Shown here one piece after another: positions 1-64,000 of a stretch of DNA of 64,000 nt. This DNA comes from Sulfurovum sp. (lineage in GTDB: Bacteria; Campylobacterota; Campylobacteria; Campylobacterales; Sulfurovaceae). The notes below the pieces were generated by a model. It saw only the letters and a program-made list of their open reading frames with translations, did not search any database and was not told the origin of the DNA. The stretch spans positions 62,001 through 126,000 of the forward strand of contig JAMOTK010000022.1 of the NCBI GenBank assembly GCA_027062365.1. The letters run 5' to 3'. The translations under genes were made by a program, and so were the position numbers. The first letter of the stretch is position 1. Each line of letters begins with the position of its first letter.

Positions 1-973
1 ATATATCCTTTATATCATTTGTATTAGCATAATATACATTATCTAAAAAGAGTTCATGAAATACAGGAATATCACTTAAAAGTGTAGGAACGCCTAATTT
101 AAGTGCTTCTAAAGGAGGAATACCAAATCCTTCATAGCGTGAAAGAAATAAAAAAGCTTTAGTATGATTAAGTAATATTTGTTTTTCTTCTTCACTAATA
201 TAATTTGTAAAAATTACAGAATCTTCTAAATTATTTTTGCTTATATATTCTAAAACATGTGTATATAACCATCCTTTCTTCCCTGCAAAGACAAGCTGAA
301 TAGGGAGTAGTGTCTCTTTTTTGAATAGGTGGAAAGCTTTAATAAGTATGAATGGATTTTTTCTTGGTTCAAGTGTGCCTAAGAATAAAAAATAATCTTG
401 TTGAATTTTAAATTTTTTTAAAACATGAGAGTAGTTTTGATTTTTTTCCACAATTTTGGTAGTATCTGCATAAATGTAATCTATAGGTCTATTAAGGTCT
501 AAAGTATTTTCTATATAATGTTTTATGTCTTTTTGTGAGGATTGTGATAATGTGATAATGTAATCACTATTTTTAATACTCTTTGCTAATTTTTGTCTAA
601 AGTTTATAGTATGTTTTTTTGTTTGTAGGTCATCATAAAGTATAAGTGCAATATCATAGACCATATTGACTATAAGTGTATGACGTGGTTTAAATATCGG
701 GTTAAAGATATATTGGCTTTCTATATAAATATCATATTCCCCCCAGTAAAGTTTACAGGGAATATATAAGTTATGATATAAAAACTGTTCAAAAAACCGA
801 AATAGTTTATGTGGTTTCCTAGGAATAATTTTAGAAACATCATAAGTTTTATCTATCTGAATACTTTTAATAAGTTGTAATTCTTGGAAGAGATTTTCTA
901 CAAATATTGGAATACCTGTTTTATGTAGTTTATACGCAGGACTATAATCAAAAAGAATTTTTAATTTATTCAT
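1..973 (-). CDS. GT4-family glycosyltransferase, 3' end cut by window
   Basis: The reverse frame is open from an ATG at 973 to the window edge, so the C-terminus is missing. The N-terminus reads MNKLKILFDYSPAYKLHKTG, and near the edge the frame gives RYEGFGIPPLEALKLGVP, the E-x7-E loop that binds the nucleotide sugar in GT4 enzymes, followed by SDIPVFHE. A purine-rich AAGGTG lies just upstream of the ATG. It is divergent from manC and should transfer one sugar during cytoplasmic assembly of the surface polysaccharide. The sugar and linkage cannot be told. Confidence 0.88.
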   Translation of the reverse strand, partial: MNKLKILFDYSPAYKLHKTGIPIFVENLFQELQLIKSIQIDKTYDVSKIIPRKPHKLFRFFEQFLYHNLYIPCKLYWGEYDIYIESQYIFNPIFKPRHTLIVNMVYDIALILYDDLQTKKHTINFRQKLAKSIKNSDYIITLSQSSQKDIKHYIENTLDLNRPIDYIYADTTKIVEKNQNYSHVLKKFKIQQDYFLFLGTLEPRKNPFILIKAFHLFKKETLLPIQLVFAGKKGWLYTHVLEYISKNNLEDSVIFTNYISEEEKQILLNHTKAFLFLSRYEGFGIPPLEALKLGVPTLLSDIPVFHELFLDNVYYANTNDIKDI

Positions 974-1005
974 AGGTCACCTTCAAGTCTTTATACTTAT
1001 TTGTG

Positions 1006-1011
1006 TATAAT
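1006..1011 (+). promoter_or_regulatory. Candidate -10 box upstream of manC
   Basis: A perfect TATAAT lies 47 bases before the manC start, in the 85-base divergent region shared with the reverse glycosyltransferase. No good -35 hexamer is visible at the usual distance, which is common in Campylobacterota. It is the only convincing forward promoter before the polysaccharide genes, so the run from 1059 onwards may be one long transcript. Confidence 0.4.
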
Positions 1012-1058
1012 ACGAACCTAATTATAGCGAATAATTATTTTTAAGGAAATTAAAGACA

Positions 1059-2429
1059 ATGACAAATATTATTTTATGTGGTGGTTCAGGTACAAGATTA
1101 TGGCCTATAAGTAGAACACTCATGCCAAAACAGTTTGTAAAGCTTTTTAATAAAAAATCTCTTTTTCAACTTACCGTGGAACGAAATGAAAATATTTGTA
1201 CCCAGCAGTTTATTATATCCAATGCAGAGCAATATTTTTTAGCACTTGACCAATTAGAAGAACTTTCGTCTAAGAATAATAAATTTCTTTTAGAACCTAT
1301 TGGTAGAAATACAGCCCCTGCTATTGCTTTGGCATGTTTTGCACTAGATAAAAATGAAATCGTTCTTGTATCTTCATCAGACCATCTTATTAAAAATGAA
1401 AGTGAATACCAAAAGACTGTATTAAAAGCACAAGAACTTGCAGAAGATAACAATCTTGTAACCTTTGGTATTACAGCAGAATATCCAGAGGTTGGATATG
1501 GGTATATTGAGGCAGATGGTCAAGATGTCAAAGCATTTCACGAAAAACCAGATAAAAATACTGCACAGAAGTATGTTGATGCTGGTAATTTTTATTGGAA
1601 TTCAGGTATTTTTTGTTTTAAAGCAGGAATTTTTTTAGAAGAATTAGAATCTTATTCACCTGATATTTACAATGCCTCTAAGATAGCGTACGAAAATGCA
1701 AAAAATAATTCTATATTAAGAATTTCCCATGAAGATATGATGAGTATCCCTGAAGATAGTATTGATTATGCTGTTATGGAAAAAAGTAATAAAGTGAAAG
1801 TAATTCCTGCCAATATAGATTGGTCTGACCTTGGTAGTTTTGATGCCTTATCTAAAGAATTTCCAAAAGATAAGAATGGCAATAGTTTAAATGATAACCT
1901 TATCGCTATTAATTCAAAAAATAACTTTGTTTATGGGAAAGAACGCCTTGTTGCATTGGTTGGTATAGATGATTTAATTGTTGTTGACACGCCTGATGCA
2001 TTACTTATTAGTAAAAAAGGTGATTCACAAAAAATCAAAGACATTGTAAAAGAGTTAAAAGGTAGAGAGAGTAATTTACCTCATATTCATCTCACTGCCC
2101 ATCGTCCTTGGGGTACGTATACAGTCTTAGAAGATGAAGAACAATATAAAGTAAAAAAGATTATTGTAAAACCAGGTAAAAGACTTTCTCTTCAAAAGCA
2201 TTTTCATCGTAGTGAACATTGGATAGTGGTTAGTGGTACAGCGACCGTGACGGTAGGAGATGAAACACGCCTCATTCGTCCTAATGAAAGTACTTATATC
2301 AAAATGGGTGAAGTGCATCGCTTAGAGAATGAAGGCAAAATAGATGTAGTGCTAATAGAAGCACAAGTAGGAGAATATACGGGTGAAGATGATATTGTCA
2401 GAATTGAAGATGATTTTGAGAGAATATAG
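1059..2429 (+). CDS. manC: Bifunctional mannose-1-phosphate guanylyltransferase / mannose-6-phosphate isomerase
   Basis: This enzyme makes GDP-mannose from mannose-1-phosphate and GTP. The type II PMI domain also interconverts fructose-6-P and mannose-6-P. The N-terminus has the nucleotidyltransferase signature CGGSGTRLWPISR followed by PKQF, and FxEKPD and WNSGIF occur further on. The C-terminal cupin starts near residue 345 with RPWGTYTVLE and holds the metal-binding stretch LSLQKHFHRSEHW. At 456 aa it is close to the usual length of about 470. An AAGGA precedes the start. It opens the polysaccharide operon and pairs with the phosphomannomutase at 20345-21730, which points to mannose or a GDP-mannose-derived sugar in the polymer. 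Confidence 0.95.
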   Translation: MTNIILCGGSGTRLWPISRTLMPKQFVKLFNKKSLFQLTVERNENICTQQFIISNAEQYFLALDQLEELSSKNNKFLLEPIGRNTAPAIALACFALDKNEIVLVSSSDHLIKNESEYQKTVLKAQELAEDNNLVTFGITAEYPEVGYGYIEADGQDVKAFHEKPDKNTAQKYVDAGNFYWNSGIFCFKAGIFLEELESYSPDIYNASKIAYENAKNNSILRISHEDMMSIPEDSIDYAVMEKSNKVKVIPANIDWSDLGSFDALSKEFPKDKNGNSLNDNLIAINSKNNFVYGKERLVALVGIDDLIVVDTPDALLISKKGDSQKIKDIVKELKGRESNLPHIHLTAHRPWGTYTVLEDEEQYKVKKIIVKPGKRLSLQKHFHRSEHWIVVSGTATVTVGDETRLIRPNESTYIKMGEVHRLENEGKIDVVLIEAQVGEYTGEDDIVRIEDDFERI

Positions 2430-3224
2430 ATGAAAAATATGTTTATACGACTTTGGGCATATCGGTACTTTATACTTTCATCAATAAAAACAGAATTTAC
2501 TGCTAGGTTTATTAGGAGTAAACTAGGTGGATTATGGATAATAATACATCCTTTGGCTCAAGTATTGGTATATGCACTTATCCTATCACAAATTATGACA
2601 GCAAAGCTTCCTGGAGTTGATTCAACATATTCTTATCCTATCTATATCTTATCTGGTATTATTGGATGGACACTCTTTTCTGAAATTGTAAATAAATCTT
2701 TAAATGTTTTCATTGTGAACGGTAATTTATTGAAAAAAATGTCATTTCCAAAATTAGCATTGCCTCTTATTGTTATGGGAGGAGCATTTTTAAACTTTAT
2801 TTTATTTTTTATTATTATGTTTATTGTATTTGGTTTTTTAGGACATTTACCGTATCATGCCTTACATTGGTTACCTTTACTTGTATTACTTACCGTTTCC
2901 TTAGCAATGGGCTTAGGACTTTTTTTGGGTACACTGAATGTCTTTATTCGTGATATAGGTCAAATGATGGAAGTAGTACTTAATTTTTGGTTTTGGCTCA
3001 CTCCTATAGTGTATATGCCAAATATCCTTCCTGAAAACTATCAAGAACTTCTTATGCTTAATCCACTAACAGGTATTGTTATGGGCTATCAAAATGTTTT
3101 ACTTTATGACAAAGCACCAGATTTTAATTTATTAATGTATCCAACAATTATAGCTTTAATAAGTTTATCTCTAGCAATAATTATTTTTTATAAAGCGAGA
3201 GAAGAAATGACGGATGTATTATGA
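2430..3224 (+). CDS. wzm: Polysaccharide ABC exporter, permease subunit (Wzm-type)
   Basis: This is an inner-membrane permease of the ABC-2 polysaccharide export family, with about six hydrophobic segments across 264 aa, the usual length. The N-terminal LWAYRYFILSSIKTEF and RSKLGGLWIIIHPL, the GTLNVFIRDIG stretch and FWFWLTPIVYMPNILPE are typical of Wzm/KpsM/TagG-like permeases. The ATG follows the manC stop directly, and the gene overlaps its ATPase by four bases (ATGA), so the two are translationally coupled. It moves the finished undecaprenyl-linked glycan to the periplasm. Confidence 0.93.
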   Translation: MKNMFIRLWAYRYFILSSIKTEFTARFIRSKLGGLWIIIHPLAQVLVYALILSQIMTAKLPGVDSTYSYPIYILSGIIGWTLFSEIVNKSLNVFIVNGNLLKKMSFPKLALPLIVMGGAFLNFILFFIIMFIVFGFLGHLPYHALHWLPLLVLLTVSLAMGLGLFLGTLNVFIRDIGQMMEVVLNFWFWLTPIVYMPNILPENYQELLMLNPLTGIVMGYQNVLLYDKAPDFNLLMYPTIIALISLSLAIIIFYKAREEMTDVL

Positions 3225-4444
3225 ATAAAGTGTTAGAAGTCAAAAATGTAAGTAAATCATTTAAAGAATATGCTAGTGAATGGGCAAGAATTTTTTCATG
3301 GTTTGGATTTAATTTTAACCCTAAAGAGGAACATCATATCTTAAAAAATATCAATTTCTCTATAAACTCTGGTGAAGCCATAGGAATCGTGGGTCAAAAT
3401 GGAGCAGGAAAAAGTACTTTACTTAAGATAATAACGGGAACACTTAAAGCTTCAGAAGGCACTATTCAAGTAAATGGGCGTATATCTGCGATACTTGAGC
3501 TTGGTATGGGCTTTAATCCTGATTTAACAGGAAGACAAAATAGTTATCACTCTATGGGTATGATGGGATATACTATAGAGCAAATAGATGCAGTCATAAA
3601 TGATTTAGAAGCTTTTGCAGAAATAGATGAATATTTTGATCAGCCTGTACGAACTTATTCTAGTGGTATGCAGTTAAGAGTCGCTTTTGGAGTAGTAACA
3701 GCGTATAGACCAGAAATATTGATAGTAGATGAGGCACTTTCTGTAGGAGATGCATATTTCCAACATAAGAGTTTAAATCGTGTCAGAGAATTTCAAAAGC
3801 AAGGAACAACATTGCTTTTAGTATCACATGATAGAGGAGCTATTCAAGCTATTTGTGATAGAGCTATTTTACTAGAGAAAGGGGCTGTTATAAAAGATGG
3901 AAATCCCGAAGAAGTCATGGACTTTTACAATGCTCTCATCGCTGAAAAAGAGAACAGTACTGTTAAGCAAGTTGTGAAAGAAGATGGAGACATTCAAACT
4001 ATTTCGGGTACAGGTGAGGTGCAAATTGAAGATATCGGACTTTTTAGTGAAAAAGGTAAAAAGGTTGATTATATTTCAGTGGGAGAGTCTATTCAATTGA
4101 AGGTAAAAATAAAAGTAAATCAAGATATAGAGCAAATGGTTCTTGGATATGTAATAAAAGATAGGCTAGGGCAAGATATTTTTGGAACGAATACTCATCA
4201 TTATAATAAAATTTTAGAAAATCTAAAAAAAGATGATACTTTTGAATTTATTTTTTCTTTTTGTATGAATTTAGGTATTGGATCTTATTCTATTGCAGTT
4301 GCAGTACATGCTAATGATACTCATCTATCTGGGAACTATGAATGGCGAGATAAAGCTTTAATATTTAATGTGATTAATACCTCGAAAGAAGCGTTTGTTG
4401 GCAGTTCATGGATAGAACAAAAAGTGGAGGTAATACATGTCTAA
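3221..4444 (+). CDS. wzt: Polysaccharide ABC exporter, ATPase with C-terminal carbohydrate-binding-type domain (Wzt-type)
   Basis: The nucleotide-binding domain covers roughly residues 1-240: Walker A GQNGAGKST at 58-66, ABC signature YSSGMQLRVAFG, Walker B ILIVDEALSVGD and a switch histidine in LLVSHD. About 165 further residues (243-407) form a beta-rich extension in the position of the Wzt carbohydrate-binding domain. In O8/O9a-type systems that domain recognises the modified non-reducing end of the chain, and the methyltransferase two genes downstream is the likely modifier. It overlaps wzm by four bases and the next glycosyltransferase by eight. Confidence 0.93.
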   Translation: MNKVLEVKNVSKSFKEYASEWARIFSWFGFNFNPKEEHHILKNINFSINSGEAIGIVGQNGAGKSTLLKIITGTLKASEGTIQVNGRISAILELGMGFNPDLTGRQNSYHSMGMMGYTIEQIDAVINDLEAFAEIDEYFDQPVRTYSSGMQLRVAFGVVTAYRPEILIVDEALSVGDAYFQHKSLNRVREFQKQGTTLLLVSHDRGAIQAICDRAILLEKGAVIKDGNPEEVMDFYNALIAEKENSTVKQVVKEDGDIQTISGTGEVQIEDIGLFSEKGKKVDYISVGESIQLKVKIKVNQDIEQMVLGYVIKDRLGQDIFGTNTHHYNKILENLKKDDTFEFIFSFCMNLGIGSYSIAVAVHANDTHLSGNYEWRDKALIFNVINTSKEAFVGSSWIEQKVEVIHV

Positions 4445-5765
4445 AGAGAAACGAATATTAATAGATTGTACATATGTATATACATCAGGTTTGAATACAG
4501 GCATACAAAGAGTGGTGAGGAATATTGCTATACTTTCTAAGCAGATGGGTACTTATGATGGATATACGATTAGCTTAATCATTTTAGAAAAAGATAGAAT
4601 ACTTGAGATTGAAACTATACCTAATAATACCAAAGTAGGGAATAAACTATTAATATATAATTATTTTATAAATATATATTATCAATCTCGAGATTTATTC
4701 AATGCTATTTTTCCTTTTGAAGCTGTAGAGAGATTCACATTAAATCCCAAAAATAAATTTGGTTTATCTTATATCTTAGGCAGTCCTTTCCGTTTTTATA
4801 ATAAATACTTTAAAAGTAAAATACAAAATAACTTGAAGAAACTCATAGTGCAAGAAGATGATATATTGATTTTACTTGATTCAACATGGCACATAGATAT
4901 GAGAATACCATTAGAAGATACAAAAAAAAATAAAGCCAAAATAATTACAGTTATTTATGATTTAATTCCTATTTTGCATCCAGAGTTTTGTATGGGATCT
5001 CTAGTAAAGGTCTTTAATAATTGGTTTAATGAGAACAAAAAAGTTACAGATGGATATTTGGCTATTTCTGAAACAGTAAAAAATGATGTGATGCAATATC
5101 TACAAACTTCTGAAAATTATCGTTTTGATTCCTTTATGTTAGGTTCAAATATTCATAAAAATAATGAAGCTATAGAGGATATCTCTAAAGAACTCATTAA
5201 AGTTTTTGATAATAATAAAAATAATATTTATATGGTGGTATCTACGATAGAAGTGAGAAAGAACCATAGTTATTTAATAGATGTTTTTGAAGAGCTTTGG
5301 AAACAAGAAATTGATGTTAAATTATGTATTATTGGTCGTTTAGGATGGCATGTCAATGAGTTAGTTAGCCGAATACAAACTCATACGGAAAAGAATAAAA
5401 GACTTTTTATGTTTAATAATCTTAATGATGAATCTTTACTTTTTGCTTATAAACATGCAAAAGCATTGGTATTTCCTTCTTTTGTGGAAGGGTTTGGTTT
5501 ACCCATTATAGAAAGCTTGGCAAAAGGCTTACCTGTCTTGGCAAGTGATACACCTATACATAGGGAGGTAGGAAAAAATAATATTGCATATTTTAATCTT
5601 GATGATAGCAATGATTTAGTGAAAAAAATTATTCAAATTGAAAATGAAGGGATTCCTGAAAAATTAATTCCTAAGGGGGACATGCATATTTATAATTGGG
5701 AAGAGTCTACAAAAGATTTTTTAAATAAAATTATTAGTATCGCAAATAAAATAGATAATAATTAA
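4437..5765 (+). CDS. GT4-family glycosyltransferase
   Basis: A 442-aa cytoplasmic GT-B enzyme. The N-terminal half has TSGLNTGIQRVVRNI, the acceptor-side glycine-rich turn common in mannosyltransferases. The C-terminal half has STIEVRKNHSYLIDVFEELW and FPSFVEGFGLPIIES with the E-x7-E motif, then GLPVLASDTPIHREVG. It overlaps wzt by eight bases. Donor is unknown; GDP-mannose is plausible because manC heads the operon. Confidence 0.9.
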   Translation: MSKEKRILIDCTYVYTSGLNTGIQRVVRNIAILSKQMGTYDGYTISLIILEKDRILEIETIPNNTKVGNKLLIYNYFINIYYQSRDLFNAIFPFEAVERFTLNPKNKFGLSYILGSPFRFYNKYFKSKIQNNLKKLIVQEDDILILLDSTWHIDMRIPLEDTKKNKAKIITVIYDLIPILHPEFCMGSLVKVFNNWFNENKKVTDGYLAISETVKNDVMQYLQTSENYRFDSFMLGSNIHKNNEAIEDISKELIKVFDNNKNNIYMVVSTIEVRKNHSYLIDVFEELWKQEIDVKLCIIGRLGWHVNELVSRIQTHTEKNKRLFMFNNLNDESLLFAYKHAKALVFPSFVEGFGLPIIESLAKGLPVLASDTPIHREVGKNNIAYFNLDDSNDLVKKIIQIENEGIPEKLIPKGDMHIYNWEESTKDFLNKIISIANKIDNN

Positions 5766-5778
5766 AGAAGGTTGGAGA

Positions 5779-7218
5779 ATGATTGAATCAAATATAAATT
5801 TTTTAAGTGTTGAAGAAATAATGACTGAGATTAAAGAGAATATAAGTAAAGGAAAAAAACATTATACATTATCCGATTTTACAAAGTACCATGATGTAGA
5901 GTTTATTACCAATATTTATAAAATTATTTTAGGTCGTGAAGTTGATAAAGCTGGAATGGATACTTTTTTAAGGCTATTGCATTCAGGAGAGATGTCTAAA
6001 ATAGAAATATTAATAAGTATTCATTTATCTAAAGAAGGTAAAGAACATAATATCCAAATATCAGGACTAAAATCAAGAACTTTTCTTTTTATTCTATATC
6101 GTAAACCTATTATAGGATATATTGCTAAAACAATTGTTACCTTATTTACTATCCCACGGCTACTTAAACGCTTAAATCAATATGAAAGCTATACAGATTT
6201 ACAGGCTAGTATAGCAAGTAAAAATATTGTTTTAGTTAAAGAAATAATAGATACTAAAGCAGAACGCTCAGAGCTAGAAAGTAAAGCAGAACGCTCAGAG
6301 CTAGAAAGTAAAGCAGAACGCTCAGAGCTAGAAAGTAAAGCAGAACGCTCAGAGCTAGAAAGTAAAGCAGAACGCTCAGAGCTAGAAAGTAAAGCAGAAC
6401 GCTCAGAATTTGAACTTTATTTACATACAGTTGACTATGCGAAAGAATATATGAAGCTTTCTCAAAAAAACATGCAAAGTCTTATTGATGAAGTTAAACA
6501 ACGCTTACCTGATAAAGTTTTGAATGAAAAAGAACTATTATCCATTACAGAAGAAGAAAAGCATCGATTTGATACTTTTTATGTTGAGTTTGAAGATAAG
6601 TTTAGAGGAAGTAGAGCTGAGATTAAGAAAAGAGTTGAAGTGTATTTGCCTTATATTGAGAATCTTCCTTTTACAAAGGAAGATATTATAGCCCTTGATG
6701 TAGGGTGTGGTAGAGGGGAATGGATAGAGTTACTTAGTGATAATGGTTACTGTGCAAAGGGTATAGATTTAAATCGTATTATGGTTAGTACATCAAAATC
6801 TTTAGGCTTAGATGTAGAAAAATATGATGTCATAGAATATTTGAAATCACTAAAAGATGAAAGTTTATCTATGATAACTGGTTTTCATATTATTGAACAT
6901 CTACCTTTTGAAGTTTTGATGACAATGTATGCAGAAACTTACCGTGTTTTAAAAGTAGGAGGAGTAGCTATCTTTGAAACACCAAATCCTGAGAACTTAA
7001 TTGTAGGGGCATGTAACTTTTATACGGATCCTACACATATTAATCCTATTCCTCCTCATACAGCAGAATTTTTACTTCAATCTAATCAATTTAGAGATAC
7101 AAAATGTTTTAATATAAAAACGATGCCTAAGGTCGATTTAAATAACCCTATAATGACAGATTTTTATAATGAATGGATAAATAAATATCCTGATTATTCT
7201 GTGATTGGGTATAAATAA
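5779..7218 (+). CDS. DUF4214 / coiled-coil repeat / SAM methyltransferase protein, possible chain terminator
   Basis: Domains in order over 479 aa: a DUF4214-like helical domain at about 32-93 (IYKIILGREVDKAGMDTFL), a hydrophobic and basic patch at about 102-128 that may touch the membrane, six copies of a nine-residue charged repeat (KAERSELES) at 160-213, then a class I methyltransferase with motif I DVGCGRGEW from D307 and a downstream HIIEHL. A sugar-chain methyltransferase next to a Wzt with an extra C-terminal domain suggests a WbdD-like role: capping the non-reducing end, with the charged helix as a spacer. Unlike E. coli O9a WbdD, no kinase domain is seen. Capping is inference; the methyltransferase fold is clear. 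Confidence 0.82.
   Translation: MIESNINFLSVEEIMTEIKENISKGKKHYTLSDFTKYHDVEFITNIYKIILGREVDKAGMDTFLRLLHSGEMSKIEILISIHLSKEGKEHNIQISGLKSRTFLFILYRKPIIGYIAKTIVTLFTIPRLLKRLNQYESYTDLQASIASKNIVLVKEIIDTKAERSELESKAERSELESKAERSELESKAERSELESKAERSELESKAERSEFELYLHTVDYAKEYMKLSQKNMQSLIDEVKQRLPDKVLNEKELLSITEEEKHRFDTFYVEFEDKFRGSRAEIKKRVEVYLPYIENLPFTKEDIIALDVGCGRGEWIELLSDNGYCAKGIDLNRIMVSTSKSLGLDVEKYDVIEYLKSLKDESLSMITGFHIIEHLPFEVLMTMYAETYRVLKVGGVAIFETPNPENLIVGACNFYTDPTHINPIPPHTAEFLLQSNQFRDTKCFNIKTMPKVDLNNPIMTDFYNEWINKYPDYSVIGYK
6256..6417 (+). repeat. In-frame 27-bp tandem repeat, five perfect copies plus a diverged sixth
   Basis: The unit AAAGCAGAACGCTCAGAGCT + AGAAAGT occurs five times without a mismatch (6256-6390). 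A sixth copy matches for 17 bases and then diverges. Each unit codes for nine residues, KAERSELES. Identity of synonymous positions means recent expansion or ongoing homogenisation by slippage or recombination. Copy number changes keep the frame and would only lengthen or shorten the helix. Confidence 0.97.
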
Positions 7219-8405
7219 TGGTGAATACAACAAAATTAATTATAGTCACTCCATGGTTTGGAGAATTTGCTGGTGGTGCTGAAGTGTTAGCTAAAAGTTT
7301 GGCTATAGAATTTAACCATAGAGGGATAGAAACTTTAGTCTTTACTACATGTTGTAAATCTCCTTATGCCGATTGGTGGCATAATGATTATGAAGAAGGG
7401 GAATATGAGGTGTATGGATTACAAACTTTTCGCTTTTCTGTAAATAATACAAAGGCATTATATGATGATGCTTTGGATGGTTTTATTCATCATAAAGATA
7501 AAATGACTAAAGAGAGATATGAAAATTTCTTTTTAGCAGGTATAAATAGTGATAATTTAGTTCAGGGGCTTAGTCAATATATTGATAATGGGTATGAAGT
7601 GATTGCTATGCCTTATTATCAAGGTTTAACCCATTCTGTTGTGAATGCATATCCTCATAAAGTATCTATTACACCTTGTTTTCATGATGAGGAGCCTTTT
7701 TATTGGAAGCCTGTTGAGACCATGTTAAAAAATGCAAAATATATTTTTTACAATGCAGAAGAAGAAAAAGAGCTAACGATAAAAAATTATGGAAAGATTA
7801 TAGGTAAAAAACTTATAGAATCGACTGTGACAGGGGTAGGTATTGAAAGGATTACTCTTCAAAAAACTACAACTTCTAGACTTTCAGTAGGAAATGATTA
7901 CTTTATTTATATGGGACGAAAAGAAGAAGGAAAAAATGTACATCTTTTAATTCAATGGTTTCTCTCTTATATTCAAAAACAGGATAATGAACTAAAATTA
8001 ATATTTATTGGTGGAGGAAATGCTTCTTTAATTCCTTCTCATAAAAAATTTATTGATTATGGTTATGTTTCTGAATCTGATAAACAATATTTATTAAAAA
8101 ATGCAAAAGGATTGATTAATTTATCTGAAAATGAAAGTTTTTCTATTGTTTTAATGGAAGCATGGTTGAGTAAAATACCTATAATAGTACATGGCGATTG
8201 TGCAGTAACAAAAGGACATGCTATAAGGGCAAATGGAGGGTTATTCCCCCAAAATAAAGAAGAATTTATTCTTTGTTTAGACTATTTATTGAATAATAAG
8301 GATGATGCGTATAGCATGGGTATAAATGGTTTTAATTATGTCACTGATAATTATACACATGATATGGTTTTAGAAAAATATTTGAGAGTATTGGAAGTAA
8401 AATGA
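7218..8405 (+). CDS. GT4-family glycosyltransferase
   Basis: A 395-aa GT-B enzyme. N-terminal TPWFGEFAGGAEVLAKSLA is the glycine-rich acceptor motif of GT4 enzymes. The C-terminal domain has YMGRKEEGKNVHLLIQWF and LINLSENESFSIVLMEAW, a variant E-x7-E loop, then KIPIIVHGDCAVTKGH. The ATG overlaps the last base of the methyltransferase stop codon, and the gene overlaps the next one by four bases, so translation is coupled. Substrate unknown. Confidence 0.88.
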   Translation: MVNTTKLIIVTPWFGEFAGGAEVLAKSLAIEFNHRGIETLVFTTCCKSPYADWWHNDYEEGEYEVYGLQTFRFSVNNTKALYDDALDGFIHHKDKMTKERYENFFLAGINSDNLVQGLSQYIDNGYEVIAMPYYQGLTHSVVNAYPHKVSITPCFHDEEPFYWKPVETMLKNAKYIFYNAEEEKELTIKNYGKIIGKKLIESTVTGVGIERITLQKTTTSRLSVGNDYFIYMGRKEEGKNVHLLIQWFLSYIQKQDNELKLIFIGGGNASLIPSHKKFIDYGYVSESDKQYLLKNAKGLINLSENESFSIVLMEAWLSKIPIIVHGDCAVTKGHAIRANGGLFPQNKEEFILCLDYLLNNKDDAYSMGINGFNYVTDNYTHDMVLEKYLRVLEVK

Positions 8406-10756
8406 ATATACTGATTGATGGACAAACACTACATACCCCAGAGATAAATAGAGGAATAGGAACATATTTTAAAGAAATGATTGAAGCGATGCTTCGTAAT
8501 GATTTTGTGAATAACTTTTATATTACCATTGAAGATGAAAAAAAACTTTCTTGCTTTAGTGATTTTACTCAAAATAAATTGATTAAACTACGCAATCCAT
8601 CTTGTAATCCTACTTTGTTATTAAATAGAGATAGAGCATTAGCGAGTAAGAGATATACAAATCTTATCAATATTTTTTGTAAAGAGAATAAAATAAATGT
8701 TTATTGGAATCCTAATCCTCAAATGGACAATACTATTTTACCTCTAAAAAATAAATATATCAAATATGTTGCCACTATATATGATTTAATTCCTTATGTA
8801 ATGAAAGATATTTATTTCTCTACTTGGCCAGAAAGTATACAAAAAGTATATTTAGAAAAGATAGAAATTTTAAAAGAGTATGACCATATCTTTCCTATTT
8901 CAAAGAGTACGCAAGAAGATACTATTGATATAATGGATATTTCTGAGAGTAAGCAAACAGTTACCTTTTGTGGAGTCAATAAAAAATTTAAACCTTATCC
9001 TTTCCCCCAAATAGTAACAGATGAATCTTATATCTTATATTTAGGTGGTTTTGACCCTAGAAAAAATATGTTTCAATCAATTGATGCTTTTGCTCTTTTT
9101 ATGAAAGAATATAATAGTGAGAGAATACCTTATAAATTGTATTTAGTGTGTACACTAGGGGCAGAAGCTAAAGATAAATTAATCACTTATGCTAAAAAGA
9201 AAAAAATTGAAAAAGATTTGGTTTTGACTGGTTTTCTTAGGGAAAAAGAATTATTAAAAGTGTATCAAAAAGCTAAATGTTTTTTCTTTCCTTCGCTGTA
9301 TGAAGGTTTTGGATTACCTGTACTTGAAGCATTAAGTTCAGGCTTATCTGTAGCCTGTGCAGATAATTCTTCTTTGCCAGAAGTCGCACAAGAGTTTGCA
9401 CATTATTTTAATGCTAATGATATAGATGCTATGGCACTAAGTTTAGAAAAAGCATTAAAAGATGGTACGTGTTTAGAAAGTAGATTAAAAAGACATACTT
9501 ATGCTTCTTCTTATACATGGGAAAAACCTGCAAAAATATTGTTAAAAAAGATATTAAGTTTAGAAGAAAAAAAAGTAATTTATAAAAAGAAAAAAATAGC
9601 ATGGGTATCACCACTACCCCCACAAAGAAGTGGTATATCTAACTATAGTAAGGTTTTGATTTTAGGAATGAAGGATGATCTTAAAATAGATATTTATTAT
9701 GATACTGTCATACCAGAACAAGAGCTAATCGAAAAATTTGAAATATTTTCATTAGATACTTTAGCTGAAAATTTCAATCATTATGATGAAGTTATTTATC
9801 ATCTTGGAAATAATTCTGAATTTCATACAAATATTTATAAATATGCATGGAATTATCCTTCTACAGTGGTTATACATGATTGGAATATGCATCCTTTTAT
9901 GCAACATTCTTTTTTAAATTCAGGGGAATCCGTGTATTATGATGATGCGATGAAAATATATGGTGAAGAGGGAAGAAGAGAATTAAACTTAACTAAAAAA
10001 CGAGGATATTCTAATATTGAAAAATTTCCTATGTCTGATGCCATTGCAAAAAAAAGTAAAAGAGTTATCGTACATCATCAATGGGTGAGAGAACAACTTA
10101 TTACTAAATCTAATGTAGAGGTTATACCACATTTTTCATATATTGATGGAAATATTGAGAAAGATAATATTAAAAATTTTAGAAATAAATATATACTTAG
10201 TAAAAATGATTTTTTGATTTCTATTTTTGGAGATATAAATAAAAATAAGTTACCTGAAACTATTATAGATGCAAGTAAAATATTATTAGATAAGGGTTAT
10301 CCTGTTAAGGTGATATTTGCTGGTAAAATTCAAGATGATACTAGATATTTATTTGATTCCTTAAAGAAAACAAATTATGAGAGTAAAATAATTGCTACGG
10401 ATTATCTTAATGATTCTGAATATTTTAGTTGTATGTTTGAAAGTGACCTTATCATTAATTTAAGAAATCCATCAATGGGAGAAGCCTCAGGTACATTATT
10501 ACAAGCTTTTTATGCTAAAAAAGCAGTTATAATTGGAGATTTAAATCAATATAAAGAGTTTCCAGATGAAATAGTAGTAGGTAAAATTAGATATGATGGT
10601 ACTGAAGTGAAACAACTTAGTCAAATTATTCAACATTTTTTGGAAAATAGTAATTTAAAAAAAATAATTGAGGATAATGCTAAGCGCTATAGTGATAGAA
10701 TACTAGGATTACATACTATTACTAGAAGATATATAAAGGGGATAAGTGATATTTAA
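8402..10756 (+). CDS. Tandem two-domain GT4 glycosyltransferase (WbdA-like architecture)
   Basis: At 784 aa it is twice the usual length. The first GT-B domain spans about 1-385: INRGIGTYFKEM, YLGGFDPRKN and FFPSLYEGFGLPVLEA. The second spans about 395-784: AWVSPLPPQRSGISNY, then NLRNPSMGEASGTLLQAF and KKAVIIGDLNQYKEFPDE. The second lacks the canonical EGFG loop but keeps an E in the equivalent GEASG turn, as often seen in the second half of tandem polymerases. By analogy with WbdA of E. coli O9a it could build the repeat unit with two linkages. It overlaps the CotH gene by eleven bases. Confidence 0.87.
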   Translation: MNILIDGQTLHTPEINRGIGTYFKEMIEAMLRNDFVNNFYITIEDEKKLSCFSDFTQNKLIKLRNPSCNPTLLLNRDRALASKRYTNLINIFCKENKINVYWNPNPQMDNTILPLKNKYIKYVATIYDLIPYVMKDIYFSTWPESIQKVYLEKIEILKEYDHIFPISKSTQEDTIDIMDISESKQTVTFCGVNKKFKPYPFPQIVTDESYILYLGGFDPRKNMFQSIDAFALFMKEYNSERIPYKLYLVCTLGAEAKDKLITYAKKKKIEKDLVLTGFLREKELLKVYQKAKCFFFPSLYEGFGLPVLEALSSGLSVACADNSSLPEVAQEFAHYFNANDIDAMALSLEKALKDGTCLESRLKRHTYASSYTWEKPAKILLKKILSLEEKKVIYKKKKIAWVSPLPPQRSGISNYSKVLILGMKDDLKIDIYYDTVIPEQELIEKFEIFSLDTLAENFNHYDEVIYHLGNNSEFHTNIYKYAWNYPSTVVIHDWNMHPFMQHSFLNSGESVYYDDAMKIYGEEGRRELNLTKKRGYSNIEKFPMSDAIAKKSKRVIVHHQWVREQLITKSNVEVIPHFSYIDGNIEKDNIKNFRNKYILSKNDFLISIFGDINKNKLPETIIDASKILLDKGYPVKVIFAGKIQDDTRYLFDSLKKTNYESKIIATDYLNDSEYFSCMFESDLIINLRNPSMGEASGTLLQAFYAKKAVIIGDLNQYKEFPDEIVVGKIRYDGTEVKQLSQIIQHFLENSNLKKIIEDNAKRYSDRILGLHTITRRYIKGISDI

Positions 10757-13328
10757 ATATATATATAGAATAAGGTTAAATTTAGGGATACTGTTATCAC
10801 TGCTTATTATTAGCATTTCTAGTTATTTTATTTTTAATGCTTTAAATAGTTTCTATAGTTATAAAAATGCAGTTGCACCTAAAATGGTATTGACATTAGA
10901 TATATTTCATTTTTTTTTAAAAAATGAGTTAAAAAAAGAAAAGTTAAAATTTACTGTAGACCCTGTTTTAAGTGATACTGAGTCACCATTGAAAACATTT
11001 CATATTACAGTGAAACAAAAGGACATAGATAGTTTAAATAGCAATTTACCCACTAGTGGTAAAGATAATTATATAGATGGATATTTAAAAATTAGTGATG
11101 ATGAAAAGATTAAAAAGATTAAGTTAAGGTATAGAGGGGATAATAATTTTCACTGGCTTTATAATCAAAAATCATTAAGAATTAAATTTTCAAAAAATAA
11201 TATTTATAATATGGAAAAAAAATTAAATTTAATTAATCCTCCATTAGAGTATTCAATATTAGATATCTTAAATTATAAATATGCATCAAATTTAGGATTA
11301 ATTAGTCCTAATTATTTTCCTATAAGAGTTTTTATTAATGGAAAATATTTTGGAGAGTATATGTATCTTAGTCAAATAGATGAAAGTTTACTTAGAAAGC
11401 ATAAACGAATGCCAGGTAGTATATATTCTGGAGATAGTGCTAAAAAAGATAAAGTGGGAAACTGGGACTTATGGCAAAATTCGTCTTTATGGGAAAAAAA
11501 ATCATCTCGAAATGCAGAGCAAAAATTAATCCGAGAAGACATTGATTTATTTATAGAAAAATCTAATGGGAATGGTATTTCTTTTTATAATTTCTTTAAT
11601 AATTATTTAGATAAAAATAAGTTTTATAATTTTTTTGCATTAGATACTTTTTTTGGTACTAATCATCATGATGAGCATCATAATCATAAAATTTATTTTG
11701 ATCCCTACAAAGGTTCTTTTGAACCTATTGAATGGGATATTAGATTTTGGACTAAAGAACCATATAAAGATATGTCTATTTATAAGTTGATTCAACAAGT
11801 AAAATTAAATCCAATATTAGAATTTGAAAGAGATGTTATTGCTTATAAGATATTATTGAGTAAAGAATTTTCAATTGAATTTATACTCAAAGATCTTTAT
11901 CAATATAAAAATAATTTAAAACAAGATCTTCAAAGTGATATGTTTAAAGATAAAGCCATCATTCATAAATTATTTCCAACCTGGATATCTGTACCTTTTG
12001 GAATGAAAGAATTTCATGATTCTATAGCCTCTTTTTCTGATATATTAAAGCAAAGACGAGAAATTTTATTGAAGATATATAATGATAGTAATGTATATTA
12101 TAAAATTATTGGAAATAAAATAATATTTAAAGTAGAAGGAAATTCACCAGTAAAAATATCATTAATTAATACATCTTCAAATATATATAAAGATATTAAT
12201 TTTAATGGTATGCTAGACTCCATGGATATAAAGGTTAATAAATATGATATTTTATATCCAGGAAGAAAGGTTAGAAATGATATATCTAATCAATGGCCAG
12301 ATATTTTAAGGCAGATAGAGTCTTCACCCTTATATTATTCTTATTTAATTGAAGATAATCAAACATTTCAAGGAAAAATAATTGCAATGAATGCAGTGAC
12401 AGACAAACCTATGATTGCAGTGAATAGTCAATTTAATATTGATACTATTAGTGATTCAATCCATCCATGGGAATTACCAAAACCAAAATATCAAACCAAA
12501 ATATTAAAAGGTGTTATAGAAGTAAATAAAACCTTAATATTTGATAAATATACAAAAATTATTATAAAACCAAACACAACTTTTATAATGGATAAAAATA
12601 CATCAATTTATTTTTATGCTAAAGTAATAGCAATTGGTACAAAAGAAGCACCTATAAAGTTTATAGCTAAGGATATTCATAAACCATGGGGGTTAGTAGC
12701 TGTTCAGGGTAAGGCTACAACAGGAAGTGAATTTGAATATGTAGAGTTTAAAAATGGTTCCATAGATACACATAATCTTATTCATTATACAAGTCAATTC
12801 AATATCCATGATATGGATTGGTTTGAGGTAAGACATTGTAAAATAGGTCGTAATTTTGTAGGAGATGACGCTATGCATATTGCTTATGCAAAAGGTGTAG
12901 TAGATAATTGTGAGTTTAAAGATGCGAGAAGTGATGGGTTAGATATTGATATATCTGAGGTTAATATCACAAATAATATATTTTATAATAGTGGAAATGA
13001 TGGATTAGATATTATGACAACAATTATGAATGCTGATAATAATCAGTTTATAGATATGGGTGATAAAGGGATCTCTGTAGGAGAATGGAGTGAAGCAAAT
13101 ATTACAAATACTACTTTTACTAGAACAGTTATAGGTTTAGAAATCAAAGATAAATCAAAAGTAATTGCTGATAATCTTATTTTTATAGATTCTAAAGAAA
13201 AAGCAATAAATTTATACAATAAAAATAAGAGATATGATACAGGTGGATTTTTAGAAGCAACAAATATTAAATTTATAGGAAATGATATTGTAAAAGCAGA
13301 TAAGAGGTCTAAGTATGAAATTAAATAA
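10746..13328 (+). CDS. CotH-like kinase-fold protein fused to a right-handed beta-helix
   Basis: Starts with GTG inside the preceding gene. Residues about 11-33 form an N-terminal membrane anchor, so the rest is probably periplasmic. A CotH-type domain lies at about 90-440: LRYRGDNNFHW, KSLRIKF, YLSQIDESLLRKH, then HHDEHHNHK (307-315) and PIEWDIRFW with D331, where CotH proteins carry their catalytic or metal-binding acidic residues. Residues about 590-835 show short Asn/Asp-rich turns (FKDARSDGLDIDIS, FYNSGNDGLDIMTT) typical of a parallel beta-helix. 860 aa is long for CotH. It heads a cluster with VTC and DUF4956 proteins, a set seen together in other bacteria. Its substrate is unknown. Confidence 0.78.
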   Translation: MIFKYIYRIRLNLGILLSLLIISISSYFIFNALNSFYSYKNAVAPKMVLTLDIFHFFLKNELKKEKLKFTVDPVLSDTESPLKTFHITVKQKDIDSLNSNLPTSGKDNYIDGYLKISDDEKIKKIKLRYRGDNNFHWLYNQKSLRIKFSKNNIYNMEKKLNLINPPLEYSILDILNYKYASNLGLISPNYFPIRVFINGKYFGEYMYLSQIDESLLRKHKRMPGSIYSGDSAKKDKVGNWDLWQNSSLWEKKSSRNAEQKLIREDIDLFIEKSNGNGISFYNFFNNYLDKNKFYNFFALDTFFGTNHHDEHHNHKIYFDPYKGSFEPIEWDIRFWTKEPYKDMSIYKLIQQVKLNPILEFERDVIAYKILLSKEFSIEFILKDLYQYKNNLKQDLQSDMFKDKAIIHKLFPTWISVPFGMKEFHDSIASFSDILKQRREILLKIYNDSNVYYKIIGNKIIFKVEGNSPVKISLINTSSNIYKDINFNGMLDSMDIKVNKYDILYPGRKVRNDISNQWPDILRQIESSPLYYSYLIEDNQTFQGKIIAMNAVTDKPMIAVNSQFNIDTISDSIHPWELPKPKYQTKILKGVIEVNKTLIFDKYTKIIIKPNTTFIMDKNTSIYFYAKVIAIGTKEAPIKFIAKDIHKPWGLVAVQGKATTGSEFEYVEFKNGSIDTHNLIHYTSQFNIHDMDWFEVRHCKIGRNFVGDDAMHIAYAKGVVDNCEFKDARSDGLDIDISEVNITNNIFYNSGNDGLDIMTTIMNADNNQFIDMGDKGISVGEWSEANITNTTFTRTVIGLEIKDKSKVIADNLIFIDSKEKAINLYNKNKRYDTGGFLEATNIKFIGNDIVKADKRSKYEIK

Positions 13329-13740
13329 AAAATATTTTCCTAGTTTAGGTTTTATCCTATTATTGGTAACTATAAGTGCTACTAGTCTGTGTATTACATG
13401 GGTATTCTCACCTCTTAGTTATGAAAAGGCTTTAATATTAGAAAAAAAAGGACATAAATATTTTAAAGAAGAAAAATATGCTAAAGCGTATGAATATTTT
13501 TTAAAATCAGCATTGATTAATGATAAAAATTCAACTATCTCATATAGATATAGATGCACAGGAACAGCTTTAAGCCAACAAAAAAAGTATAAAGAAGCTA
13601 TGAACTATTACCAAAAAGCATTAAGCTATAATAAAAAAAATAAAATAGCAAAAGCAGGGATAGATTGGATTTCTCAAACAAATAAAATTAATACTAATTT
13701 AGAGAATATAAAACCTATTGATATAAAGGTGAAAAAATAA
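13315..13740 (+). CDS. Membrane-anchored TPR protein
   Basis: A 141-aa protein with an N-terminal hydrophobic segment at about 12-32 and two TPR-like helical hairpins at about 45-115 (GHKYFKEEKYAKAYEYFLKS and the AMNYYQKALSYN stretch), then a charged tail. It starts inside the end of the CotH gene (14-base overlap) and ends one base before the VTC gene. Probably a periplasmic scaffold for the neighbouring enzymes; that role is inferred only from context. Confidence 0.75.
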   Translation: MKLNKKYFPSLGFILLLVTISATSLCITWVFSPLSYEKALILEKKGHKYFKEEKYAKAYEYFLKSALINDKNSTISYRYRCTGTALSQQKKYKEAMNYYQKALSYNKKNKIAKAGIDWISQTNKINTNLENIKPIDIKVKK

Positions 13741-13741
13741 C

Positions 13742-14455
13742 ATGTCTAATCTTAATGTAAAAAGAAATGAGTTCAAGTATTATATATCTAATTTAGAGTA
13801 TAAAGTAATGGTAGGTAAGTTAATTCATGTATTAAAACCAGATGGATTTAGCCAACCAGGAAAGGGTTACTTTATACGAAGTCTTTACTTTGATTCACAT
13901 GATGATGAGTGCTTATTTGAAAAGCAATCAGGAGATATGTTTAGAGCAAAATATAGAATGCGTATATATGATACGAAAAGTGAATCTGTAAAATTTGAGA
14001 TCAAAAATAAAGCAAATAATCAAATTTTTAAAGAGACTGCAACTATTACTAAAGAGAGTGCTATAAAGATTATAGCTGGAGACTATAGTGAGCTTTTAAC
14101 TTATAATAATCCTATTTTAAATAAGATATTTATAAAATTTACAACAAGACACTACAGACCAAAAGTTATTATAGACTATACAAGAGATGCTTTTATGTTT
14201 GATTTTTTTAATCTTCGTATAACTTTTGATAAAGACTTACACTCTTGTAATACAGATTTTGATATATTTTCAGATAATCTTCATACTATTCCTGTTATTT
14301 TAGAGGGTAAGCAGATAATGGAAATCAAATATGATACTGCATTACCTGAGTATATACATAGGACTTTACAATTAGATGCTTGTGAGAGAATGGCAATTAG
14401 TAAATATACCTTAGGTAGAAGATTTTTCAAGATTGAACAATGGGAAGATAACTAA
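13742..14455 (+). CDS. VTC-domain (triphosphate-tunnel) protein
   Basis: A 237-aa protein with VTC landmarks in order: KRNEFKYYI, SLYFDS, RAKYRMRIYD, VKFEIKNK, RPKVIIDYTRDAF, LRITFD and a final MEIKYDTALPEYI. In yeast VTC this fold polymerises phosphate from ATP along a basic tunnel. The bacterial free-standing domains are mostly uncharacterised. No membrane segment or signal peptide is seen, so it is cytoplasmic. Its regular partner DUF4956 follows after 39 bases. Confidence 0.87.
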   Translation: MSNLNVKRNEFKYYISNLEYKVMVGKLIHVLKPDGFSQPGKGYFIRSLYFDSHDDECLFEKQSGDMFRAKYRMRIYDTKSESVKFEIKNKANNQIFKETATITKESAIKIIAGDYSELLTYNNPILNKIFIKFTTRHYRPKVIIDYTRDAFMFDFFNLRITFDKDLHSCNTDFDIFSDNLHTIPVILEGKQIMEIKYDTALPEYIHRTLQLDACERMAISKYTLGRRFFKIEQWEDN

Positions 14456-14494
14456 CATGATGAGTAAATTAAAATTAAATAGAGGAAAGTAAAA

Positions 14495-15190
14495 ATGAAT
14501 GAACAGATAACAATGGGTGATATATTTAACAAAAGTTTTGTGGCAATGCAAAGTGGGATGGAAAGATTTTCTGCAATAGAGATTATAATTAATTTAGGAG
14601 TCTCTTTTATTGTAGGATTATTTATATTTTATGTATATAAAAAAACATTTCAAGGTGTACTTTATCAAAGAAGTTTTAATGTATCTTTAGTGGCTATTAC
14701 TATGGTTATAACACTAATTATTATGACTATTAGTGGGAATTTAGTACTCTCACTTGGTATGGTTGGTGCGTTATCAATTGTACGGTTTAGAACACCTATT
14801 AAAGACCCTGTTGATTTAGTATTTATATTTTGGGCGATAACAGTGGGAATTGCAAATGGTGTTGGATATTTTAATATCTCTCTTATTGGTTCAATTGTAA
14901 TGACAATAGTTCTATTATTTATGACTCGTAAACCAGAAGAGGAGCAACCTTATCTACTTGTGCTTCAAGTTCCAACGACAACAGATACTGTACCAGTTGT
15001 AAAAGAGATAAGAAAGTCTGTGGAACGATTTATGTTGAAATCAAAAACGATTACACCTCAATATGAAGAGATAACAGCAGAAATAAGATTGAAAGGTGAT
15101 GATACATCATTTTTAAATGCTTTACATAATGATAATAAAATTTTAAAAGCGACACTTATTACGTATTCTGGTGATTTGGCACAAGTATGA
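14495..15190 (+). CDS. DUF4956 membrane protein
   Basis: A 231-aa protein with about four membrane segments in residues 25-150 and the family hallmark LGMVGALSIVRFRTPIKDP. A soluble C-terminal domain of about 75 residues follows. Function is unknown; the family often sits next to VTC and CotH genes, and it could be the membrane pore or anchor for the VTC protein. Its AGAGGAAAG ribosome site lies in a tiny frame (14457-14492, MMSKLKLNRGK) that I do not call as a gene. The start of the pyrophosphatase overlaps its stop by four bases. Confidence 0.85.
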   Translation: MNEQITMGDIFNKSFVAMQSGMERFSAIEIIINLGVSFIVGLFIFYVYKKTFQGVLYQRSFNVSLVAITMVITLIIMTISGNLVLSLGMVGALSIVRFRTPIKDPVDLVFIFWAITVGIANGVGYFNISLIGSIVMTIVLLFMTRKPEEEQPYLLVLQVPTTTDTVPVVKEIRKSVERFMLKSKTITPQYEEITAEIRLKGDDTSFLNALHNDNKILKATLITYSGDLAQV

Positions 15191-15834
15191 GAATAGTATT
15201 CATCTTTATGATTTTTTCATACTCTTTAATGGCAGAGAATTTAATATTTAAGCCTGATGGAAAGTATAAAATACTCTCTAATCTACATTTAGTCAATGAT
15301 ATAGAGTATAAAAAAGATAATAACTACCAAGCCCTTATAGAGATACCAGCAGGAGTGAGGGAAAAATGGGAAGTAAACCATAAATCTGGTCATCTTGAAT
15401 GGGAATTTCAAGATAAAAAACCACGAAAAGTGAAGTTTTTAGGTTATCCTGGAAATTATGGTTTTATTCCTCAAACAATTTTAGAAAAAAAAGATGGAGG
15501 AGATGGAGATCCTTTAGATATTATAGTTTTAGATGCATCTGTAAAAAAAGGAACTATCCAAAAGATACGAGTACTTGGTGCAATTAAACTTCTAGATAGT
15601 GGCGAACAAGATGATAAAATAATAGCAATAAGTATAAATGGAGCTTTTTCTAAGATAAACACTCTAAGTCAAATGATGATAGAATTTCCTGGAAGTATAG
15701 AGATTATTCGTTATTGGTTTGAGGGTTATAAAGGAAATAAAATGCAATTTATGGGATATATGAAACGAGATAAAGCAGAATCTTTAGTTGAAAAGGCACA
15801 TAAAAGTTGGAGTAATCATCAAAATGTTCATTAG
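15187..15834 (+). CDS. Family I inorganic pyrophosphatase with signal peptide
   Basis: A 215-aa protein. Residues 1-16 (MRIVFIFMIFSYSLMA) read as a signal peptide. The soluble part has the family I metal site DGDPLD at 106-111, preceded by YPGNYGFIPQT and followed by RVLGAIKLLDSGEQDDKIIA. It should hydrolyse pyrophosphate to phosphate. Housekeeping PPases of this family are cytoplasmic; export would place this one in the periplasm beside the CotH and CYTH-like proteins. ATGA overlap with DUF4956 shows it belongs to the same unit. Export is inferred from the N-terminus. Confidence 0.85.
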   Translation: MRIVFIFMIFSYSLMAENLIFKPDGKYKILSNLHLVNDIEYKKDNNYQALIEIPAGVREKWEVNHKSGHLEWEFQDKKPRKVKFLGYPGNYGFIPQTILEKKDGGDGDPLDIIVLDASVKKGTIQKIRVLGAIKLLDSGEQDDKIIAISINGAFSKINTLSQMMIEFPGSIEIIRYWFEGYKGNKMQFMGYMKRDKAESLVEKAHKSWSNHQNVH

Positions 15835-16390
15835 ATTTATAATTTTCTTATTAATGCTTACAGTAACTACTTTTGCAGATGATGATACTCTTGAAGTATA
15901 TTTTGATACACCAAATTTAGATTTATTAGAAAATAACTCTCTTTTGAAATATAAAGCAGTAAAGTATCTATCAAAAAAGAAACAAAAGATAAAATATAAT
16001 GAGTCTATAATATATATATCTAAATCACAAAAAAAACATATTTTTAGTGTAAAGCATTATAATAATGTAAAGTTTATAGAAGAAAAGCATTCACTATTGG
16101 CACTCATTAAAAGAAAAGATAGAAAATTATTTTCTACTTTAGTAAAAAATGATGGTATCAAATATCCAATGAAGTTAAAATATATATTTGAAGTTACAAG
16201 AAATTCAAAAGATAAATTTCTAGTGGAAAATAACTATAAAAAAATATTTGATAAAAAATTCAAGAATGATATGCTATTTACTATAAAATTTAAATATCTT
16301 TATTTTCTAAATTTGTTTTATGCGATAGGTTTGAGTATCATTGGATTGCTGATAATAAAAATACTGTTTAGACAAAGATTAAGAGAATAA
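15824..16390 (+). CDS. Exported, membrane-anchored protein with CYTH-like sequence
   Basis: I choose the ATG at 15824, not an upstream in-frame one at 15788, because it yields a clean signal peptide (MFIRFIIFLLMLTVTTFA) and follows GGAG. The body contains LEVYFDTPNLDLLENNSLLK, resembling the YFDTP..L...SLR strand pair of CYTH/VTC triphosphate-tunnel enzymes, though the N-terminal ExExK motif is not evident. A hydrophobic C-terminal segment at about 160-180 ends in RQRLRE, so the domain faces the periplasm with a cytoplasmic tail. It overlaps the pyrophosphatase by eleven bases. The family assignment is by eye. Confidence 0.6.
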   Translation: MFIRFIIFLLMLTVTTFADDDTLEVYFDTPNLDLLENNSLLKYKAVKYLSKKKQKIKYNESIIYISKSQKKHIFSVKHYNNVKFIEEKHSLLALIKRKDRKLFSTLVKNDGIKYPMKLKYIFEVTRNSKDKFLVENNYKKIFDKKFKNDMLFTIKFKYLYFLNLFYAIGLSIIGLLIIKILFRQRLRE

Positions 16391-16447
16391 TAATAAATAT
16401 AATGATATTATTTTAAATAAAGAATTTGCAATATAAAGGAGGATAAG

Positions 16448-16966
16448 ATAAAATATTTAATTGTATTTATAGGTACAATTCTTAGTTTACTCGTGTTATT
16501 TATTTATTTAGATAATGAAAAAGCTGATGAATTATTGAGGGATGAGATTAAAAGTGAAAAGAATACTATTCTAATTAAAGAGAAAAAGAGTAAAGTAGAT
16601 TTCAACACTTCATCTAAAATTGAAGAAAAAAACCCTGATACAGCTACAGTTTTAGTAAAACAAGAACAAAAAATTCATTTCATTGATGAATTTGAAGCTA
16701 TTACTGAGTATAATATACTACATCAGCGTGAGCTTATTGATGAGGGGGAAATTTTATCAGAAATAAATGGTGATGTGTCTTATGAATTAAATGATGAAAT
16801 CTTAAAAAAGATAGAATTAGAAATAGAAGGTAAGGCATTCCAAGAGATTGATGAAGAAAGAATTTTATCAGAAATAAATGGTGATAATGAAATTATCTTA
16901 GATAAAGAATTATTGAATAAAATTGAATTAGAAATTAAATCAAGTTTTTCAGTAAGTATTAATTAA
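16448..16966 (+). CDS. Small membrane-anchored acidic protein with internal duplication; apparent ATA start
   Basis: A strong Shine-Dalgarno (AAAGGAGGG, 16434-16442) sits five bases before ATA at 16448. From there the frame gives KYLIVFIGTILSLLVLFIYL, a complete membrane anchor. The first standard start, GTG at 16493, cuts the anchor in half and has no ribosome site. Either ATA is used, or an ATG was lost by one change. The C-terminal part has two copies of a 37-residue unit beginning ILSEINGD; 25 bases are identical at 16750-16774 and 16861-16885. No family recognised. Confidence 0.6.
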   Translation: MKYLIVFIGTILSLLVLFIYLDNEKADELLRDEIKSEKNTILIKEKKSKVDFNTSSKIEEKNPDTATVLVKQEQKIHFIDEFEAITEYNILHQRELIDEGEILSEINGDVSYELNDEILKKIELEIEGKAFQEIDEERILSEINGDNEIILDKELLNKIELEIKSSFSVSIN

Positions 16967-16979
16967 ATAAGGATTAAAA

Positions 16980-17312
16980 ATGAAAAAATATATTATAGGA
17001 TTGACATTACTATTAAGTACGGAGTTAGTTATGGCGACTACTCAAGGCACACCTACTACTACAATTACAGCTATAACTACATATCCAAACTCTGTGACTA
17101 TAAGTACAGCAAGTACTAACGGTAATGTAGATAATTGTACTTCCAATGACCCACAAGCAAGACATCAATTAATTCTTCCTTTAACTGATGAGTCAAAAAG
17201 TGTATATGCTGCATTACTTTCAGCTTATGTTAGTGAAGGAAAAGTTAGAATTCTATATAGTGGATGTGTCGCAGGTATCCCTTTAATAATTAGAACAGAT
17301 TTAAAGAAATAG
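16980..17312 (+). CDS. Small secreted protein with two cysteines
   Basis: A 110-aa protein with signal peptide MKKYIIGLTLLLSTELVMA, a Thr-rich stretch, then a compact domain with C53 and C96 that could form a disulfide (VDNCTS and LYSGCVAG). It follows the previous gene by 13 bases with AATAAGGA as ribosome site and is the last gene before a terminator. Not recognised; the S-V-Y-A-A-L-L..G-K-V-R-I-L-Y pattern recalls small secreted beta-sandwich proteins such as toxin B subunits, but only faintly. Confidence 0.68.
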   Translation: MKKYIIGLTLLLSTELVMATTQGTPTTTITAITTYPNSVTISTASTNGNVDNCTSNDPQARHQLILPLTDESKSVYAALLSAYVSEGKVRILYSGCVAGIPLIIRTDLKK

Positions 17313-17316
17313 TTTT

Positions 17317-17352
17317 TAGCAAAGAAATAAAGTGTTTCTTTGCTACTTTTTT
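17317..17352 (+). terminator. Rho-independent terminator ending the forward cluster
   Basis: An 11-bp perfect stem TAGCAAAGAAA / TTTCTTTGCTA (17317-17327 and 17335-17345) with a seven-base loop is followed by CTTTTTT. The T-run is only on the forward side, so it stops transcription from the CotH/VTC block. It reaches the rmlA stop codon of the convergent operon. Confidence 0.85.
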
Positions 17353-18223
17353 ACTTAACCCTCTCAATCAAATACTGACCATACTGATTCTTCTTCAAAG
17401 GTTCAGCCAATTCTAACAGTTTTTCTCTATTTATATACCCCATCTCATAAGCAATCTCTTCTATACATGCAACTTTAAGACCTTGACGGTTTTCAATGGT
17501 TTGTATGAAGTTAGAGGCTTCTAAAAGGCTTTCGTGCGTACCAGTATCTAGCCATGCGTAACCTCTGCCCATGAGTTCTACTCTTAGTCTGTCTTCATTG
17601 AGGTAGTCTTGATTGAGGGTGGTAATCTCTAGTTCTCCTCTATGAGAAGGTTTGACTTCTTTGGATTTAGCTATGACATCGTTAGGATAAAAGTAAAGAC
17701 CTACCACAGCGTAGTTACTTTTAGGCTCTGTAGGCTTTTCTTCTAATGAAGTGACTTTTCCCTCTTCATTAAACTCTGCGACACCATATCTTTCGGGATC
17801 TTGGACATGGTAGCCAAAGACGGTAGCATCGTTTTTTTCTTTGGCATTAATGACCGAAGTGGCTAAGAGTTCTGTAAGACCATGACCATAAAAGATATTA
17901 TCTCCTAAGACCAAACAGACATCATCTTCACCTATAAAGTCTTCTCCCAAGATAAAGGCTTGTGCCAATCCATCGGGAGAGGGTTGCTCTATGTAGCTAA
18001 AAGAGATACCCAAATCAGACCCATCACCTAGAAGCTCTTCAAATCGTGGTAAATCTGTAGGAGTAGAAATGATGAGTATCTCTTTAATACCTGCTAACAT
18101 GAGAACAGAGAGTGGGTAGTAAATCATCGGTTTGTCATAGATGGGTGCTAGTTGCTTTGAGATTCCTTTGGTAATAGGGTACAGTCTTGTGCCTGACCCT
18201 CCTGCTAATATAATACCTTTCAT
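17351..18223 (-). CDS. rmlA: Glucose-1-phosphate thymidylyltransferase
   Basis: Makes dTDP-glucose from dTTP and glucose-1-P, the entry to dTDP-sugars. [20 protein letters not shown] at the N-terminus, [25 protein letters not shown]-like [20 protein letters not shown] and LDTGTHESL are diagnostic; 290 aa is standard. No rmlB, rmlC or rmlD lies in the window, so later steps are elsewhere or another dTDP-sugar is made. Last gene of the reverse sugar-nucleotide run, three bases after galU. Confidence 0.95.
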
Positions 18224-18226
18224 TGC

Positions 18227-19066
18227 TTATCCTTTGTCTTTGGTGTTGTTATAAAAATAATTGGTTGCTTCTACAAAGCCATCAACTGAGCCACAATCAA
18301 AACGCTTACCATCAAATTTATAGGCTATGACTTTTCCTGCTTTGGCTTGTACTTTGAGTGCATCGGTAATCTGTATCTCTCCACCTTTTCCTGCTTTTGT
18401 ATCGCGTAAAATATCAAAAATATCAGGGGTCAAGATATAGCGTCCGATGATTGCCATATTGCTAGGGGCATCTTTGGGGTCTGGTTTTTCTACCATATCA
18501 CTGACACGATAGATATTGTCTGTATTGTCTACTAAATGTCCTTCGATGACACCATATTTATGGCTTTGAGAGAGTGCTATCTCTTCAATGGCTACTACCG
18601 AACATTGATAGGTATCATAGATGTCTATCATTTGTTTGAGTACATTGTCTTTGTCTTCATCATGGGTACACAAATCATCTGCTAGTATCACGGCAAAAGG
18701 TTCGCGTCCAATGAGCGTTTCTCCTGTAAGTATGGCATGTCCTAATCCTTTCATTTCTACTTGACGTGTATAGGAAAAGGTACATTGGCTAATGAGTGAA
18801 CGAATTTCTTTTAAAAGAGGCTCTTTACTTGTGCCTTTTATCTGATGTTCTAGTTCATAAGAGATGTCAAAGTGGTCTTCGATGGCACGTTTACCACGAC
18901 CTGTGACGATTGCCATGGTTTTGATATTGGCTTGAAGTGCTTCTTCTACGCCATATTGAATGAGGGGTTTAGTAAGGACAGGGAGCATCTCTTTGGGAGT
19001 GGCTTTGGTAGCAGGAAGAAAACGAGTACCGTATCCCGCTGCAGGGAAAAGACATTTTTTAATCAT
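18227..19066 (-). CDS. galU: UTP-glucose-1-phosphate uridylyltransferase
   Basis: Makes UDP-glucose, the substrate of the GalE encoded upstream. N-terminal FPAAGYGTRFLPATKATPKE, then VLADDLC, MVEKPDPKDAPSNMAIIGRY and FDGKRFDCGSVDGF are the bacterial GalU signatures; 279 aa fits. A 61-base gap with an A/T-rich hairpin (19078-19101) separates it from pgi, so it may have its own promoter. Confidence 0.95.
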   Translation of the reverse strand: MIKKCLFPAAGYGTRFLPATKATPKEMLPVLTKPLIQYGVEEALQANIKTMAIVTGRGKRAIEDHFDISYELEHQIKGTSKEPLLKEIRSLISQCTFSYTRQVEMKGLGHAILTGETLIGREPFAVILADDLCTHDEDKDNVLKQMIDIYDTYQCSVVAIEEIALSQSHKYGVIEGHLVDNTDNIYRVSDMVEKPDPKDAPSNMAIIGRYILTPDIFDILRDTKAGKGGEIQITDALKVQAKAGKVIAYKFDGKRFDCGSVDGFVEATNYFYNNTKDKG

Positions 19067-19127
19067 AGTTTATTTCACTTTATTAGATTATTTTAATAAA
19101 GATTATATCCAAAAGTAGGTTATATTT

Positions 19128-20348
19128 TTATGATAAAGCCTTAAGTTTCTTTTTCAAGATAATTTTGGCTGCTTCTACCCCTGGTTGATTATAGGTATCT
19201 ACATTCATAAGCTCTCCTACAAGAGAGGTCAAAAGTTCATAATAAAATATCAATGCACCTATGTTTTGGGCATCTATTTTAGGAATACTAATCGTATCTA
19301 GGGGGATATTCTCTTCGGCTTGAAGTGCTTCCATGACAGAGTTACACTGCATATTAATCAGCTGTGAAAAGGTTAAATTATTGAGAGAATCCAATTCTTC
19401 AAGATGGGGGAGGGTTGTATTTGGTATTTTAATCTCATCTTGAAAGTCTTCTATTTGTATAAAAGTTACAGATTTATCTCTTGTCCCTTCCATAATGAGC
19501 TGCAAAAATGAGTGTTGGTCTTTGGGTCCGATGAGTCCAATAGGGGTAAGCCCTACATTAAAAGCAGATGAGCGTTGCTTTTTACCCAAGCTTTCGCCCC
19601 AAAGTTGTACATACCATTCACAAAAATATTTGAGTGATTCTGAGTAAGCAAAGAGACAGTTAATATGATATTGGGCATGATTTTTGGCATAAAACAGAGA
19701 TTTTTTGAGAAGTATATCATGTAAGTACCCCTGCTCAAAAAAACTTTTTTTGATAGAAGAAGCCCCAAAGAGTAGGGCTTTTATATCGATACCACACAGA
19801 GCCAAAGGTACAAGACCCACAACAGAAAGGACAGAAAAACGACCTCCTACATGTCTAGGTAAGTGTAAAATAGTGGCATCTATACTATTGGCATACTTTT
19901 CTAAGTCTGATTTGGGGTCTGTGATAAATGTATAGTGTTTTGGGTTGGGTTGTAAGCTAAGGATATATTTATAGATTGCAAACGTTTCTACGGTTGTACC
20001 TGATTTAGAGATAACCAAAAAATGTGTTTTATCTAAATCTATTTCACAAAGGATACCTTTGATATTGATAGGGTCAGTGCTTTCAAAAAAATATAGTTTT
20101 CTCTTTAAATTTTCTACAGGTTTGATAAATTCATACACAGCTTTAGCACCCAAAGAGCTACCACCTATCCCAATGACTGCGATAGATTCGATGTCACAAG
20201 GGATAGTCTCACAGTAAGAAAGTATAGAAGCTATATTATGCTCAGGTAAGTGATAATATCCTATACTCTCTTGCTCTTTTTGTATATTTTCAAAGACAGA
20301 AGAGTTACTGCTGTCTAAGGGTGTATTGAAGTGTAATTTATTTTTCAT
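19128..20348 (-). CDS. pgi: Glucose-6-phosphate isomerase
   Basis: Interconverts glucose-6-P and fructose-6-P, linking glycolytic carbon to the GDP-mannose and UDP-glucose branches encoded here. VIGIGGSSLGAKAVYEF, VISKSGTTVETFA, GGRFSVLSVVGLVPLAL and a C-terminal NTYNQPGVEAAK-like DTYNQPGVEAAK are family marks. At 406 aa it is the short form usual in this phylum. ATGA overlap with the mutase upstream. Confidence 0.95.
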   Translation of the reverse strand: MKNKLHFNTPLDSSNSSVFENIQKEQESIGYYHLPEHNIASILSYCETIPCDIESIAVIGIGGSSLGAKAVYEFIKPVENLKRKLYFFESTDPINIKGILCEIDLDKTHFLVISKSGTTVETFAIYKYILSLQPNPKHYTFITDPKSDLEKYANSIDATILHLPRHVGGRFSVLSVVGLVPLALCGIDIKALLFGASSIKKSFFEQGYLHDILLKKSLFYAKNHAQYHINCLFAYSESLKYFCEWYVQLWGESLGKKQRSSAFNVGLTPIGLIGPKDQHSFLQLIMEGTRDKSVTFIQIEDFQDEIKIPNTTLPHLEELDSLNNLTFSQLINMQCNSVMEALQAEENIPLDTISIPKIDAQNIGALIFYYELLTSLVGELMNVDTYNQPGVEAAKIILKKKLKALS

Positions 20349-21730
20349 AGTGAAGCTTTGGCATCTAAGATGAGGGCATTTACAGCAGACTCATACATTT
20401 TGGCTAAGGTCTCATCGGTAGATTCAAAACGAGTGACTAGAACTGGGGTCGTATTACTAGCCCGTACCAAACCCCAGCCTTTTTCAAAGTTGATTCTTAC
20501 ACCATCTACATCAATGATATTAAGTATTTTAGGGAAATCTTTAGGAGGATTTTTTAAAAGCTCTTTGACTTTATCTATAATCAAAAATTTCTCTTCTTCA
20601 GTGGTTTCTACTTTGATCTCTTCGGTTGAAAATACTTGTGGAAGAGCATCTATCTCATGGTCTAAGTCTATGCCATCAGCAATAAGCTCTAGCATTCGTA
20701 GGGTGGCATAAATGGCATCATCATAGCCAAAATAACGGTGCTTAAAAAAGATATGCCCACTCACTTCACACGCCAAATCAGCATTCGTTTCTTTCATCTT
20801 CACTTTGAGATTGGAGTGTCCTGTTTTGTACATGATAGCCGTTGCCCCACGACGCTCTAGCTCATCATACATCACTTGTGAACACTTCACTTCACCAATG
20901 ACGGTAGGCTTATCCATCTTCATGGCATAAAGCAGTGCCATTTGATCCCCTTTGATATTGTGCTTATGGGTAAGGACTGCGATACGGTCAGCATCGCCAT
21001 CATAGGCAAAAGCAATATCACCACTTTTGTGTAGAAGTGCTTTTATATCGATAAGATTTTTTTCTACCGAAGGGTCTGGATGATGGTTGGGAAATGTGCC
21101 ATCTGGCTCCATATAAAGACCCTCATAGTCAAACTCCAAAGCATCAAATATATCAGAAATGACCGTATCAGCCACACCATTTCCTCCATCTAAGACTATC
21201 TTTTTTGGGAAATTTTTAAGATGAGAAAATTGTTCTACCATATAATTGATATACGGTGTTTTGATGTCCACGTCTATTTTTTGGGTATTGTCTTCTATCT
21301 TCATAGTCTGATTTTGAATAATCTCATCACCCAAAGCATAAATATCTTCTCCAAAAAAGGGGCTTTTATCCACAGTCATTTTAAACCCATTATATTCACT
21401 AGGATTGTGTGACCCTGTAATCATAATAGAGGCATTGGTACGCATACCATTGATGTCGATATAGTTAGAGTAATAGTTGACAGGCGTAGCTACCATACCC
21501 ATATCAAGTACCGTACATCCTGCTTTATTGAGTCCTGAGGTAAGATAATCTCGTAAGATTGGAGAATGTGAACGTGCATCGTATCCGATAGAGACAATTT
21601 TTTGACCATTTTCATTGGCTTGAATTTTTTGTCCCAAGAAGTATCCAATGAGCTTTATAGAAGTCTCATGAAGCTCTTTCTCAAAAATTCCTCTAATATC
21701 ATATTCTCTAAATATACTTTTTTGTATCAT
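20345..21730 (-). CDS. manB: Phosphomannomutase / phosphoglucomutase
   Basis: Moves phosphate between C6 and C1 of mannose or glucose, feeding ManC, GalU and RmlA. FREYDIRGIFEKEL begins the protein. The active phosphoserine is in TGSHNPSEYNGFK; the metal loop is DGDADRIAV; sugar specificity loop GEVKCSQ; and a C-terminal RASNTTPVLVTRFE binds phosphate. 461 aa fits AlgC/ManB. Four-base overlaps on both sides join it to galE and pgi. Confidence 0.93.
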   Translation of the reverse strand: MIQKSIFREYDIRGIFEKELHETSIKLIGYFLGQKIQANENGQKIVSIGYDARSHSPILRDYLTSGLNKAGCTVLDMGMVATPVNYYSNYIDINGMRTNASIMITGSHNPSEYNGFKMTVDKSPFFGEDIYALGDEIIQNQTMKIEDNTQKIDVDIKTPYINYMVEQFSHLKNFPKKIVLDGGNGVADTVISDIFDALEFDYEGLYMEPDGTFPNHHPDPSVEKNLIDIKALLHKSGDIAFAYDGDADRIAVLTHKHNIKGDQMALLYAMKMDKPTVIGEVKCSQVMYDELERRGATAIMYKTGHSNLKVKMKETNADLACEVSGHIFFKHRYFGYDDAIYATLRMLELIADGIDLDHEIDALPQVFSTEEIKVETTEEEKFLIIDKVKELLKNPPKDFPKILNIIDVDGVRINFEKGWGLVRASNTTPVLVTRFESTDETLAKMYESAVNALILDAKASL

Positions 21731-22746
21731 ACGTCTTCCTTGTATCCATTTGGATTATTTGATTGCCATCGCCAACTGTCTTTACACATCGTATAGACAT
21801 CTTTTTTTGCTTCCCAATCCAATATTTCTTTTGCATAGCTTGGGTCTGCGTAACATGTGGCTATATCTCCTGCTCGTCTAGGTACGATAGTGTAAGGGAC
21901 TTTTTTACCTGAAGCTTTTTCAAAGTTTTTGACCATTTCTAAGACAGAATACCCATTGCCTGTGCCTAAGTTAATGGTCATTACTTCAGTAAATTGTGCA
22001 ATTTTTTCTATGGCTTTGACATGACCCATGGCTAAATCCATGACGTGTATATAGTCACGAACCCCTGTACCATCCATGGTATCATAGTCATCGCCAAAGA
22101 TATTGAGTGTTTTTAATTTACCTACAGCTGTTTGTGCAATGTAAGGCATGAGATTATTGGGTAAGCCCAAAGGGTCTTCTCCTATAGTCCCACTAGGATG
22201 AGCACCCACGGGATTGAAATATCGAAGCAATACAATCTTCCAACTCGTATCAGATACATATATATCTCTTAGTATCTCTTCTATAAAAAGTTTGCTTCTT
22301 CCATAAGGATTGGTAGCAGAGGTAGGAAAATCTTCTTTGATAGGTGTGGTTTCTGGGTCTCCATACACAGTAGCAGAAGAGGAAAATACGATAGATTTAC
22401 ACTGATATTTTGCCATGACTTCACACAATGTAATCGTACCTACAATATTGTTATCATAATACTTTAGAGGCTTTGAAACAGACTCTCCTACTGCTTTGAG
22501 TCCAGCAAAATGAATAACAGCATCAATATCATATTGCTCAAATACAGAGGATAAATCATCTTTATTTCTAATATCACCTTGTACAAAAGGGATAGACTCT
22601 CCTACAATACGCTCCACACGGAGGATAGCTTCTTTTGAGGCATTGCTTAAATTGTCAAATATAATAATATCCTGACCCATCTCTTTAAGAAGTATCACGG
22701 TATGTGAGCCTATATATCCAGCCCCACCTGTCACTAAAATAGCCAT
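21727..22746 (-). CDS. galE: UDP-glucose 4-epimerase
   Basis: Interconverts UDP-glucose and UDP-galactose. NAD-binding GGAGYIGSHTV at the N-terminus, FSSSATVYGDP with the catalytic Ser/Thr, the Y-x3-K pair in NPYGRSKLFIEEIL, and RYFNPVGAHPSG are typical of GalE; 339 aa is standard. First gene of the reverse galE-manB-pgi unit. Provides galactose or similar residues for the polysaccharide. Confidence 0.95.
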   Translation of the reverse strand: MAILVTGGAGYIGSHTVILLKEMGQDIIIFDNLSNASKEAILRVERIVGESIPFVQGDIRNKDDLSSVFEQYDIDAVIHFAGLKAVGESVSKPLKYYDNNIVGTITLCEVMAKYQCKSIVFSSSATVYGDPETTPIKEDFPTSATNPYGRSKLFIEEILRDIYVSDTSWKIVLLRYFNPVGAHPSGTIGEDPLGLPNNLMPYIAQTAVGKLKTLNIFGDDYDTMDGTGVRDYIHVMDLAMGHVKAIEKIAQFTEVMTINLGTGNGYSVLEMVKNFEKASGKKVPYTIVPRRAGDIATCYADPSYAKEILDWEAKKDVYTMCKDSWRWQSNNPNGYKEDV

Positions 22747-22813
22747 ATCTTATATCCTTTATTTACTTTATAACTAGAATTATAGCAGTAAAAACTAAGT
22801 TTTTAAAATTATT

Positions 22814-23095
22814 TTAATCAGCAGGTCTATAATTGTTTTCTTTTTCTAAGCGTTCTTGTCGTATGGCTTCTTTATGAGCTTCTTTGTGGGCTTTTTTCTT
22901 TTCATACGCTTCACGTTTTTTTTGCATCATCACAGCATCTTGTAAATCTTCTTCGTTGTCATGACGCACGGCATCTATAAATTTACTATGGTCATCAAAT
23001 TGACCTGTCTTTACAGCCCACAGTAGGGCGACCAATCCAATAGCACCTAAAAATGTAGAGATACCAATCATCATTATTACTATACCTTCACTCAT
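22814..23095 (-). CDS. ccoS: cbb3-type cytochrome oxidase maturation protein
   Basis: Small inner-membrane protein needed for cbb3 oxidase assembly. A single membrane helix at about 5-27 is followed by WAVKTGQFDDHSKFIDAVRHD, the CcoS hallmark, and a long Lys/Glu tail. I prefer the second ATG (23095), because AAAGGA sits six bases ahead of it; the ATG at 23101 overlaps that site. It overlaps ccoI by eight bases. Confidence 0.9.
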   Translation of the reverse strand: MSEGIVIMMIGISTFLGAIGLVALLWAVKTGQFDDHSKFIDAVRHDNEEDLQDAVMMQKKREAYEKKKAHKEAHKEAIRQERLEKENNYRPAD

Positions 23096-25511
23096 ATACA
23101 TCCTTTAATTTCAAATTTTTAATACGCAGTGAATTTCCCACCACCACCAAAGAGCTAAGACTCATAGAAAGTGCCGCTACCAAAGGATTGACAAAGCCAA
23201 ATACAGCCAGTGGAACAGCCACCATATTATATATCAAAGAGAAGCCTAGATTCTCTTTGATAGCTCTAAATGTACGGCGTGAAAGTCTAAATGCTTCATA
23301 GAGGCTTAATGGCTTCTCATCTAGTAGTACAATATCACTCACAGAGATAGCAATATCAGCACCTTGACCCATGGCAATAGCAATATCTGATGAGGCTAGG
23401 GCAATGGCATCATTAATCCCATCTCCTACCATCACCACTTTATGCCCTTTTTGATGATATGATACTATTTTAGAGGCTTTGTCTTGGGGTAAAAGTTTGC
23501 TATATACTTCTTCAATACCTACTTCTAGGGCTACTTTTTTGGCACTTTGTTCGTGGTCGCCTGTGAGCATAATCACTTTGATTCCCAAAGATTGTATATT
23601 GTTTATGGCTTCTTTTGCTCCCTCTCTTATGGTGTCTGTGAGTTCAAATTGAGCTATGAGTTGTCCATCAATACAAAAGAAAAAAAGAGAATTTTGAGAA
23701 TTGTCTTCTACTTCTATACCCAAATCTAAAAGCAATGAAGCATTGCCACCTAAGAGTGTCTGATTTTGATAGATAGCCTGTATCCCTTTGGCTTCTATGC
23801 TTTTTATCTCTTCTAATGATAAATCTTTTAAGTCTTCATATTGACGTTGCATATAGGCTTTGATGCCTTTTGAGATAGGATGATTAGAGGTAGAGACTAA
23901 GGCATAGAGTAAAGAGGGGTTAAATGTATGATGTACCATGGCATTTACGACAGAGGGCTTACCTTGGGTGATTGTGCCTGTTTTATCTAGGGCTAGTATA
24001 TCAGCTTTTGCCATGGTCTCCAAAAAAGAAGCTTCCTTAAACAAGATACCCCTTTTTGCTGCAATACCAATACCCACGAGTGTTGCCATAGGTGTTGCCA
24101 AGCCTAAAGCACAAGGACAAGCGATAACAATCACAGAAATTCCTACGATTAAAGCTATCTCAAAACTATCTACAAAGAGATACCACCCTAGAAAAGTAAG
24201 TAAAGCGATGAGTAAAATAACACTAGAAAAATAGCCAGATATTTTGTTTGCAAGTTGTTCTATTTGAGGTTTTTTGCTAATAGAATCTTCTAATAAAGAG
24301 ACGATAGATGTGAGCATAGAATCAGCCACACCTTTACTAGCCTTATACTGCACAAGCGAATCTAAGCACAAAGACCCACTCATGATACTATCTCCTACAC
24401 GTTTATAAACAGGCTCATTTTCTCCTGTAAGCGAACTTTCATCAAAAGAGCCTTCTCCGTGGCTGACTATGCCATCAATGACTACCTTTTCTCCAGATTT
24501 TAGTTCTATGATATCGCCTATGATGACATTTTCTATAGACACTAATTCTGTAGAAACCAATGATCTATTACTATCTCGTAGTACGGTCACTTCTGTAGGG
24601 GTGCTTCCCATGAGACCATCTAGGGTATCTACGGCGTGTTTTTTGCTGAGTACTTCAAGGTATTTTCCGACTAAGACAAAAGTAATAATCATCACTACCG
24701 AATCAAAATAAACTTCGCCTCTTTGGGTAAGCATGGCATAGATAGAATACAGATAGGCAGACAATGCCCCAGATGCCACTAATGTATCCATATTTACAAT
24801 GTTATTTTTGTATCCATAGTATGCACCCCTAAAAAATATCCATCCAGAGTAAAAAAGTACAGGTGTAGCTAGGATGAATTGGGAAACATTGAGTATGTTT
24901 TTAAATGATTGTTCAATCCCTGAAAAATATCCTGCATAATGAGCCACAGCCAACCACATAATATTCATCGCCCCAAATACAGCCACTAAGATACGAGAAT
25001 AATAGATTTTACGTGTAGCCATCGCACGTTCTTCTTGAAGTTTTGGGTCATAAGGGTAGGCATTGTAACCAATAGCACGTATTGTTTGTATAATATGTGA
25101 AAGCTTTACTTCATCCCCATCCCATACTACTTTGGCTTTATGATTGCTATAATTGATGGAGGCTTCTAAAATACCCTCTGTGTTGTGAAGTACTTTTTCA
25201 TTGAGCCATACACAAGCAGAACAATGAATCCCCTCTATGATGAGGTGTATCTCATTGCGTCCTTCTTTATCTATATGGATATATTTGTTTTTGAAGCCTT
25301 CTAGGTCAAACTTTTCCAAATCATCATGATGCTCTATAGCAGGTTGAAGGGTGGTATCTCCTAATTTATCATAAAAAGTATCTAATCCCTCATCATTGAG
25401 CAGATGAAACACTCCTTGACAGCCTTTACAACAAAAATAGTGTGGCTCTTCATCTATCATCACATCTTTAGAAAAAGTAAGATTACAATGGGTACAAGCA
25501 ACATCTATCAA
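23088..25511 (-). CDS. ccoI: Copper-type P1B ATPase for cbb3 oxidase maturation
   Basis: An 807-aa inner-membrane heavy-metal pump. The N-terminus has a Cys-rich metal-binding domain (CTHCN and CCKGC), then an HMA domain (IHCSACVWL). Eight membrane segments include the CPC motif in IACPCALGLATP. The catalytic core has DKTGTITQG with the phosphorylated Asp, then GDGINDAIALA. Coupling to ccoS shows its role in supplying copper to cbb3 oxidase rather than detoxification. Confidence 0.93.
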   Translation of the reverse strand: MIDVACTHCNLTFSKDVMIDEEPHYFCCKGCQGVFHLLNDEGLDTFYDKLGDTTLQPAIEHHDDLEKFDLEGFKNKYIHIDKEGRNEIHLIIEGIHCSACVWLNEKVLHNTEGILEASINYSNHKAKVVWDGDEVKLSHIIQTIRAIGYNAYPYDPKLQEERAMATRKIYYSRILVAVFGAMNIMWLAVAHYAGYFSGIEQSFKNILNVSQFILATPVLFYSGWIFFRGAYYGYKNNIVNMDTLVASGALSAYLYSIYAMLTQRGEVYFDSVVMIITFVLVGKYLEVLSKKHAVDTLDGLMGSTPTEVTVLRDSNRSLVSTELVSIENVIIGDIIELKSGEKVVIDGIVSHGEGSFDESSLTGENEPVYKRVGDSIMSGSLCLDSLVQYKASKGVADSMLTSIVSLLEDSISKKPQIEQLANKISGYFSSVILLIALLTFLGWYLFVDSFEIALIVGISVIVIACPCALGLATPMATLVGIGIAAKRGILFKEASFLETMAKADILALDKTGTITQGKPSVVNAMVHHTFNPSLLYALVSTSNHPISKGIKAYMQRQYEDLKDLSLEEIKSIEAKGIQAIYQNQTLLGGNASLLLDLGIEVEDNSQNSLFFFCIDGQLIAQFELTDTIREGAKEAINNIQSLGIKVIMLTGDHEQSAKKVALEVGIEEVYSKLLPQDKASKIVSYHQKGHKVVMVGDGINDAIALASSDIAIAMGQGADIAISVSDIVLLDEKPLSLYEAFRLSRRTFRAIKENLGFSLIYNMVAVPLAVFGFVNPLVAALSMSLSSLVVVGNSLRIKNLKLKDVYE

Positions 25512-25600
25512 GTGTTATCCTTAGTATAAGTTTAGAAAAATAATAAGATATTGTATCTAAAATTGAGGTTTATTTTAGTTAAAAAGAGTAGAATCCATTT

Positions 25601-25990
25601 ATGGAAAATTTATATATTTTGGTCTTATTACTTATATTAGCAGAATTATTTGAAGCTTTGATGCAAAGGGCTTCTACACTTTTGGGTATTTTAGAAAATC
25701 TTTATGGCTATTATCAAAAGAGTGTTTTTTTGTTTTTTTTGATGCATCCTAGTTTTTATCTGATACTTTTTATTATACTTCTTACGGATATACTAAATAT
25801 AAGTATGATATTTTTATTGACATTAAAAGTATTTGATATATTTTATAAGTTAGAATTAATCAAAAAGGTATTTATAGATGGGGTAGTCTCCGAGGCTATC
25901 TCTGGAATATTGCTCTTAAAAGTTCCTCCATGGTTCTTTTTGATAGGATTATTTACCTATCCTCCTTTATTATATATGGCATTGCTTTGA
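25601..25990 (+). CDS. Small hydrophobic membrane protein
   Basis: A 129-aa protein with about four membrane helices, few charged residues and no recognised motif. It is divergent from ccoI and lies just ahead of rho, whose likely -35 box overlaps its last codons. No function proposed. Confidence 0.6.
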   Translation: MENLYILVLLLILAELFEALMQRASTLLGILENLYGYYQKSVFLFFLMHPSFYLILFIILLTDILNISMIFLLTLKVFDIFYKLELIKKVFIDGVVSEAISGILLLKVPPWFFLIGLFTYPPLLYMALL

Positions 25991-26015
25991 CCTTTCAGCT
26001 AAAAAGCAATATAAT
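25987..26015 (+). promoter_or_regulatory. Sigma-70-type promoter of rho
   Basis: TTGACC (25987-25992), 17 bases, then TATAAT (26010-26015). This is the best two-box promoter in the window. It leaves a leader of about 70 bases before rho, where Rho autoregulation commonly acts. Confidence 0.7.
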
Positions 26016-26093
26016 ACCCTTACTACAAACATGAAAATAGATATATTTTGATGTAATAATCTTCACCATCCATATCCAAACACAAGAGGAAAT

Positions 26094-27422
26094 ATGAGCG
26101 ATAACAAAAAAGATTCTAATAGCCACAATGCTAATAGAAAAAAAAGAACCCACGTACCCGTAAACGGGCATAAGATAGAAGACCTTCAGCAACTCCCCCT
26201 TACAAAACTTGTAGAGATAGCCAAAGAAATAAAAGTCGAAAACCCCAATGAATTTCCACGAAAAGATTTGATTTTTGAAATTTTAAAAGCACAAGTAACA
26301 GCAGGTGGCTTTATCCTCTATACAGGTATTTTAGAGATTATGAATGATGGCTATGGTTTCTTACGTTCTATTGATGGTAATTTCTCAAACTCTAGTAATG
26401 ATACCTATGTATCTGGTACACAAGTCAAACGTTTTGCACTTAGAAATGGTGATATTGTGACAGGGCAAGTGCGTGCGCCTAAAGACCAAGAGAAGTATTA
26501 TGCACTTCTTAAGATTGAAGCGATTAACTATGTCGCTCCAGAAAAATCAAAACAACGTCCTCTTTTTGATAACCTAACGCCACTATATGCAATGGAACAA
26601 CTCAAAATGGAATACAACCCAATGAAGATGACTGGACGTGTTTTGGACTTGTTTACCCCAATAGGAAAAGGACAAAGAGCCTTAGTTGTTGCTCCTCCTC
26701 GTACAGGTAAAACAGAATTACTCAAAGAATTAGCCCACGGGGTCACGTACAACAATCCTGATGCTTCTTTAATGGTCTTACTTGTAGATGAAAGACCCGA
26801 AGAAGTGACTGATATGCAACGTTCGGTCAAAGGAGAAGTCTATGCCTCTACCTTTGATTTACCTGCACAAAATCATGTCCGTACAGCAGAAATGGTGATA
26901 GAAAAAGCCAAAAGACGTGTAGAGATGGGGCAAGATGTGATTATCTTACTCGATTCTATTACGAGACTTGCACGTGCATATAATACCGTTACACCAAGTT
27001 CTGGAAAAGTACTCTCTGGTGGGGTAGATGCCAATGCTCTACATAAACCAAAACGATTTTTTGGGGCAGCTAGAAATATCGAAGAGGGTGGAAGCTTAAC
27101 TATTATTGCTACGGCATTGATTGATACAGGTTCACGTATGGATGAAGTAATTTTTGAAGAGTTTAAGGGTACAGGAAACTCAGAAGTGATTCTAAGCCGT
27201 CATGTTTCAGAAAGACGTATCTATCCTGCGATAGATGTGACCAAGTCAGGTACAAGAAAAGAAGAACTTATGGTATCCTCTGATACACTTCAAAAAGTAT
27301 GGGCATTGCGTAATGCCATGCAAAGTATGGAAGAAGTAGAAGGGCTTAAATTCCTTTTCTCTAAAATGATGAAAACCAAATCAAATGAAGAATTTCTTTC
27401 TATTATGAATGAGGGTGCTTAG
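26094..27422 (+). CDS. rho: Transcription termination factor Rho
   Basis: Hexameric RNA helicase that ends transcripts. After a basic N-terminal tail, the RNA-binding cold-shock-like domain includes [14 protein letters not shown] and [12 protein letters not shown]. The ATPase has Walker [12 protein letters not shown], Walker [17 protein letters not shown] and the Q-loop region [20 protein letters not shown]. 442 aa is typical. SD AAGAGGAAAT precedes the ATG. murI follows after 21 bases. Confidence 0.97.
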
Positions 27423-27443
27423 TTTTTCTAAGAAAATAATAGT

Positions 27444-28241
27444 ATGAATATAGGTGTATTTGATTCTGGTTTAGGGGGGTTAACCGTCGTCTCTGCCATT
27501 GAAAAAACAATGAAAGGTGTGAACATCTTTTATGTAGCTGATACCAAACATGCACCTTATGGAGAGAAAACACCGTCTCAAATACGTCAATACTCCTTAA
27601 ATATTACAGCCTATCTCATCGCTACATATAAGATAGACGCTCTTGTCTTAGCATGTAATACAGCTACTTCTTTTGCGATTGAATCTTTACGTTTACTTTA
27701 TCCTCATCTTATTATTATAGGAACAGAACCAGGGATAAAACCTGCTATTTTGCAAAGTAAAAGAGGTAAAATAGGAGTCCTTGCAACCCCTGCAACCTTA
27801 AAAAGTAGTAAATACCAATCCTTAGCTAAAGCACTTTCTAAAGATACAGAGATACAATTCTTTGAACAAGCCTGTCATGGTTTAGTCGAACAGATAGAAA
27901 AAGGAGAGCTTTGTAGTGATAAAACAAAAGCACTCCTCTCTTCGTGGCTGATTCCTATGAAAGCAGAGGGTGTAGATACGATTGTTTTAGGGTGTACACA
28001 CTATCCTTTGGTCGCACAAACTATTTCACATATTATGAAAGATGAGGTAATTCTCATTGATACAGGAATGGCTATTGGTCAACGTTTACTTACCCTAGCA
28101 CTCAATAAAGGGTATCACAATAAAGGAAGTAATTTATTGCATGTAGAAGCTACAGGGTATATTGTAGAAGACATGGTGAAGAAAATCTTACATCGTAACT
28201 ATAGTATAGAGAATATTTCTATAGATAATAAATTAAAATAA
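27444..28241 (+). CDS. murI: Glutamate racemase
   Basis: Makes D-glutamate for peptidoglycan. N-terminal IGVFDSGLGGLTVVSAI, the first catalytic cysteine in VLACNTATSFA and the second in VLGCTHYPLVA, each with neighbouring acid residues, are all present. 265 aa matches the family. Probably cotranscribed with rho. Confidence 0.96.
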   Translation: MNIGVFDSGLGGLTVVSAIEKTMKGVNIFYVADTKHAPYGEKTPSQIRQYSLNITAYLIATYKIDALVLACNTATSFAIESLRLLYPHLIIIGTEPGIKPAILQSKRGKIGVLATPATLKSSKYQSLAKALSKDTEIQFFEQACHGLVEQIEKGELCSDKTKALLSSWLIPMKAEGVDTIVLGCTHYPLVAQTISHIMKDEVILIDTGMAIGQRLLTLALNKGYHNKGSNLLHVEATGYIVEDMVKKILHRNYSIENISIDNKLK

Positions 28242-28280
28242 TATAGATTTAACTTATATAATTATATCCATCACAAATAA

Positions 28281-28309
28281 ATCATAAATTATAATTTATA
28301 ATTTATGAT
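28281..28309. promoter_or_regulatory. 29-bp A/T-rich near-perfect palindrome
   Basis: The arms ATCATAAATTATAA and TTATAATTTATGAT surround a single-base centre; only the bases near the centre break symmetry. It lies between murI and the rhodanese operon, with no T-run on the forward side, so an operator or supercoil-driven cruciform is as likely as a terminator. Confidence 0.5.
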
Positions 28310-28386
28310 AAGACTAAAGTTAAGTATGCTAAAATGATTTTATACAATTTTAATTAAGTGTTAAATAATGAGAGAAGGAGATGTAA

Positions 28387-29004
28387 ATGAGATTAAAATA
28401 TTTTACTATGTTTGCAGTAAGTACTTTGATAAGCCATGCAAATATTGTCGAAATCACTGAAGGTGTACCTTTTGTAACAGTAAAATCAGATGGACAAACG
28501 TACAAGATACAAAGAGTACAAGAGGAGGATACGTATCTTACCAATACTTTTGCACTTACTTCTCGACCTTCGCCTCCTTTTTTTATAGAACCTTTTTCTG
28601 TGAGTGAGGGTATTGAAACTTTTGGTGAGTTAGAAGTTTTGGATTTTATCTCCAAGCAAAAAGGTACTTTTATTGATGCACGACTATCAAATTGGTTTAA
28701 AAAATCAGCCATACCAAGTGCTGTAAATATGCCTTTTAAAGTATTTTTATCTGATACAGAAGCAAGAACAAAAGCCTTAAAGTCTTTAGGTGCTACACAA
28801 GGTAAAGATAATAAATGGAGTTTTACATCAGTAAAGACTATTTTACTCTATTGTAATGGAGCATGGTGTGGACAATCTCCTACTGCCATTGAAGCATTGA
28901 TAGAATTAGGATATCCTAAGTCCAAAATGAAATATTATCGTGGTGGTATGCAGTCTTGGCAGTTGCTAGGTTTAACTACGATTGTACCTAAGGAGACAAA
29001 ATGA
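28387..29004 (+). CDS. Periplasmic rhodanese-domain protein
   Basis: A 205-aa protein with a signal-like N-terminus (to about residue 19, SHA). The rhodanese-like domain begins near residue 94: FIDARLSNWFKKSAIPSAVN, then the catalytic-loop cysteine in LLYCNGAWCGQSP and YYRGGMQSWQLLG. A second Cys in the loop (CNGAWC) is unusual. SD GAGAAGGAGA precedes the ATG. It overlaps a paralogue by four bases. It could carry sulfane sulfur or control thiol redox state in the periplasm. Confidence 0.85.
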   Translation: MRLKYFTMFAVSTLISHANIVEITEGVPFVTVKSDGQTYKIQRVQEEDTYLTNTFALTSRPSPPFFIEPFSVSEGIETFGELEVLDFISKQKGTFIDARLSNWFKKSAIPSAVNMPFKVFLSDTEARTKALKSLGATQGKDNKWSFTSVKTILLYCNGAWCGQSPTAIEALIELGYPKSKMKYYRGGMQSWQLLGLTTIVPKETK

Positions 29005-29618
29005 AAATTATTATAATATTATTATTGGCATTACTCACTTTTGCTGAAGCAGGAAAATATAATAAAGTAAAAATTACACCAGACATAGCATATATTTATG
29101 TCTATCATAAAGGTAAGGCTGTCAAAGTACATCGAATCCAAGACACCAAAAATAAAATTTATGGAGAATATGCTAAAATTTATAGACCAGGTAAGTTTAT
29201 TCAGGCTATTAAAATGCATGATGATATTCAAACCATAGCTGAAATAGAAATTTTGACATTTATGCAAGAAAAAGTAAATAAGAAAAAAGGGCTTCTTGTT
29301 GATTTGAGACCTAAAGAAGTCTATAAACAAGAGTCTATCCCATCTGCTGTAAATATTCCTGCTAGAGTTATCGACAATAAAATTAAAATTGAAAAAGTAC
29401 TTAAAATATTTGGGGCTAAAAGAAATCCTGATGGTACATTAAATACCAAAAATGTTTTAGATATAGCTTTTTATTGTAATGGACTTTGGTGTGATAAATC
29501 AGCAGACTTTATTCAATCATTGTTAGATATGGGGTATCCTGCAGAAAAGATGCTTTACTATCGTGGAGGTTTTCAAATGTGGAAAATCTTAGGGTTTACA
29601 ACAGTAGAAAATAAATAA
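29001..29618 (+). CDS. Periplasmic rhodanese-domain protein, paralogue of the preceding
   Basis: Also 205 aa, with signal peptide MKIIIILLLALLTFAEA. The same layout: a beta-rich N-terminal part, LVDLRPKEVYKQESIPSAVN, FYCNGLWCDKSADF with the same CNG.WC loop, and YYRGGFQMWKILGF. Sequence divergence from its neighbour is large, so the duplication is old and the two may differ in partner. Ten bases separate it from the next gene. Confidence 0.85.
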   Translation: MKIIIILLLALLTFAEAGKYNKVKITPDIAYIYVYHKGKAVKVHRIQDTKNKIYGEYAKIYRPGKFIQAIKMHDDIQTIAEIEILTFMQEKVNKKKGLLVDLRPKEVYKQESIPSAVNIPARVIDNKIKIEKVLKIFGAKRNPDGTLNTKNVLDIAFYCNGLWCDKSADFIQSLLDMGYPAEKMLYYRGGFQMWKILGFTTVENK

Positions 29619-29627
29619 GGAGCTACG

Positions 29628-30098
29628 ATGAAAAATTTATTAGAAAATATAGCTATTTTCCTTGTGGTACTTTTATCGTTATCTATTGTGTTTTTTATTG
29701 TACAGTACAATCTTATTGAAGAGGATGATACCCTAGAAGAAATAGCATTTGTTGTACCTTCTAAAAAAGAGACATCAAAAGCAAAAACAAGTAGTTATTT
29801 ATCTAGTCTTGAAGGCTATGGAGATGATGTAGATGTAGATGTAGATGCACGAAAAGAAAATAAGGTAAACACCGTAACCATTAAAAGTGAGATTAAGAAA
29901 AATACTTTAGGTGTGGTCATAGAGGACAAGTCAAAAAGTGCCTATATGCAAAATCTTGAAAATTATTCAGGGGTAAAAGAGAAAAAAGAGATTAAAGAGC
30001 CTAAAAAAGTAAAAAATCTTTCAGGAGAACCTGAAAAATTAGAATTTGATGAAGTAGAAGATACACTAGGGTTGGCAATAGATGCTTTGGATTTATAA
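29628..30098 (+). CDS. Single-pass membrane protein with acidic periplasmic part
   Basis: 156 aa: a membrane helix at about 8-27, then a charged, low-complexity region with a short DVDVDVD run (from a GATGTA repeat at 29827-29850) and two SSYLSSLEGYG / SAYMQNLENYSG motifs suggesting an internal repeat. SD AAGGAGC precedes the ATG. Third gene of the rhodanese operon; function unknown. Confidence 0.65.
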   Translation: MKNLLENIAIFLVVLLSLSIVFFIVQYNLIEEDDTLEEIAFVVPSKKETSKAKTSSYLSSLEGYGDDVDVDVDARKENKVNTVTIKSEIKKNTLGVVIEDKSKSAYMQNLENYSGVKEKKEIKEPKKVKNLSGEPEKLEFDEVEDTLGLAIDALDL

Positions 30099-30105
30099 GA
30101 TGCCT

Positions 30106-30131
30106 TTGGACTATACTCTCTTATAGTCCAA
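30106..30131. terminator. Hairpin between convergent genes
   Basis: A 10-bp perfect stem TTGGACTATA / TATAGTCCAA with a six-base loop sits at the 3' ends of the membrane-protein gene and trpS, covering the trpS stop codon. T-runs are weak on both sides, so it may only protect the ends or need a factor. Confidence 0.5.
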
Positions 30132-31080
30132 TCGCTTCTCTTACTTTAGACATCTTCGCTTGGGCTACCTTACTGGCTTTGGTCGCTCCATGGGCTAGTA
30201 TATCATTGACCTCATCCATGTGAGAGAGATAATAGGCACGTTTTTCTCTAGCCTCACCGAGTTCTTCCCAAATTAATTCTTTAAGATACTTTTTAAAATG
30301 CCCATATCCTTCTAATCCACTTTGGTAACGTACTTGAAGCTCTTGTTTTTGTGTCTCATCCAAAAATAAAGAGGCTAGGGCATAGATATTGTCATCTTCC
30401 CATGCTAAGGCTTCTCCTAATGGGGTAGAAGAAGAGATGATTTTATTGCATCTTTTTTGTAAAGGTTTTTCATCCATAAAAAGGTCTATGGCATTGTCAT
30501 AACTCTTCGACATCTTTCTTCCATCTATCCCAGGTATTGTGGCCAAATCAGCTTCTACTCTATGTTCAGGTAAAACAAAAATATCACCATATTCATTGTT
30601 AAACTTTGTAGCGATGTCACGTGTCATCTCTACATGTTGGATTTGGTCTTTTCCTACAGGGACTATTTGTGTATCTAGCATCAAAATATCTGCAGCCATG
30701 AGTACAGGATAAGAGAATAAAGCATGATTTGCAGATATACCATTGGCTACTTTGTCTTTGTAGGAATGCCCTCTCTCTAGTAGTCCCATAGGGGTAAATT
30801 TAGAGAGTATCCAATAGAGTTCAAGTACTTCTGGGACATGACTTTGTACCCAAAAGGTTGTTTTAGTGGGGTCAATACCAATAGAAAGATAATCAACAGC
30901 AGCATCTATGGTATATTGTTTGAGTGTTTTGGCATCTTTAGATGTTGTCAATGAATGATAATTGGCTATAAAAGTAAAGAGTTCATTTTCTTCTTGAAGC
31001 TTTACCATAGGTTTCATAGCCCCAAAATAATTGCCGATATGGAGTTTCCCTGACGCTTGGATTCCTGTTAGTACACGCAT
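30121..31080 (-). CDS. trpS: Tryptophanyl-tRNA synthetase
   Basis: Charges tRNA-Trp. Class I signatures: the HIGH-type ASGKLHIGNYFGA and GRKMSKSYDNAI. 319 aa fits bacterial TrpS, and the VPVGKDQIQHVEMTRDIA stretch is diagnostic. It lies 18 bases after der on the same strand. Confidence 0.97.
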   Translation of the reverse strand: MRVLTGIQASGKLHIGNYFGAMKPMVKLQEENELFTFIANYHSLTTSKDAKTLKQYTIDAAVDYLSIGIDPTKTTFWVQSHVPEVLELYWILSKFTPMGLLERGHSYKDKVANGISANHALFSYPVLMAADILMLDTQIVPVGKDQIQHVEMTRDIATKFNNEYGDIFVLPEHRVEADLATIPGIDGRKMSKSYDNAIDLFMDEKPLQKRCNKIISSSTPLGEALAWEDDNIYALASLFLDETQKQELQVRYQSGLEGYGHFKKYLKELIWEELGEAREKRAYYLSHMDEVNDILAHGATKASKVAQAKMSKVREAIGL

Positions 31081-31098
31081 AATGACTCCTGTTTTTGA

Positions 31099-32514
31099 TT
31101 AATATTCATCTTCTTGCTCATCTATTCTCTCACCACGTTTTCTTGCTACAATATCTAAGGGAACACCCTCAAAATCATATTTTTCTCTAAAGAAGTTAGA
31201 CAAGTAACGAATATAAGAAAAGTGCAAATATTCTGGTCGATTGGTAATGAGTGCAATTTTAGGAGGCTTGGTCTCATATTGTGTTGCAAACTTGATATTG
31301 ACCACTGCCCCATTATGTGATGGGATATGATGTCTTCTAATGGCAGCACGTAAGGTATCATTAATATCAGAGGTAGCTAACCTTCGTTTATATCTACCAT
31401 AGATAGAGACGATTTGGTCAAGTATTTTATTGACCCTTAATCCTGTCTTGGCTGAGATAGTAATAAAAGGTGCATAGTGCAAGAACCTAAGCTCATCACG
31501 TACATCATCTACTACATCTTCATAGCTTCTGTCTTCTTTTATATCCCATTTATTTAGTACGATAAGACAAGCTAGTTTATGCTCTTCTATGAGACCTGCT
31601 ACTCTCTCATCTAATTCTGATATTTGTTGGGTTGAATCAAGTATAAGCAAGACAAGATTTGCTTTTTTGAGCATCTCTGTGGTACGTGTGAGGGCATATT
31701 TTTCTATCCCTAAAATCTTGGAACGTTTACGGATTCCTGCTGTATCAATAAAGGTTATTTCATGCTCATCATGCTCTATCATTTCATCGATAGGGTCAAT
31801 TGTTGTCCCTGCTACATCTGAGACAACCGAACGCTCTTCCCCTAGTAGGGCATTGAGTAGAGAGCTTTTTCCTGTATTGACACGTCCGATGATAGCTACA
31901 CGTATTTCATTGTCTATTTCTACCTCTTTCACCGTGTTAATCTCTTCTACAATTTTAGCAAAGGGGTCTATCTCATCTTCAATGATTTGTAGTGAGGTCT
32001 CTTCTATAGGTGCAGGGATATGTTCTTCCATCCAAGCATAAAAGTCATTGAAATAACGGTTATGACTCACAGACATAGGAAAAGTAGCATCAGCACCAAA
32101 TTCCAAAAATTCCCAATAACGCTCTTCTTCTTTATCGTTATCAATTTTATTGACCACAAGAGCTAGAGGTTTTTTCATCTCTTGGAGCTTATAAAAAAGT
32201 GCTTTATCTTCTTCATCAGGTATGCTTTTCCCATTGACCATATAGATGATAATATCGGCTTCTTTTGCTGCACGTAAAGAGAAAGAAGCGACTTTAGCAA
32301 AAAGCTCAGTTGAGTAGTCTATCCCTCCTGTATCTAGTACTTCAAATTCACGATTTTGTGAGATAGTGACAATACGCTTTTTAATGTCTCTTGTTGTCCC
32401 AGACATATCGGAGGTAATAGCATCTCTTTGTCGTGCCAAACGGTTAAAAAGAGAACTTTTTCCTACATTAGGACGACCAACGATAGCTACTTTTTTAAGT
32501 GATTTTTCTTGCAT
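31099..32514 (-). CDS. der: Ribosome assembly GTPase Der (EngA)
   Basis: Two GTPase domains in tandem: GRPNVGKSSLFN, then DTGGID and NKID near the N-terminus; GRVNTGKSSLLNALLGEERS, DTAGIRKRS and NKWD in the second. A C-terminal KH-like domain holds HHIPSHNGAVVNIKFA. 471 aa is typical. Acts in 50S subunit maturation. Confidence 0.97.
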   Translation of the reverse strand: MQEKSLKKVAIVGRPNVGKSSLFNRLARQRDAITSDMSGTTRDIKKRIVTISQNREFEVLDTGGIDYSTELFAKVASFSLRAAKEADIIIYMVNGKSIPDEEDKALFYKLQEMKKPLALVVNKIDNDKEEERYWEFLEFGADATFPMSVSHNRYFNDFYAWMEEHIPAPIEETSLQIIEDEIDPFAKIVEEINTVKEVEIDNEIRVAIIGRVNTGKSSLLNALLGEERSVVSDVAGTTIDPIDEMIEHDEHEITFIDTAGIRKRSKILGIEKYALTRTTEMLKKANLVLLILDSTQQISELDERVAGLIEEHKLACLIVLNKWDIKEDRSYEDVVDDVRDELRFLHYAPFITISAKTGLRVNKILDQIVSIYGRYKRRLATSDINDTLRAAIRRHHIPSHNGAVVNIKFATQYETKPPKIALITNRPEYLHFSYIRYLSNFFREKYDFEGVPLDIVARKRGERIDEQEDEY

Positions 32515-32557
32515 GATATTTCTTTCTGTATGGTTTAATTGTTGAAATTATAACATA

Positions 32558-33217
32558 TTATTTTAATAGAGGTAATATGATTGTATCATTCAGAGGTTTA
32601 GACTGTAGATATTGACGAATAGCATCGGTTCTATAGATATATCCTACGCCATTAGAAGCCTCTATCTCATAGAGACCTTGTGCTGTTGCTAAAGAGATGA
32701 AACTTTGTGTATCAGACTGTGTAATCGTTGTGGTGTAAGTAATCCCCTCATCTATATATGCCCCTGTAGTACTTGTAGAACCATCATTATGGGTCATCAC
32801 ATGAGAAATTTTTATCGTGTAATCAAGTCCCTCAATATTGGGAAATACTAGGGTGTCTTTGGCTTGAAGTATATGCTTTTGCATGGCAATAGCACTCACA
32901 TGAGCAATAGCATGACGTGGTTTGGTTTTTAAAGATGCTTCAGCAGAAGAGAGTGTTTCATACATTACGACTTTTTTAATTTTTAATTTTTCTTTATTTT
33001 CTTTTGCTACTTGTACATTTTTTTGTTTGTATAGTTTATTTTCTTTTTTTATAGATTGAGAGTATATATTATTTTGAGATGAATCTTGTATCGTATTTTT
33101 TGTCACTCTATTTTTTTTATCCCTGTGACTTAAAGTATTTTCTTTACTTTGAATGGTATAAAAGAGAAGCCCTAGTAATATTAGGGCTACCAAAAGGATA
33201 AAAAGTATTCTTTTCAC
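32558..33217 (-). CDS. Membrane-anchored propeptide-like protein beside a metallopeptidase
   Basis: 219 aa: an N-terminal membrane helix (MKRILFILLVALILLGLLFY), a Lys/Gln-rich linker to about residue 85, then a beta-rich domain. DTLVFPNIEGLDYTIKISHV, followed by a Ser/Thr run and TAQGLYEIEASNGVGYIYR, resembles the propeptide seen at the N-terminus of M12-like bacterial metallopeptidases. Here it is a separate gene, 11 bases after the peptidase, so it could inhibit or fold the enzyme in trans. The match is by eye. Confidence 0.62.
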   Translation of the reverse strand: MKRILFILLVALILLGLLFYTIQSKENTLSHRDKKNRVTKNTIQDSSQNNIYSQSIKKENKLYKQKNVQVAKENKEKLKIKKVVMYETLSSAEASLKTKPRHAIAHVSAIAMQKHILQAKDTLVFPNIEGLDYTIKISHVMTHNDGSTSTTGAYIDEGITYTTTITQSDTQSFISLATAQGLYEIEASNGVGYIYRTDAIRQYLQSKPLNDTIILPLLK

Positions 33218-33228
33218 GATAGATATTA

Positions 33229-34011
33229 CTAATAAAGGTTTGCAATTTTAGGAGCAGTCACTTCAAGAACAGAAGTAGCATGTGCTTCTCCTGCTTGACC
33301 TATAGGGATACCACAAGGATACCCAGCGATACATTCATAATAGGGTGAAGAAAATCGTGCAATTTGATTGGTCGTATTAAACTTATGTGCATACGCCATA
33401 ATCGTGGCAAATTTACCATTGACCCCATGACCTAAGCCATAAGAATAGGGTTGGGCATTGTTTCCATCTTGGAGGTGTGAATGACGTAATCCCATGTTAT
33501 GACCTATCTCATGGGCTGTAGTATCCGTAGGACAATTAATCTCCACTTGGGCAAACATTGCACCTCTAAATTGAGAAGGAGTATCATATGACCCTGCACC
33601 ATACGCCACACCACATTGACCAAAATTACCATTTGGATTGACTTGATAAATGAGTACCGTATCTGCTTTATACTCTTCTCTTGCAGCTTGTATTTGTGCT
33701 GAATTAGCGATTTCATTTAAGGCAGGATGGGTTTGTGCATCATAAAATAATATCTTTTTGGCATGAATGGTAATATTTAATCCACTGTCTCTATAAACAT
33801 TATTACTCACAGCAAAGAGATGATTAACACGTGTCGCCACATCATTATAGGCATCTTTGACATTTCTATCGTACAGTACGAGTACATCAATAGAGGCTGA
33901 TGATGAAGATGGTGGGGGTGTAGTAGATGTCCCTGTGTTATTGTCTGAACCACAAGATGCGAGGATAAAAATGGATACTATCAAGAATATAAAATAAGAT
34001 ATTTTTTGCAT
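33229..34011 (-). CDS. Zinc metallopeptidase lipoprotein (reprolysin/M12-like)
   Basis: 260 aa with a lipobox near residue 20 (FILASCGSD), so it is anchored in a membrane, probably the outer one. A Ser/Pro linker leads to the catalytic domain: DVLVLYDRNVKDAYNDV, the zinc motif HEIGHNMGLRH (HExxHxxGxxH) and the Met-turn ATIMAYAH. Two C-terminal Cys (CIAGYPC) may pair. It lacks the N-terminal propeptide common in the family, which seems to be encoded by the next gene. Confidence 0.88.
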   Translation of the reverse strand: MQKISYFIFLIVSIFILASCGSDNNTGTSTTPPPSSSSASIDVLVLYDRNVKDAYNDVATRVNHLFAVSNNVYRDSGLNITIHAKKILFYDAQTHPALNEIANSAQIQAAREEYKADTVLIYQVNPNGNFGQCGVAYGAGSYDTPSQFRGAMFAQVEINCPTDTTAHEIGHNMGLRHSHLQDGNNAQPYSYGLGHGVNGKFATIMAYAHKFNTTNQIARFSSPYYECIAGYPCGIPIGQAGEAHATSVLEVTAPKIANLY

Positions 34012-34075
34012 TATTTTAGAACCTTTTAAAAATTAGATTAAATATATAGTAATATTCTAGCATAAGAAAATTAAC

Positions 34076-35287
34076 TTAAAGTTTCTTTTGGGTCTCTTCC
34101 ATATAAATAGAGTGTGAGGGAAAGGCAAATGCTGCATCATTAGTTTCTACAATATGCATAATCTTTAAATGTATATCTTCACGAATATCTAAATACTTCA
34201 ACCAATTGGCTGTAGAGGTAAAAGTATAGATAAAGATATTGAGTGAGGAGTCTCCAAAAGAATCAAAATTAACAAGCAGAGTTTCTTTTTTAGAAATCTT
34301 ATCATGGGTATGTAACATATATTTTATCTCTTCTACGATAGTACTCATCTGTTGACTAGACGTATCATAGGTCAAGCCTATATGCAATTTAATACGTCTT
34401 ACTCCACGACGTGAAAAGTTTTCTATAGGGTTATTTGCCACAATTTGATTGGGTACAGTGATGAGTGATTTTTGAAAAGAACGTATCTTCGTAGTACGCA
34501 TCCCAATATCTTCTACAACACCCTCCACACCATTGACTTTAATCCACTCCCCAATACGTATAGAACGGTCAGCAAGTAAGGAAAAAGAGCCAAAGAGGTT
34601 TGAAGCAGCATCTTTAGCAGCTAGGGCAAAAGCCAACCCCCCGATACCCAAAGAAGCCACCAATGCCGTTACATTAATACCCCACACTTGAAGCATTGCC
34701 CCTAAACCTATACCTGATACCAGTATTTTCATGATAGTGAGCATAAAATTACCGATTTCTTTATAAAGGTCTTCACTAAATCTATTGGCAAATTTTTGAA
34801 AAAGTTCTCGTATTGCTTCCAAGATAGCCAATATCGCCCAAAAAATATCATACACAATCAGTGTATTTAAAATCTTTTTAATCAAAATCGTTTCTTGAAA
34901 GGTAATCAAAAAGAAAAGATGCATCCCCACCACAATAAAAGCAAAGCGTATAGGTGCTTTGAGTGCTGAGATAATACGGTCATCATAATAGTTGTCTGAA
35001 TACTTAGCAAGTTTTTGTAGTGTTCCCATGACCAAAGAGGTAAAAAAGTGACGTAATCCCAAAAAAAGTAAAAAAACAATAATAGCACCTATCCATTGAG
35101 CCAGTGGGATACCAAAAATAAAAGTTAAGAAAAAATCACCATAATCAGAAGAATAAAGAGGTGTTAGAATATCTTGTATCTTCGTATGAAGATCCATACT
35201 CAAATCATCAATGACATTGAGTGATGTTGTGGTATTATTCTCAGAAATAGGCATAATTGTTATCCTTGGAGGTGTTTTGTCTAACAT
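34076..35287 (-). CDS. MscS-family mechanosensitive channel
   Basis: 403 aa. About four or five membrane segments in residues 60-240, the last one containing the pore helix (ALVASLGIGGLAFALAAKDAA), then the beta domain with DRSIRIGEWIKVNGVEGVVEDIGMRTT split over the usual strands and VPNQIVANNPIENFSRR. It should release solutes on osmotic downshock. Divergent from the DUF3108 gene with only about 45 bases between starts. Confidence 0.92.
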   Translation of the reverse strand: MLDKTPPRITIMPISENNTTTSLNVIDDLSMDLHTKIQDILTPLYSSDYGDFFLTFIFGIPLAQWIGAIIVFLLFLGLRHFFTSLVMGTLQKLAKYSDNYYDDRIISALKAPIRFAFIVVGMHLFFLITFQETILIKKILNTLIVYDIFWAILAILEAIRELFQKFANRFSEDLYKEIGNFMLTIMKILVSGIGLGAMLQVWGINVTALVASLGIGGLAFALAAKDAASNLFGSFSLLADRSIRIGEWIKVNGVEGVVEDIGMRTTKIRSFQKSLITVPNQIVANNPIENFSRRGVRRIKLHIGLTYDTSSQQMSTIVEEIKYMLHTHDKISKKETLLVNFDSFGDSSLNIFIYTFTSTANWLKYLDIREDIHLKIMHIVETNDAAFAFPSHSIYMEETQKKL

Positions 35288-35306
35288 ATTTTATCATAAA
35301 AATATG
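35285..35306. promoter_or_regulatory. Dyad over the mscS start in a divergent region
   Basis: Arms CATATTTT / AAAATATG with a six-base centre. The left arm includes the mscS-type start codon, and the right arm lies 26 bases before the DUF3108 start. In so short a divergent region a bound protein could affect both genes. It may also be chance in A/T-rich DNA. Confidence 0.3.
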
Positions 35307-35332
35307 CTATGCTTAGTAAAAAGGATTCTAGT

Positions 35333-36079
35333 ATGCCTAAACGATTTTCTATTTTTATGCTATTTTTTATGACGGTACCCCTATTGATACACGCTCAAAT
35401 CATTTATGCCAATTATGATGTAAGTTATGGCATTTTTGGTAAAATAGGGGTAGCCAAAGCTGTTTTAGAAAAAACAGAAGATACTTATAGTATCGACATC
35501 AAGCTCTCAGCCACAGGATTGGCAAAACTATTAAGTAGAGGACGCACAGAACATCATAGTTCACAAGGACATATTAAAAATGGTATTATGATAAGTGATA
35601 GCTATAAAGTAGTCAAGTCACACCATAAAACAGTGATGCAAAAAGAGTATCTTTTTGACCATATTCATCAAACCGTCACTAAAAAATTTAAAAAGTTTAA
35701 AAAAGGAAAACAAACAAGAGATGAAGAGAGTGTGCTTGATTTTTATAGCACCAATGACCTCTTGACACTTTATTTTAACCTTGATGGTCTTATCAAAGAG
35801 AAGACAAAGCCCCATGATTATATTTTTAAGACCATAGGAGCAGAACGTCAAAAAGGTAAAGTTACCGTACATATCCCTAAAAAGAAAGAACTCTCTAAGT
35901 ACTATAAAACACTGGGTAAAAATGCCTCTTGGTATGCCACAGCCATTATCCATCAACAAATATTTTCTAGTAAAGAGGGTAGACTTATGCTGAGTATTGC
36001 TAAAGATGGTATCACCAATAAAGCCATTTTAAAAGATGTAATATTCTTTGGGGATATTCGAGCTGTACGTACTAGATAA
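35333..36079 (+). CDS. DUF3108 protein, exported
   Basis: The ATG at 35333 is preferred over one at 35309, because AAAAGGA lies eight bases ahead and the product then starts with a clean signal peptide (MPKRFSIFMLFFMTVPLLIHA). Conserved DUF3108 features follow: YDVSYGIFGKIGVAKAVL, YDLxxF-like EYLFDHIHQTVT and LDFYSTNDLLTLYFNL. Predicted periplasmic or outer-membrane beta protein of unknown role. Confidence 0.8.
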   Translation: MPKRFSIFMLFFMTVPLLIHAQIIYANYDVSYGIFGKIGVAKAVLEKTEDTYSIDIKLSATGLAKLLSRGRTEHHSSQGHIKNGIMISDSYKVVKSHHKTVMQKEYLFDHIHQTVTKKFKKFKKGKQTRDEESVLDFYSTNDLLTLYFNLDGLIKEKTKPHDYIFKTIGAERQKGKVTVHIPKKKELSKYYKTLGKNASWYATAIIHQQIFSSKEGRLMLSIAKDGITNKAILKDVIFFGDIRAVRTR

Positions 36080-36129
36080 GCCTAAAGCTATTATGCTACA
36101 CTTCCATCATATCAAGATGAGGAACTACG

Positions 36130-37032
36130 TTGAAAAAAATAATAACAAATATGGACAGAGGTATACTCTTTATGCTTTTGGCTTCTTTGAGCTTCGCGAT
36201 GATGGGAGGTTTTGCAAAGGTAGTGAGTCAAATGTTACCTCCTGTTGAGGTTACTTTTTTTAGAAACATTTTTGGCGTTGTGCTTGTGGGACTCTCCATT
36301 TGGAAAATCCCTCTCAATCAAAAAGGTGGAAAGCTTATGCTTCTCATTTTTCGTGGTTCTATGGGATTTTCAGCCCTTTTAGCATATTTCTATATTATGG
36401 CACATATCCCCCTAGGCGAAGCCGTGACCTACAACAAAACATCCCCCATATTTGTGGCTATTTTTGCCTATATCTTCCTCAATGAAAAACTACACCCCTC
36501 AGCACTTTTTGCTATTGCTATTGGCTTTATCGGTATTATCCTCATCGCCCAACCCCAAGGAGGAAGCTTTGATAAATATGATATTTTAGGAATTTTTTCA
36601 GGTATCGGAGCAGCATTAGCCTACACATCTATACGAGAACTACGCACATATTACGACACAAGAGCCATTGTTATGTCTTTCATGCTCATAGGTACAATCG
36701 CTCCTTTATTTCTCATGCTCATCACCCCCTATGTTTCTGTATCAGAAGATTTTGATTGGATGTTTGCATCGTTTATCATGCCCCAAGGGATAGAGTGGGT
36801 GTATGTTACAGCAGTAGGTATCTTTGCCACCATCTCTCAACTGCTTATGACCAAAGCCTACGAACTTACCAAAGCAGGTATCGTAGGTACAATATCCTAT
36901 TCAAATATCATCTTTGCCCTCATCATAGGCACAGTACTCGGAGACCCCCTTCCAAACCTTTGGACATTTTTGGGTATACTATTGGTTGTTGGGTCAGGAT
37001 TTATGGTGGTTTTACTAAAGGATAAAGGCTAA
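36130..37032 (+). CDS. EamA-family (DMT) transporter
   Basis: 300 aa with ten predicted membrane helices in two EamA halves. The first has VEVTFFRNIFGVVLVGLS and EAVTYNKTSPIFVAIFAYIF; the second ends with SNIIFALIIGTVLGDPLP. I take the TTG at 36130 as start, eight bases after GAGGAA; an ATG at 36151 is the alternative. Substrate unknown (metabolite or drug). Confidence 0.88.
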   Translation: MKKIITNMDRGILFMLLASLSFAMMGGFAKVVSQMLPPVEVTFFRNIFGVVLVGLSIWKIPLNQKGGKLMLLIFRGSMGFSALLAYFYIMAHIPLGEAVTYNKTSPIFVAIFAYIFLNEKLHPSALFAIAIGFIGIILIAQPQGGSFDKYDILGIFSGIGAALAYTSIRELRTYYDTRAIVMSFMLIGTIAPLFLMLITPYVSVSEDFDWMFASFIMPQGIEWVYVTAVGIFATISQLLMTKAYELTKAGIVGTISYSNIIFALIIGTVLGDPLPNLWTFLGILLVVGSGFMVVLLKDKG

Positions 37033-37125
37033 CAGAAGGTAAAACAACCCTAAAATAATAATCTTTAGATATACTTTTGTTTATAAAATAATGGGCTAGT
37101 AATGGCTTATATGTAAGGATGAAAA

Positions 37126-37926
37126 ATGATACTAATAGCTGGACCTTGTGTCCTAGAAAGCCGTGATAATGTGATGCGTATCGCACAATCTCTCCTTAAA
37201 TACCATGAAGATTGTACCAAAAATTTTTACTTCAAAGCCTCTTTTGACAAAGCCAACCGAACAAGCCTAGACTCTTTTAGAGGGCCGGGTTTAGACGAAG
37301 GGCTAAAGATGCTTCAAGAGGTCAAAGAACAATTTGGCTATCAAATCCTCACAGATGTTCACGATTACACGCAACCTAAAGCAGTGGCAGAGGTAGCTGA
37401 TGTGCTTCAAATCCCTGCTTTTTTGTGTAGACAAACGGATTTATTGGTCGCTTGTGCGAAGACATCGGCAGTGGTCAATATCAAAAAAGGGCAATTTCTT
37501 GCTCCTGATGCGATGAAACATTCTGTGGCAAAAGTACTTAAAACACGAGGTTTTGAGGGTGAAGTAAACTATGAGAACGCTCAAAAATATAATGTATGGC
37601 TCACAGAACGAGGTTCAACTTTTGGTTATGGTAATCTTATTGTTGATATGCGAGGGCTTAGAATTATGAGAGAATTTGCTCCTGTAATTTTTGATGCCAC
37701 ACACTCTGTCCAAGCCCCTGCTAGTGGAGGTGCTACAAGTGGAGGAGATGCTTCTATGGTAGAATATTTAGCAAGAGGAGCATCTGCTGTGGGTGTAGAT
37801 GGTTTTTTCTTTGAAACGCACTTTGACCCCTCTATCGCTTTAAGTGATGGTCCAAATATGATAAAATTGAATGATTTAGATAGACTTATTGGTCAAATTG
37901 ATGCTATTAGACGTATTGTGGAGTAG
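37126..37926 (+). CDS. kdsA: 3-deoxy-D-manno-octulosonate 8-phosphate synthase
   Basis: Condenses PEP with arabinose-5-P to Kdo-8-P for [53 protein letters not shown] and [11 protein letters not shown] are typical; 266 aa fits. In relatives ribH and nusB follow directly. Here two extra genes lie between kdsA and ribH. Confidence 0.96.
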
Positions 37927-37947
37927 AATTTAGGCTTATTCTAATAA

Positions 37948-37990
37948 TATGTCATTGTATGACATAAAATAACTTTAAATAAAGTTTTAT
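37948..37990 (+). terminator. Two small hairpins after kdsA
   Basis: TATGTCAT / ATGACATA (37948-37966, three-base loop) and AACTTTA / TAAAGTT (37971-37986, two-base loop), the second followed by TTAT. Both stems are short and A/T-rich. They could weaken read-through from kdsA into the ATPase cassette or serve as an operator for it. Confidence 0.4.
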
Positions 37991-38026
37991 TGGTTATTAT
38001 TAACATAAAAATATTAGGAATATATA

Positions 38027-39181
38027 ATGATATTAGAGTTTGGAGCAAAAAATTTTTATTCATTTAAAGAAGGATTTGAAGTTTCTTTAAGATTGGGTGA
38101 AGGATGTCCAAAGACTATATCTAAAGGTAATTTTTATACTAATATTATGGCAATTAAAGGAGCGAATGCTTCAGGTAAAACGAATGTACTGAAAGTATTA
38201 TCTTTTTTATGTGATTTCGTTAAGAACTCTTTTAATCAAAATCCTGACTCTAAAATACCATTTCATTCATTTTTTGATAATTCTCAGCCTAGTGAGTTTT
38301 ATATTGTTTTTCTTGAAAATAATATAGAGTATAGATATGAATTAAAACTTACTGTAGATAGAATACTTTCTGAGATTATTTATAGGAAAGAAAAAAGAGA
38401 GAGTAAAATCATTGAAAGAAAGAAAAATAAAATTATTTCAAAATTAAAAGAGTTTAAAGATTTAGAAATTATGAAATTAAGAGATAACGTTTCTTTAGTC
38501 AGTACAGCCAATCAATATGGTGTTGAAAGTACAAAATTAATTTATACGCTTTTTAGTAAAATTGGAATAAATGTAGATGATTTGGGTCGAAAAGATGATT
38601 ATATAGATTATAAATCTGTTACACAGTTTTATTTTGAAAATCAATCTATTTTTGATTTTGTTAAAAAAGTTTTAGTGCTTTCTGATACAGGTATTAATAC
38701 TATAACAATAGAGAAACAAACGCATAAAGAGACAGGAAAAGAGGAATACTTTCCACTATTTAACTATAATATACTAGATGAGGAAGGTCATAACTTAACT
38801 TTCCAATACCAATCAAGTGGGGTAAAAGCTCTTTATTTACAATTAGGACTTTATAAAATTATTTTAGATATGGGTGGTACATTGGTCTTAGATGAATTTG
38901 ATATAAATTTACATAGTGACTTATTGCCAATGCTTATAAACTTTTTTGATGATGAAGAGAAAAATCCAAATAATGCTCAACTGATTTTTACTACACACCA
39001 TACAGATATAATGGATAAACTTGGTAAATATAGAGTTGTTTTAGTAAACAAAGATAAAAATGAGAGTTTTTTGTATCGACTAGATGAAATTCAAGGTGAT
39101 ATGCTTCGTAATGACCGTTCTATCGTTCAAAAGTATAAAGAGGGGAAGATAGGTGGTAAACCAAGGTTAAATTATGGCTAG
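38027..39181 (+). CDS. AAA15-type ATPase (cassette 1), likely defence
   Basis: 384 aa, OLD/ABC-like ATPase. N-terminal FGAKNFYSFKEG, Walker A GANASGKT at 45-52, a charged helical insert, signature-like QYQSSGVKALYLQLGLY, Walker B GTLVLDEFDINLH, the histidine loop LIFTTHHTDIMD, and a C-terminal KIGGKPRLNYG as in RloA/AbiL-type ATPases. SD AGGAA precedes the ATG. It overlaps the next gene by eight bases, so the two form a unit. A sensor ATPase that controls a toxic partner is the usual logic of such pairs. Richer in A/T than kdsA and ribH on either side. Confidence 0.85.
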   Translation: MILEFGAKNFYSFKEGFEVSLRLGEGCPKTISKGNFYTNIMAIKGANASGKTNVLKVLSFLCDFVKNSFNQNPDSKIPFHSFFDNSQPSEFYIVFLENNIEYRYELKLTVDRILSEIIYRKEKRESKIIERKKNKIISKLKEFKDLEIMKLRDNVSLVSTANQYGVESTKLIYTLFSKIGINVDDLGRKDDYIDYKSVTQFYFENQSIFDFVKKVLVLSDTGINTITIEKQTHKETGKEEYFPLFNYNILDEEGHNLTFQYQSSGVKALYLQLGLYKIILDMGGTLVLDEFDINLHSDLLPMLINFFDDEEKNPNNAQLIFTTHHTDIMDKLGKYRVVLVNKDKNESFLYRLDEIQGDMLRNDRSIVQKYKEGKIGGKPRLNYG

Positions 39182-39698
39182 TAAAAAGTTTCAAAATAGG
39201 AAAAAAATAGCTTTTTTGGATACTATTCCTAAAGTTTTCATTAATAGTGATAATAATACATTAACTTTAAAATGTAAATTTAATTTTGCCTATTTTGATA
39301 ATAGTCAAGAAGTAGGACAAGATTTTTCTGATTGGTCTCAAAATGAATTAAAAAAGTTATTAGATAAACTAAAAGAATATTCTAAAGAACCATTAGTTCA
39401 TTGGAGTAAACTAGAAATAGGTAAAGCTAAATATCGGTCTCATATATTAGAAATTTATGAAAAGTTTCCAACAGAATCAGATTTTATAAACCCTACTTTT
39501 ATTCCTGACGATATAAGTTGGGCGAGATTTAGATTAGAAAATAGTGTTAGATTGATAGGATTTATAATTCCTGAAAAATATCATGATACAATTCACCCAA
39601 AAACTGAAGAGAGATTTGATAAAAATACTTTTTATATTGTATTTTTAGATAAGAATCATCTCTTTTATAAAATAAAAACACAAACAAAAGGAAAATAG
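39174..39698 (+). CDS. Unknown partner of the cassette 1 ATPase
   Basis: 174 aa, no signal or membrane segment. A basic start (KKFQNRKKIAFLD), a central helical part (SDWSQNELKKLLDKLKEYS) and a C-terminal beta part with FRLENSVRLIGFII and FYIVFLDKNHLFYK. That last arrangement recalls small RNase-like toxins but I cannot place it in a family; it is not RloB-like or DUF4435-like by eye. Overlaps the ATPase by eight bases. Its last codons (AAAGGAAAA) also form the ribosome site of ribH. Confidence 0.72.
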   Translation: MASKKFQNRKKIAFLDTIPKVFINSDNNTLTLKCKFNFAYFDNSQEVGQDFSDWSQNELKKLLDKLKEYSKEPLVHWSKLEIGKAKYRSHILEIYEKFPTESDFINPTFIPDDISWARFRLENSVRLIGFIIPEKYHDTIHPKTEERFDKNTFYIVFLDKNHLFYKIKTQTKGK

Positions 39699-40166
39699 AT
39701 GACAACAGTAGAAGGTAACTTACAAGTAGACAAGAGCAAAAAAGTAGCGATTATTAATGGTAGATTTAACCACTTTATCACAGATAGATTGGTAGAGGGT
39801 GCAGTGGATGCTTATACAAGACATGGAGGAAATCCTGATGATTTGGATTTGATTTTAGTCCCAGGTGCATTTGAAATTCCTTTTGCTCTTGATAAGGCTT
39901 TGGCTAGTGGTAAGTATGACGCTGTATGTTGTTTGGGTGCAGTTATTCGTGGGGCAACTCCTCATTTTGACTATATCTCGGCAGAAGCTACCAAGGGTGT
40001 GGCTACGGTAGGACTCAAACATGGCAAAGCTGTGACTTTTGGCGTATTAACCGTTAATAGCATCGAACAAGCGATTGAGAGAGCAGGGACAAAAGCAGGA
40101 AACAAAGGTGGCGAAGCGATGGTCGGACTGATTGAAATGATTAATCTTTATGGAGAGTTAGCATAA
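39699..40166 (+). CDS. ribH: 6,7-dimethyl-8-ribityllumazine synthase
   Basis: Penultimate riboflavin enzyme, forming a capsid-like 60-mer or smaller ring. [48 protein letters not shown] with the catalytic His, and [17 protein letters not shown] are family marks; 155 aa fits. The ATG follows the cassette 1 stop with no gap, and its stop overlaps the nusB start by one base. Confidence 0.96.
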
Positions 40167-40564
40167 TGGCAACAAGACACCAAGCAAGAACAGCTGTCAT
40201 CGGACTATTGTATGCCTATGATTTGGGTAACGAAAATATCGCTAAATTTTCTGATGAAATATTAGAAGAGGGTAAAATCCGTAACAAACAAAGAGAGTTT
40301 TCACATACACTCTTTGACGGTACGATTGAACATATAGAACTCATAGACAAAGAAATCAAAGCCCATCTCAAAGATTGGGATTATGACGGCATAGGCAAAG
40401 TAGAAAAAGCCATTATGCGTTTGGGTGCGTATGAGATACTCATCGCCAAAACAGACAAAGCCATCATCATCAATGAAGCAGTAGAACTCGCTAAGACTTT
40501 GGCAGACGAAAAATCTCCTAAGTTCATCAATGGGGTTTTGGATGCTTTGGGGAAAACTGACTAA
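40166..40564 (+). CDS. nusB: Transcription antitermination protein NusB
   Basis: 132 aa, all-helical, acts with NusE in rRNA antitermination. ATRHQARTAVIGLLYAYDL at the N-terminus and IGKVEKAIMRLGAYEI followed by INEAVELAKTLADEKSPKFI are diagnostic. Joined to ribH by a one-base overlap. The second ATPase cassette begins 21 bases later. Confidence 0.95.
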   Translation: MATRHQARTAVIGLLYAYDLGNENIAKFSDEILEEGKIRNKQREFSHTLFDGTIEHIELIDKEIKAHLKDWDYDGIGKVEKAIMRLGAYEILIAKTDKAIIINEAVELAKTLADEKSPKFINGVLDALGKTD

Positions 40565-40585
40565 GAGTTAGGATAGGAAACTAAA

Positions 40586-41917
40586 ATGAAATTATTAAAT
40601 CTCAAGATAGAGGGACTGTTTAATTTATTTAACCATGAGATTCATTATAATCAAAAGGAGCGAATTACTATATTAACTGCTCCAAATGGTTATGGTAAGA
40701 CTATGACACTTAAAATTATAGATAACTTATTTAATAAGAGATTTAGTTTTTTTTCAAGATTAGTTTTTGATAAAATTATTGTTACTTTAGATAATAATAA
40801 CTCTATAAATATTATAAAAACAATTACTAGTGATACTACTAAAATAGATTTTATTTTAAAAGATAATATTCAAACAATTACTGCTTTTGAATACCCATCT
40901 AAAAAATTACTTTCTGAGGTAAAGAAAGGGATGCCTTTTCGTCAAATAGAAGAATTTTTGCCTAATTTTATTGAAAGAGTAAGAAGTAACGAATTTTTAA
41001 ATATATCAACAAATGAAACTTTATCACTTGAAGAAGCTATTTATCAATATAGTGACTATATTCCTGAACATTTTATGAAACGATTTAATATTGGCATTCC
41101 TAAAGAGTTTCTTTATATTTTAGATGAACTTGAAGTATATCTTATTCAAGAACAACGATTAATACAAAGAGAGTCCGTATCTAATCATAGACTGAGAAGA
41201 GAAACAGTCATTACTGATACTATTGAGAAATATTCACATGAATTAAGTTACAAAATTAAACAAATTATTGAAGAATATGCACAAGTTACACAATCTTTAG
41301 ATAGTAGTTTTCCAAAACGCTTGTTTAAAGCGAGAAAGACCTCTCTTAATGAAGAGGAGTTAAAAGCTAAATTACAATCATTACAAGAACAAAGGCAGAA
41401 GACTTCTCAATATGGGTTATTAAAATTAGATGAAGATAGTTTTTTAGAAGAAGCTGAAATTAGTGATAGTGATACAAAGGTTTTATCTCTTTATATTATT
41501 GATAGTGAAGAAAAATTAGCTGTTTTTCGTTCTTTAGTAGATAAAATTGAACTTTTTACAAAAATATTAAATGAAAGAAGATTTAATTTTAAAAAAATCA
41601 AGATTGATAAAGACAAGGGATTTATTTTTGAGTCAGAAAATGGTTCAATTTTACAATTAACAGAATTATCATCAGGTGAGCAACATGAGGTTGTTTTACT
41701 TTTTGAACTTATTTTTAAATCAAGTGATAATTCACTAGTATTAATTGATGAACCTGAAATATCACTTCATATTGTATGGCAAAAAGAGTTTTTAAATGAT
41801 ATTAAAGAGATAATAAAACTTCAAAATATAGATATTGTTATCGCAACACATTCACCTTATATTATTGATGATAGTTGGGATTTAACAGTTAATTTAGAGG
41901 CTTCTAAAAGTGAATAG
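40586..41917 (+). CDS. AAA ATPase (cassette 2), AriA-like
   Basis: 443 aa. Walker A APNGYGKT at 32-39, a long helical, coiled-coil-like middle (about 180-290), signature LTELSSGEQHEVVLLF, Walker B LVLIDEPEISLH and the histidine loop IVIATHSPYIID. It overlaps a DUF4435 gene by eight bases. ATPase plus DUF4435 is the composition of the PARIS anti-phage system, where AriA cages AriB and lets it go on sensing phage proteins. Clearly A/T-richer than nusB and mqnC around it. Confidence 0.83.
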   Translation: MKLLNLKIEGLFNLFNHEIHYNQKERITILTAPNGYGKTMTLKIIDNLFNKRFSFFSRLVFDKIIVTLDNNNSINIIKTITSDTTKIDFILKDNIQTITAFEYPSKKLLSEVKKGMPFRQIEEFLPNFIERVRSNEFLNISTNETLSLEEAIYQYSDYIPEHFMKRFNIGIPKEFLYILDELEVYLIQEQRLIQRESVSNHRLRRETVITDTIEKYSHELSYKIKQIIEEYAQVTQSLDSSFPKRLFKARKTSLNEEELKAKLQSLQEQRQKTSQYGLLKLDEDSFLEEAEISDSDTKVLSLYIIDSEEKLAVFRSLVDKIELFTKILNERRFNFKKIKIDKDKGFIFESENGSILQLTELSSGEQHEVVLLFELIFKSSDNSLVLIDEPEISLHIVWQKEFLNDIKEIIKLQNIDIVIATHSPYIIDDSWDLTVNLEASKSE

Positions 41918-42749
41918 TATTCAAGCTTTATCTCGTGCATTAGAACCTAAACTTGTGGAGATAAAACTTTCTATTAGACACCCTCAAAATGAAAATAAAG
42001 TTTTTATCTTATTGGAGGGAGATACAGATATAAAACTTTTTAGAAATATTTTTTCTCATAATTATACAGATACTATAGAAGTCAAAGGTAAAGATAAAGT
42101 TATTGAAGGATTAAATAATTTAATAGAAGATGGTTATAAAAATATAATTGGTATAGCTGATGCTGATTTTGATAATTTAGAAGAGATTGCTTATAATAAT
42201 AACTTGTTTATTACTGATTATCATGATATGGAAATTCAAATGATTGAAACAGAGGCATTCTATTCCACTATTAATGAGTATTCCAATGGCGAATGTTATG
42301 CTTTTTTATCTGAAAATCTTAAAGAAAATATATATGATATTGCTATAAAAATAGGCTATATCAGATGGTATTCTCATAAAAATAATGGCTTATTTAATTT
42401 TAAGAGAATTAAATTAAATAATTTAGTATCTTATTTGGATTGTCAAGTATCTTTTGATTTTGATAAATTAATAGAACTATTGATAGAACAAATTGACTAC
42501 GATATAAATATACAAGACGAAATAGATAGTTTAAAACTTATATCTATAGACTCCTTACAAATTTGTAATGGGCATGATATGACTTTGCTTATGGCACAAT
42601 ATTTTTCAAGAGGAAATATAAATAAAGATAAAATAGAAGAATCTTTAAGATTATCTTATACTTTTTCTTATTTTAAGACTACAAATTTATTTAATAATTT
42701 AAATATATGGGCTGATTCAAATTATTATCAGGTATTTAAAGAGAATTGA
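41910..42749 (+). CDS. DUF4435 (TOPRIM-like) protein, AriB-like effector
   Basis: 279 aa. FILLEGDTDIKLF with E36, then GIADADFDNLEEI and FITDYHDMEIQMIE follow the DUF4435 pattern: a TOPRIM-like core with a glutamate and an Asp-rich strand. In PARIS, AriB is a nuclease that cleaves host tRNA-Lys. Start overlaps the ATPase by eight bases. The C-terminal helical part is unlike anything I recognise. Assignment to PARIS proper, rather than a related ATPase/DUF4435 pair, is open. Confidence 0.8.
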   Translation: MNSIQALSRALEPKLVEIKLSIRHPQNENKVFILLEGDTDIKLFRNIFSHNYTDTIEVKGKDKVIEGLNNLIEDGYKNIIGIADADFDNLEEIAYNNNLFITDYHDMEIQMIETEAFYSTINEYSNGECYAFLSENLKENIYDIAIKIGYIRWYSHKNNGLFNFKRIKLNNLVSYLDCQVSFDFDKLIELLIEQIDYDINIQDEIDSLKLISIDSLQICNGHDMTLLMAQYFSRGNINKDKIEESLRLSYTFSYFKTTNLFNNLNIWADSNYYQVFKEN

Positions 42750-42764
42750 GAATAAAGGAAAACA

Positions 42765-43826
42765 ATGACAGCAACTATGACAAAACGAATGACCATAGAT
42801 GAAGCGATAGACCTTATAGAAAATGGGGATTTAAAGACTTTGGGGAAGATGGCTTTAGCTCGTAAAAAGCAGATGCACCCAAAAGGTGTGACTACTTTTG
42901 TGGTGGATAGAAATATTAATTATACCAATATTTGTTGGGTTGATTGTAAGTTTTGTGCTTTTTATACGCACGAGAAAAAAGAAGATGCCTATATCTTGAC
43001 TTTTGATGAGATTGATTTTAAAATAGATGAGCTTTTGGCTATCGGTGGGACGCAGATTTTATTTCAAGGTGGGGTTCATCCTAAGTTGGAGATTGAATGG
43101 TATGAGGATTTGGTGGAGCATATTCATCAGAAATATCCACAAGTGACTATTCATGGCTTCTCTTCTATTGAGATAAATTATATTGCTTCTCGTTCTAAAA
43201 TTTCTATTTCAGAAGTGCTTTCACGGCTCAAAGCCAAGGGGCTAAGCTCAATACCAGGGGCAGGGGCAGAGATATTGAGCGATAGGGTGCGTGATATTAT
43301 TGCACCCAAAAAACATGACAAAGATGAGTGGCTAGATGTGCATAGACAGGCTCATAAATTGGGGATTAAATCTACTGCTACGATGATGTATGGCACGGTG
43401 GAAACAGTGCATGAGATTGTGGAGCATTTGGATTATGTACGTCAGCTTCAAGATGAGACAGGGGGCTTTCGTGCCTTTATTATGTGGTCTTATCAAAGCG
43501 ACCATACACAGCTCAAACGTGAACTGCCTACGATTACCAAGACTACACCCAATCAATATTTGCGTTATCTAGCCGTGGCAAGACTATTTTTGGATAATGT
43601 GCCAAATATCCAAAGCTCATGGGTGACACAAGGCTCGTATATAGGACAAATGGCACTATTGTTTGGGGCAAATGATTTGGGTAGCACGATGATGGAAGAG
43701 AATGTGGTATCATCAGCAGGGGCAAAAAACGAGATGAACCAAGAGCAGATGATAGAGCTTATTTGTGATGTAGGCGAGAGTCCTGCGAAACGCAATACGG
43801 CATATACGATTTTGGAAAGATTTTAG
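42765..43826 (+). CDS. mqnC: Cyclic dehypoxanthine futalosine synthase
   Basis: Radical SAM enzyme of the futalosine route to menaquinone. The iron-sulfur cluster motif is CWVDCKFC (C-x3-C-x2-C), within VVDRNINYTNICWVDC; QGGVHPKLEIEWYEDL, SIPGAGAEILSDRVRD and TATMMYGTVET are diagnostic. 353 aa fits. A separate SD (AAAGGAAAAC) lets it be translated independently of the cassette. Confidence 0.95.
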   Translation: MTATMTKRMTIDEAIDLIENGDLKTLGKMALARKKQMHPKGVTTFVVDRNINYTNICWVDCKFCAFYTHEKKEDAYILTFDEIDFKIDELLAIGGTQILFQGGVHPKLEIEWYEDLVEHIHQKYPQVTIHGFSSIEINYIASRSKISISEVLSRLKAKGLSSIPGAGAEILSDRVRDIIAPKKHDKDEWLDVHRQAHKLGIKSTATMMYGTVETVHEIVEHLDYVRQLQDETGGFRAFIMWSYQSDHTQLKRELPTITKTTPNQYLRYLAVARLFLDNVPNIQSSWVTQGSYIGQMALLFGANDLGSTMMEENVVSSAGAKNEMNQEQMIELICDVGESPAKRNTAYTILERF

Positions 43827-45119
43827 ATGAAAAAGATACTTATTTTACTCATAGCATTACAAGGAGCATTGATGGCAACAGAACTAAAAGAGCTAACGAT
43901 TAACGATACGAAAGTAGCCGTTGTTTTTGAAGAGGGCAAATATATCCCTATTGTTTCTATACAATTGGTCTTTAAGAATGCTGGACATTTATCCACTACG
44001 ATAGATGGATTAGCAGATATGTCGGCGAAACTTTTGAACGAAGGTACAAAAAAAGAGGGGAGTATTGGTTTTGCTACCAAACTAGATGCCCATGCGATAG
44101 ATATAGAGAGTAATGTAGGGCGTGAAAGTTTTGTGATTGAAATCTCAGCACTCAAATCAGAGTTTGCCAATGCAGTACAAAGAACGGTAGAACTACTCAA
44201 AGACCCCAACTATAGCCAAGAAGCCCTAGAGCAGATCAAGCATCAAAAGATAGGATGGATTACACAAAAGAAGAGTGATTTTGACTATATCGCTGCGACA
44301 TCTTTACGTAAAATATTATTTAAAGGCAATGCTTTAGCCAAACCTTATGATGGTACGCTAGAAAGTATTAATAGCTTAAAAGTAGCAGATATTCAAAACT
44401 TTATTACAGGGCATTTAGGTGTCAATAATGTGATAGCCGTAGTCGGTGGTGATATAGAATTTGCACAAGCTAAAATATATCTCACAGAGATACTTTCACT
44501 TTTTCCAAAGGTAAAAATGAGACAACTCCAATCTATTGAAGCTTCGGATAAAAAAGAGTTGCTATTGCTTCATGAAGATACGCAACAGTCTACGATATTT
44601 TTTGGGTCGCCATTTTACTATGCGTATGATGCAAAAGACCAGTACAAAGCAAAAATTGCAGAGTATTTACTAGGTGGAGCAGGGTTTGGTAGCCGTATGA
44701 TGGAAGAGATACGTGTAAAACGTGGACTGACGTATGGGGTGTATGCTTCGCTTAGACGTACCAAGTCGGTATCATATCTTAGTGGCTATTTACAAACAAA
44801 ACTTTCTACACAAGATGAGGCGAAAGACCTTATCCAAGAAGTGGTAGATACTTTTGTCAAAGAGGGTATTACTAAAGAAGAGTTAGAAGATACCAAAAAG
44901 TTTTTGTTAGGGTCTGAACCTTTGCGTACAGAAACCCTTGCCCAAAGACTAAGCCGTGCGTATAATGATTATTATTATGATAGACCTCTTAATTTTGCCA
45001 AACTTCAGCTAGATAAGATTGCTTCTGTGACACTTGAAGAGATGAATCGCTTTATCAAATCACATAAAGAATTGTCTGACTTGTCTTTTGTGCTTGTGAC
45101 AGCTAAGAAAGACAAATAA
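43827..45119 (+). CDS. M16-family (insulinase-like) protein lacking the zinc motif
   Basis: 430 aa with signal peptide (MKKILILLIALQGALMA), so periplasmic. The M16 fold is clear, including GGAGFGSRMMEEIRVKRGLTYGVYAS, but the N-terminal site that should read HxxEH before the GT of the family is DMSAK (GLADMSAKLLNEGT). It is thus probably not a peptidase alone and may pair with an active subunit or act as a chaperone. It starts directly at the mqnC stop. Confidence 0.88.
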   Translation: MKKILILLIALQGALMATELKELTINDTKVAVVFEEGKYIPIVSIQLVFKNAGHLSTTIDGLADMSAKLLNEGTKKEGSIGFATKLDAHAIDIESNVGRESFVIEISALKSEFANAVQRTVELLKDPNYSQEALEQIKHQKIGWITQKKSDFDYIAATSLRKILFKGNALAKPYDGTLESINSLKVADIQNFITGHLGVNNVIAVVGGDIEFAQAKIYLTEILSLFPKVKMRQLQSIEASDKKELLLLHEDTQQSTIFFGSPFYYAYDAKDQYKAKIAEYLLGGAGFGSRMMEEIRVKRGLTYGVYASLRRTKSVSYLSGYLQTKLSTQDEAKDLIQEVVDTFVKEGITKEELEDTKKFLLGSEPLRTETLAQRLSRAYNDYYYDRPLNFAKLQLDKIASVTLEEMNRFIKSHKELSDLSFVLVTAKKDK

Positions 45120-45152
45120 GAAAGACAAAAAATAAAGGAAGAAGGGGTTTTC

Positions 45153-46793
45153 ATGGGGATAGATAAAGAGGCAATAGAGAAGTATATATTTGACCCTGAG
45201 AATCCGAAGGTGTGTGTATCTTATAACTTACTTTTGAATATAGCTAGAAAAGAACCAAATAACTTTTTTTCTCCTGAATTTTTACTATATTTTTTTGCTG
45301 ACCAAATTATTACTAATGAGTTTGATAATGAAATTTGGGATAAGCCTGATAATTATAATTTATTAACTTCTGTAGAAAAAATAGAGCTTTTTAGAAAAAT
45401 AAATTCTACTTCTGATTTAGAAGAATTCGTTAAAGATATAGATTTTAAAGTAGATAAAATATTGAATTTAAGTTTTATAAATGAATTTAATACTTTAGGT
45501 CATGCGAGTACAAAAAATGTACATACAAATATTTTTCAGCTAGATAAAGAGTATTCCTTTTATATTTATGAACCGTATAGAAATAATATATTATTCTCAA
45601 AAAATTATTTTAAAATTTTAAATGAAAACTTTCAAAAATCATCTATTTTTATAACACTAGAGAAAAATATAGCTAAATTTTTTTCTTATCAAGATAATCA
45701 ACATATTAGACCACTTTTCCTAAAAAAAATAGAAGATGTAGATTTACTTCTCAATGTATTAGAAAATGACTTAAAAAAAGAAAAGCAAAAAGCTCTCCCA
45801 AAAGAAAATATAAAAACCTTAACGAATATAAGTATAAAAAAGTTTTTCTCAATAACTGAAATAAGCCTAGACAACCTAAAAGACAAAAAAGAAATTTATA
45901 TCGTAGGAGAGAATGGAGATGGTAAAACGCTTTTACTTCAAGCTATCGCTGTTGGATTAAAAGGAACAGAAGAAGATGGACTTAAAGAATTTAGAGTGCG
46001 AGAAGATGACTTTAGTATTAAAATAGAAGATAAAAAAGATATTCAAAATAATTTCTTTGCCTATGGTTCATCACGAAATAACGCTTGTCAAATGAAAGAA
46101 GATACTACGGGATATTTAAGTCTGTTTAGTGGAGAATATGATTTGAAATCTCCTATGAAATGGTTGCAATATCTTGATTATAGTGAGCAAAAAGAAAATG
46201 ATAATATTATCAGTGTCAAAGAGGCAAAAGCCCTTTTAAATCATCTTTTAAATTCTGATATTGAGATAAAAATAAATCCTAATGAAGTTATATTTAGCGA
46301 AAAAGGTTCAGAGGTTAGTTTTGAGCAACTTTCGGCTGGATATAAAGGTGTGATAACCATTATTTGTGATTTGATAGCAAGACTTTCAGAGAAACAAAAA
46401 GTAGAAAATATCAGTGATTTTCAAGCTGTGGTTTTGATTGATGAAATAGAACTACACTTGCACCCAAAATGGCAATATAGTTTTATGAATAAACTTAGAG
46501 ATACTTTTCCACTCATTCAATTTATTGTGACTACCCATAGTCCTAGTGTTCTTTTGGGGGCTGGTATGGAAGCTGTGTATTATCAAATTTATAAAGATGA
46601 TGATGGTGTGGTGAATATTTCTAAACAAAAAGAAGTGAAAAATAATTTTTTAAATGATATTCAAAATGATATTTTTGGTTTTGATGTGAATGAAGCGAGG
46701 ATACATTATCCTACGCAAGATGATAAGAATAGACAAAAAAGAGCAAAAGAAAGTCTTTTAAACTTTATTGATACTTTAGATGAGGAAAAATAG
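45153..46793 (+). CDS. AAA ATPase with unknown N-terminal domain (cassette 3)
   Basis: 546 aa. About 230 N-terminal residues show no known motif; then the ATPase core: IYIVGENGDGKTLLLQAIAV with Walker A at 252-259, FFAYGSSRNN, SFEQLSAGYKGVITII (signature), VLIDEIELHLHPKWQ (Walker B) and FIVTTHSPSVLLG (histidine loop). It ends one base into the PIN gene. Ribosome site AGGAAGAAGGGG. An ATPase directly coupled to a PIN nuclease suggests a sensor-effector pair; I know no named defence system with exactly this make-up. Confidence 0.83.
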   Translation: MGIDKEAIEKYIFDPENPKVCVSYNLLLNIARKEPNNFFSPEFLLYFFADQIITNEFDNEIWDKPDNYNLLTSVEKIELFRKINSTSDLEEFVKDIDFKVDKILNLSFINEFNTLGHASTKNVHTNIFQLDKEYSFYIYEPYRNNILFSKNYFKILNENFQKSSIFITLEKNIAKFFSYQDNQHIRPLFLKKIEDVDLLLNVLENDLKKEKQKALPKENIKTLTNISIKKFFSITEISLDNLKDKKEIYIVGENGDGKTLLLQAIAVGLKGTEEDGLKEFRVREDDFSIKIEDKKDIQNNFFAYGSSRNNACQMKEDTTGYLSLFSGEYDLKSPMKWLQYLDYSEQKENDNIISVKEAKALLNHLLNSDIEIKINPNEVIFSEKGSEVSFEQLSAGYKGVITIICDLIARLSEKQKVENISDFQAVVLIDEIELHLHPKWQYSFMNKLRDTFPLIQFIVTTHSPSVLLGAGMEAVYYQIYKDDDGVVNISKQKEVKNNFLNDIQNDIFGFDVNEARIHYPTQDDKNRQKRAKESLLNFIDTLDEEK

Positions 46794-47203
46794 TGAAATA
46801 TTTTTTTGATACAAATATTATTATAGACTTATGTCAAAATAAGGAAGAGACTAAAAAACAATTTATACAGATAGCACAAGAAAAAGAAAGTGAGATTTTT
46901 GTCAATAGATTAGTAGTGATTGAAGCGTTAAGAACTATTCATTTTGATTATAAAAAGCGATTTAGAGATGCTGTAGAGCTTTTAGATGCTTTTGAATCTG
47001 TAAATATTAAACAAGAAATTTATGATGAGGCTATTGATTTTTCAAGATATTGCCATAGTAACGGTGTAAGGCTCAAAGGTAAATGTGAAGCGATAGATTT
47101 TTTGCATTTTATGACAGCTAAATATTATCATCTAATAATGATTTCAAATGATAAAGATTTGGATAAATTAGAACAAGAGTATGAAGCCTTTAAAAATCAA
47201 TAA
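46793..47203 (+). CDS. PIN-domain ribonuclease-like protein, effector of cassette 3
   Basis: 136 aa, GTG start sharing a base with the ATPase TAG stop. PIN acid residues are in place: D6 in KYFFDTNIIIDL, E44 in VVIEALRT, D102 in CEAIDFLHFMTA and D120/D122 in ISNDKDL. PIN proteins are metal-dependent RNases and common VapC toxins. No small VapB-like antitoxin gene is present; the ATPase may take that role. Confidence 0.9.
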   Translation: MKYFFDTNIIIDLCQNKEETKKQFIQIAQEKESEIFVNRLVVIEALRTIHFDYKKRFRDAVELLDAFESVNIKQEIYDEAIDFSRYCHSNGVRLKGKCEAIDFLHFMTAKYYHLIMISNDKDLDKLEQEYEAFKNQ

Positions 47204-47225
47204 AAAATAAAAATGGAAAAACATC

Positions 47226-49031
47226 ATGCAAGAAGCCAAACAACTCTTTATCAAACTTAAAATTCATACACTCTTAGACTTAGCACTGATTATTCCTCAT
47301 TCTTATAACGATACAACTATTTCAAAAACAGTAGAAGAGGGTAAGGTCAATACTTTAGAAGCCAAGGTGATAGAAAGTAGTGTGTATGGGGGGAAGTTAC
47401 GTGTTACTTTTATACTTACTCACTCTAAGAGACGACTCTCTTCTACCTTTTTTCGTGTGACACCTTATCATCATAAACTATTTAGTGTAGGTTCTAGCCA
47501 TGTGATACAAGGAAAAGTAGAAACCTATAAAGGCTACTTACAGATGTCTCAACCTAAGTCTATCAAGCAAGTAGGGAAGGTGACTGCCAAATATAAAACG
47601 GTTTTAAAAGAGGTTGAGATAAATGCACTCATCGAAGCGTATATTAGTGAACAAAACCTTTATAATGAAGGTTTAGATAGTAAAGAAGTGGCTACTCTTA
47701 TGCATATACATTTTCCTACACGGATAGAAGAAGTCTATGAAGAAGGGCATTTTAAACATGCGTTTATTGGGGTACTTAAATTTGTAGAAGCGTATAATCA
47801 TCTAAAAAAATTACGAGGAAAACGGGCTGATTTTGAGGCACTTGATGCCCTTCATGGGGAGGTAGAACCTTTTATAGAGGCATTACCTTTTAGGCTCACA
47901 GCCGAACAAACATTGGTGATAAAAGAGATACAACAAGACCTTAGTAGCGATAAAAAGGCAACGAAGCGTATGGTAGTAGGGGATGTGGGTTCTGGTAAAA
48001 CGATGGTGATACTCGCTTCTGTGATGATGGCTTTACCTCACAAAAGTATCTTGATGGCTCCTACTTCACTTTTGGCAATACAGCTTTATGAAGAGGCTAC
48101 AAAGTATCTGCCAAAAGAAGTATCTATAGCGTTGGTGATGCAGGGAAAAAAAGAAGGGGTCTATACTGAAGCTGATTTTATCATCGGTACCCATGCGTTA
48201 CTCTATAAAGAAGATTTACCCAAGGCATCGCTTGTGATGGTCGATGAACAGCATCGTTTTGGTACAAAGCAACGTGCAAGTCTCGAAGCATTAGTTAGTA
48301 GTGGAGATAAAAAGCCTCACTTTGTACAGTTTTCAGCGACACCTATTCCACGTACCCAAGCGATGATGGATTCTGAACTACTTGATGTAAGTTTGATTAC
48401 TACGACACCTTTTGAGCGTGAAGTGTTGACCCAAACTATCTCAAAAAAAGATTTCCCTGATTTATTGAGCCATATCAAAGAAGAGATAGACCAAGGTCAT
48501 CAAGTGTTGCTCATCTATCCTTTGGTAGAACAAAGTACTGAAATACCCTATCAGTCTTTAGAAGAGAGTAGGGGATTTTGGGAAAAGAAGTTTGAGCATG
48601 TCTATGTCACACATGGAAAAGACAAAGACAAAGAAGATAAACTTTTAGAATTTCGAGAAAAAGGCAATATCTTACTTGCTACTACGGTGGTAGAAGTGGG
48701 GATTTCTCTGCCGAGACTTACTCTGATTGTGGTAGTGGGTGCTGAACGTTTTGGTTTGTCTACCTTACATCAGCTTAGGGGAAGAGTAGGGCGTAATGGC
48801 TTGAAGAGTTGCTGTTATCTCTATAGCCATTTTAAGGCTAGTCCACGTTTGACACAGTTTACACAGACGAGCAATGGTTTTGATATTGCAAAGCTTGATT
48901 TGAAGTTTCGTGATGCTGGAGATATTCTTGATGGTACGATACAAAGTGGACAAAAGTTTAAGTGGATAGATATGGCAGAAGATGAAGAGATAATAGCAAA
49001 AGCAAAGGCTAGATTGCCTAAGCTTTCATAA
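47226..49031 (+). CDS. recG: ATP-dependent DNA helicase RecG
   Basis: Remodels stalled replication forks and Holliday junctions. Walker A MVVGDVGSGKTMV, DEQH box MVDEQHRFGTKQR, SATPIPRT, EVGISLPRL-type motif V and HQLRGRVGRNGLKSCC. At 601 aa it is shorter than E. coli RecG, as usual for this phylum: the N-terminal wedge domain is reduced. The ribosome site is weak (ATGGAAAA). Confidence 0.94.
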   Translation: MQEAKQLFIKLKIHTLLDLALIIPHSYNDTTISKTVEEGKVNTLEAKVIESSVYGGKLRVTFILTHSKRRLSSTFFRVTPYHHKLFSVGSSHVIQGKVETYKGYLQMSQPKSIKQVGKVTAKYKTVLKEVEINALIEAYISEQNLYNEGLDSKEVATLMHIHFPTRIEEVYEEGHFKHAFIGVLKFVEAYNHLKKLRGKRADFEALDALHGEVEPFIEALPFRLTAEQTLVIKEIQQDLSSDKKATKRMVVGDVGSGKTMVILASVMMALPHKSILMAPTSLLAIQLYEEATKYLPKEVSIALVMQGKKEGVYTEADFIIGTHALLYKEDLPKASLVMVDEQHRFGTKQRASLEALVSSGDKKPHFVQFSATPIPRTQAMMDSELLDVSLITTTPFEREVLTQTISKKDFPDLLSHIKEEIDQGHQVLLIYPLVEQSTEIPYQSLEESRGFWEKKFEHVYVTHGKDKDKEDKLLEFREKGNILLATTVVEVGISLPRLTLIVVVGAERFGLSTLHQLRGRVGRNGLKSCCYLYSHFKASPRLTQFTQTSNGFDIAKLDLKFRDAGDILDGTIQSGQKFKWIDMAEDEEIIAKAKARLPKLS

Positions 49032-49034
49032 CTA

Positions 49035-49571
49035 TTAATAGAGTCCAAATTTCCCATCGGCTCTTTTGTACATGACTCTCATGATACCCTCATGGTCATT
49101 AAATACAATAAATTGACGTTTTGTTTCAGACTTGAGTGCATCTATTGCTTCATCAAAGTCAATAGGCTTATGAAGTTCTAAGTCCATGGGTACTATTTCT
49201 AACTCTTCATTGGTAGTATATTCACTCACGGCTTCGGCTTCTACCCCTAAGTCTTTGAAGCTCATGATACGATGACCTTTAATTTTATCTGCATGTCTTC
49301 TGAGTGATTTTTTGACTCTTTCTATTGCCAAATCAATAGTGGCATAGACATCTTTGTCATTTTGTGTGATAACGATAGTATTTTTATCTTTTAAATTGAT
49401 AATAAATTCTGTAGTAAACCCTTTTCTACCATGTTTTTCATTGGCAGATATGACAGTATTTGCTGAGATAATATCTAAATTATATTTTTTGAGACCTTCC
49501 ACGGCTGCATCTGCATAGGCTTTTATCGTTTCTGTGAGTTCAAAATGTCTACCTGTGATACTTTTGTTCAT
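49035..49571 (-). CDS. hpf: Ribosome hibernation-promoting factor, long form
   Basis: 178 aa. I start at 49571 because AAAAAGGA lies just upstream and the product begins MNKSITGRHFELTETIKAYA. The N-terminal S30AE domain (to about 100) binds the 30S decoding centre. The C-terminal domain (RQFIVFNDHEGIMRVMYKR, then DGKFGLY) dimerises ribosomes into 100S particles. Upstream, two ATACTTAAT direct repeats (49625-49633, 49645-49653), 20 bases apart, might be regulatory. Convergent with recG. Confidence 0.93.
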   Translation of the reverse strand: MNKSITGRHFELTETIKAYADAAVEGLKKYNLDIISANTVISANEKHGRKGFTTEFIINLKDKNTIVITQNDKDVYATIDLAIERVKKSLRRHADKIKGHRIMSFKDLGVEAEAVSEYTTNEELEIVPMDLELHKPIDFDEAIDALKSETKRQFIVFNDHEGIMRVMYKRADGKFGLY

Positions 49572-49675
49572 AAGTGATCCTTTTTTATTTGAGGTACTGT
49601 GACGCATAGCTTCTTTGATTGGCTATACTTAATTGTAACTTAAGATACTTAATGAATGGTAAATAAGAACTTATA

Positions 49676-50368
49676 TTATGAATCATCTTGCCCAACAATT
49701 TGAGCATAACCTGTTTCTGGTTCAATCGTAATAGTAAATGTTTCATCATCTGAAAGTGTAAAGGTAAAGCTACAAGGTTGTGTGATAAAACTATTATAAT
49801 TGGGTTGCGTAGATAACCCAAAGCCATAATGAGGTCTTCCAAAGTTATCAAATCCTATATGCCCCATAGTAGTGGCACTTGTACCTGCACAACCTCCCTG
49901 AGCTAGGATAGTTTTGATACCATATTTTTTACTTATAAACACTTCTTCACTGGTTGACCCATCTCCTCCATTAGGACAAGCTTGACCACTTGTCCAAAAA
50001 AATGGTTTGCTTGTACTTGGGTCTATCGCTGATTCATTACGATCAAAAAATGCATTGTTTGAACTCTCCATATCATCATCAGCACCTATCATAAAGTAAC
50101 GATTGTCTCCTGTACAGGTACTAAAAACAATTCTCCAAAATCTTTGTTGCCATTTGGCTTTATCAAACTTATGTTTATTATCGGTTAGGGCTAGATGTTG
50201 GGTATAGCGTATGTGAGAGAGCATACTATCAGAGGCTTCTTGTTTGTAGTCTCTGTCCATACGAGGTATAGCAAGAGAAGAGAGAATCCCTAAAATGACG
50301 ATAACCATGATAAGTTCTAGCATGGTAAAAGCAGGTTTTAGTAGGTGTATAAAATTTTTATTTTTCAT
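49676..50368 (-). CDS. Type IV pilin-like (pseudopilin) protein
   Basis: 230 aa. Prepilin signal KPA then FTMLELIMVIVILGILSS with the conserved E5, so cut by PilD and N-methylated. The rest is a beta-type domain with several Cys (TSGQACPNGG; TQPCSFTF). Last of four pilin-like genes behind the giant surface protein. Comparable to a MshC/GspH-type minor pilin. Confidence 0.87.
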   Translation of the reverse strand: MKNKNFIHLLKPAFTMLELIMVIVILGILSSLAIPRMDRDYKQEASDSMLSHIRYTQHLALTDNKHKFDKAKWQQRFWRIVFSTCTGDNRYFMIGADDDMESSNNAFFDRNESAIDPSTSKPFFWTSGQACPNGGDGSTSEEVFISKKYGIKTILAQGGCAGTSATTMGHIGFDNFGRPHYGFGLSTQPNYNSFITQPCSFTFTLSDDETFTITIEPETGYAQIVGQDDS

Positions 50369-50370
50369 GA

Positions 50371-50856
50371 TTATATCTTTTGTACGGTGCGTCTATGATA
50401 GACTAAATTGGGTGCATTTGGATTGTCTAAATCTTTATAATCCACATAAGCATCTACGATGATAGTAAGAGGGGTACTGCTACCAAAAGGGACAACACCT
50501 AACCTTCTTATATTTGCACAGTTGGCTATACCAGAGGCATCATTAATCCCAATATAGGAGATATGTGTACGAATACGATATCCATCATTGGGATTGACCG
50601 TTGTGGCATTTCCAATAAGACCATAGATTGTCTCTACACAGTCTATGTTTCGATCATTTCCTGTGACTGCCAATACGCTATACTCTGTATAACTATTGGC
50701 CAAAAGCATGGCTTGTTCTCTTTGGTATTGTGCTGTGGTTTCTTTGATGAGTTTACCTGATAGTCCCATGACAAACATCGCCACGGTAGACATCAATACA
50801 ATCATGACAATGGCCGTTATCATCGAAAAACCTTTTCTATAGTGTATATGTTTCAT
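50371..50856 (-). CDS. Minor pilin-like protein without E5 (MshP/PilX-like)
   Basis: 161 aa. The signal RKG then FSMITAIVMIVLMSTVAMFV has T in place of E at position 5, as in tip-type minor pilins (PilX, MshP, GspK). The globular part holds CVETIYG and CANIRRLG cysteines. Overlaps its upstream neighbour by one base and is two bases from the next gene. Probably part of the pilus tip. Confidence 0.82.
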   Translation of the reverse strand: MKHIHYRKGFSMITAIVMIVLMSTVAMFVMGLSGKLIKETTAQYQREQAMLLANSYTEYSVLAVTGNDRNIDCVETIYGLIGNATTVNPNDGYRIRTHISYIGINDASGIANCANIRRLGVVPFGSSTPLTIIVDAYVDYKDLDNPNAPNLVYHRRTVQKI

Positions 50857-51686
50857 TAGAATATCGCCTTTTCTTTACATGAGGGAATACTAAATCCATC
50901 CCCGATATTTTCTTTTACACAAAGCTTGATACGCGTAGTAGAACCTCTATTTTCAAATTTGAAATTAGTAACATTTTTAAGTAAAAGATAACGGATTCCA
51001 ACGATATTGGCCCCTATGGTAGGTGCAAAATCAGAGTACAAAAATAAATCTCCACCCTCCACTAATAAGGCATAAGAAGTCCATGCTAGTTTGTATCTCT
51101 CCACGATACGATTACTAGGATTAGCAGCTAAAGTAATACTCGTTCCTGTGGCTGCTTGAATAGCAAAGGCAGTTGGCTCATTAGGGAAAAATAAACTAGC
51201 AGTGGTAATATCTCTTGTACCATTTGAGAGATTGTCTATAATAGTATTTGCTAAGTCAAGATTAGACCCTGGTGTAGAAAGAGCAGTGGCTGAACTGTTA
51301 TCTACATCACAAAAACCACTCCATCCAGGCTGTCGGCTAGTATCGCTACTTATGGCTTCAAAGCTATCAATATCTGTACCTACCCATTGGAGGACGGTAT
51401 AAGCATTGGAGGCTGAACCCATAGCAGAGGTAGTCAATTCAAATCCTCCTAGCCTTCCTACACGTCTTCCTATACTTCCTGGTATGGTATGACGGAGTCT
51501 ATTGGCTATTTGATTGAGTGCCAGTTGTGTTTTGATAGAGGCTCGGTGTTGTGCACGTTGTACGATATAGTTTTCATATACATTTGCAATCACTTCAGAG
51601 CCTATTGAGGTGATGATACCTAATATCGTGATAACAAAGACAACTTCTATCATCGAAAATGCTTTTCTCTGTCGTGTTATTTGCAT
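50856..51686 (-). CDS. Pilin-like protein (MshO/GspJ-like)
   Basis: 276 aa. Signal RKA then FSMIEVVFVITILGIITS with E5. NQIANRLRHTIPGSIGRR after the helix and a long beta region with late cysteines resemble MshO/GspJ-type proteins. One base separates it from its upstream gene. Confidence 0.83.
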   Translation of the reverse strand: MQITRQRKAFSMIEVVFVITILGIITSIGSEVIANVYENYIVQRAQHRASIKTQLALNQIANRLRHTIPGSIGRRVGRLGGFELTTSAMGSASNAYTVLQWVGTDIDSFEAISSDTSRQPGWSGFCDVDNSSATALSTPGSNLDLANTIIDNLSNGTRDITTASLFFPNEPTAFAIQAATGTSITLAANPSNRIVERYKLAWTSYALLVEGGDLFLYSDFAPTIGANIVGIRYLLLKNVTNFKFENRGSTTRIKLCVKENIGDGFSIPSCKEKAIF

Positions 51687-51687
51687 T

Positions 51688-52437
51688 TTAAAAATTCCTC
51701 TCTTCTAAATTATATGTACCGATATTGCAAGAAAAAGCACGTAAAACAATTGTTTTTTCAAGTACTGCAGCGTTGGGGACATCTGTGCTAGTAAGGGTAA
51801 CGACTATTTCTTTGATATTTGAACTATCTGTAGCTACAACCATAGGAGTAAAGGCAGTATGTGTAATGATACGTCGTCCGTAGTCATTGGTGGTTGCATC
51901 TGAGATATACCTGACAGCTGTATTGATGTTGATAGTGCTTTTCTCTATATAGTCTGTCGTGGTTGATGCACCTATTTGGGTGAGGTTAATATCTCCGATG
52001 AAGTCATCTATATCATCGCCATCTGATTCTACTGTTTCCCCTGTATCAAAACCTAAGTTAATAGGCTCTGAGGCAAAGAGATTACTACTGTTTGCATCGG
52101 CAAAGATAAAGGTTCTTTGGCTTTGTTCGGGTGTGCCTTTTCTCCTAGAAGTAAGTGCTACCATAGCCAAGTCTGCATGACCTCCTGTGGTATGTAAGAT
52201 AGGTGTATAGGTGCTGTTTGTATTGTTTTCATCCCAGGCATAGCCCATAATCATATTGATTCTTGAAGAGGCTTCATTGATACCCTCTTGCTGCATGGCT
52301 GTAGTGCTACTTTTGGATGCTGTACTGATGAGCATAGGTGCTGACATCATAACAATCGCCATGATGACTAGAGCAAAGATAAGCTCTATCATGGCAACGG
52401 CAGGACGTAGAATACGTTGCGTGTATAGGGTTACCAT
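51688..52437 (-). CDS. Pilin-like protein (MshD/GspI-like)
   Basis: 249 aa. The signal reads RPA then VAMIELIFALVIMAIVMMSA with E5. The globular domain has no recognised motif (MIMGYAWDENNTNSTY). It overlaps the end of the giant gene by seven bases, so expression is coupled to it. Probably a minor pilin of the same apparatus. Confidence 0.82.
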   Translation of the reverse strand: MVTLYTQRILRPAVAMIELIFALVIMAIVMMSAPMLISTASKSSTTAMQQEGINEASSRINMIMGYAWDENNTNSTYTPILHTTGGHADLAMVALTSRRKGTPEQSQRTFIFADANSSNLFASEPINLGFDTGETVESDGDDIDDFIGDINLTQIGASTTTDYIEKSTININTAVRYISDATTNDYGRRIITHTAFTPMVVATDSSNIKEIVVTLTSTDVPNAAVLEKTIVLRAFSCNIGTYNLEERNF

Positions 52438-55400
52438 TCTAAACGTTTCCCTTTCTTAGTATTTGAATTGCCTCCGACTACATGTCCTGTATCTCCAAAC
52501 CCTGCCCAAGTAGCACTGTTGATAAATCGTACCCTATAAAAAGGGTCGCTTGGATTGAAGATGAGCCATCTATCGGTAAAGTTTGCTTTGGTAGTATCTG
52601 TTACTAAGTTGATATCTACGGTCGTAGGTAAGGTTAACCCTACGTTACTTATGACTATTGAGTTATTTTCACCTTTTGTAGATATAGTGACAGGGGTAGG
52701 AGATAGTATCCCTGTTAAGGCACTTTCTATGACTATCTTCCCATCATCCTCTGTAATATTGTCATGGTTCCATGATTTCCACCAGTTAAAATCACTTGTT
52801 TGTCCATTGAGTGTATCAAGACCTCTAAGTTGACACTCTGTAAAGCCTAAATCACAATAGATAAGAACAGAGATAGGTGTCACTACCGTAGTATCTGTGA
52901 TGTCATCATAAAAGAGTTTCGCAGGTTGGACACTTGCATAGAAAAATGATATATTTCTATCTATTAATAGGGTAGAAAATGCTGTATGGTCATCTATCAA
53001 ATTCACACTCAAATCTATCGTTGGCATAGAGATATTGAGGTCATGAAAGGTGATACGTCTAGGGTTGAGTGCTTTTGTATTGTCACGGTCAAAGTTAAAT
53101 CCTAAGTCCATGGTGATACTTCCTTGCATATCTTTAGCAAAATGTCCTGTATTTTGTGTAATAGTAAATTCATTTTTTATATCTCTTAGTAGGCTACCTG
53201 TCACTGTATTTTGTTCTTTGGTACGTGTGATGATACTCTCATCAGTGCTATTGTAATCTATAAGGTCATAGGTAAGATTAGAGGTATCACTTGGTATATC
53301 TGATAGATAGGTATAGTGTAGATTCATTGCTGTATCTATGGCATAACATCCACCTACAAAGTTAGAAACCCTTATTGCATCAAATCCTTGTGCTGTAAAG
53401 CTACCTTGGATATTGAAAGAGATATTTTCATCTACTCCATTGGTATACTTAGCATCATCTAGGGTATTGATATAGACAAAACCTTTGTCTCCACTAGGAT
53501 GTGTACTGGTATTGAAAGAGAGAGCAAACTGATAAGGATAAAACTGTAAAGAGAGCGAATTATAGGTATGTCCAAGGTTTGGATTGGTATGGTTTGCACT
53601 ACTAATAAGACATCCATTTTGACTTGATGCAGATGGAATAGAGTTTTCATCATAGAATATTACACTATTGTCATCTAGAGCACAATCTGGGGTTGCGTTA
53701 AAGCCATCACCATTATGATGTGCTGTATATGCGATATTCCAATCTGCTTCTGTCCAGTTGTGATCGCGTAGTTCAAATTGGTAGAGACCTACTTGTGAGA
53801 CTTTATCTAATGTGGCATTGCTATCTGTATCTCCAGGTACAGGTACATTGGTACCTTGCCATAGGGAGATAGAAATGTTTTGATCAGAAACTTCATTACA
53901 TTCAACAAGTGTCTTGCTAGAATCTGCCCATACGAGTGTCGCTGAGGCTGTACTGCTATCTGATTCTTGGTCATTAAATGTCTGTTGGTATCCCGTGACT
54001 CCAATTTCACTGATATAGTCTGTGGCATTGACATCAAATCTGTATTTGTATCCTGCTACAAGTGTGGTAGGGCTACCTGTGGCTAATCGCGAATCTGTGA
54101 GAGTATTTATATCTTCTGAGACTTCTGATTGGTTGCTATCTATAAGTGCTACGACAAAAGACTCTGGACGGATAGAGAAGTTGTCTCGTGAACAAACAGG
54201 GGTACCATAGTAGTGACGGATACATGCATAACATCCTGTTTGGCTTGAACTACACTGGGCATTACAATAGTTATCATCGGCATAATTGACACTATATAGG
54301 GTATCAAAACATGCTTCTGGGTCTGCGGCTTCTGTACTACAGTTGTACTCAACAAAGCTTCCATCAGGAGCTGTAAGGTACCAAATCCTAAATGCTGTGG
54401 TACGGATGGCTTGATCATATAGAAAGCCTTCTAATGCTACAGAGTCTTCATCTCTAAATTGCACAAACTGAGGGGCTGTAATATTAGAATCAGGGTTATT
54501 GCAACTGATATTGGTATCTCCTGAGAATAAATCGGCATTAATAAGCTCTATCTCTACATCAGTACTTACTTTATTTGGTGTGAGATAATCTATATCATAA
54601 CTAAAGACTCTCAAATCAAACGGACGATTGACTACTTGTGTATAGATGTTATACGGTGTTCCAAAGTGACTTGATGTATTGTCTGTTTCTGCAAAATCAC
54701 CAGCGATATTGAAGATATTGTAGGCAGGGAAATATCCACCATTGGTTTCACATAAACTATTACCATTAAATTGTTTACTAAGGTTAAGTGGTCCTGAACC
54801 ATAATCAACGGTGTATTCAATCCATAAATCAAAGAATGTATTGACTGTTAGTCGTTGTAAATCACCTTGAAATTTGATATAACGTGTCTCAAATGACCCA
54901 ATAGTCCCTCCAGGACCAGGTACAGGATTGGCTCCTGTTCCAATATACATACCAAAACCATTAGGGGCTTGATTGTATGTTTGGTTGAGTCCTGTGGTTC
55001 CTGCGGGGATATAGTTACTGATACCATTAGGTGCTAGGGCTGTACTATCGGTGATATAGCGTAGATGGCTTGTGTCTGCTATTTGGTAACTGATATTTAC
55101 ATCTTGAAGAGGGAAATCTCCTTCTTGTGATTGTACAGAGATACGTGTAGTGAGTGGGTCGGTGAGTCTTCTTCCAAAATCGACCTTGATTTCATTACCA
55201 GTAGAACGCAGTACGTATCCTGCAACATCTAGGGTATAGTTATAACATATCTTTGGTTGGTAAAGTTCTGTTGAGAATGCCAACATACTAGGGGTAATAT
55301 AATCTTGATTGGAGTAGTATTTGATATATATATTTTGTATCAATGGATCGTTGTCTCTATAGCCTTCGATAATGGTAGATACATTAAAGTCATCGACATC

Positions 55401-58256
55401 AACTCCATTGTTGTTGGTTTGTAAGTTATTGCTCTGTCCTGGGACTTCATCTCTAAGGATACCATCCATCACTGCATCAAAGACATTGTCTGCGTTGGAA
55501 CTACCTGGCATATCTACATACCCACTGTTGCGTTGATTGCTTATCTTGATAGTATCAGGAGAATAAAGGGCTTCACCTTCTCCTGAAAAGAGTGAAAATT
55601 GGGATTTGACAGCACCTTCTTCTGGTAGTCTAAATCCTGAGATTTGAATAGGGTCATTGGCTGAGCCTTTTTCTATGACATCAAATCCACTGTATATAGA
55701 TATATTTCTAGGAGAGCCATTGAGAGGGTCTTCTAGGTAAATGATGGCCAAAGACCACCCTCCAAATAGACCTGGATTGCCTTCTCTCCCCTCTGAAGTA
55801 CCTAAGTTTGCTACGGTAAAGGTGTGTTTCCCTATGCCTAGATTGGCAGTTTGTAAAAGCTCTGTCACATCAGCAAAAGCAGCATAGGTACGCCCTCTAT
55901 AATCTCCACTGTTGTAGATAGTTTGTGCGGCTATATCAGCGTAAGACCCTGTATTTATTTTGAGTTTGATAAGATTGGCTTGTGTGCTTTCTATATCTAT
56001 ATTAGGACGACTAGAGCCATTTGATGTCTCTATCAGTGAATAGGTACTTCCATTTTCTTTGGCATAATGTATTGGATATCTTGTAGAATTCTTTTTCCCA
56101 TTACTAAACCGTCCTTGCCAAAAGAGTCCTGCCCAAGCGATACCTTTGCCTCCACGTTGATAGTAACTGTTTGGAAGCTCTATATAGGATGAGCTAGAGT
56201 TCCATGTCCTTGTGTCATTATCAATATCAATATATTTATTGACATGCATATTACTTGTGATACCTGCATAATCATTTTGTCCATGACAGGTTCCACCATA
56301 GCCTGTGGTCTTTTCGGTGAGACAAGTGACGGTATTTCCTGCTATTTTGTAGCCTCCGACAATATTTCTAGTCCTAGGAGGATTGATAAGCTCAAAAGGG
56401 TGAACCCCTGATTGATAATCTGTACCGATGGCTATGGTTACTGTGGCAGTACTTGTTGCACCAGAATTATCTGTAATGGTGTACTCAAAAGTTACCGTAG
56501 TTGCAGGACTTGCTATGGGGGTATAACTAAAGTTACCAGCGGCATCTATGGTGAGAGTCCCCTCAGAGGGTTGGGTATTTGATGTAACGATGATGCCATA
56601 TCCTGTATCTGGTCCTGAACCTGTATCATCTAAGATGACATTACCATGTAGTACATTTCCTGGGGTCATATCATAGACATTGGGTGTGGCTAAGATGGGT
56701 TGTAGAATGACATGAATGATAAAGTCATCAGAAGCCGAATCTCCAGGGCTATCTGTGACGGTTGCATGCACTGTAAAATTACCCAATTGCGTGGTCACTC
56801 CTGTGATAACACTGGTTATAGGATTGATACTTAGCCCTGGAGGTAATCCTGTGGCACTGTATCTTAACGGATCTCCATCTATATCATTTGCATAGTTACT
56901 AATAGGTGGTGTCATGTTAAATGTTGTACCTATTGGGGTAGTGACATCGGGGATACCCACAAGTGTAGGTGCGATATTTCCTGTAGCTTCCATACAGATA
57001 GTAGAAGAGCGATAATTGGTCCAATAATATTCATAAGAGTATACTCTGTTACAAATATGACCTCTTTTTAAGACCTTAGCATCGATGGTCACTATAAATG
57101 AATCATCATGGGTATAGACACCATTAGAATAACAAAAAATATAAGGATTTCCATGATCTGTGCGATGTTCACAGGTCACATCTGCAGGTTTAGTAAGAGA
57201 GACAAATTCAAAAGCTCCTCTTGTGGTACCCCACTCAGTCCCAGTTGTTCCTAATGGAAATTTATCACGCATTGCAATTTTTTTATCAAATCCTCTATTG
57301 GCAACACGAATAGTAAAGGTAACGATATCATCCACTGCTGGGGTAGCATTGTTTACTGTTTTGTAGATATCCACAGTATTACGACCTCCAGGGACACCTA
57401 CATAGATAGTTCTTGTATATCTGTTATTTGAACTCTTAGGGTCAGCTATATTATTAGGAGAGCTGATATATGCTGTATTTTTAATGACAACACCATCTTG
57501 TGTAGTTCTTGCTTTTATAGTGATCTTGACTCTTTGATTTTTTGTAAATTTTTTAGAACCTGTACAGGTGATGGTTCTGCTACTTTCAGAACAGCTAAAA
57601 GAGGAAAAATCATCAGTCACACTGACAAAACTAAGTCCAGCAGGGAGTGCATCTACGACTTTTATCTTGGATTTATAAGGACCACGGTTTTTGGCATATA
57701 TCGTATAGGTGACAATATCTCCAATACTATAAGAAGTTCTATTGGAATATTTTTTGACTTCAAGGTCTGCCCGTTCATCTGTATCATCATTTTTAATATA
57801 AATAGTGGCTTGATAGTTTTGAAAGCTAAATGATTGATCTCTATGGGTACTTCTATTTAGTAATTTGAGATAAAATCTCTCTTTCCTTTCAAATTTGGTA
57901 TCTCCAATTATCTTTAGAGAAACGGTGTGACTTTGGGTACAATTACCTACACTAAAAGTGATGTAGCCTGATTTAGCAATATAATCACTGTCTGATGTCT
58001 TTGCCGAACTATTGGCTGTATAATACTTTATCTTTATATCTTTGGTATCAGGACATTCATTGATTGAGATAGTAATATTGACTGTTTTTGTCCCTGAGTT
58101 ACCCTCTGTGACTTCCACAGAAGCAGGCACCATAGATATGATAGGAGAATTACTACCTGTTTCTCCTGCTAAAGAGTATTGGGGTAGAAGAAAAAACAGT
58201 AGTAAAGAAAAGATAAAAAAATAGTTTTTACCTATAAGAGATTTAAAATTATTCAT
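52431..58256 (-). CDS. 1941-aa exported DUF11/Calx-beta surface protein (MshQ-like position)
   Basis: I start at 58256, eight bases after AAAGG; the longer frame from 58307 lacks a ribosome site. Signal peptide to about residue 31 (LLPQYSLAG). Domains by eye: Calx-beta (about 38-135), two DUF11 repeats (about 145-405; each with SIGDIVTYT- or AVDDIVTFT-like cores), a cadherin/dystroglycan-like Ig fold (about 410-500; IDGDPLRYSATGLPPGLSI), a tandem Ig (about 505-590), and a long Cys-containing C-terminal half with FSIRPESFVVAL, like MshQ. No membrane anchor or sortase motif. Four pilin genes follow, so it is probably a pilus tip adhesin. The leader contains a riboswitch. Confidence 0.85.
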   Translation of the reverse strand: MNNFKSLIGKNYFFIFSLLLFFLLPQYSLAGETGSNSPIISMVPASVEVTEGNSGTKTVNITISINECPDTKDIKIKYYTANSSAKTSDSDYIAKSGYITFSVGNCTQSHTVSLKIIGDTKFERKERFYLKLLNRSTHRDQSFSFQNYQATIYIKNDDTDERADLEVKKYSNRTSYSIGDIVTYTIYAKNRGPYKSKIKVVDALPAGLSFVSVTDDFSSFSCSESSRTITCTGSKKFTKNQRVKITIKARTTQDGVVIKNTAYISSPNNIADPKSSNNRYTRTIYVGVPGGRNTVDIYKTVNNATPAVDDIVTFTIRVANRGFDKKIAMRDKFPLGTTGTEWGTTRGAFEFVSLTKPADVTCEHRTDHGNPYIFCYSNGVYTHDDSFIVTIDAKVLKRGHICNRVYSYEYYWTNYRSSTICMEATGNIAPTLVGIPDVTTPIGTTFNMTPPISNYANDIDGDPLRYSATGLPPGLSINPITSVITGVTTQLGNFTVHATVTDSPGDSASDDFIIHVILQPILATPNVYDMTPGNVLHGNVILDDTGSGPDTGYGIIVTSNTQPSEGTLTIDAAGNFSYTPIASPATTVTFEYTITDNSGATSTATVTIAIGTDYQSGVHPFELINPPRTRNIVGGYKIAGNTVTCLTEKTTGYGGTCHGQNDYAGITSNMHVNKYIDIDNDTRTWNSSSSYIELPNSYYQRGGKGIAWAGLFWQGRFSNGKKNSTRYPIHYAKENGSTYSLIETSNGSSRPNIDIESTQANLIKLKINTGSYADIAAQTIYNSGDYRGRTYAAFADVTELLQTANLGIGKHTFTVANLGTSEGREGNPGLFGGWSLAIIYLEDPLNGSPRNISIYSGFDVIEKGSANDPIQISGFRLPEEGAVKSQFSLFSGEGEALYSPDTIKISNQRNSGYVDMPGSSNADNVFDAVMDGILRDEVPGQSNNLQTNNNGVDVDDFNVSTIIEGYRDNDPLIQNIYIKYYSNQDYITPSMLAFSTELYQPKICYNYTLDVAGYVLRSTGNEIKVDFGRRLTDPLTTRISVQSQEGDFPLQDVNISYQIADTSHLRYITDSTALAPNGISNYIPAGTTGLNQTYNQAPNGFGMYIGTGANPVPGPGGTIGSFETRYIKFQGDLQRLTVNTFFDLWIEYTVDYGSGPLNLSKQFNGNSLCETNGGYFPAYNIFNIAGDFAETDNTSSHFGTPYNIYTQVVNRPFDLRVFSYDIDYLTPNKVSTDVEIELINADLFSGDTNISCNNPDSNITAPQFVQFRDEDSVALEGFLYDQAIRTTAFRIWYLTAPDGSFVEYNCSTEAADPEACFDTLYSVNYADDNYCNAQCSSSQTGCYACIRHYYGTPVCSRDNFSIRPESFVVALIDSNQSEVSEDINTLTDSRLATGSPTTLVAGYKYRFDVNATDYISEIGVTGYQQTFNDQESDSSTASATLVWADSSKTLVECNEVSDQNISISLWQGTNVPVPGDTDSNATLDKVSQVGLYQFELRDHNWTEADWNIAYTAHHNGDGFNATPDCALDDNSVIFYDENSIPSASSQNGCLISSANHTNPNLGHTYNSLSLQFYPYQFALSFNTSTHPSGDKGFVYINTLDDAKYTNGVDENISFNIQGSFTAQGFDAIRVSNFVGGCYAIDTAMNLHYTYLSDIPSDTSNLTYDLIDYNSTDESIITRTKEQNTVTGSLLRDIKNEFTITQNTGHFAKDMQGSITMDLGFNFDRDNTKALNPRRITFHDLNISMPTIDLSVNLIDDHTAFSTLLIDRNISFFYASVQPAKLFYDDITDTTVVTPISVLIYCDLGFTECQLRGLDTLNGQTSDFNWWKSWNHDNITEDDGKIVIESALTGILSPTPVTISTKGENNSIVISNVGLTLPTTVDINLVTDTTKANFTDRWLIFNPSDPFYRVRFINSATWAGFGDTGHVVGGNSNTKKGKRLEW

Positions 58257-58270
58257 GATAACACCTTTAT

Positions 58271-58287
58271 ACTCAATCATATTGAGT
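58271..58287 (-). promoter_or_regulatory. Hairpin just ahead of the giant gene's ribosome site
   Basis: ACTCAAT / ATTGAGT with a three-base loop, ending four bases before AAAGG. It could be the part of the expression platform that hides or opens the ribosome site. Confidence 0.4.
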
Positions 58288-58340
58288 GAATTTAGTATGT
58301 ACATCAAAAAAGTGATGACATAAGCGTTATAAACTTACGT

Positions 58341-58410
58341 TTGGTAACCCGGCTGACTTTTGGTAAAGACCCGTGGCTTTCCGTCCTTGCTTTTCAACAA
58401 GTTTGGCTTT
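58341..58410 (-). promoter_or_regulatory. c-di-GMP-I (GEMM-I)-like riboswitch
   Basis: Read on the reverse strand: GCCAAAC, a six-pair stem CTTGTT-GAAA-AGCAAG closed by a GNRA loop, then GACGGAAAGCCACGGGTC, a short CTTT..AAAG hairpin, and AGCCGGGTTACC. Order, spacing and the sequences AAAGCCACGGG and AGCCGGGTTACC match GEMM-I. Against the usual GGCAAAC and GACGCAAAG there is an extra or substituted C in the first block and G for C in the second. It lies 85 bases before the giant gene and should set its expression by c-di-GMP or a related dinucleotide. Confidence 0.8.
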
Positions 58411-58412
58411 TC

Positions 58413-58418
58413 ATTATA
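58413..58418 (-). promoter_or_regulatory. -10 box of the riboswitch-led operon
   Basis: TATAAT on the reverse strand, placed so that transcription would begin at about 58406, at the first bases of the aptamer. No clear -35 box. This supports the aptamer being the 5' end of the mRNA. Confidence 0.6.
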
Positions 58419-58590
58419 TGTAATACTTGTCTAAAGAATAGCATAGCTAAGATAAAATCATTATTAAACGCTACACTATTGGGGTATCTTTCAATCTATA
58501 CTATGAAATTTGCTCTAATTTATAGGAAGCTAATAGAGCTTTTACATAGTTTGAGATATGATTAAGTATATTATAATGGATGAGGTAATT

Positions 58591-59244
58591 ATGAATTTTC
58601 AAAAAAGTATGTGGGTTAGTATAGGTTTGGTATGTACATTTATGTTAGTAGGCTGTACAGATAAAGATGAGGTCACGGAGTTTAATAAACCTGCCTTACA
58701 TTGGTACAAAGAGATAGCATCTAGTATTACCAAAGGAGATTTAGACAAAGCAGATGCTTTTTATATCTCTTTAAAGAGTGAGCATATGCGTTCGCCTTTG
58801 ATGCCGACTTCTGTAATGATGTTAGCCCATGCCCACATGAATAAAGAAGAGTATCTTTTGGCAAATTATTATTTGGATGAATATATGAAGCGTTATGGTG
58901 AGGTAGAAAGTAGAGAATATACAGAATTTATGAAGCTAAAAGCATCCTTTTTGGGTGTAAAAAATGTCTATAAAGACCAAAAGCTTATTATGGATAGTAT
59001 TAATGATGCCAAAACTTATATTGCGCGTTACCCAGGGTCTTTATATACGCCGTTGGTCAATACGATATTGATACGTCTTTATATGAGTTTGTATTTACTC
59101 AATGAAAATATCGCTGCTTTGTATGATAGAACAGATAAATCTGATGCTGCAAAGATATATAGAGATAAAAATATAGGTTCAGTCGTAGAACTCAAAGATA
59201 TTACTGCCCCAGAAAAAGGCATTGTGGGTCAAATCTTTGATTAA
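58591..59244 (+). CDS. bamD: Outer-membrane assembly lipoprotein BamD
   Basis: 217 aa from the ATG at 58591, five bases after GAGG; upstream in-frame starts have no ribosome site. The signal ends in a lipobox (FMLVGC). TPR-type helices follow (WYKEIASSITKGDLDKADAF, LANYYLDEYMKRYG, YIARYPGSLYTPLV), as in BamD/ComL. Part of the BAM complex inserting outer-membrane proteins. lon follows, the order found in Campylobacter. Confidence 0.88.
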   Translation: MNFQKSMWVSIGLVCTFMLVGCTDKDEVTEFNKPALHWYKEIASSITKGDLDKADAFYISLKSEHMRSPLMPTSVMMLAHAHMNKEEYLLANYYLDEYMKRYGEVESREYTEFMKLKASFLGVKNVYKDQKLIMDSINDAKTYIARYPGSLYTPLVNTILIRLYMSLYLLNENIAALYDRTDKSDAAKIYRDKNIGSVVELKDITAPEKGIVGQIFD

Positions 59245-59299
59245 TGTTTTTTTGCTATGCTCATGTTTTTTAGATGATACCCAATATAAGGAATTTTAG

Positions 59300-61717
59300 A
59301 TGCAACTTAGTGACTATGAAGCACTCCCTGCTAGTTTACCGATGATAGTAGAGGATGAGCTTTTTCTCTACCCTTTTATGATAAGCCCTATTTTTTTGAG
59401 CAATCAAAAAGATATAGATGCTGCAATGGATGCAATGGAAAACAACTCTTTGATCTTTGTAAGTGCTTCTATTGCAGGAAAAGAAGGAGATAGAGATTTT
59501 GATGCTATCTATCCTATCGGCGTGATTGGCTCTATTATGAGAAAAGTACAAATGCCAGATGGTAGGGTAAAGATACTGTTTCAGGGGCTAACGCGTGGTA
59601 AGATACTACAGCAAGAAGAAGCAAATTTTAACCGTGCGATGATAGATGTGGTCACATTTGATAGCTATAACAAGCTCAAAACAGATGCACTTATGGGGAT
59701 ACTAAGAGACAAGATAAAAAAACTCTCTTCTATTAATAGCAAGATACCTACAGACCTTATCCGTACGATAGAAGAGAATGATGAACCCAATCGTATCGCT
59801 GATTTGGTCTCTTCTATGTTGACACTTGACAAAGAAGTGGCGTATGTCCTTTATGCACAAATCAATATCGAAAAAAGGCTACTCTCATTGATTGATATTG
59901 TCATAGAAGAGATAGAATCAGCCAAGATACAGCGTGACATTCGTAGCAAAGTCCATAGCAAGATAGAACAAACCAATAAAGAGTACTTTTTAAAAGAACA
60001 ACTTAAAGAGATACAACAAGAATTGGGCATAGATACACAAAGAGAAGAAGAGATAGCCACTTTTAGAGAAAAGGTAGCCAAGCTTAAAGCACATACACAA
60101 GAAGATGCTTTTAAGGAAATCTCCAAACAGTTAGACCGTTTTGCTCGGATGCATCCTGATTCTGCTGATGCGAATGTATTGCAAACCTATTTAGAATGGG
60201 TCTTAGAACTTCCCTTTGGCAAATTTAGCAAAAAAAGCCTAAGTGTCAAAGATGTTTCTAGAGAATTAGACAAAGACCATTTTGCATTAGAAAAACCCAA
60301 AGAGCGTATTGTAGAATTTTTTTCAGTCAGAGAACTAGCAGAGCTTCGTGGGATAAAACAACAAGAGACAGGAGGGGTTATCCTCTGTTTTGCAGGACCT
60401 CCTGGGGTAGGTAAGACTTCTTTGGCAAACTCTATCGCTACAGCGTTGGGTCGTCCACTTGTACGGATGGCACTAGGTGGGCTAGAAGATGTCAATGAAT
60501 TACGAGGGCATAGACGTACCTATGTAGGAGCAATGCCAGGCAGACTAGTACAAGGACTCATAGAAGCCAAGAGTATGAACCCCGTTATCGTCCTTGATGA
60601 GATAGACAAAGTAGGGCGTAGTACACGAGGTGACCCTACCTCTGTACTTTTAGAGATACTTGACCCTGAACAAAATAGTAAATATAGGGACTATTATCTC
60701 AATTTTAATATTGATTTGAGTAAAGCCATTTTTATCGCTACTGCCAATGATGTGGGGCGTATCCCTCCTGCTTTACGTGATAGGATGGAGTTTATAGGGC
60801 TTAACTCTTATACACCTAAAGAGAAGTTTGAGATAGCAAAGCGTTATCTCATTCCACAAGAACTCAAAAAACATGCCTTAAAAGCAAGAGAATTTAGTAT
60901 CAGTGATAAAGCACTCAAAATACTTATCGATGAATACACTAGAGAAGCAGGGGTACGAAATCTACGAAGAAGAGTCTCTGGGCTTATGCGTAAAAGTGCT
61001 AGACAACTTTTGGAAGATACTCGGCTTGATGAAGTAGTAATTAATAAACATAATTTAGAAGATTTTACCGATAAAAAAGTATTTGAAATCTCTAGGGTAG
61101 ATAGCAAACCACAAAGAGGTATCGTCTCAGGTTTAGCATGGACAGCCGTAGGTGGTGATGTCCTCACGATAGAAGCGATTAAGATTAAGGGCAAAGGGGT
61201 GTTACAGCTCACAGGTAGTCTAGGCGATGTAATGAAAGAGTCTGTGCGTATTGGTCATTCTGTGGTCAAAAAACTGATTGATAATAAAGAATTATTTATC
61301 TCTCCTTCTGTGATTCCTCATTCTGCTAAAGAGAGAGAAGATAGGATACAAGTAGATATTAGTGAAGTGTATAAGCGTTATGATTTACATATCCATGTCC
61401 CTGAAGGTGCTACACCTAAAGATGGTCCTTCTGCTGGTATTGCTATGGTATCCGTCATTGCTTCTATCTTATCAGAAAGAAAGATAGACAATAAAGTAGC
61501 CATGACAGGAGAAGTGACCCTCACAGGTAAGGTATTACCTATTGGTGGACTCAAAGAGAAGCTTATCGCTGCGTATAAAGCAGGGGTAACTAAAGCACTC
61601 ATACCTAGTAAAAATTACGAACGTGATTTAGATGATATTCCAGATGAAGTAAAAGACAATATTACGATTATAGGTGTGTCACACGTGCAAGAAGTGTTAA
61701 AAGAGATATTTGTATAA
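59300..61717 (+). CDS. lon: ATP-dependent protease Lon
   Basis: 805 aa. N-terminal substrate domain (about 5-200), helical linker, AAA+ module with Walker A GPPGVGKTSLA and Walker B VIVLDEIDKVG, then the protease domain with catalytic Ser711 in PKDGPSAGIAM and Lys at about 754 in GGLKEKLIAA. SD AAGGAATT. Degrades misfolded and regulatory proteins in the cytoplasm. Confidence 0.97.
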   Translation: MQLSDYEALPASLPMIVEDELFLYPFMISPIFLSNQKDIDAAMDAMENNSLIFVSASIAGKEGDRDFDAIYPIGVIGSIMRKVQMPDGRVKILFQGLTRGKILQQEEANFNRAMIDVVTFDSYNKLKTDALMGILRDKIKKLSSINSKIPTDLIRTIEENDEPNRIADLVSSMLTLDKEVAYVLYAQINIEKRLLSLIDIVIEEIESAKIQRDIRSKVHSKIEQTNKEYFLKEQLKEIQQELGIDTQREEEIATFREKVAKLKAHTQEDAFKEISKQLDRFARMHPDSADANVLQTYLEWVLELPFGKFSKKSLSVKDVSRELDKDHFALEKPKERIVEFFSVRELAELRGIKQQETGGVILCFAGPPGVGKTSLANSIATALGRPLVRMALGGLEDVNELRGHRRTYVGAMPGRLVQGLIEAKSMNPVIVLDEIDKVGRSTRGDPTSVLLEILDPEQNSKYRDYYLNFNIDLSKAIFIATANDVGRIPPALRDRMEFIGLNSYTPKEKFEIAKRYLIPQELKKHALKAREFSISDKALKILIDEYTREAGVRNLRRRVSGLMRKSARQLLEDTRLDEVVINKHNLEDFTDKKVFEISRVDSKPQRGIVSGLAWTAVGGDVLTIEAIKIKGKGVLQLTGSLGDVMKESVRIGHSVVKKLIDNKELFISPSVIPHSAKEREDRIQVDISEVYKRYDLHIHVPEGATPKDGPSAGIAMVSVIASILSERKIDNKVAMTGEVTLTGKVLPIGGLKEKLIAAYKAGVTKALIPSKNYERDLDDIPDEVKDNITIIGVSHVQEVLKEIFV

Positions 61718-61734
61718 GTAAATATGTGTGTAAA

Positions 61735-61758
61735 ATCCCTCGTTTAGAGGGCTTTTTT
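61735..61758. terminator. Rho-independent terminator after lon
   Basis: Stem CCCTC / GAGGG (61737-61741, 61747-61751) with a five-base loop, followed by CTTTTTT forward; in reverse it is followed by ATTTTA, so it may also serve the convergent response-regulator gene. Confidence 0.8.
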
Positions 61759-61769
61759 GATGTAGTTTT

Positions 61770-62141
61770 TTATACTTGTGTCCATTTATCCATTTTTTCA
61801 AAAAGTTGATCTTCTTTTATAGGCTTACGTAAAAAATCATTTGCACCATTGTCAAAGACTTCAGTTTTACGTGTGTCATCTGTAGAGAGTACGATAATAG
61901 GTACATTAGTATTTTCACTATCTGCTCTAAAGATTTTTAGAAACTCTATACCATCAACGATGGGCATCATAATATCTAATAAGATAAGATTGATACTGCT
62001 GTCTTTTCTAAGCTTGTCTAAGGCATCTGAACCATTTTCTGCTTCAGTAATATCTATAACTTTATCATTTCTTTTTAACAGTGTGTGTAATAACTTTCTG
62101 TTGATGAAATCATCATCAACAACCAATACTTTAAGTGACAT
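61770..62141 (-). CDS. Single-domain response regulator
   Basis: 123 aa, receiver domain only. Acid pocket DDD at 9-11, phospho-acceptor D56 in LILLDIMMP, Thr/Ser in VLSTDD, and Lys in FLRKPI. No output domain, so it works by protein contact or as a phosphate relay. Three bases after the hybrid kinase, its likely partner. Confidence 0.92.
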   Translation of the reverse strand: MSLKVLVVDDDFINRKLLHTLLKRNDKVIDITEAENGSDALDKLRKDSSINLILLDIMMPIVDGIEFLKIFRADSENTNVPIIVLSTDDTRKTEVFDNGANDFLRKPIKEDQLFEKMDKWTQV

Positions 62142-62144
62142 TTT

Positions 62145-64000
62145 TTATCCTCTATACTTTTTAATAATTTTATCGATCTCTTCTTTACTCGTAGAATTTG
62201 TAACAATTTCACCATTGGAGATAGCCCATTTTTCTATATCAGATGCTTCCCCTGATAAAATGAATGCAATATCTTTATTGCTAGATATGATAGTATCTGT
62301 TAATAATTTACTCTCAGTAAAGAGTATATCATATTCATTGGAAAGCACTTTACTATCTAGGTCATTCATCTGTGTTAAACTTTCATAACTATAGTCTAAG
62401 TTTGTAAGTACTTTCTCTAAAATTTTTCGAGAGAGTAGCTGTTTTCTTGCAACAAGAATTTTTTGCTTAGGCTTGATAGTATCTATCTCTGTGATAGCTT
62501 CTTTAGTTTGCTCTGTTGTGATACTAGGTGCTTTAGAAGCTTTGGCTTGATTGATACGGTCAAGCATAGACAGCTTTTTAGGTTTAGTTGCTACGGTAGG
62601 TACTATGACTTCCTCTGTAACTACAGGAGGGGTGGCTACTACTTTTTTTACTTCTTCTTGTATTGCTACAGGAGGTGTTTGTACTACTTTAGGTGCTATT
62701 GTAGCAGTTTTTGTTTTAGTTTGTGGTTTTTTAATATATGTTGCTAAAAACTTATTGAGAATATAGAGTAGTTCAGTGGTTTCGATAGGTTTTGTAATAT
62801 ACTCATCCATACCTTCATTTAAGAATCTTTCTCTATCTCCTTTGAGTGCATTGGCTGTAAGTGCAACAATAGGAACATGCAATAAATCTTCGTCTTCCTC
62901 ATACTCCAATATCTCATGTGTGGCTTCAATACCATCCATTACAGGCATTTGAATATCCATAAATATCAAGGCATAATCATTGGCTCTACGTTTTTCAAAT
63001 GATTCTAATCCATTGTTGGCTATATCTACCGTAATACCATGCTCTTCTAAAATACGTTTAATAAGCTTTTGGTTAATGATATTATCTTCTGTTACGAGTA
63101 CATTGGCATCAAATTTATGGGATTCTATAGATATTTCTTCTTCGATAATCTCAGCTTTTGTATTGGTACTCAATGAAAGTGCAGCTTTGAGTTTAGTGAG
63201 TGTGACAGGTTTATAGATAATATTACTCTGCTCAATCTCAAATTTCTCAATCTTAGAACGGCTAGAAAGGTTAGCGATGAGAATGACTTTAGATTTATCC
63301 ATATGATGAATGGTTTCTAAAATATTATCTTTTGCTTTATCGATATCAATCCAATAATCTTTACAAATATTAAGGGCTTCTAAATCTTTGAAATCACCTA
63401 AAGATTCAAATTGTTTAGTGACTGTACCAAAGTAACTTAAATATTTTTCTAAGTAAATATCAAGTTTACTTGGAATATCTTGCGCATATTTACCTATAAT
63501 GATATTTGAGAATTTACTTTTATAGTCTACTTCTTGTGACTTTACTTCTTCTAGTGGTATGGTAAAGAAGAAAGATGTACCATGGTCTTTTACACTTTCT
63601 AGTTCTAGTATCCCACCCATGAGTTCCACAAATTGACTCGAAATGGTAAGCCCTAATCCTGTACCTCCATATTTTCTAGTAACAGAAACATCAGCTTGTG
63701 AAAAGGCATCAAAGATATGTATTTGCTGTTCTTTGGACATACCAATACCATTGTCTTGTACTAAAAACTTGATACTATTATCACTATTTTCATTGATTAC
63801 TTTAATAATCTCGAGGTTAATTTCTCCACCGTAAGATGTGAATTTTACAGCATTAGAAAGAAGGTTAATAACAATTTCTTTAATCTTAGTTGGGTCACCT
63901 TTTAGTTTGGTAGAGATACTAGGGTCCATATAGAAGTTAAGGTCAATATTTTTATCTGTGGCAGCTACGGCATACGTCTCAACAGCAGATTCAAACTCTG
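62145..64000 (-). CDS. Hybrid sensor histidine kinase, N-terminus outside the window
   Basis: The frame is open to the window edge, so the sensor and phospho-His domains are missing. From the edge: HATPase (NLLSNAVKFTSYGGE, DNGIGMSKEQ, GGTGLGLTIS), a degenerate receiver lacking a clear phospho-Asp (about NIIIGKYAQDIP to PVTLTKLKAAL), a canonical receiver with VTEDNIINQKL and MDIQMPVMDG, a Pro/Thr/Lys-rich linker, and a final degenerate receiver (KILVARKQLLSRKILEKV). It should relay phosphate to the single-domain regulator downstream. Signal unknown. Confidence 0.9.
   Translation of the reverse strand, partial: EFESAVETYAVAATDKNIDLNFYMDPSISTKLKGDPTKIKEIVINLLSNAVKFTSYGGEINLEIIKVINENSDNSIKFLVQDNGIGMSKEQQIHIFDAFSQADVSVTRKYGGTGLGLTISSQFVELMGGILELESVKDHGTSFFFTIPLEEVKSQEVDYKSKFSNIIIGKYAQDIPSKLDIYLEKYLSYFGTVTKQFESLGDFKDLEALNICKDYWIDIDKAKDNILETIHHMDKSKVILIANLSSRSKIEKFEIEQSNIIYKPVTLTKLKAALSLSTNTKAEIIEEEISIESHKFDANVLVTEDNIINQKLIKRILEEHGITVDIANNGLESFEKRRANDYALIFMDIQMPVMDGIEATHEILEYEEDEDLLHVPIVALTANALKGDRERFLNEGMDEYITKPIETTELLYILNKFLATYIKKPQTKTKTATIAPKVVQTPPVAIQEEVKKVVATPPVVTEEVIVPTVATKPKKLSMLDRINQAKASKAPSITTEQTKEAITEIDTIKPKQKILVARKQLLSRKILEKVLTNLDYSYESLTQMNDLDSKVLSNEYDILFTESKLLTDTIISSNKDIAFILSGEASDIEKWAISNGEIVTNSTSKEEIDKIIKKYRG

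Follow-up and report, generated by a model that had tools for sequence, protein, structure and literature searches.

Of the ways in which c-di-GMP, a signal that generally favours attachment, controls type IV pili, those acting on the motor (MshE) or on entire operons are the best known. In Clostridioides difficile, a c-di-GMP-II riboswitch precedes a type IV pilus operon. The riboswitch regulon of that species has been described (PMC6200980). In Vibrio cholerae, c-di-GMP promotes MSHA pili (PMC7096442, PMC4624765) and acts on them via a double 24-residue motif in MshE (PMC5013675). The V. cholerae genes mshI-F and mshB-Q form two clustered operons (PMC4624765), and MshQ is a putative adhesin, the loss of which lowers the amount of MSHA on the cell surface (PMC7096442).

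The locus described here lies in a 64,000-nucleotide stretch of Sulfurovum sp. DNA (the window) taken from contig C22 of a genome of 2.3 Mb. The likely reading is that production of the tip or priming set of a type IV pilus of the MSHA type is under the control of a class I c-di-GMP riboswitch, located in the leader of an mRNA that spans five genes: one for a giant putative adhesin resembling MshQ and four for minor pilins (c4 to c7). The parts of this arrangement are already known. Their wiring is new, and their combination was not found described in the literature searched, which yielded no account of c-di-GMP riboswitches in Sulfurovum or of a riboswitch on msh tip genes.

Like the MSHA locus of V. 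cholerae, the Sulfurovum genome encodes an MshL-type secretin, MshE, MshG and MshM/N-like proteins, and has minor pilins alongside a large, putatively MshQ-type protein. Unlike in V. cholerae, the machine and the tip set occupy separate places in the genome, the tip set has the order giant-c4-c5-c6-c7 and stands behind a riboswitch, and the MshE motif through which c-di-GMP acts in that species is eroded. The locus shares with C. difficile a c-di-GMP riboswitch at type IV pilus genes, but there the riboswitch is of class II and controls major pilin and machine genes, whereas here it is of class I and precedes the tip set only. A large exported protein accompanied by several minor pilins, one of them without Glu5, also recalls the PilY1/minor-pilin priming complex (PMC7541494), from which the window giant differs in having no PilY1/PilC domain and a C-terminal region predicted to adopt an all-beta fold. 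The RNA itself resembles the RF01051 c-di-GMP-I (GEMM-I) riboswitches in its P2/P3 core, its G20/A47/C92 pocket and its position in a 5' leader, and departs from them in that the canonical P1 beside the core appears to be missing and a putative displaced P1' overlaps a further hairpin, PB. The coordinates of all features are given in Table 1.

Table 1. Features of the riboswitch-headed unit and its downstream neighbour, in window coordinates
Feature	Position	Strand	Basis
Predicted promoter, extended -10 TGC-TATTCT	58435..58443	(-)	TGnTAT/TGnTAA-type element kept at this position in 18/18 aligned orthologous leaders
Displaced P1' 5' arm (UUAC), partner GUAA 58335-58338	58420..58423	(-)	Complementarity; covariation support weak
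c-di-GMP-I riboswitch aptamer	58339..58416	(-)	Covariance-model matches RF03167, RF01051, own model R1
Hairpin PB (CGUAAG ... CUUAUG), mutually exclusive with P1'	58319..58339	(-)	94.9% of cells paired, taken alone
Hairpin PC (CAUC ... GAUG)	58302..58317	(-)	94.3% of cells paired
Hairpin PD (ACUCAAU AUG AUUGAGU), just 5' of Shine-Dalgarno	58271..58287	(-)	Folded in window leader
Shine-Dalgarno AAAGG	58264..58268	(-)	AAAGG present in almost every aligned leader
Giant exported protein, ~1941 aa	52431..58256	(-)	ORF; Calx-beta, DUF11 x2, He_PIG, Big_9, conserved C-terminal domain
Pilin-like c4, MshD-like position, Glu5 kept	51688..52437	(-)	ORF; in 57/78 genus genomes
Pilin-like c5, MshO-like position	50856..51686	(-)	ORF; TIGR02532 21.6 bits
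Pilin-like c6, MshP/GspK-like position; FSMIT, without Glu5	50371..50856	(-)	ORF
Pilin-like c7, GspH/MshC-like	49676..50368	(-)	ORF; TIGR02532 26 bits; GspG/GspH sub-threshold
hpf/yfiA ribosome hibernation factor, downstream neighbour	49035..49571	(-)	ORF and family match

Riboswitch aptamer and leader

The aptamer scored 63.2 bits (E 1.4e-12) against RF03167, the gathering threshold of which is 59 bits, 69.9 bits against RF01051 (curated cut-off 35 bits), and 82 bits against our own model R1; its score ranks with the best of the genus. The first two scores support, at the level of sequence, the dinucleotide riboswitch proposed in the initial annotation. By the RF03167 alignment, G58407, A58380 and C58344 correspond to G20, A47 and C92 in the numbering of the Vc2 structure, and all three bases are kept throughout 26 aptamers of the family. 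Across 14 aligned leaders, the main helices P2 and P3 are paired in 94-98% of cells, with double changes, in a count for which one P2-base pair was wrong in the structure string and was scored 0. Two of the three P1 pairs of the RF03167 model are non-standard in the window. RF03167, the c-di-GMP-I-GGC variant, is the clan winner that Rfam reports for this aptamer, but at the A47 place its consensus has G (ACGCGAA) while the window has A (ACGGAAA), so the base expected of the GGC class is lacking, the variant name is unsuitable and this identity is disfavoured. Specificity for cGAMP is disfavoured as well, as none of the 26 aligned members shows the G20-to-A change seen in cGAMP sensors. The pocket bases, as read from the alignment, match those of a c-di-GMP sensor, and c-di-GMP is the probable ligand.

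The transcript is predicted to start at about 58428, and the predicted leader is about 170 nt long. Upstream of this point lies the putative extended -10 element, which is conserved in every aligned orthologous leader and retained in L126, a locus where the aptamer is missing. The initial annotation had instead assigned the promoter to a TATAAT at 58418-58413 and the start to 58406, which proved wrong: the TATAAT lacks conservation, and a transcript beginning 6-8 nt further downstream would have its first base at about G58407, the G20 equivalent within the ligand pocket, and would therefore carry a truncated aptamer. The same annotation had named a promoter downstream of the aptamer as the finding that would speak against its reading; none was seen, and the conserved promoter is upstream of the aptamer.

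Pairing in the proposed helices, taken over the 14 aligned leaders, reaches 88.7% of cells against 81.0% in shuffles, and the covariation signal, which includes the aptamer's own helices, amounts to 17 doubly changed pairs against 9.5 in shuffles, a number that none of the 500 shuffles reached. The leader structure score of 0.362 (0.219 in shuffles) likewise lies above all 500, and in slid controls of the helices, pairing drops to 31-46%. The hairpin PB, directly 3' of the aptamer, has two pairs with double changes. PD is paired in 70.9% of cells in an imperfect alignment; its arm sequences vary among relatives while the hairpin persists, and a PD-type hairpin is present in L126 too, where no aptamer precedes it. 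The canonical P1 appears to be absent from the leaders, in which a putative displaced P1' takes the form UAYG/CRUA or UUAC/GUAA. Taken alone, P1' is paired in 83.8% of cells against 79.0% in shuffles, a value equalled by 42 of the 500, and it is only suggestive. Because the 3' strand of P1' doubles as the 5' strand of PB, the two helices would exclude each other.

No intrinsic (U-run) terminator was found in the leader, so a translational read-out is the likeliest, and control is probably translational. Folding of the window leader predicted no difference in Shine-Dalgarno exposure between the free state (0.53) and the P1'-forced state (0.52), equilibrium folding of 18 leaders gave no consistent ON or OFF direction, and a common anti-Shine-Dalgarno element was rejected, being present in one clade only. 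The earlier suggestion that a rise in c-di-GMP changes what the pilus sticks to goes beyond the evidence, since folding gives no consistent direction for the switch.

The giant gene and the minor pilin genes

The giant gene and the four pilin-like genes lie on one strand (49676-58256), and the distances between neighbouring genes run from -7 to +2 nt. The giant probably begins at ATG 58256 rather than at the TTG 58307 of the ORF list, because the Shine-Dalgarno AAAGG precedes it. Profile searches found the prepilin motif TIGR02532 over threshold in two of the four pilin-like genes (c5 and c7), gave no family match for c6 and returned no direct match to Msh families for any of the five proteins; the likeness of c4-c7 to MshC, MshD, MshO and MshP refers to order, size and missing Glu5 alone. 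GspK-type tip pseudopilins are without Glu5, and c6 is alike in this respect.

The window giant itself gave no DUF6701 match. In its C-terminal region, it is homologous to the giants of relatives' modules, which exceed the DUF6701 cut-off of 27 bits (47.7 bits in G206, 40.3 bits in G296, and others too). DUF6701 is presumably the MshQ family, and by homology to the relatives' giants, the window giant appears to be MshQ/DUF6701-like. An identification as PilY1 was rejected, as neither a PilC/PilY1 Pfam domain nor a fold match was found. Modelling of the C-terminal 368 aa gave a confident all-beta structure (pLDDT 88.8, pTM 0.86), in which the conserved tail is disordered. Comparison of this model with the PDB yielded no close relative (TM at most about 0.35), and naming the domain from structure was dropped because the matches were too distant. 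We would guess that the conserved tail, unfolded alone in the model, docks on a partner.

The pilus machine and the c-di-GMP circuit

A machine locus at C33 (L111) encodes MshL, MshE, an MshG-like protein, an MshM-like ATPase and a TPR protein. The MshL secretin (L111:14580-16196) scores 257.8 bits against TIGR02519, above the cut-off of 250.2; the MshE-type ATPase matches PF00437 (T2SSE) and PF05157 (MshEN, 67.7 bits), and the MshG-type platform protein matches PF00482. Two PilT genes are found at C60 and C40 and other pilins at C31, C53 and C55; C65 carries a type II secretion system, distinct from this machine, that has its own pseudopilin genes. A contiguous mshI-Q locus is absent, with the machine on C33 and the tip set on C22, and a tip set is lacking at the MshL/MshE locus. 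RF01051 has two matches in the genome, the window aptamer and C9:17649-17724, and since the only other aptamer is thus at C9, the machine loci are without a c-di-GMP-I aptamer.

Much of the initial annotation is borne out by these matches. It had described a reverse unit of a giant exported protein and four minor-pilin-like genes, which agrees with the shared strand and the -7 to +2 nt junctions, and had noted that this unit contains neither the major pilin nor the motor genes; motor genes and candidate major pilins are encoded elsewhere in the genome. Its label of MSHA-like fits an MshL over the curated cut-off at another locus and the DUF6701 matches of the relatives' module giants, and the placing of machine genes at other loci upholds, at the level of sequence, the separation of tip set and machine that it had proposed. 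The search for mshE/mshL/mshA homologues elsewhere, offered there as a check, has recovered MshL, MshE, MshG, two PilT genes and pilins.

Seven GGDEF domains are encoded in the genome, so c-di-GMP is likely made by the cell. The MshE motif is eroded in 29 of 29 Sulfurovum sequences, the two RLG triplets having changed to KLI and (I/V)SF and both Gln residues to Arg and Lys; with the double motif eroded, c-di-GMP binding by MshE has probably been lost in Sulfurovum. A genome-by-genome link between presence of the aptamer and loss of the MshE motif was rejected, as MshE is eroded in all genomes sampled, with or without the aptamer. The erosion of MshE, the aptamer on the tip-set mRNA and the GGDEF domains together suggest that c-di-GMP may reach the pilus through the tip-set mRNA.

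Distribution among relatives

Sampling across the order found RF01051 aptamers in 53 of 299 genomes, and in the genus 72 of 78 genomes carry them, with up to 21 copies per carrier genome. An aptamer stands directly 5' of the same giant in seven genomes, six with a complete module and one in which the module is cut by a contig end, and hpf follows the pilins at five of the six aptamer-headed loci with the full module. In 80 named loci gathered via the first pilin (c4), amounting to 1.26 Mb of relatives' DNA, a model built from the 26 family aptamers gave 23 matches, all on the module strand and, in 22 cases, upstream of the giant; the association of aptamer and module is far above chance. Among the 52 loci with a readable giant start, the aptamer precedes the giant on the same strand in 21 and is absent from 31, the nearest relative included, which indicates that riboswitch control is dispensable. 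The giant is directly 5' of the pilins in nearly all readable loci and has a W.G.G.TG...RRLEW-type tail, while its length ranges from about 350 to 2850 aa and its N-terminal parts vary between genomes.

The nearest relative, L126, is the same contig as C38 of G360, a genome whose MshE is 89% identical. Its leader consists of TTTTATCTTAGCTATGTTATTCTGTAGTTAAGTATTACAAATTC, then a hairpin, then GAAGGTGTTATCATG, and thereby keeps the promoter, the pre-Shine-Dalgarno hairpin and the Shine-Dalgarno sequence without the aptamer, PB or PC. The giant of L126 reads as two ORFs, which may be a sequencing error. In L243, the aptamer is degenerate (30.3 bits). Given its absence from L126 and its decay in L243, the aptamer with its platform behaves like a unit that can be separated from the promoter and the gene on either side of it.

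Proposed mechanism and alternatives

Transcription would begin near 58428, and the aptamer would fold and bind c-di-GMP, with binding stabilising the displaced P1'. As one strand is claimed by both P1' and PB, the bound and unbound RNA would be unable to share one fold. The read-out would be translation of the giant gene and then, via the overlapping genes, of the pilins, while the machine, the retraction motors and the candidate major pilins would be made from other loci without such a switch.

The direction of the switch can be argued both ways. An ON switch, by which c-di-GMP would promote production of the adhesive tip as befits a sessility signal that is generally pro-attachment, is a tentative possibility. 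The promotion of MSHA pili in V. cholerae (PMC7096442, PMC4624765) agrees with it, but the window leader revealed no terminator or anti-Shine-Dalgarno sequence for binding to disrupt. A translational OFF switch is a similarly tentative, slightly less likely possibility: here the bound aptamer would break PB and free AUAACGCU to pair with AGGUGUUAU at the Shine-Dalgarno, in a three-way junction with PC and PD. This helix occurs in the predicted folds of G000, G130, G206, L133 and L131 and is compatible with P1' and incompatible with PB; however, the complementarity is missing in L171, L135 and L136, and Shine-Dalgarno exposure in the window is unchanged in equilibrium folding.

The remaining alternatives concern the ligand, the partner machine and whether the aptamer has a present role. 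That the giant and the four pilins serve the C65 type II secretion system, or another type IV filament, is unlikely. Such a system does exist, and the five window proteins have no direct Msh family match, but the C65 system has its own adjoining pseudopilin genes, the relatives' giants belong to DUF6701, the MshL/MshE locus is without a tip set and two PilT genes are present in the genome. It is improbable that the aptamer senses another ligand, either 3',3'-cGAMP or that of the c-di-GMP-I-GGC class; the clan win of RF03167 would fit such a ligand, and pocket changes are known to alter the specificity of these riboswitches (PMC9481103), whereas the higher RF01051 score, the window A in place of the GGC consensus G at A47, the lack of the cGAMP-type change at G20 in 26 of 26 members and the seven GGDEF domains all argue for c-di-GMP. 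A decaying remnant without a present role, as the aptamer-less L126 and the degenerate L243 might suggest, is very improbable for the window aptamer, which scores among the genus best, keeps every pocket base and is accompanied by a conserved PB, PC and promoter. Riboswitch control of an MSHA-type tip or priming set remains the preferred reading.

Implications for Sulfurovum

A rewiring of the c-di-GMP input to the pilus is a tentative possibility. In this view, MshE has lost its site throughout the genus, and some members have an RNA switch that gates only the tip or priming set with its fast-varying giant adhesin, the switch being situated between a conserved promoter and Shine-Dalgarno sequence and patchily gained or lost. 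If this is true, the cell decides whether, and with which tip, pili are built, and not whether the motor runs. A riboswitch on the tip or priming set alone would part the making of the machine from the choice of what the machine presents. L126, which lacks the aptamer and keeps the promoter and Shine-Dalgarno sequence, and L243, in which the aptamer is decaying, provide natural comparisons for the contribution of the switch. With up to 21 c-di-GMP-I aptamers per genome, the genus lends itself well to studying how c-di-GMP controls surface proteins through RNA.

Genes near the pilin-like module

The module, a giant exported protein gene followed by four pilin-like genes behind a c-di-GMP-I aptamer, is accompanied by a ribosome hibernation gene, and hpf/yfiA lies immediately behind the pilin genes in five of the six complete module loci. 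The window also carries an AAA-PIN unit whose ATPase is akin to Septu PtuA (PADLOC, 147.8 bits); the unit is a possible defence or toxin-antitoxin pair. A similar second AAA-PIN pair occurs elsewhere in the genome (L113:5226-6852, contig C60).

Features in the window and elsewhere in its genome (G000)
Feature	Location	Strand	Remark
hpf/yfiA, ribosome hibernation	window 49035-49571	-	directly 3' of the pilin genes
AAA ATPase gene, then PIN-domain protein gene	window 45153-47203	+	two-gene unit; PADLOC match for the ATPase
Second c-di-GMP-I aptamer	L037 8650-8725 = G000 C9:17649-17724	-	

Other riboswitches in the genome and its relatives

The second aptamer of the genome has a good canonical P1 (closing helix), but approximately 260 nt separate it from the start of the next long ORF, which was judged by eye to be threonine synthase-like. 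Besides the pilin-like module, riboswitches of the family recurrently precede a gene pair (L056, L105, L074, and others) that encodes a very large exported protein and, after it, a protein of ~220 aa (clusters 18 and 2); chemoreceptor-like, PAS-like, and lipoprotein-like genes are also among the targets.

In the relatives' stretches L128 (from 5037) and L156 (from 6313), the aptamer core helix P3 is apparently split. The inserted segment, whose length is put very roughly at 200 nt, is bounded by inverted repeats (GATCTGAGTGGT...ACCACTCAGATC in L128) and may be a small mobile element within the riboswitch. The aptamer of a third relative (L147 4628-4720) is directly abutted on its 3' side by the Shine-Dalgarno sequence AAAGGAG, which might double as the 3' strand of P1 (CUUUU/AAAGG); if so, the L147 riboswitch would be an OFF switch, with ligand binding lowering expression.
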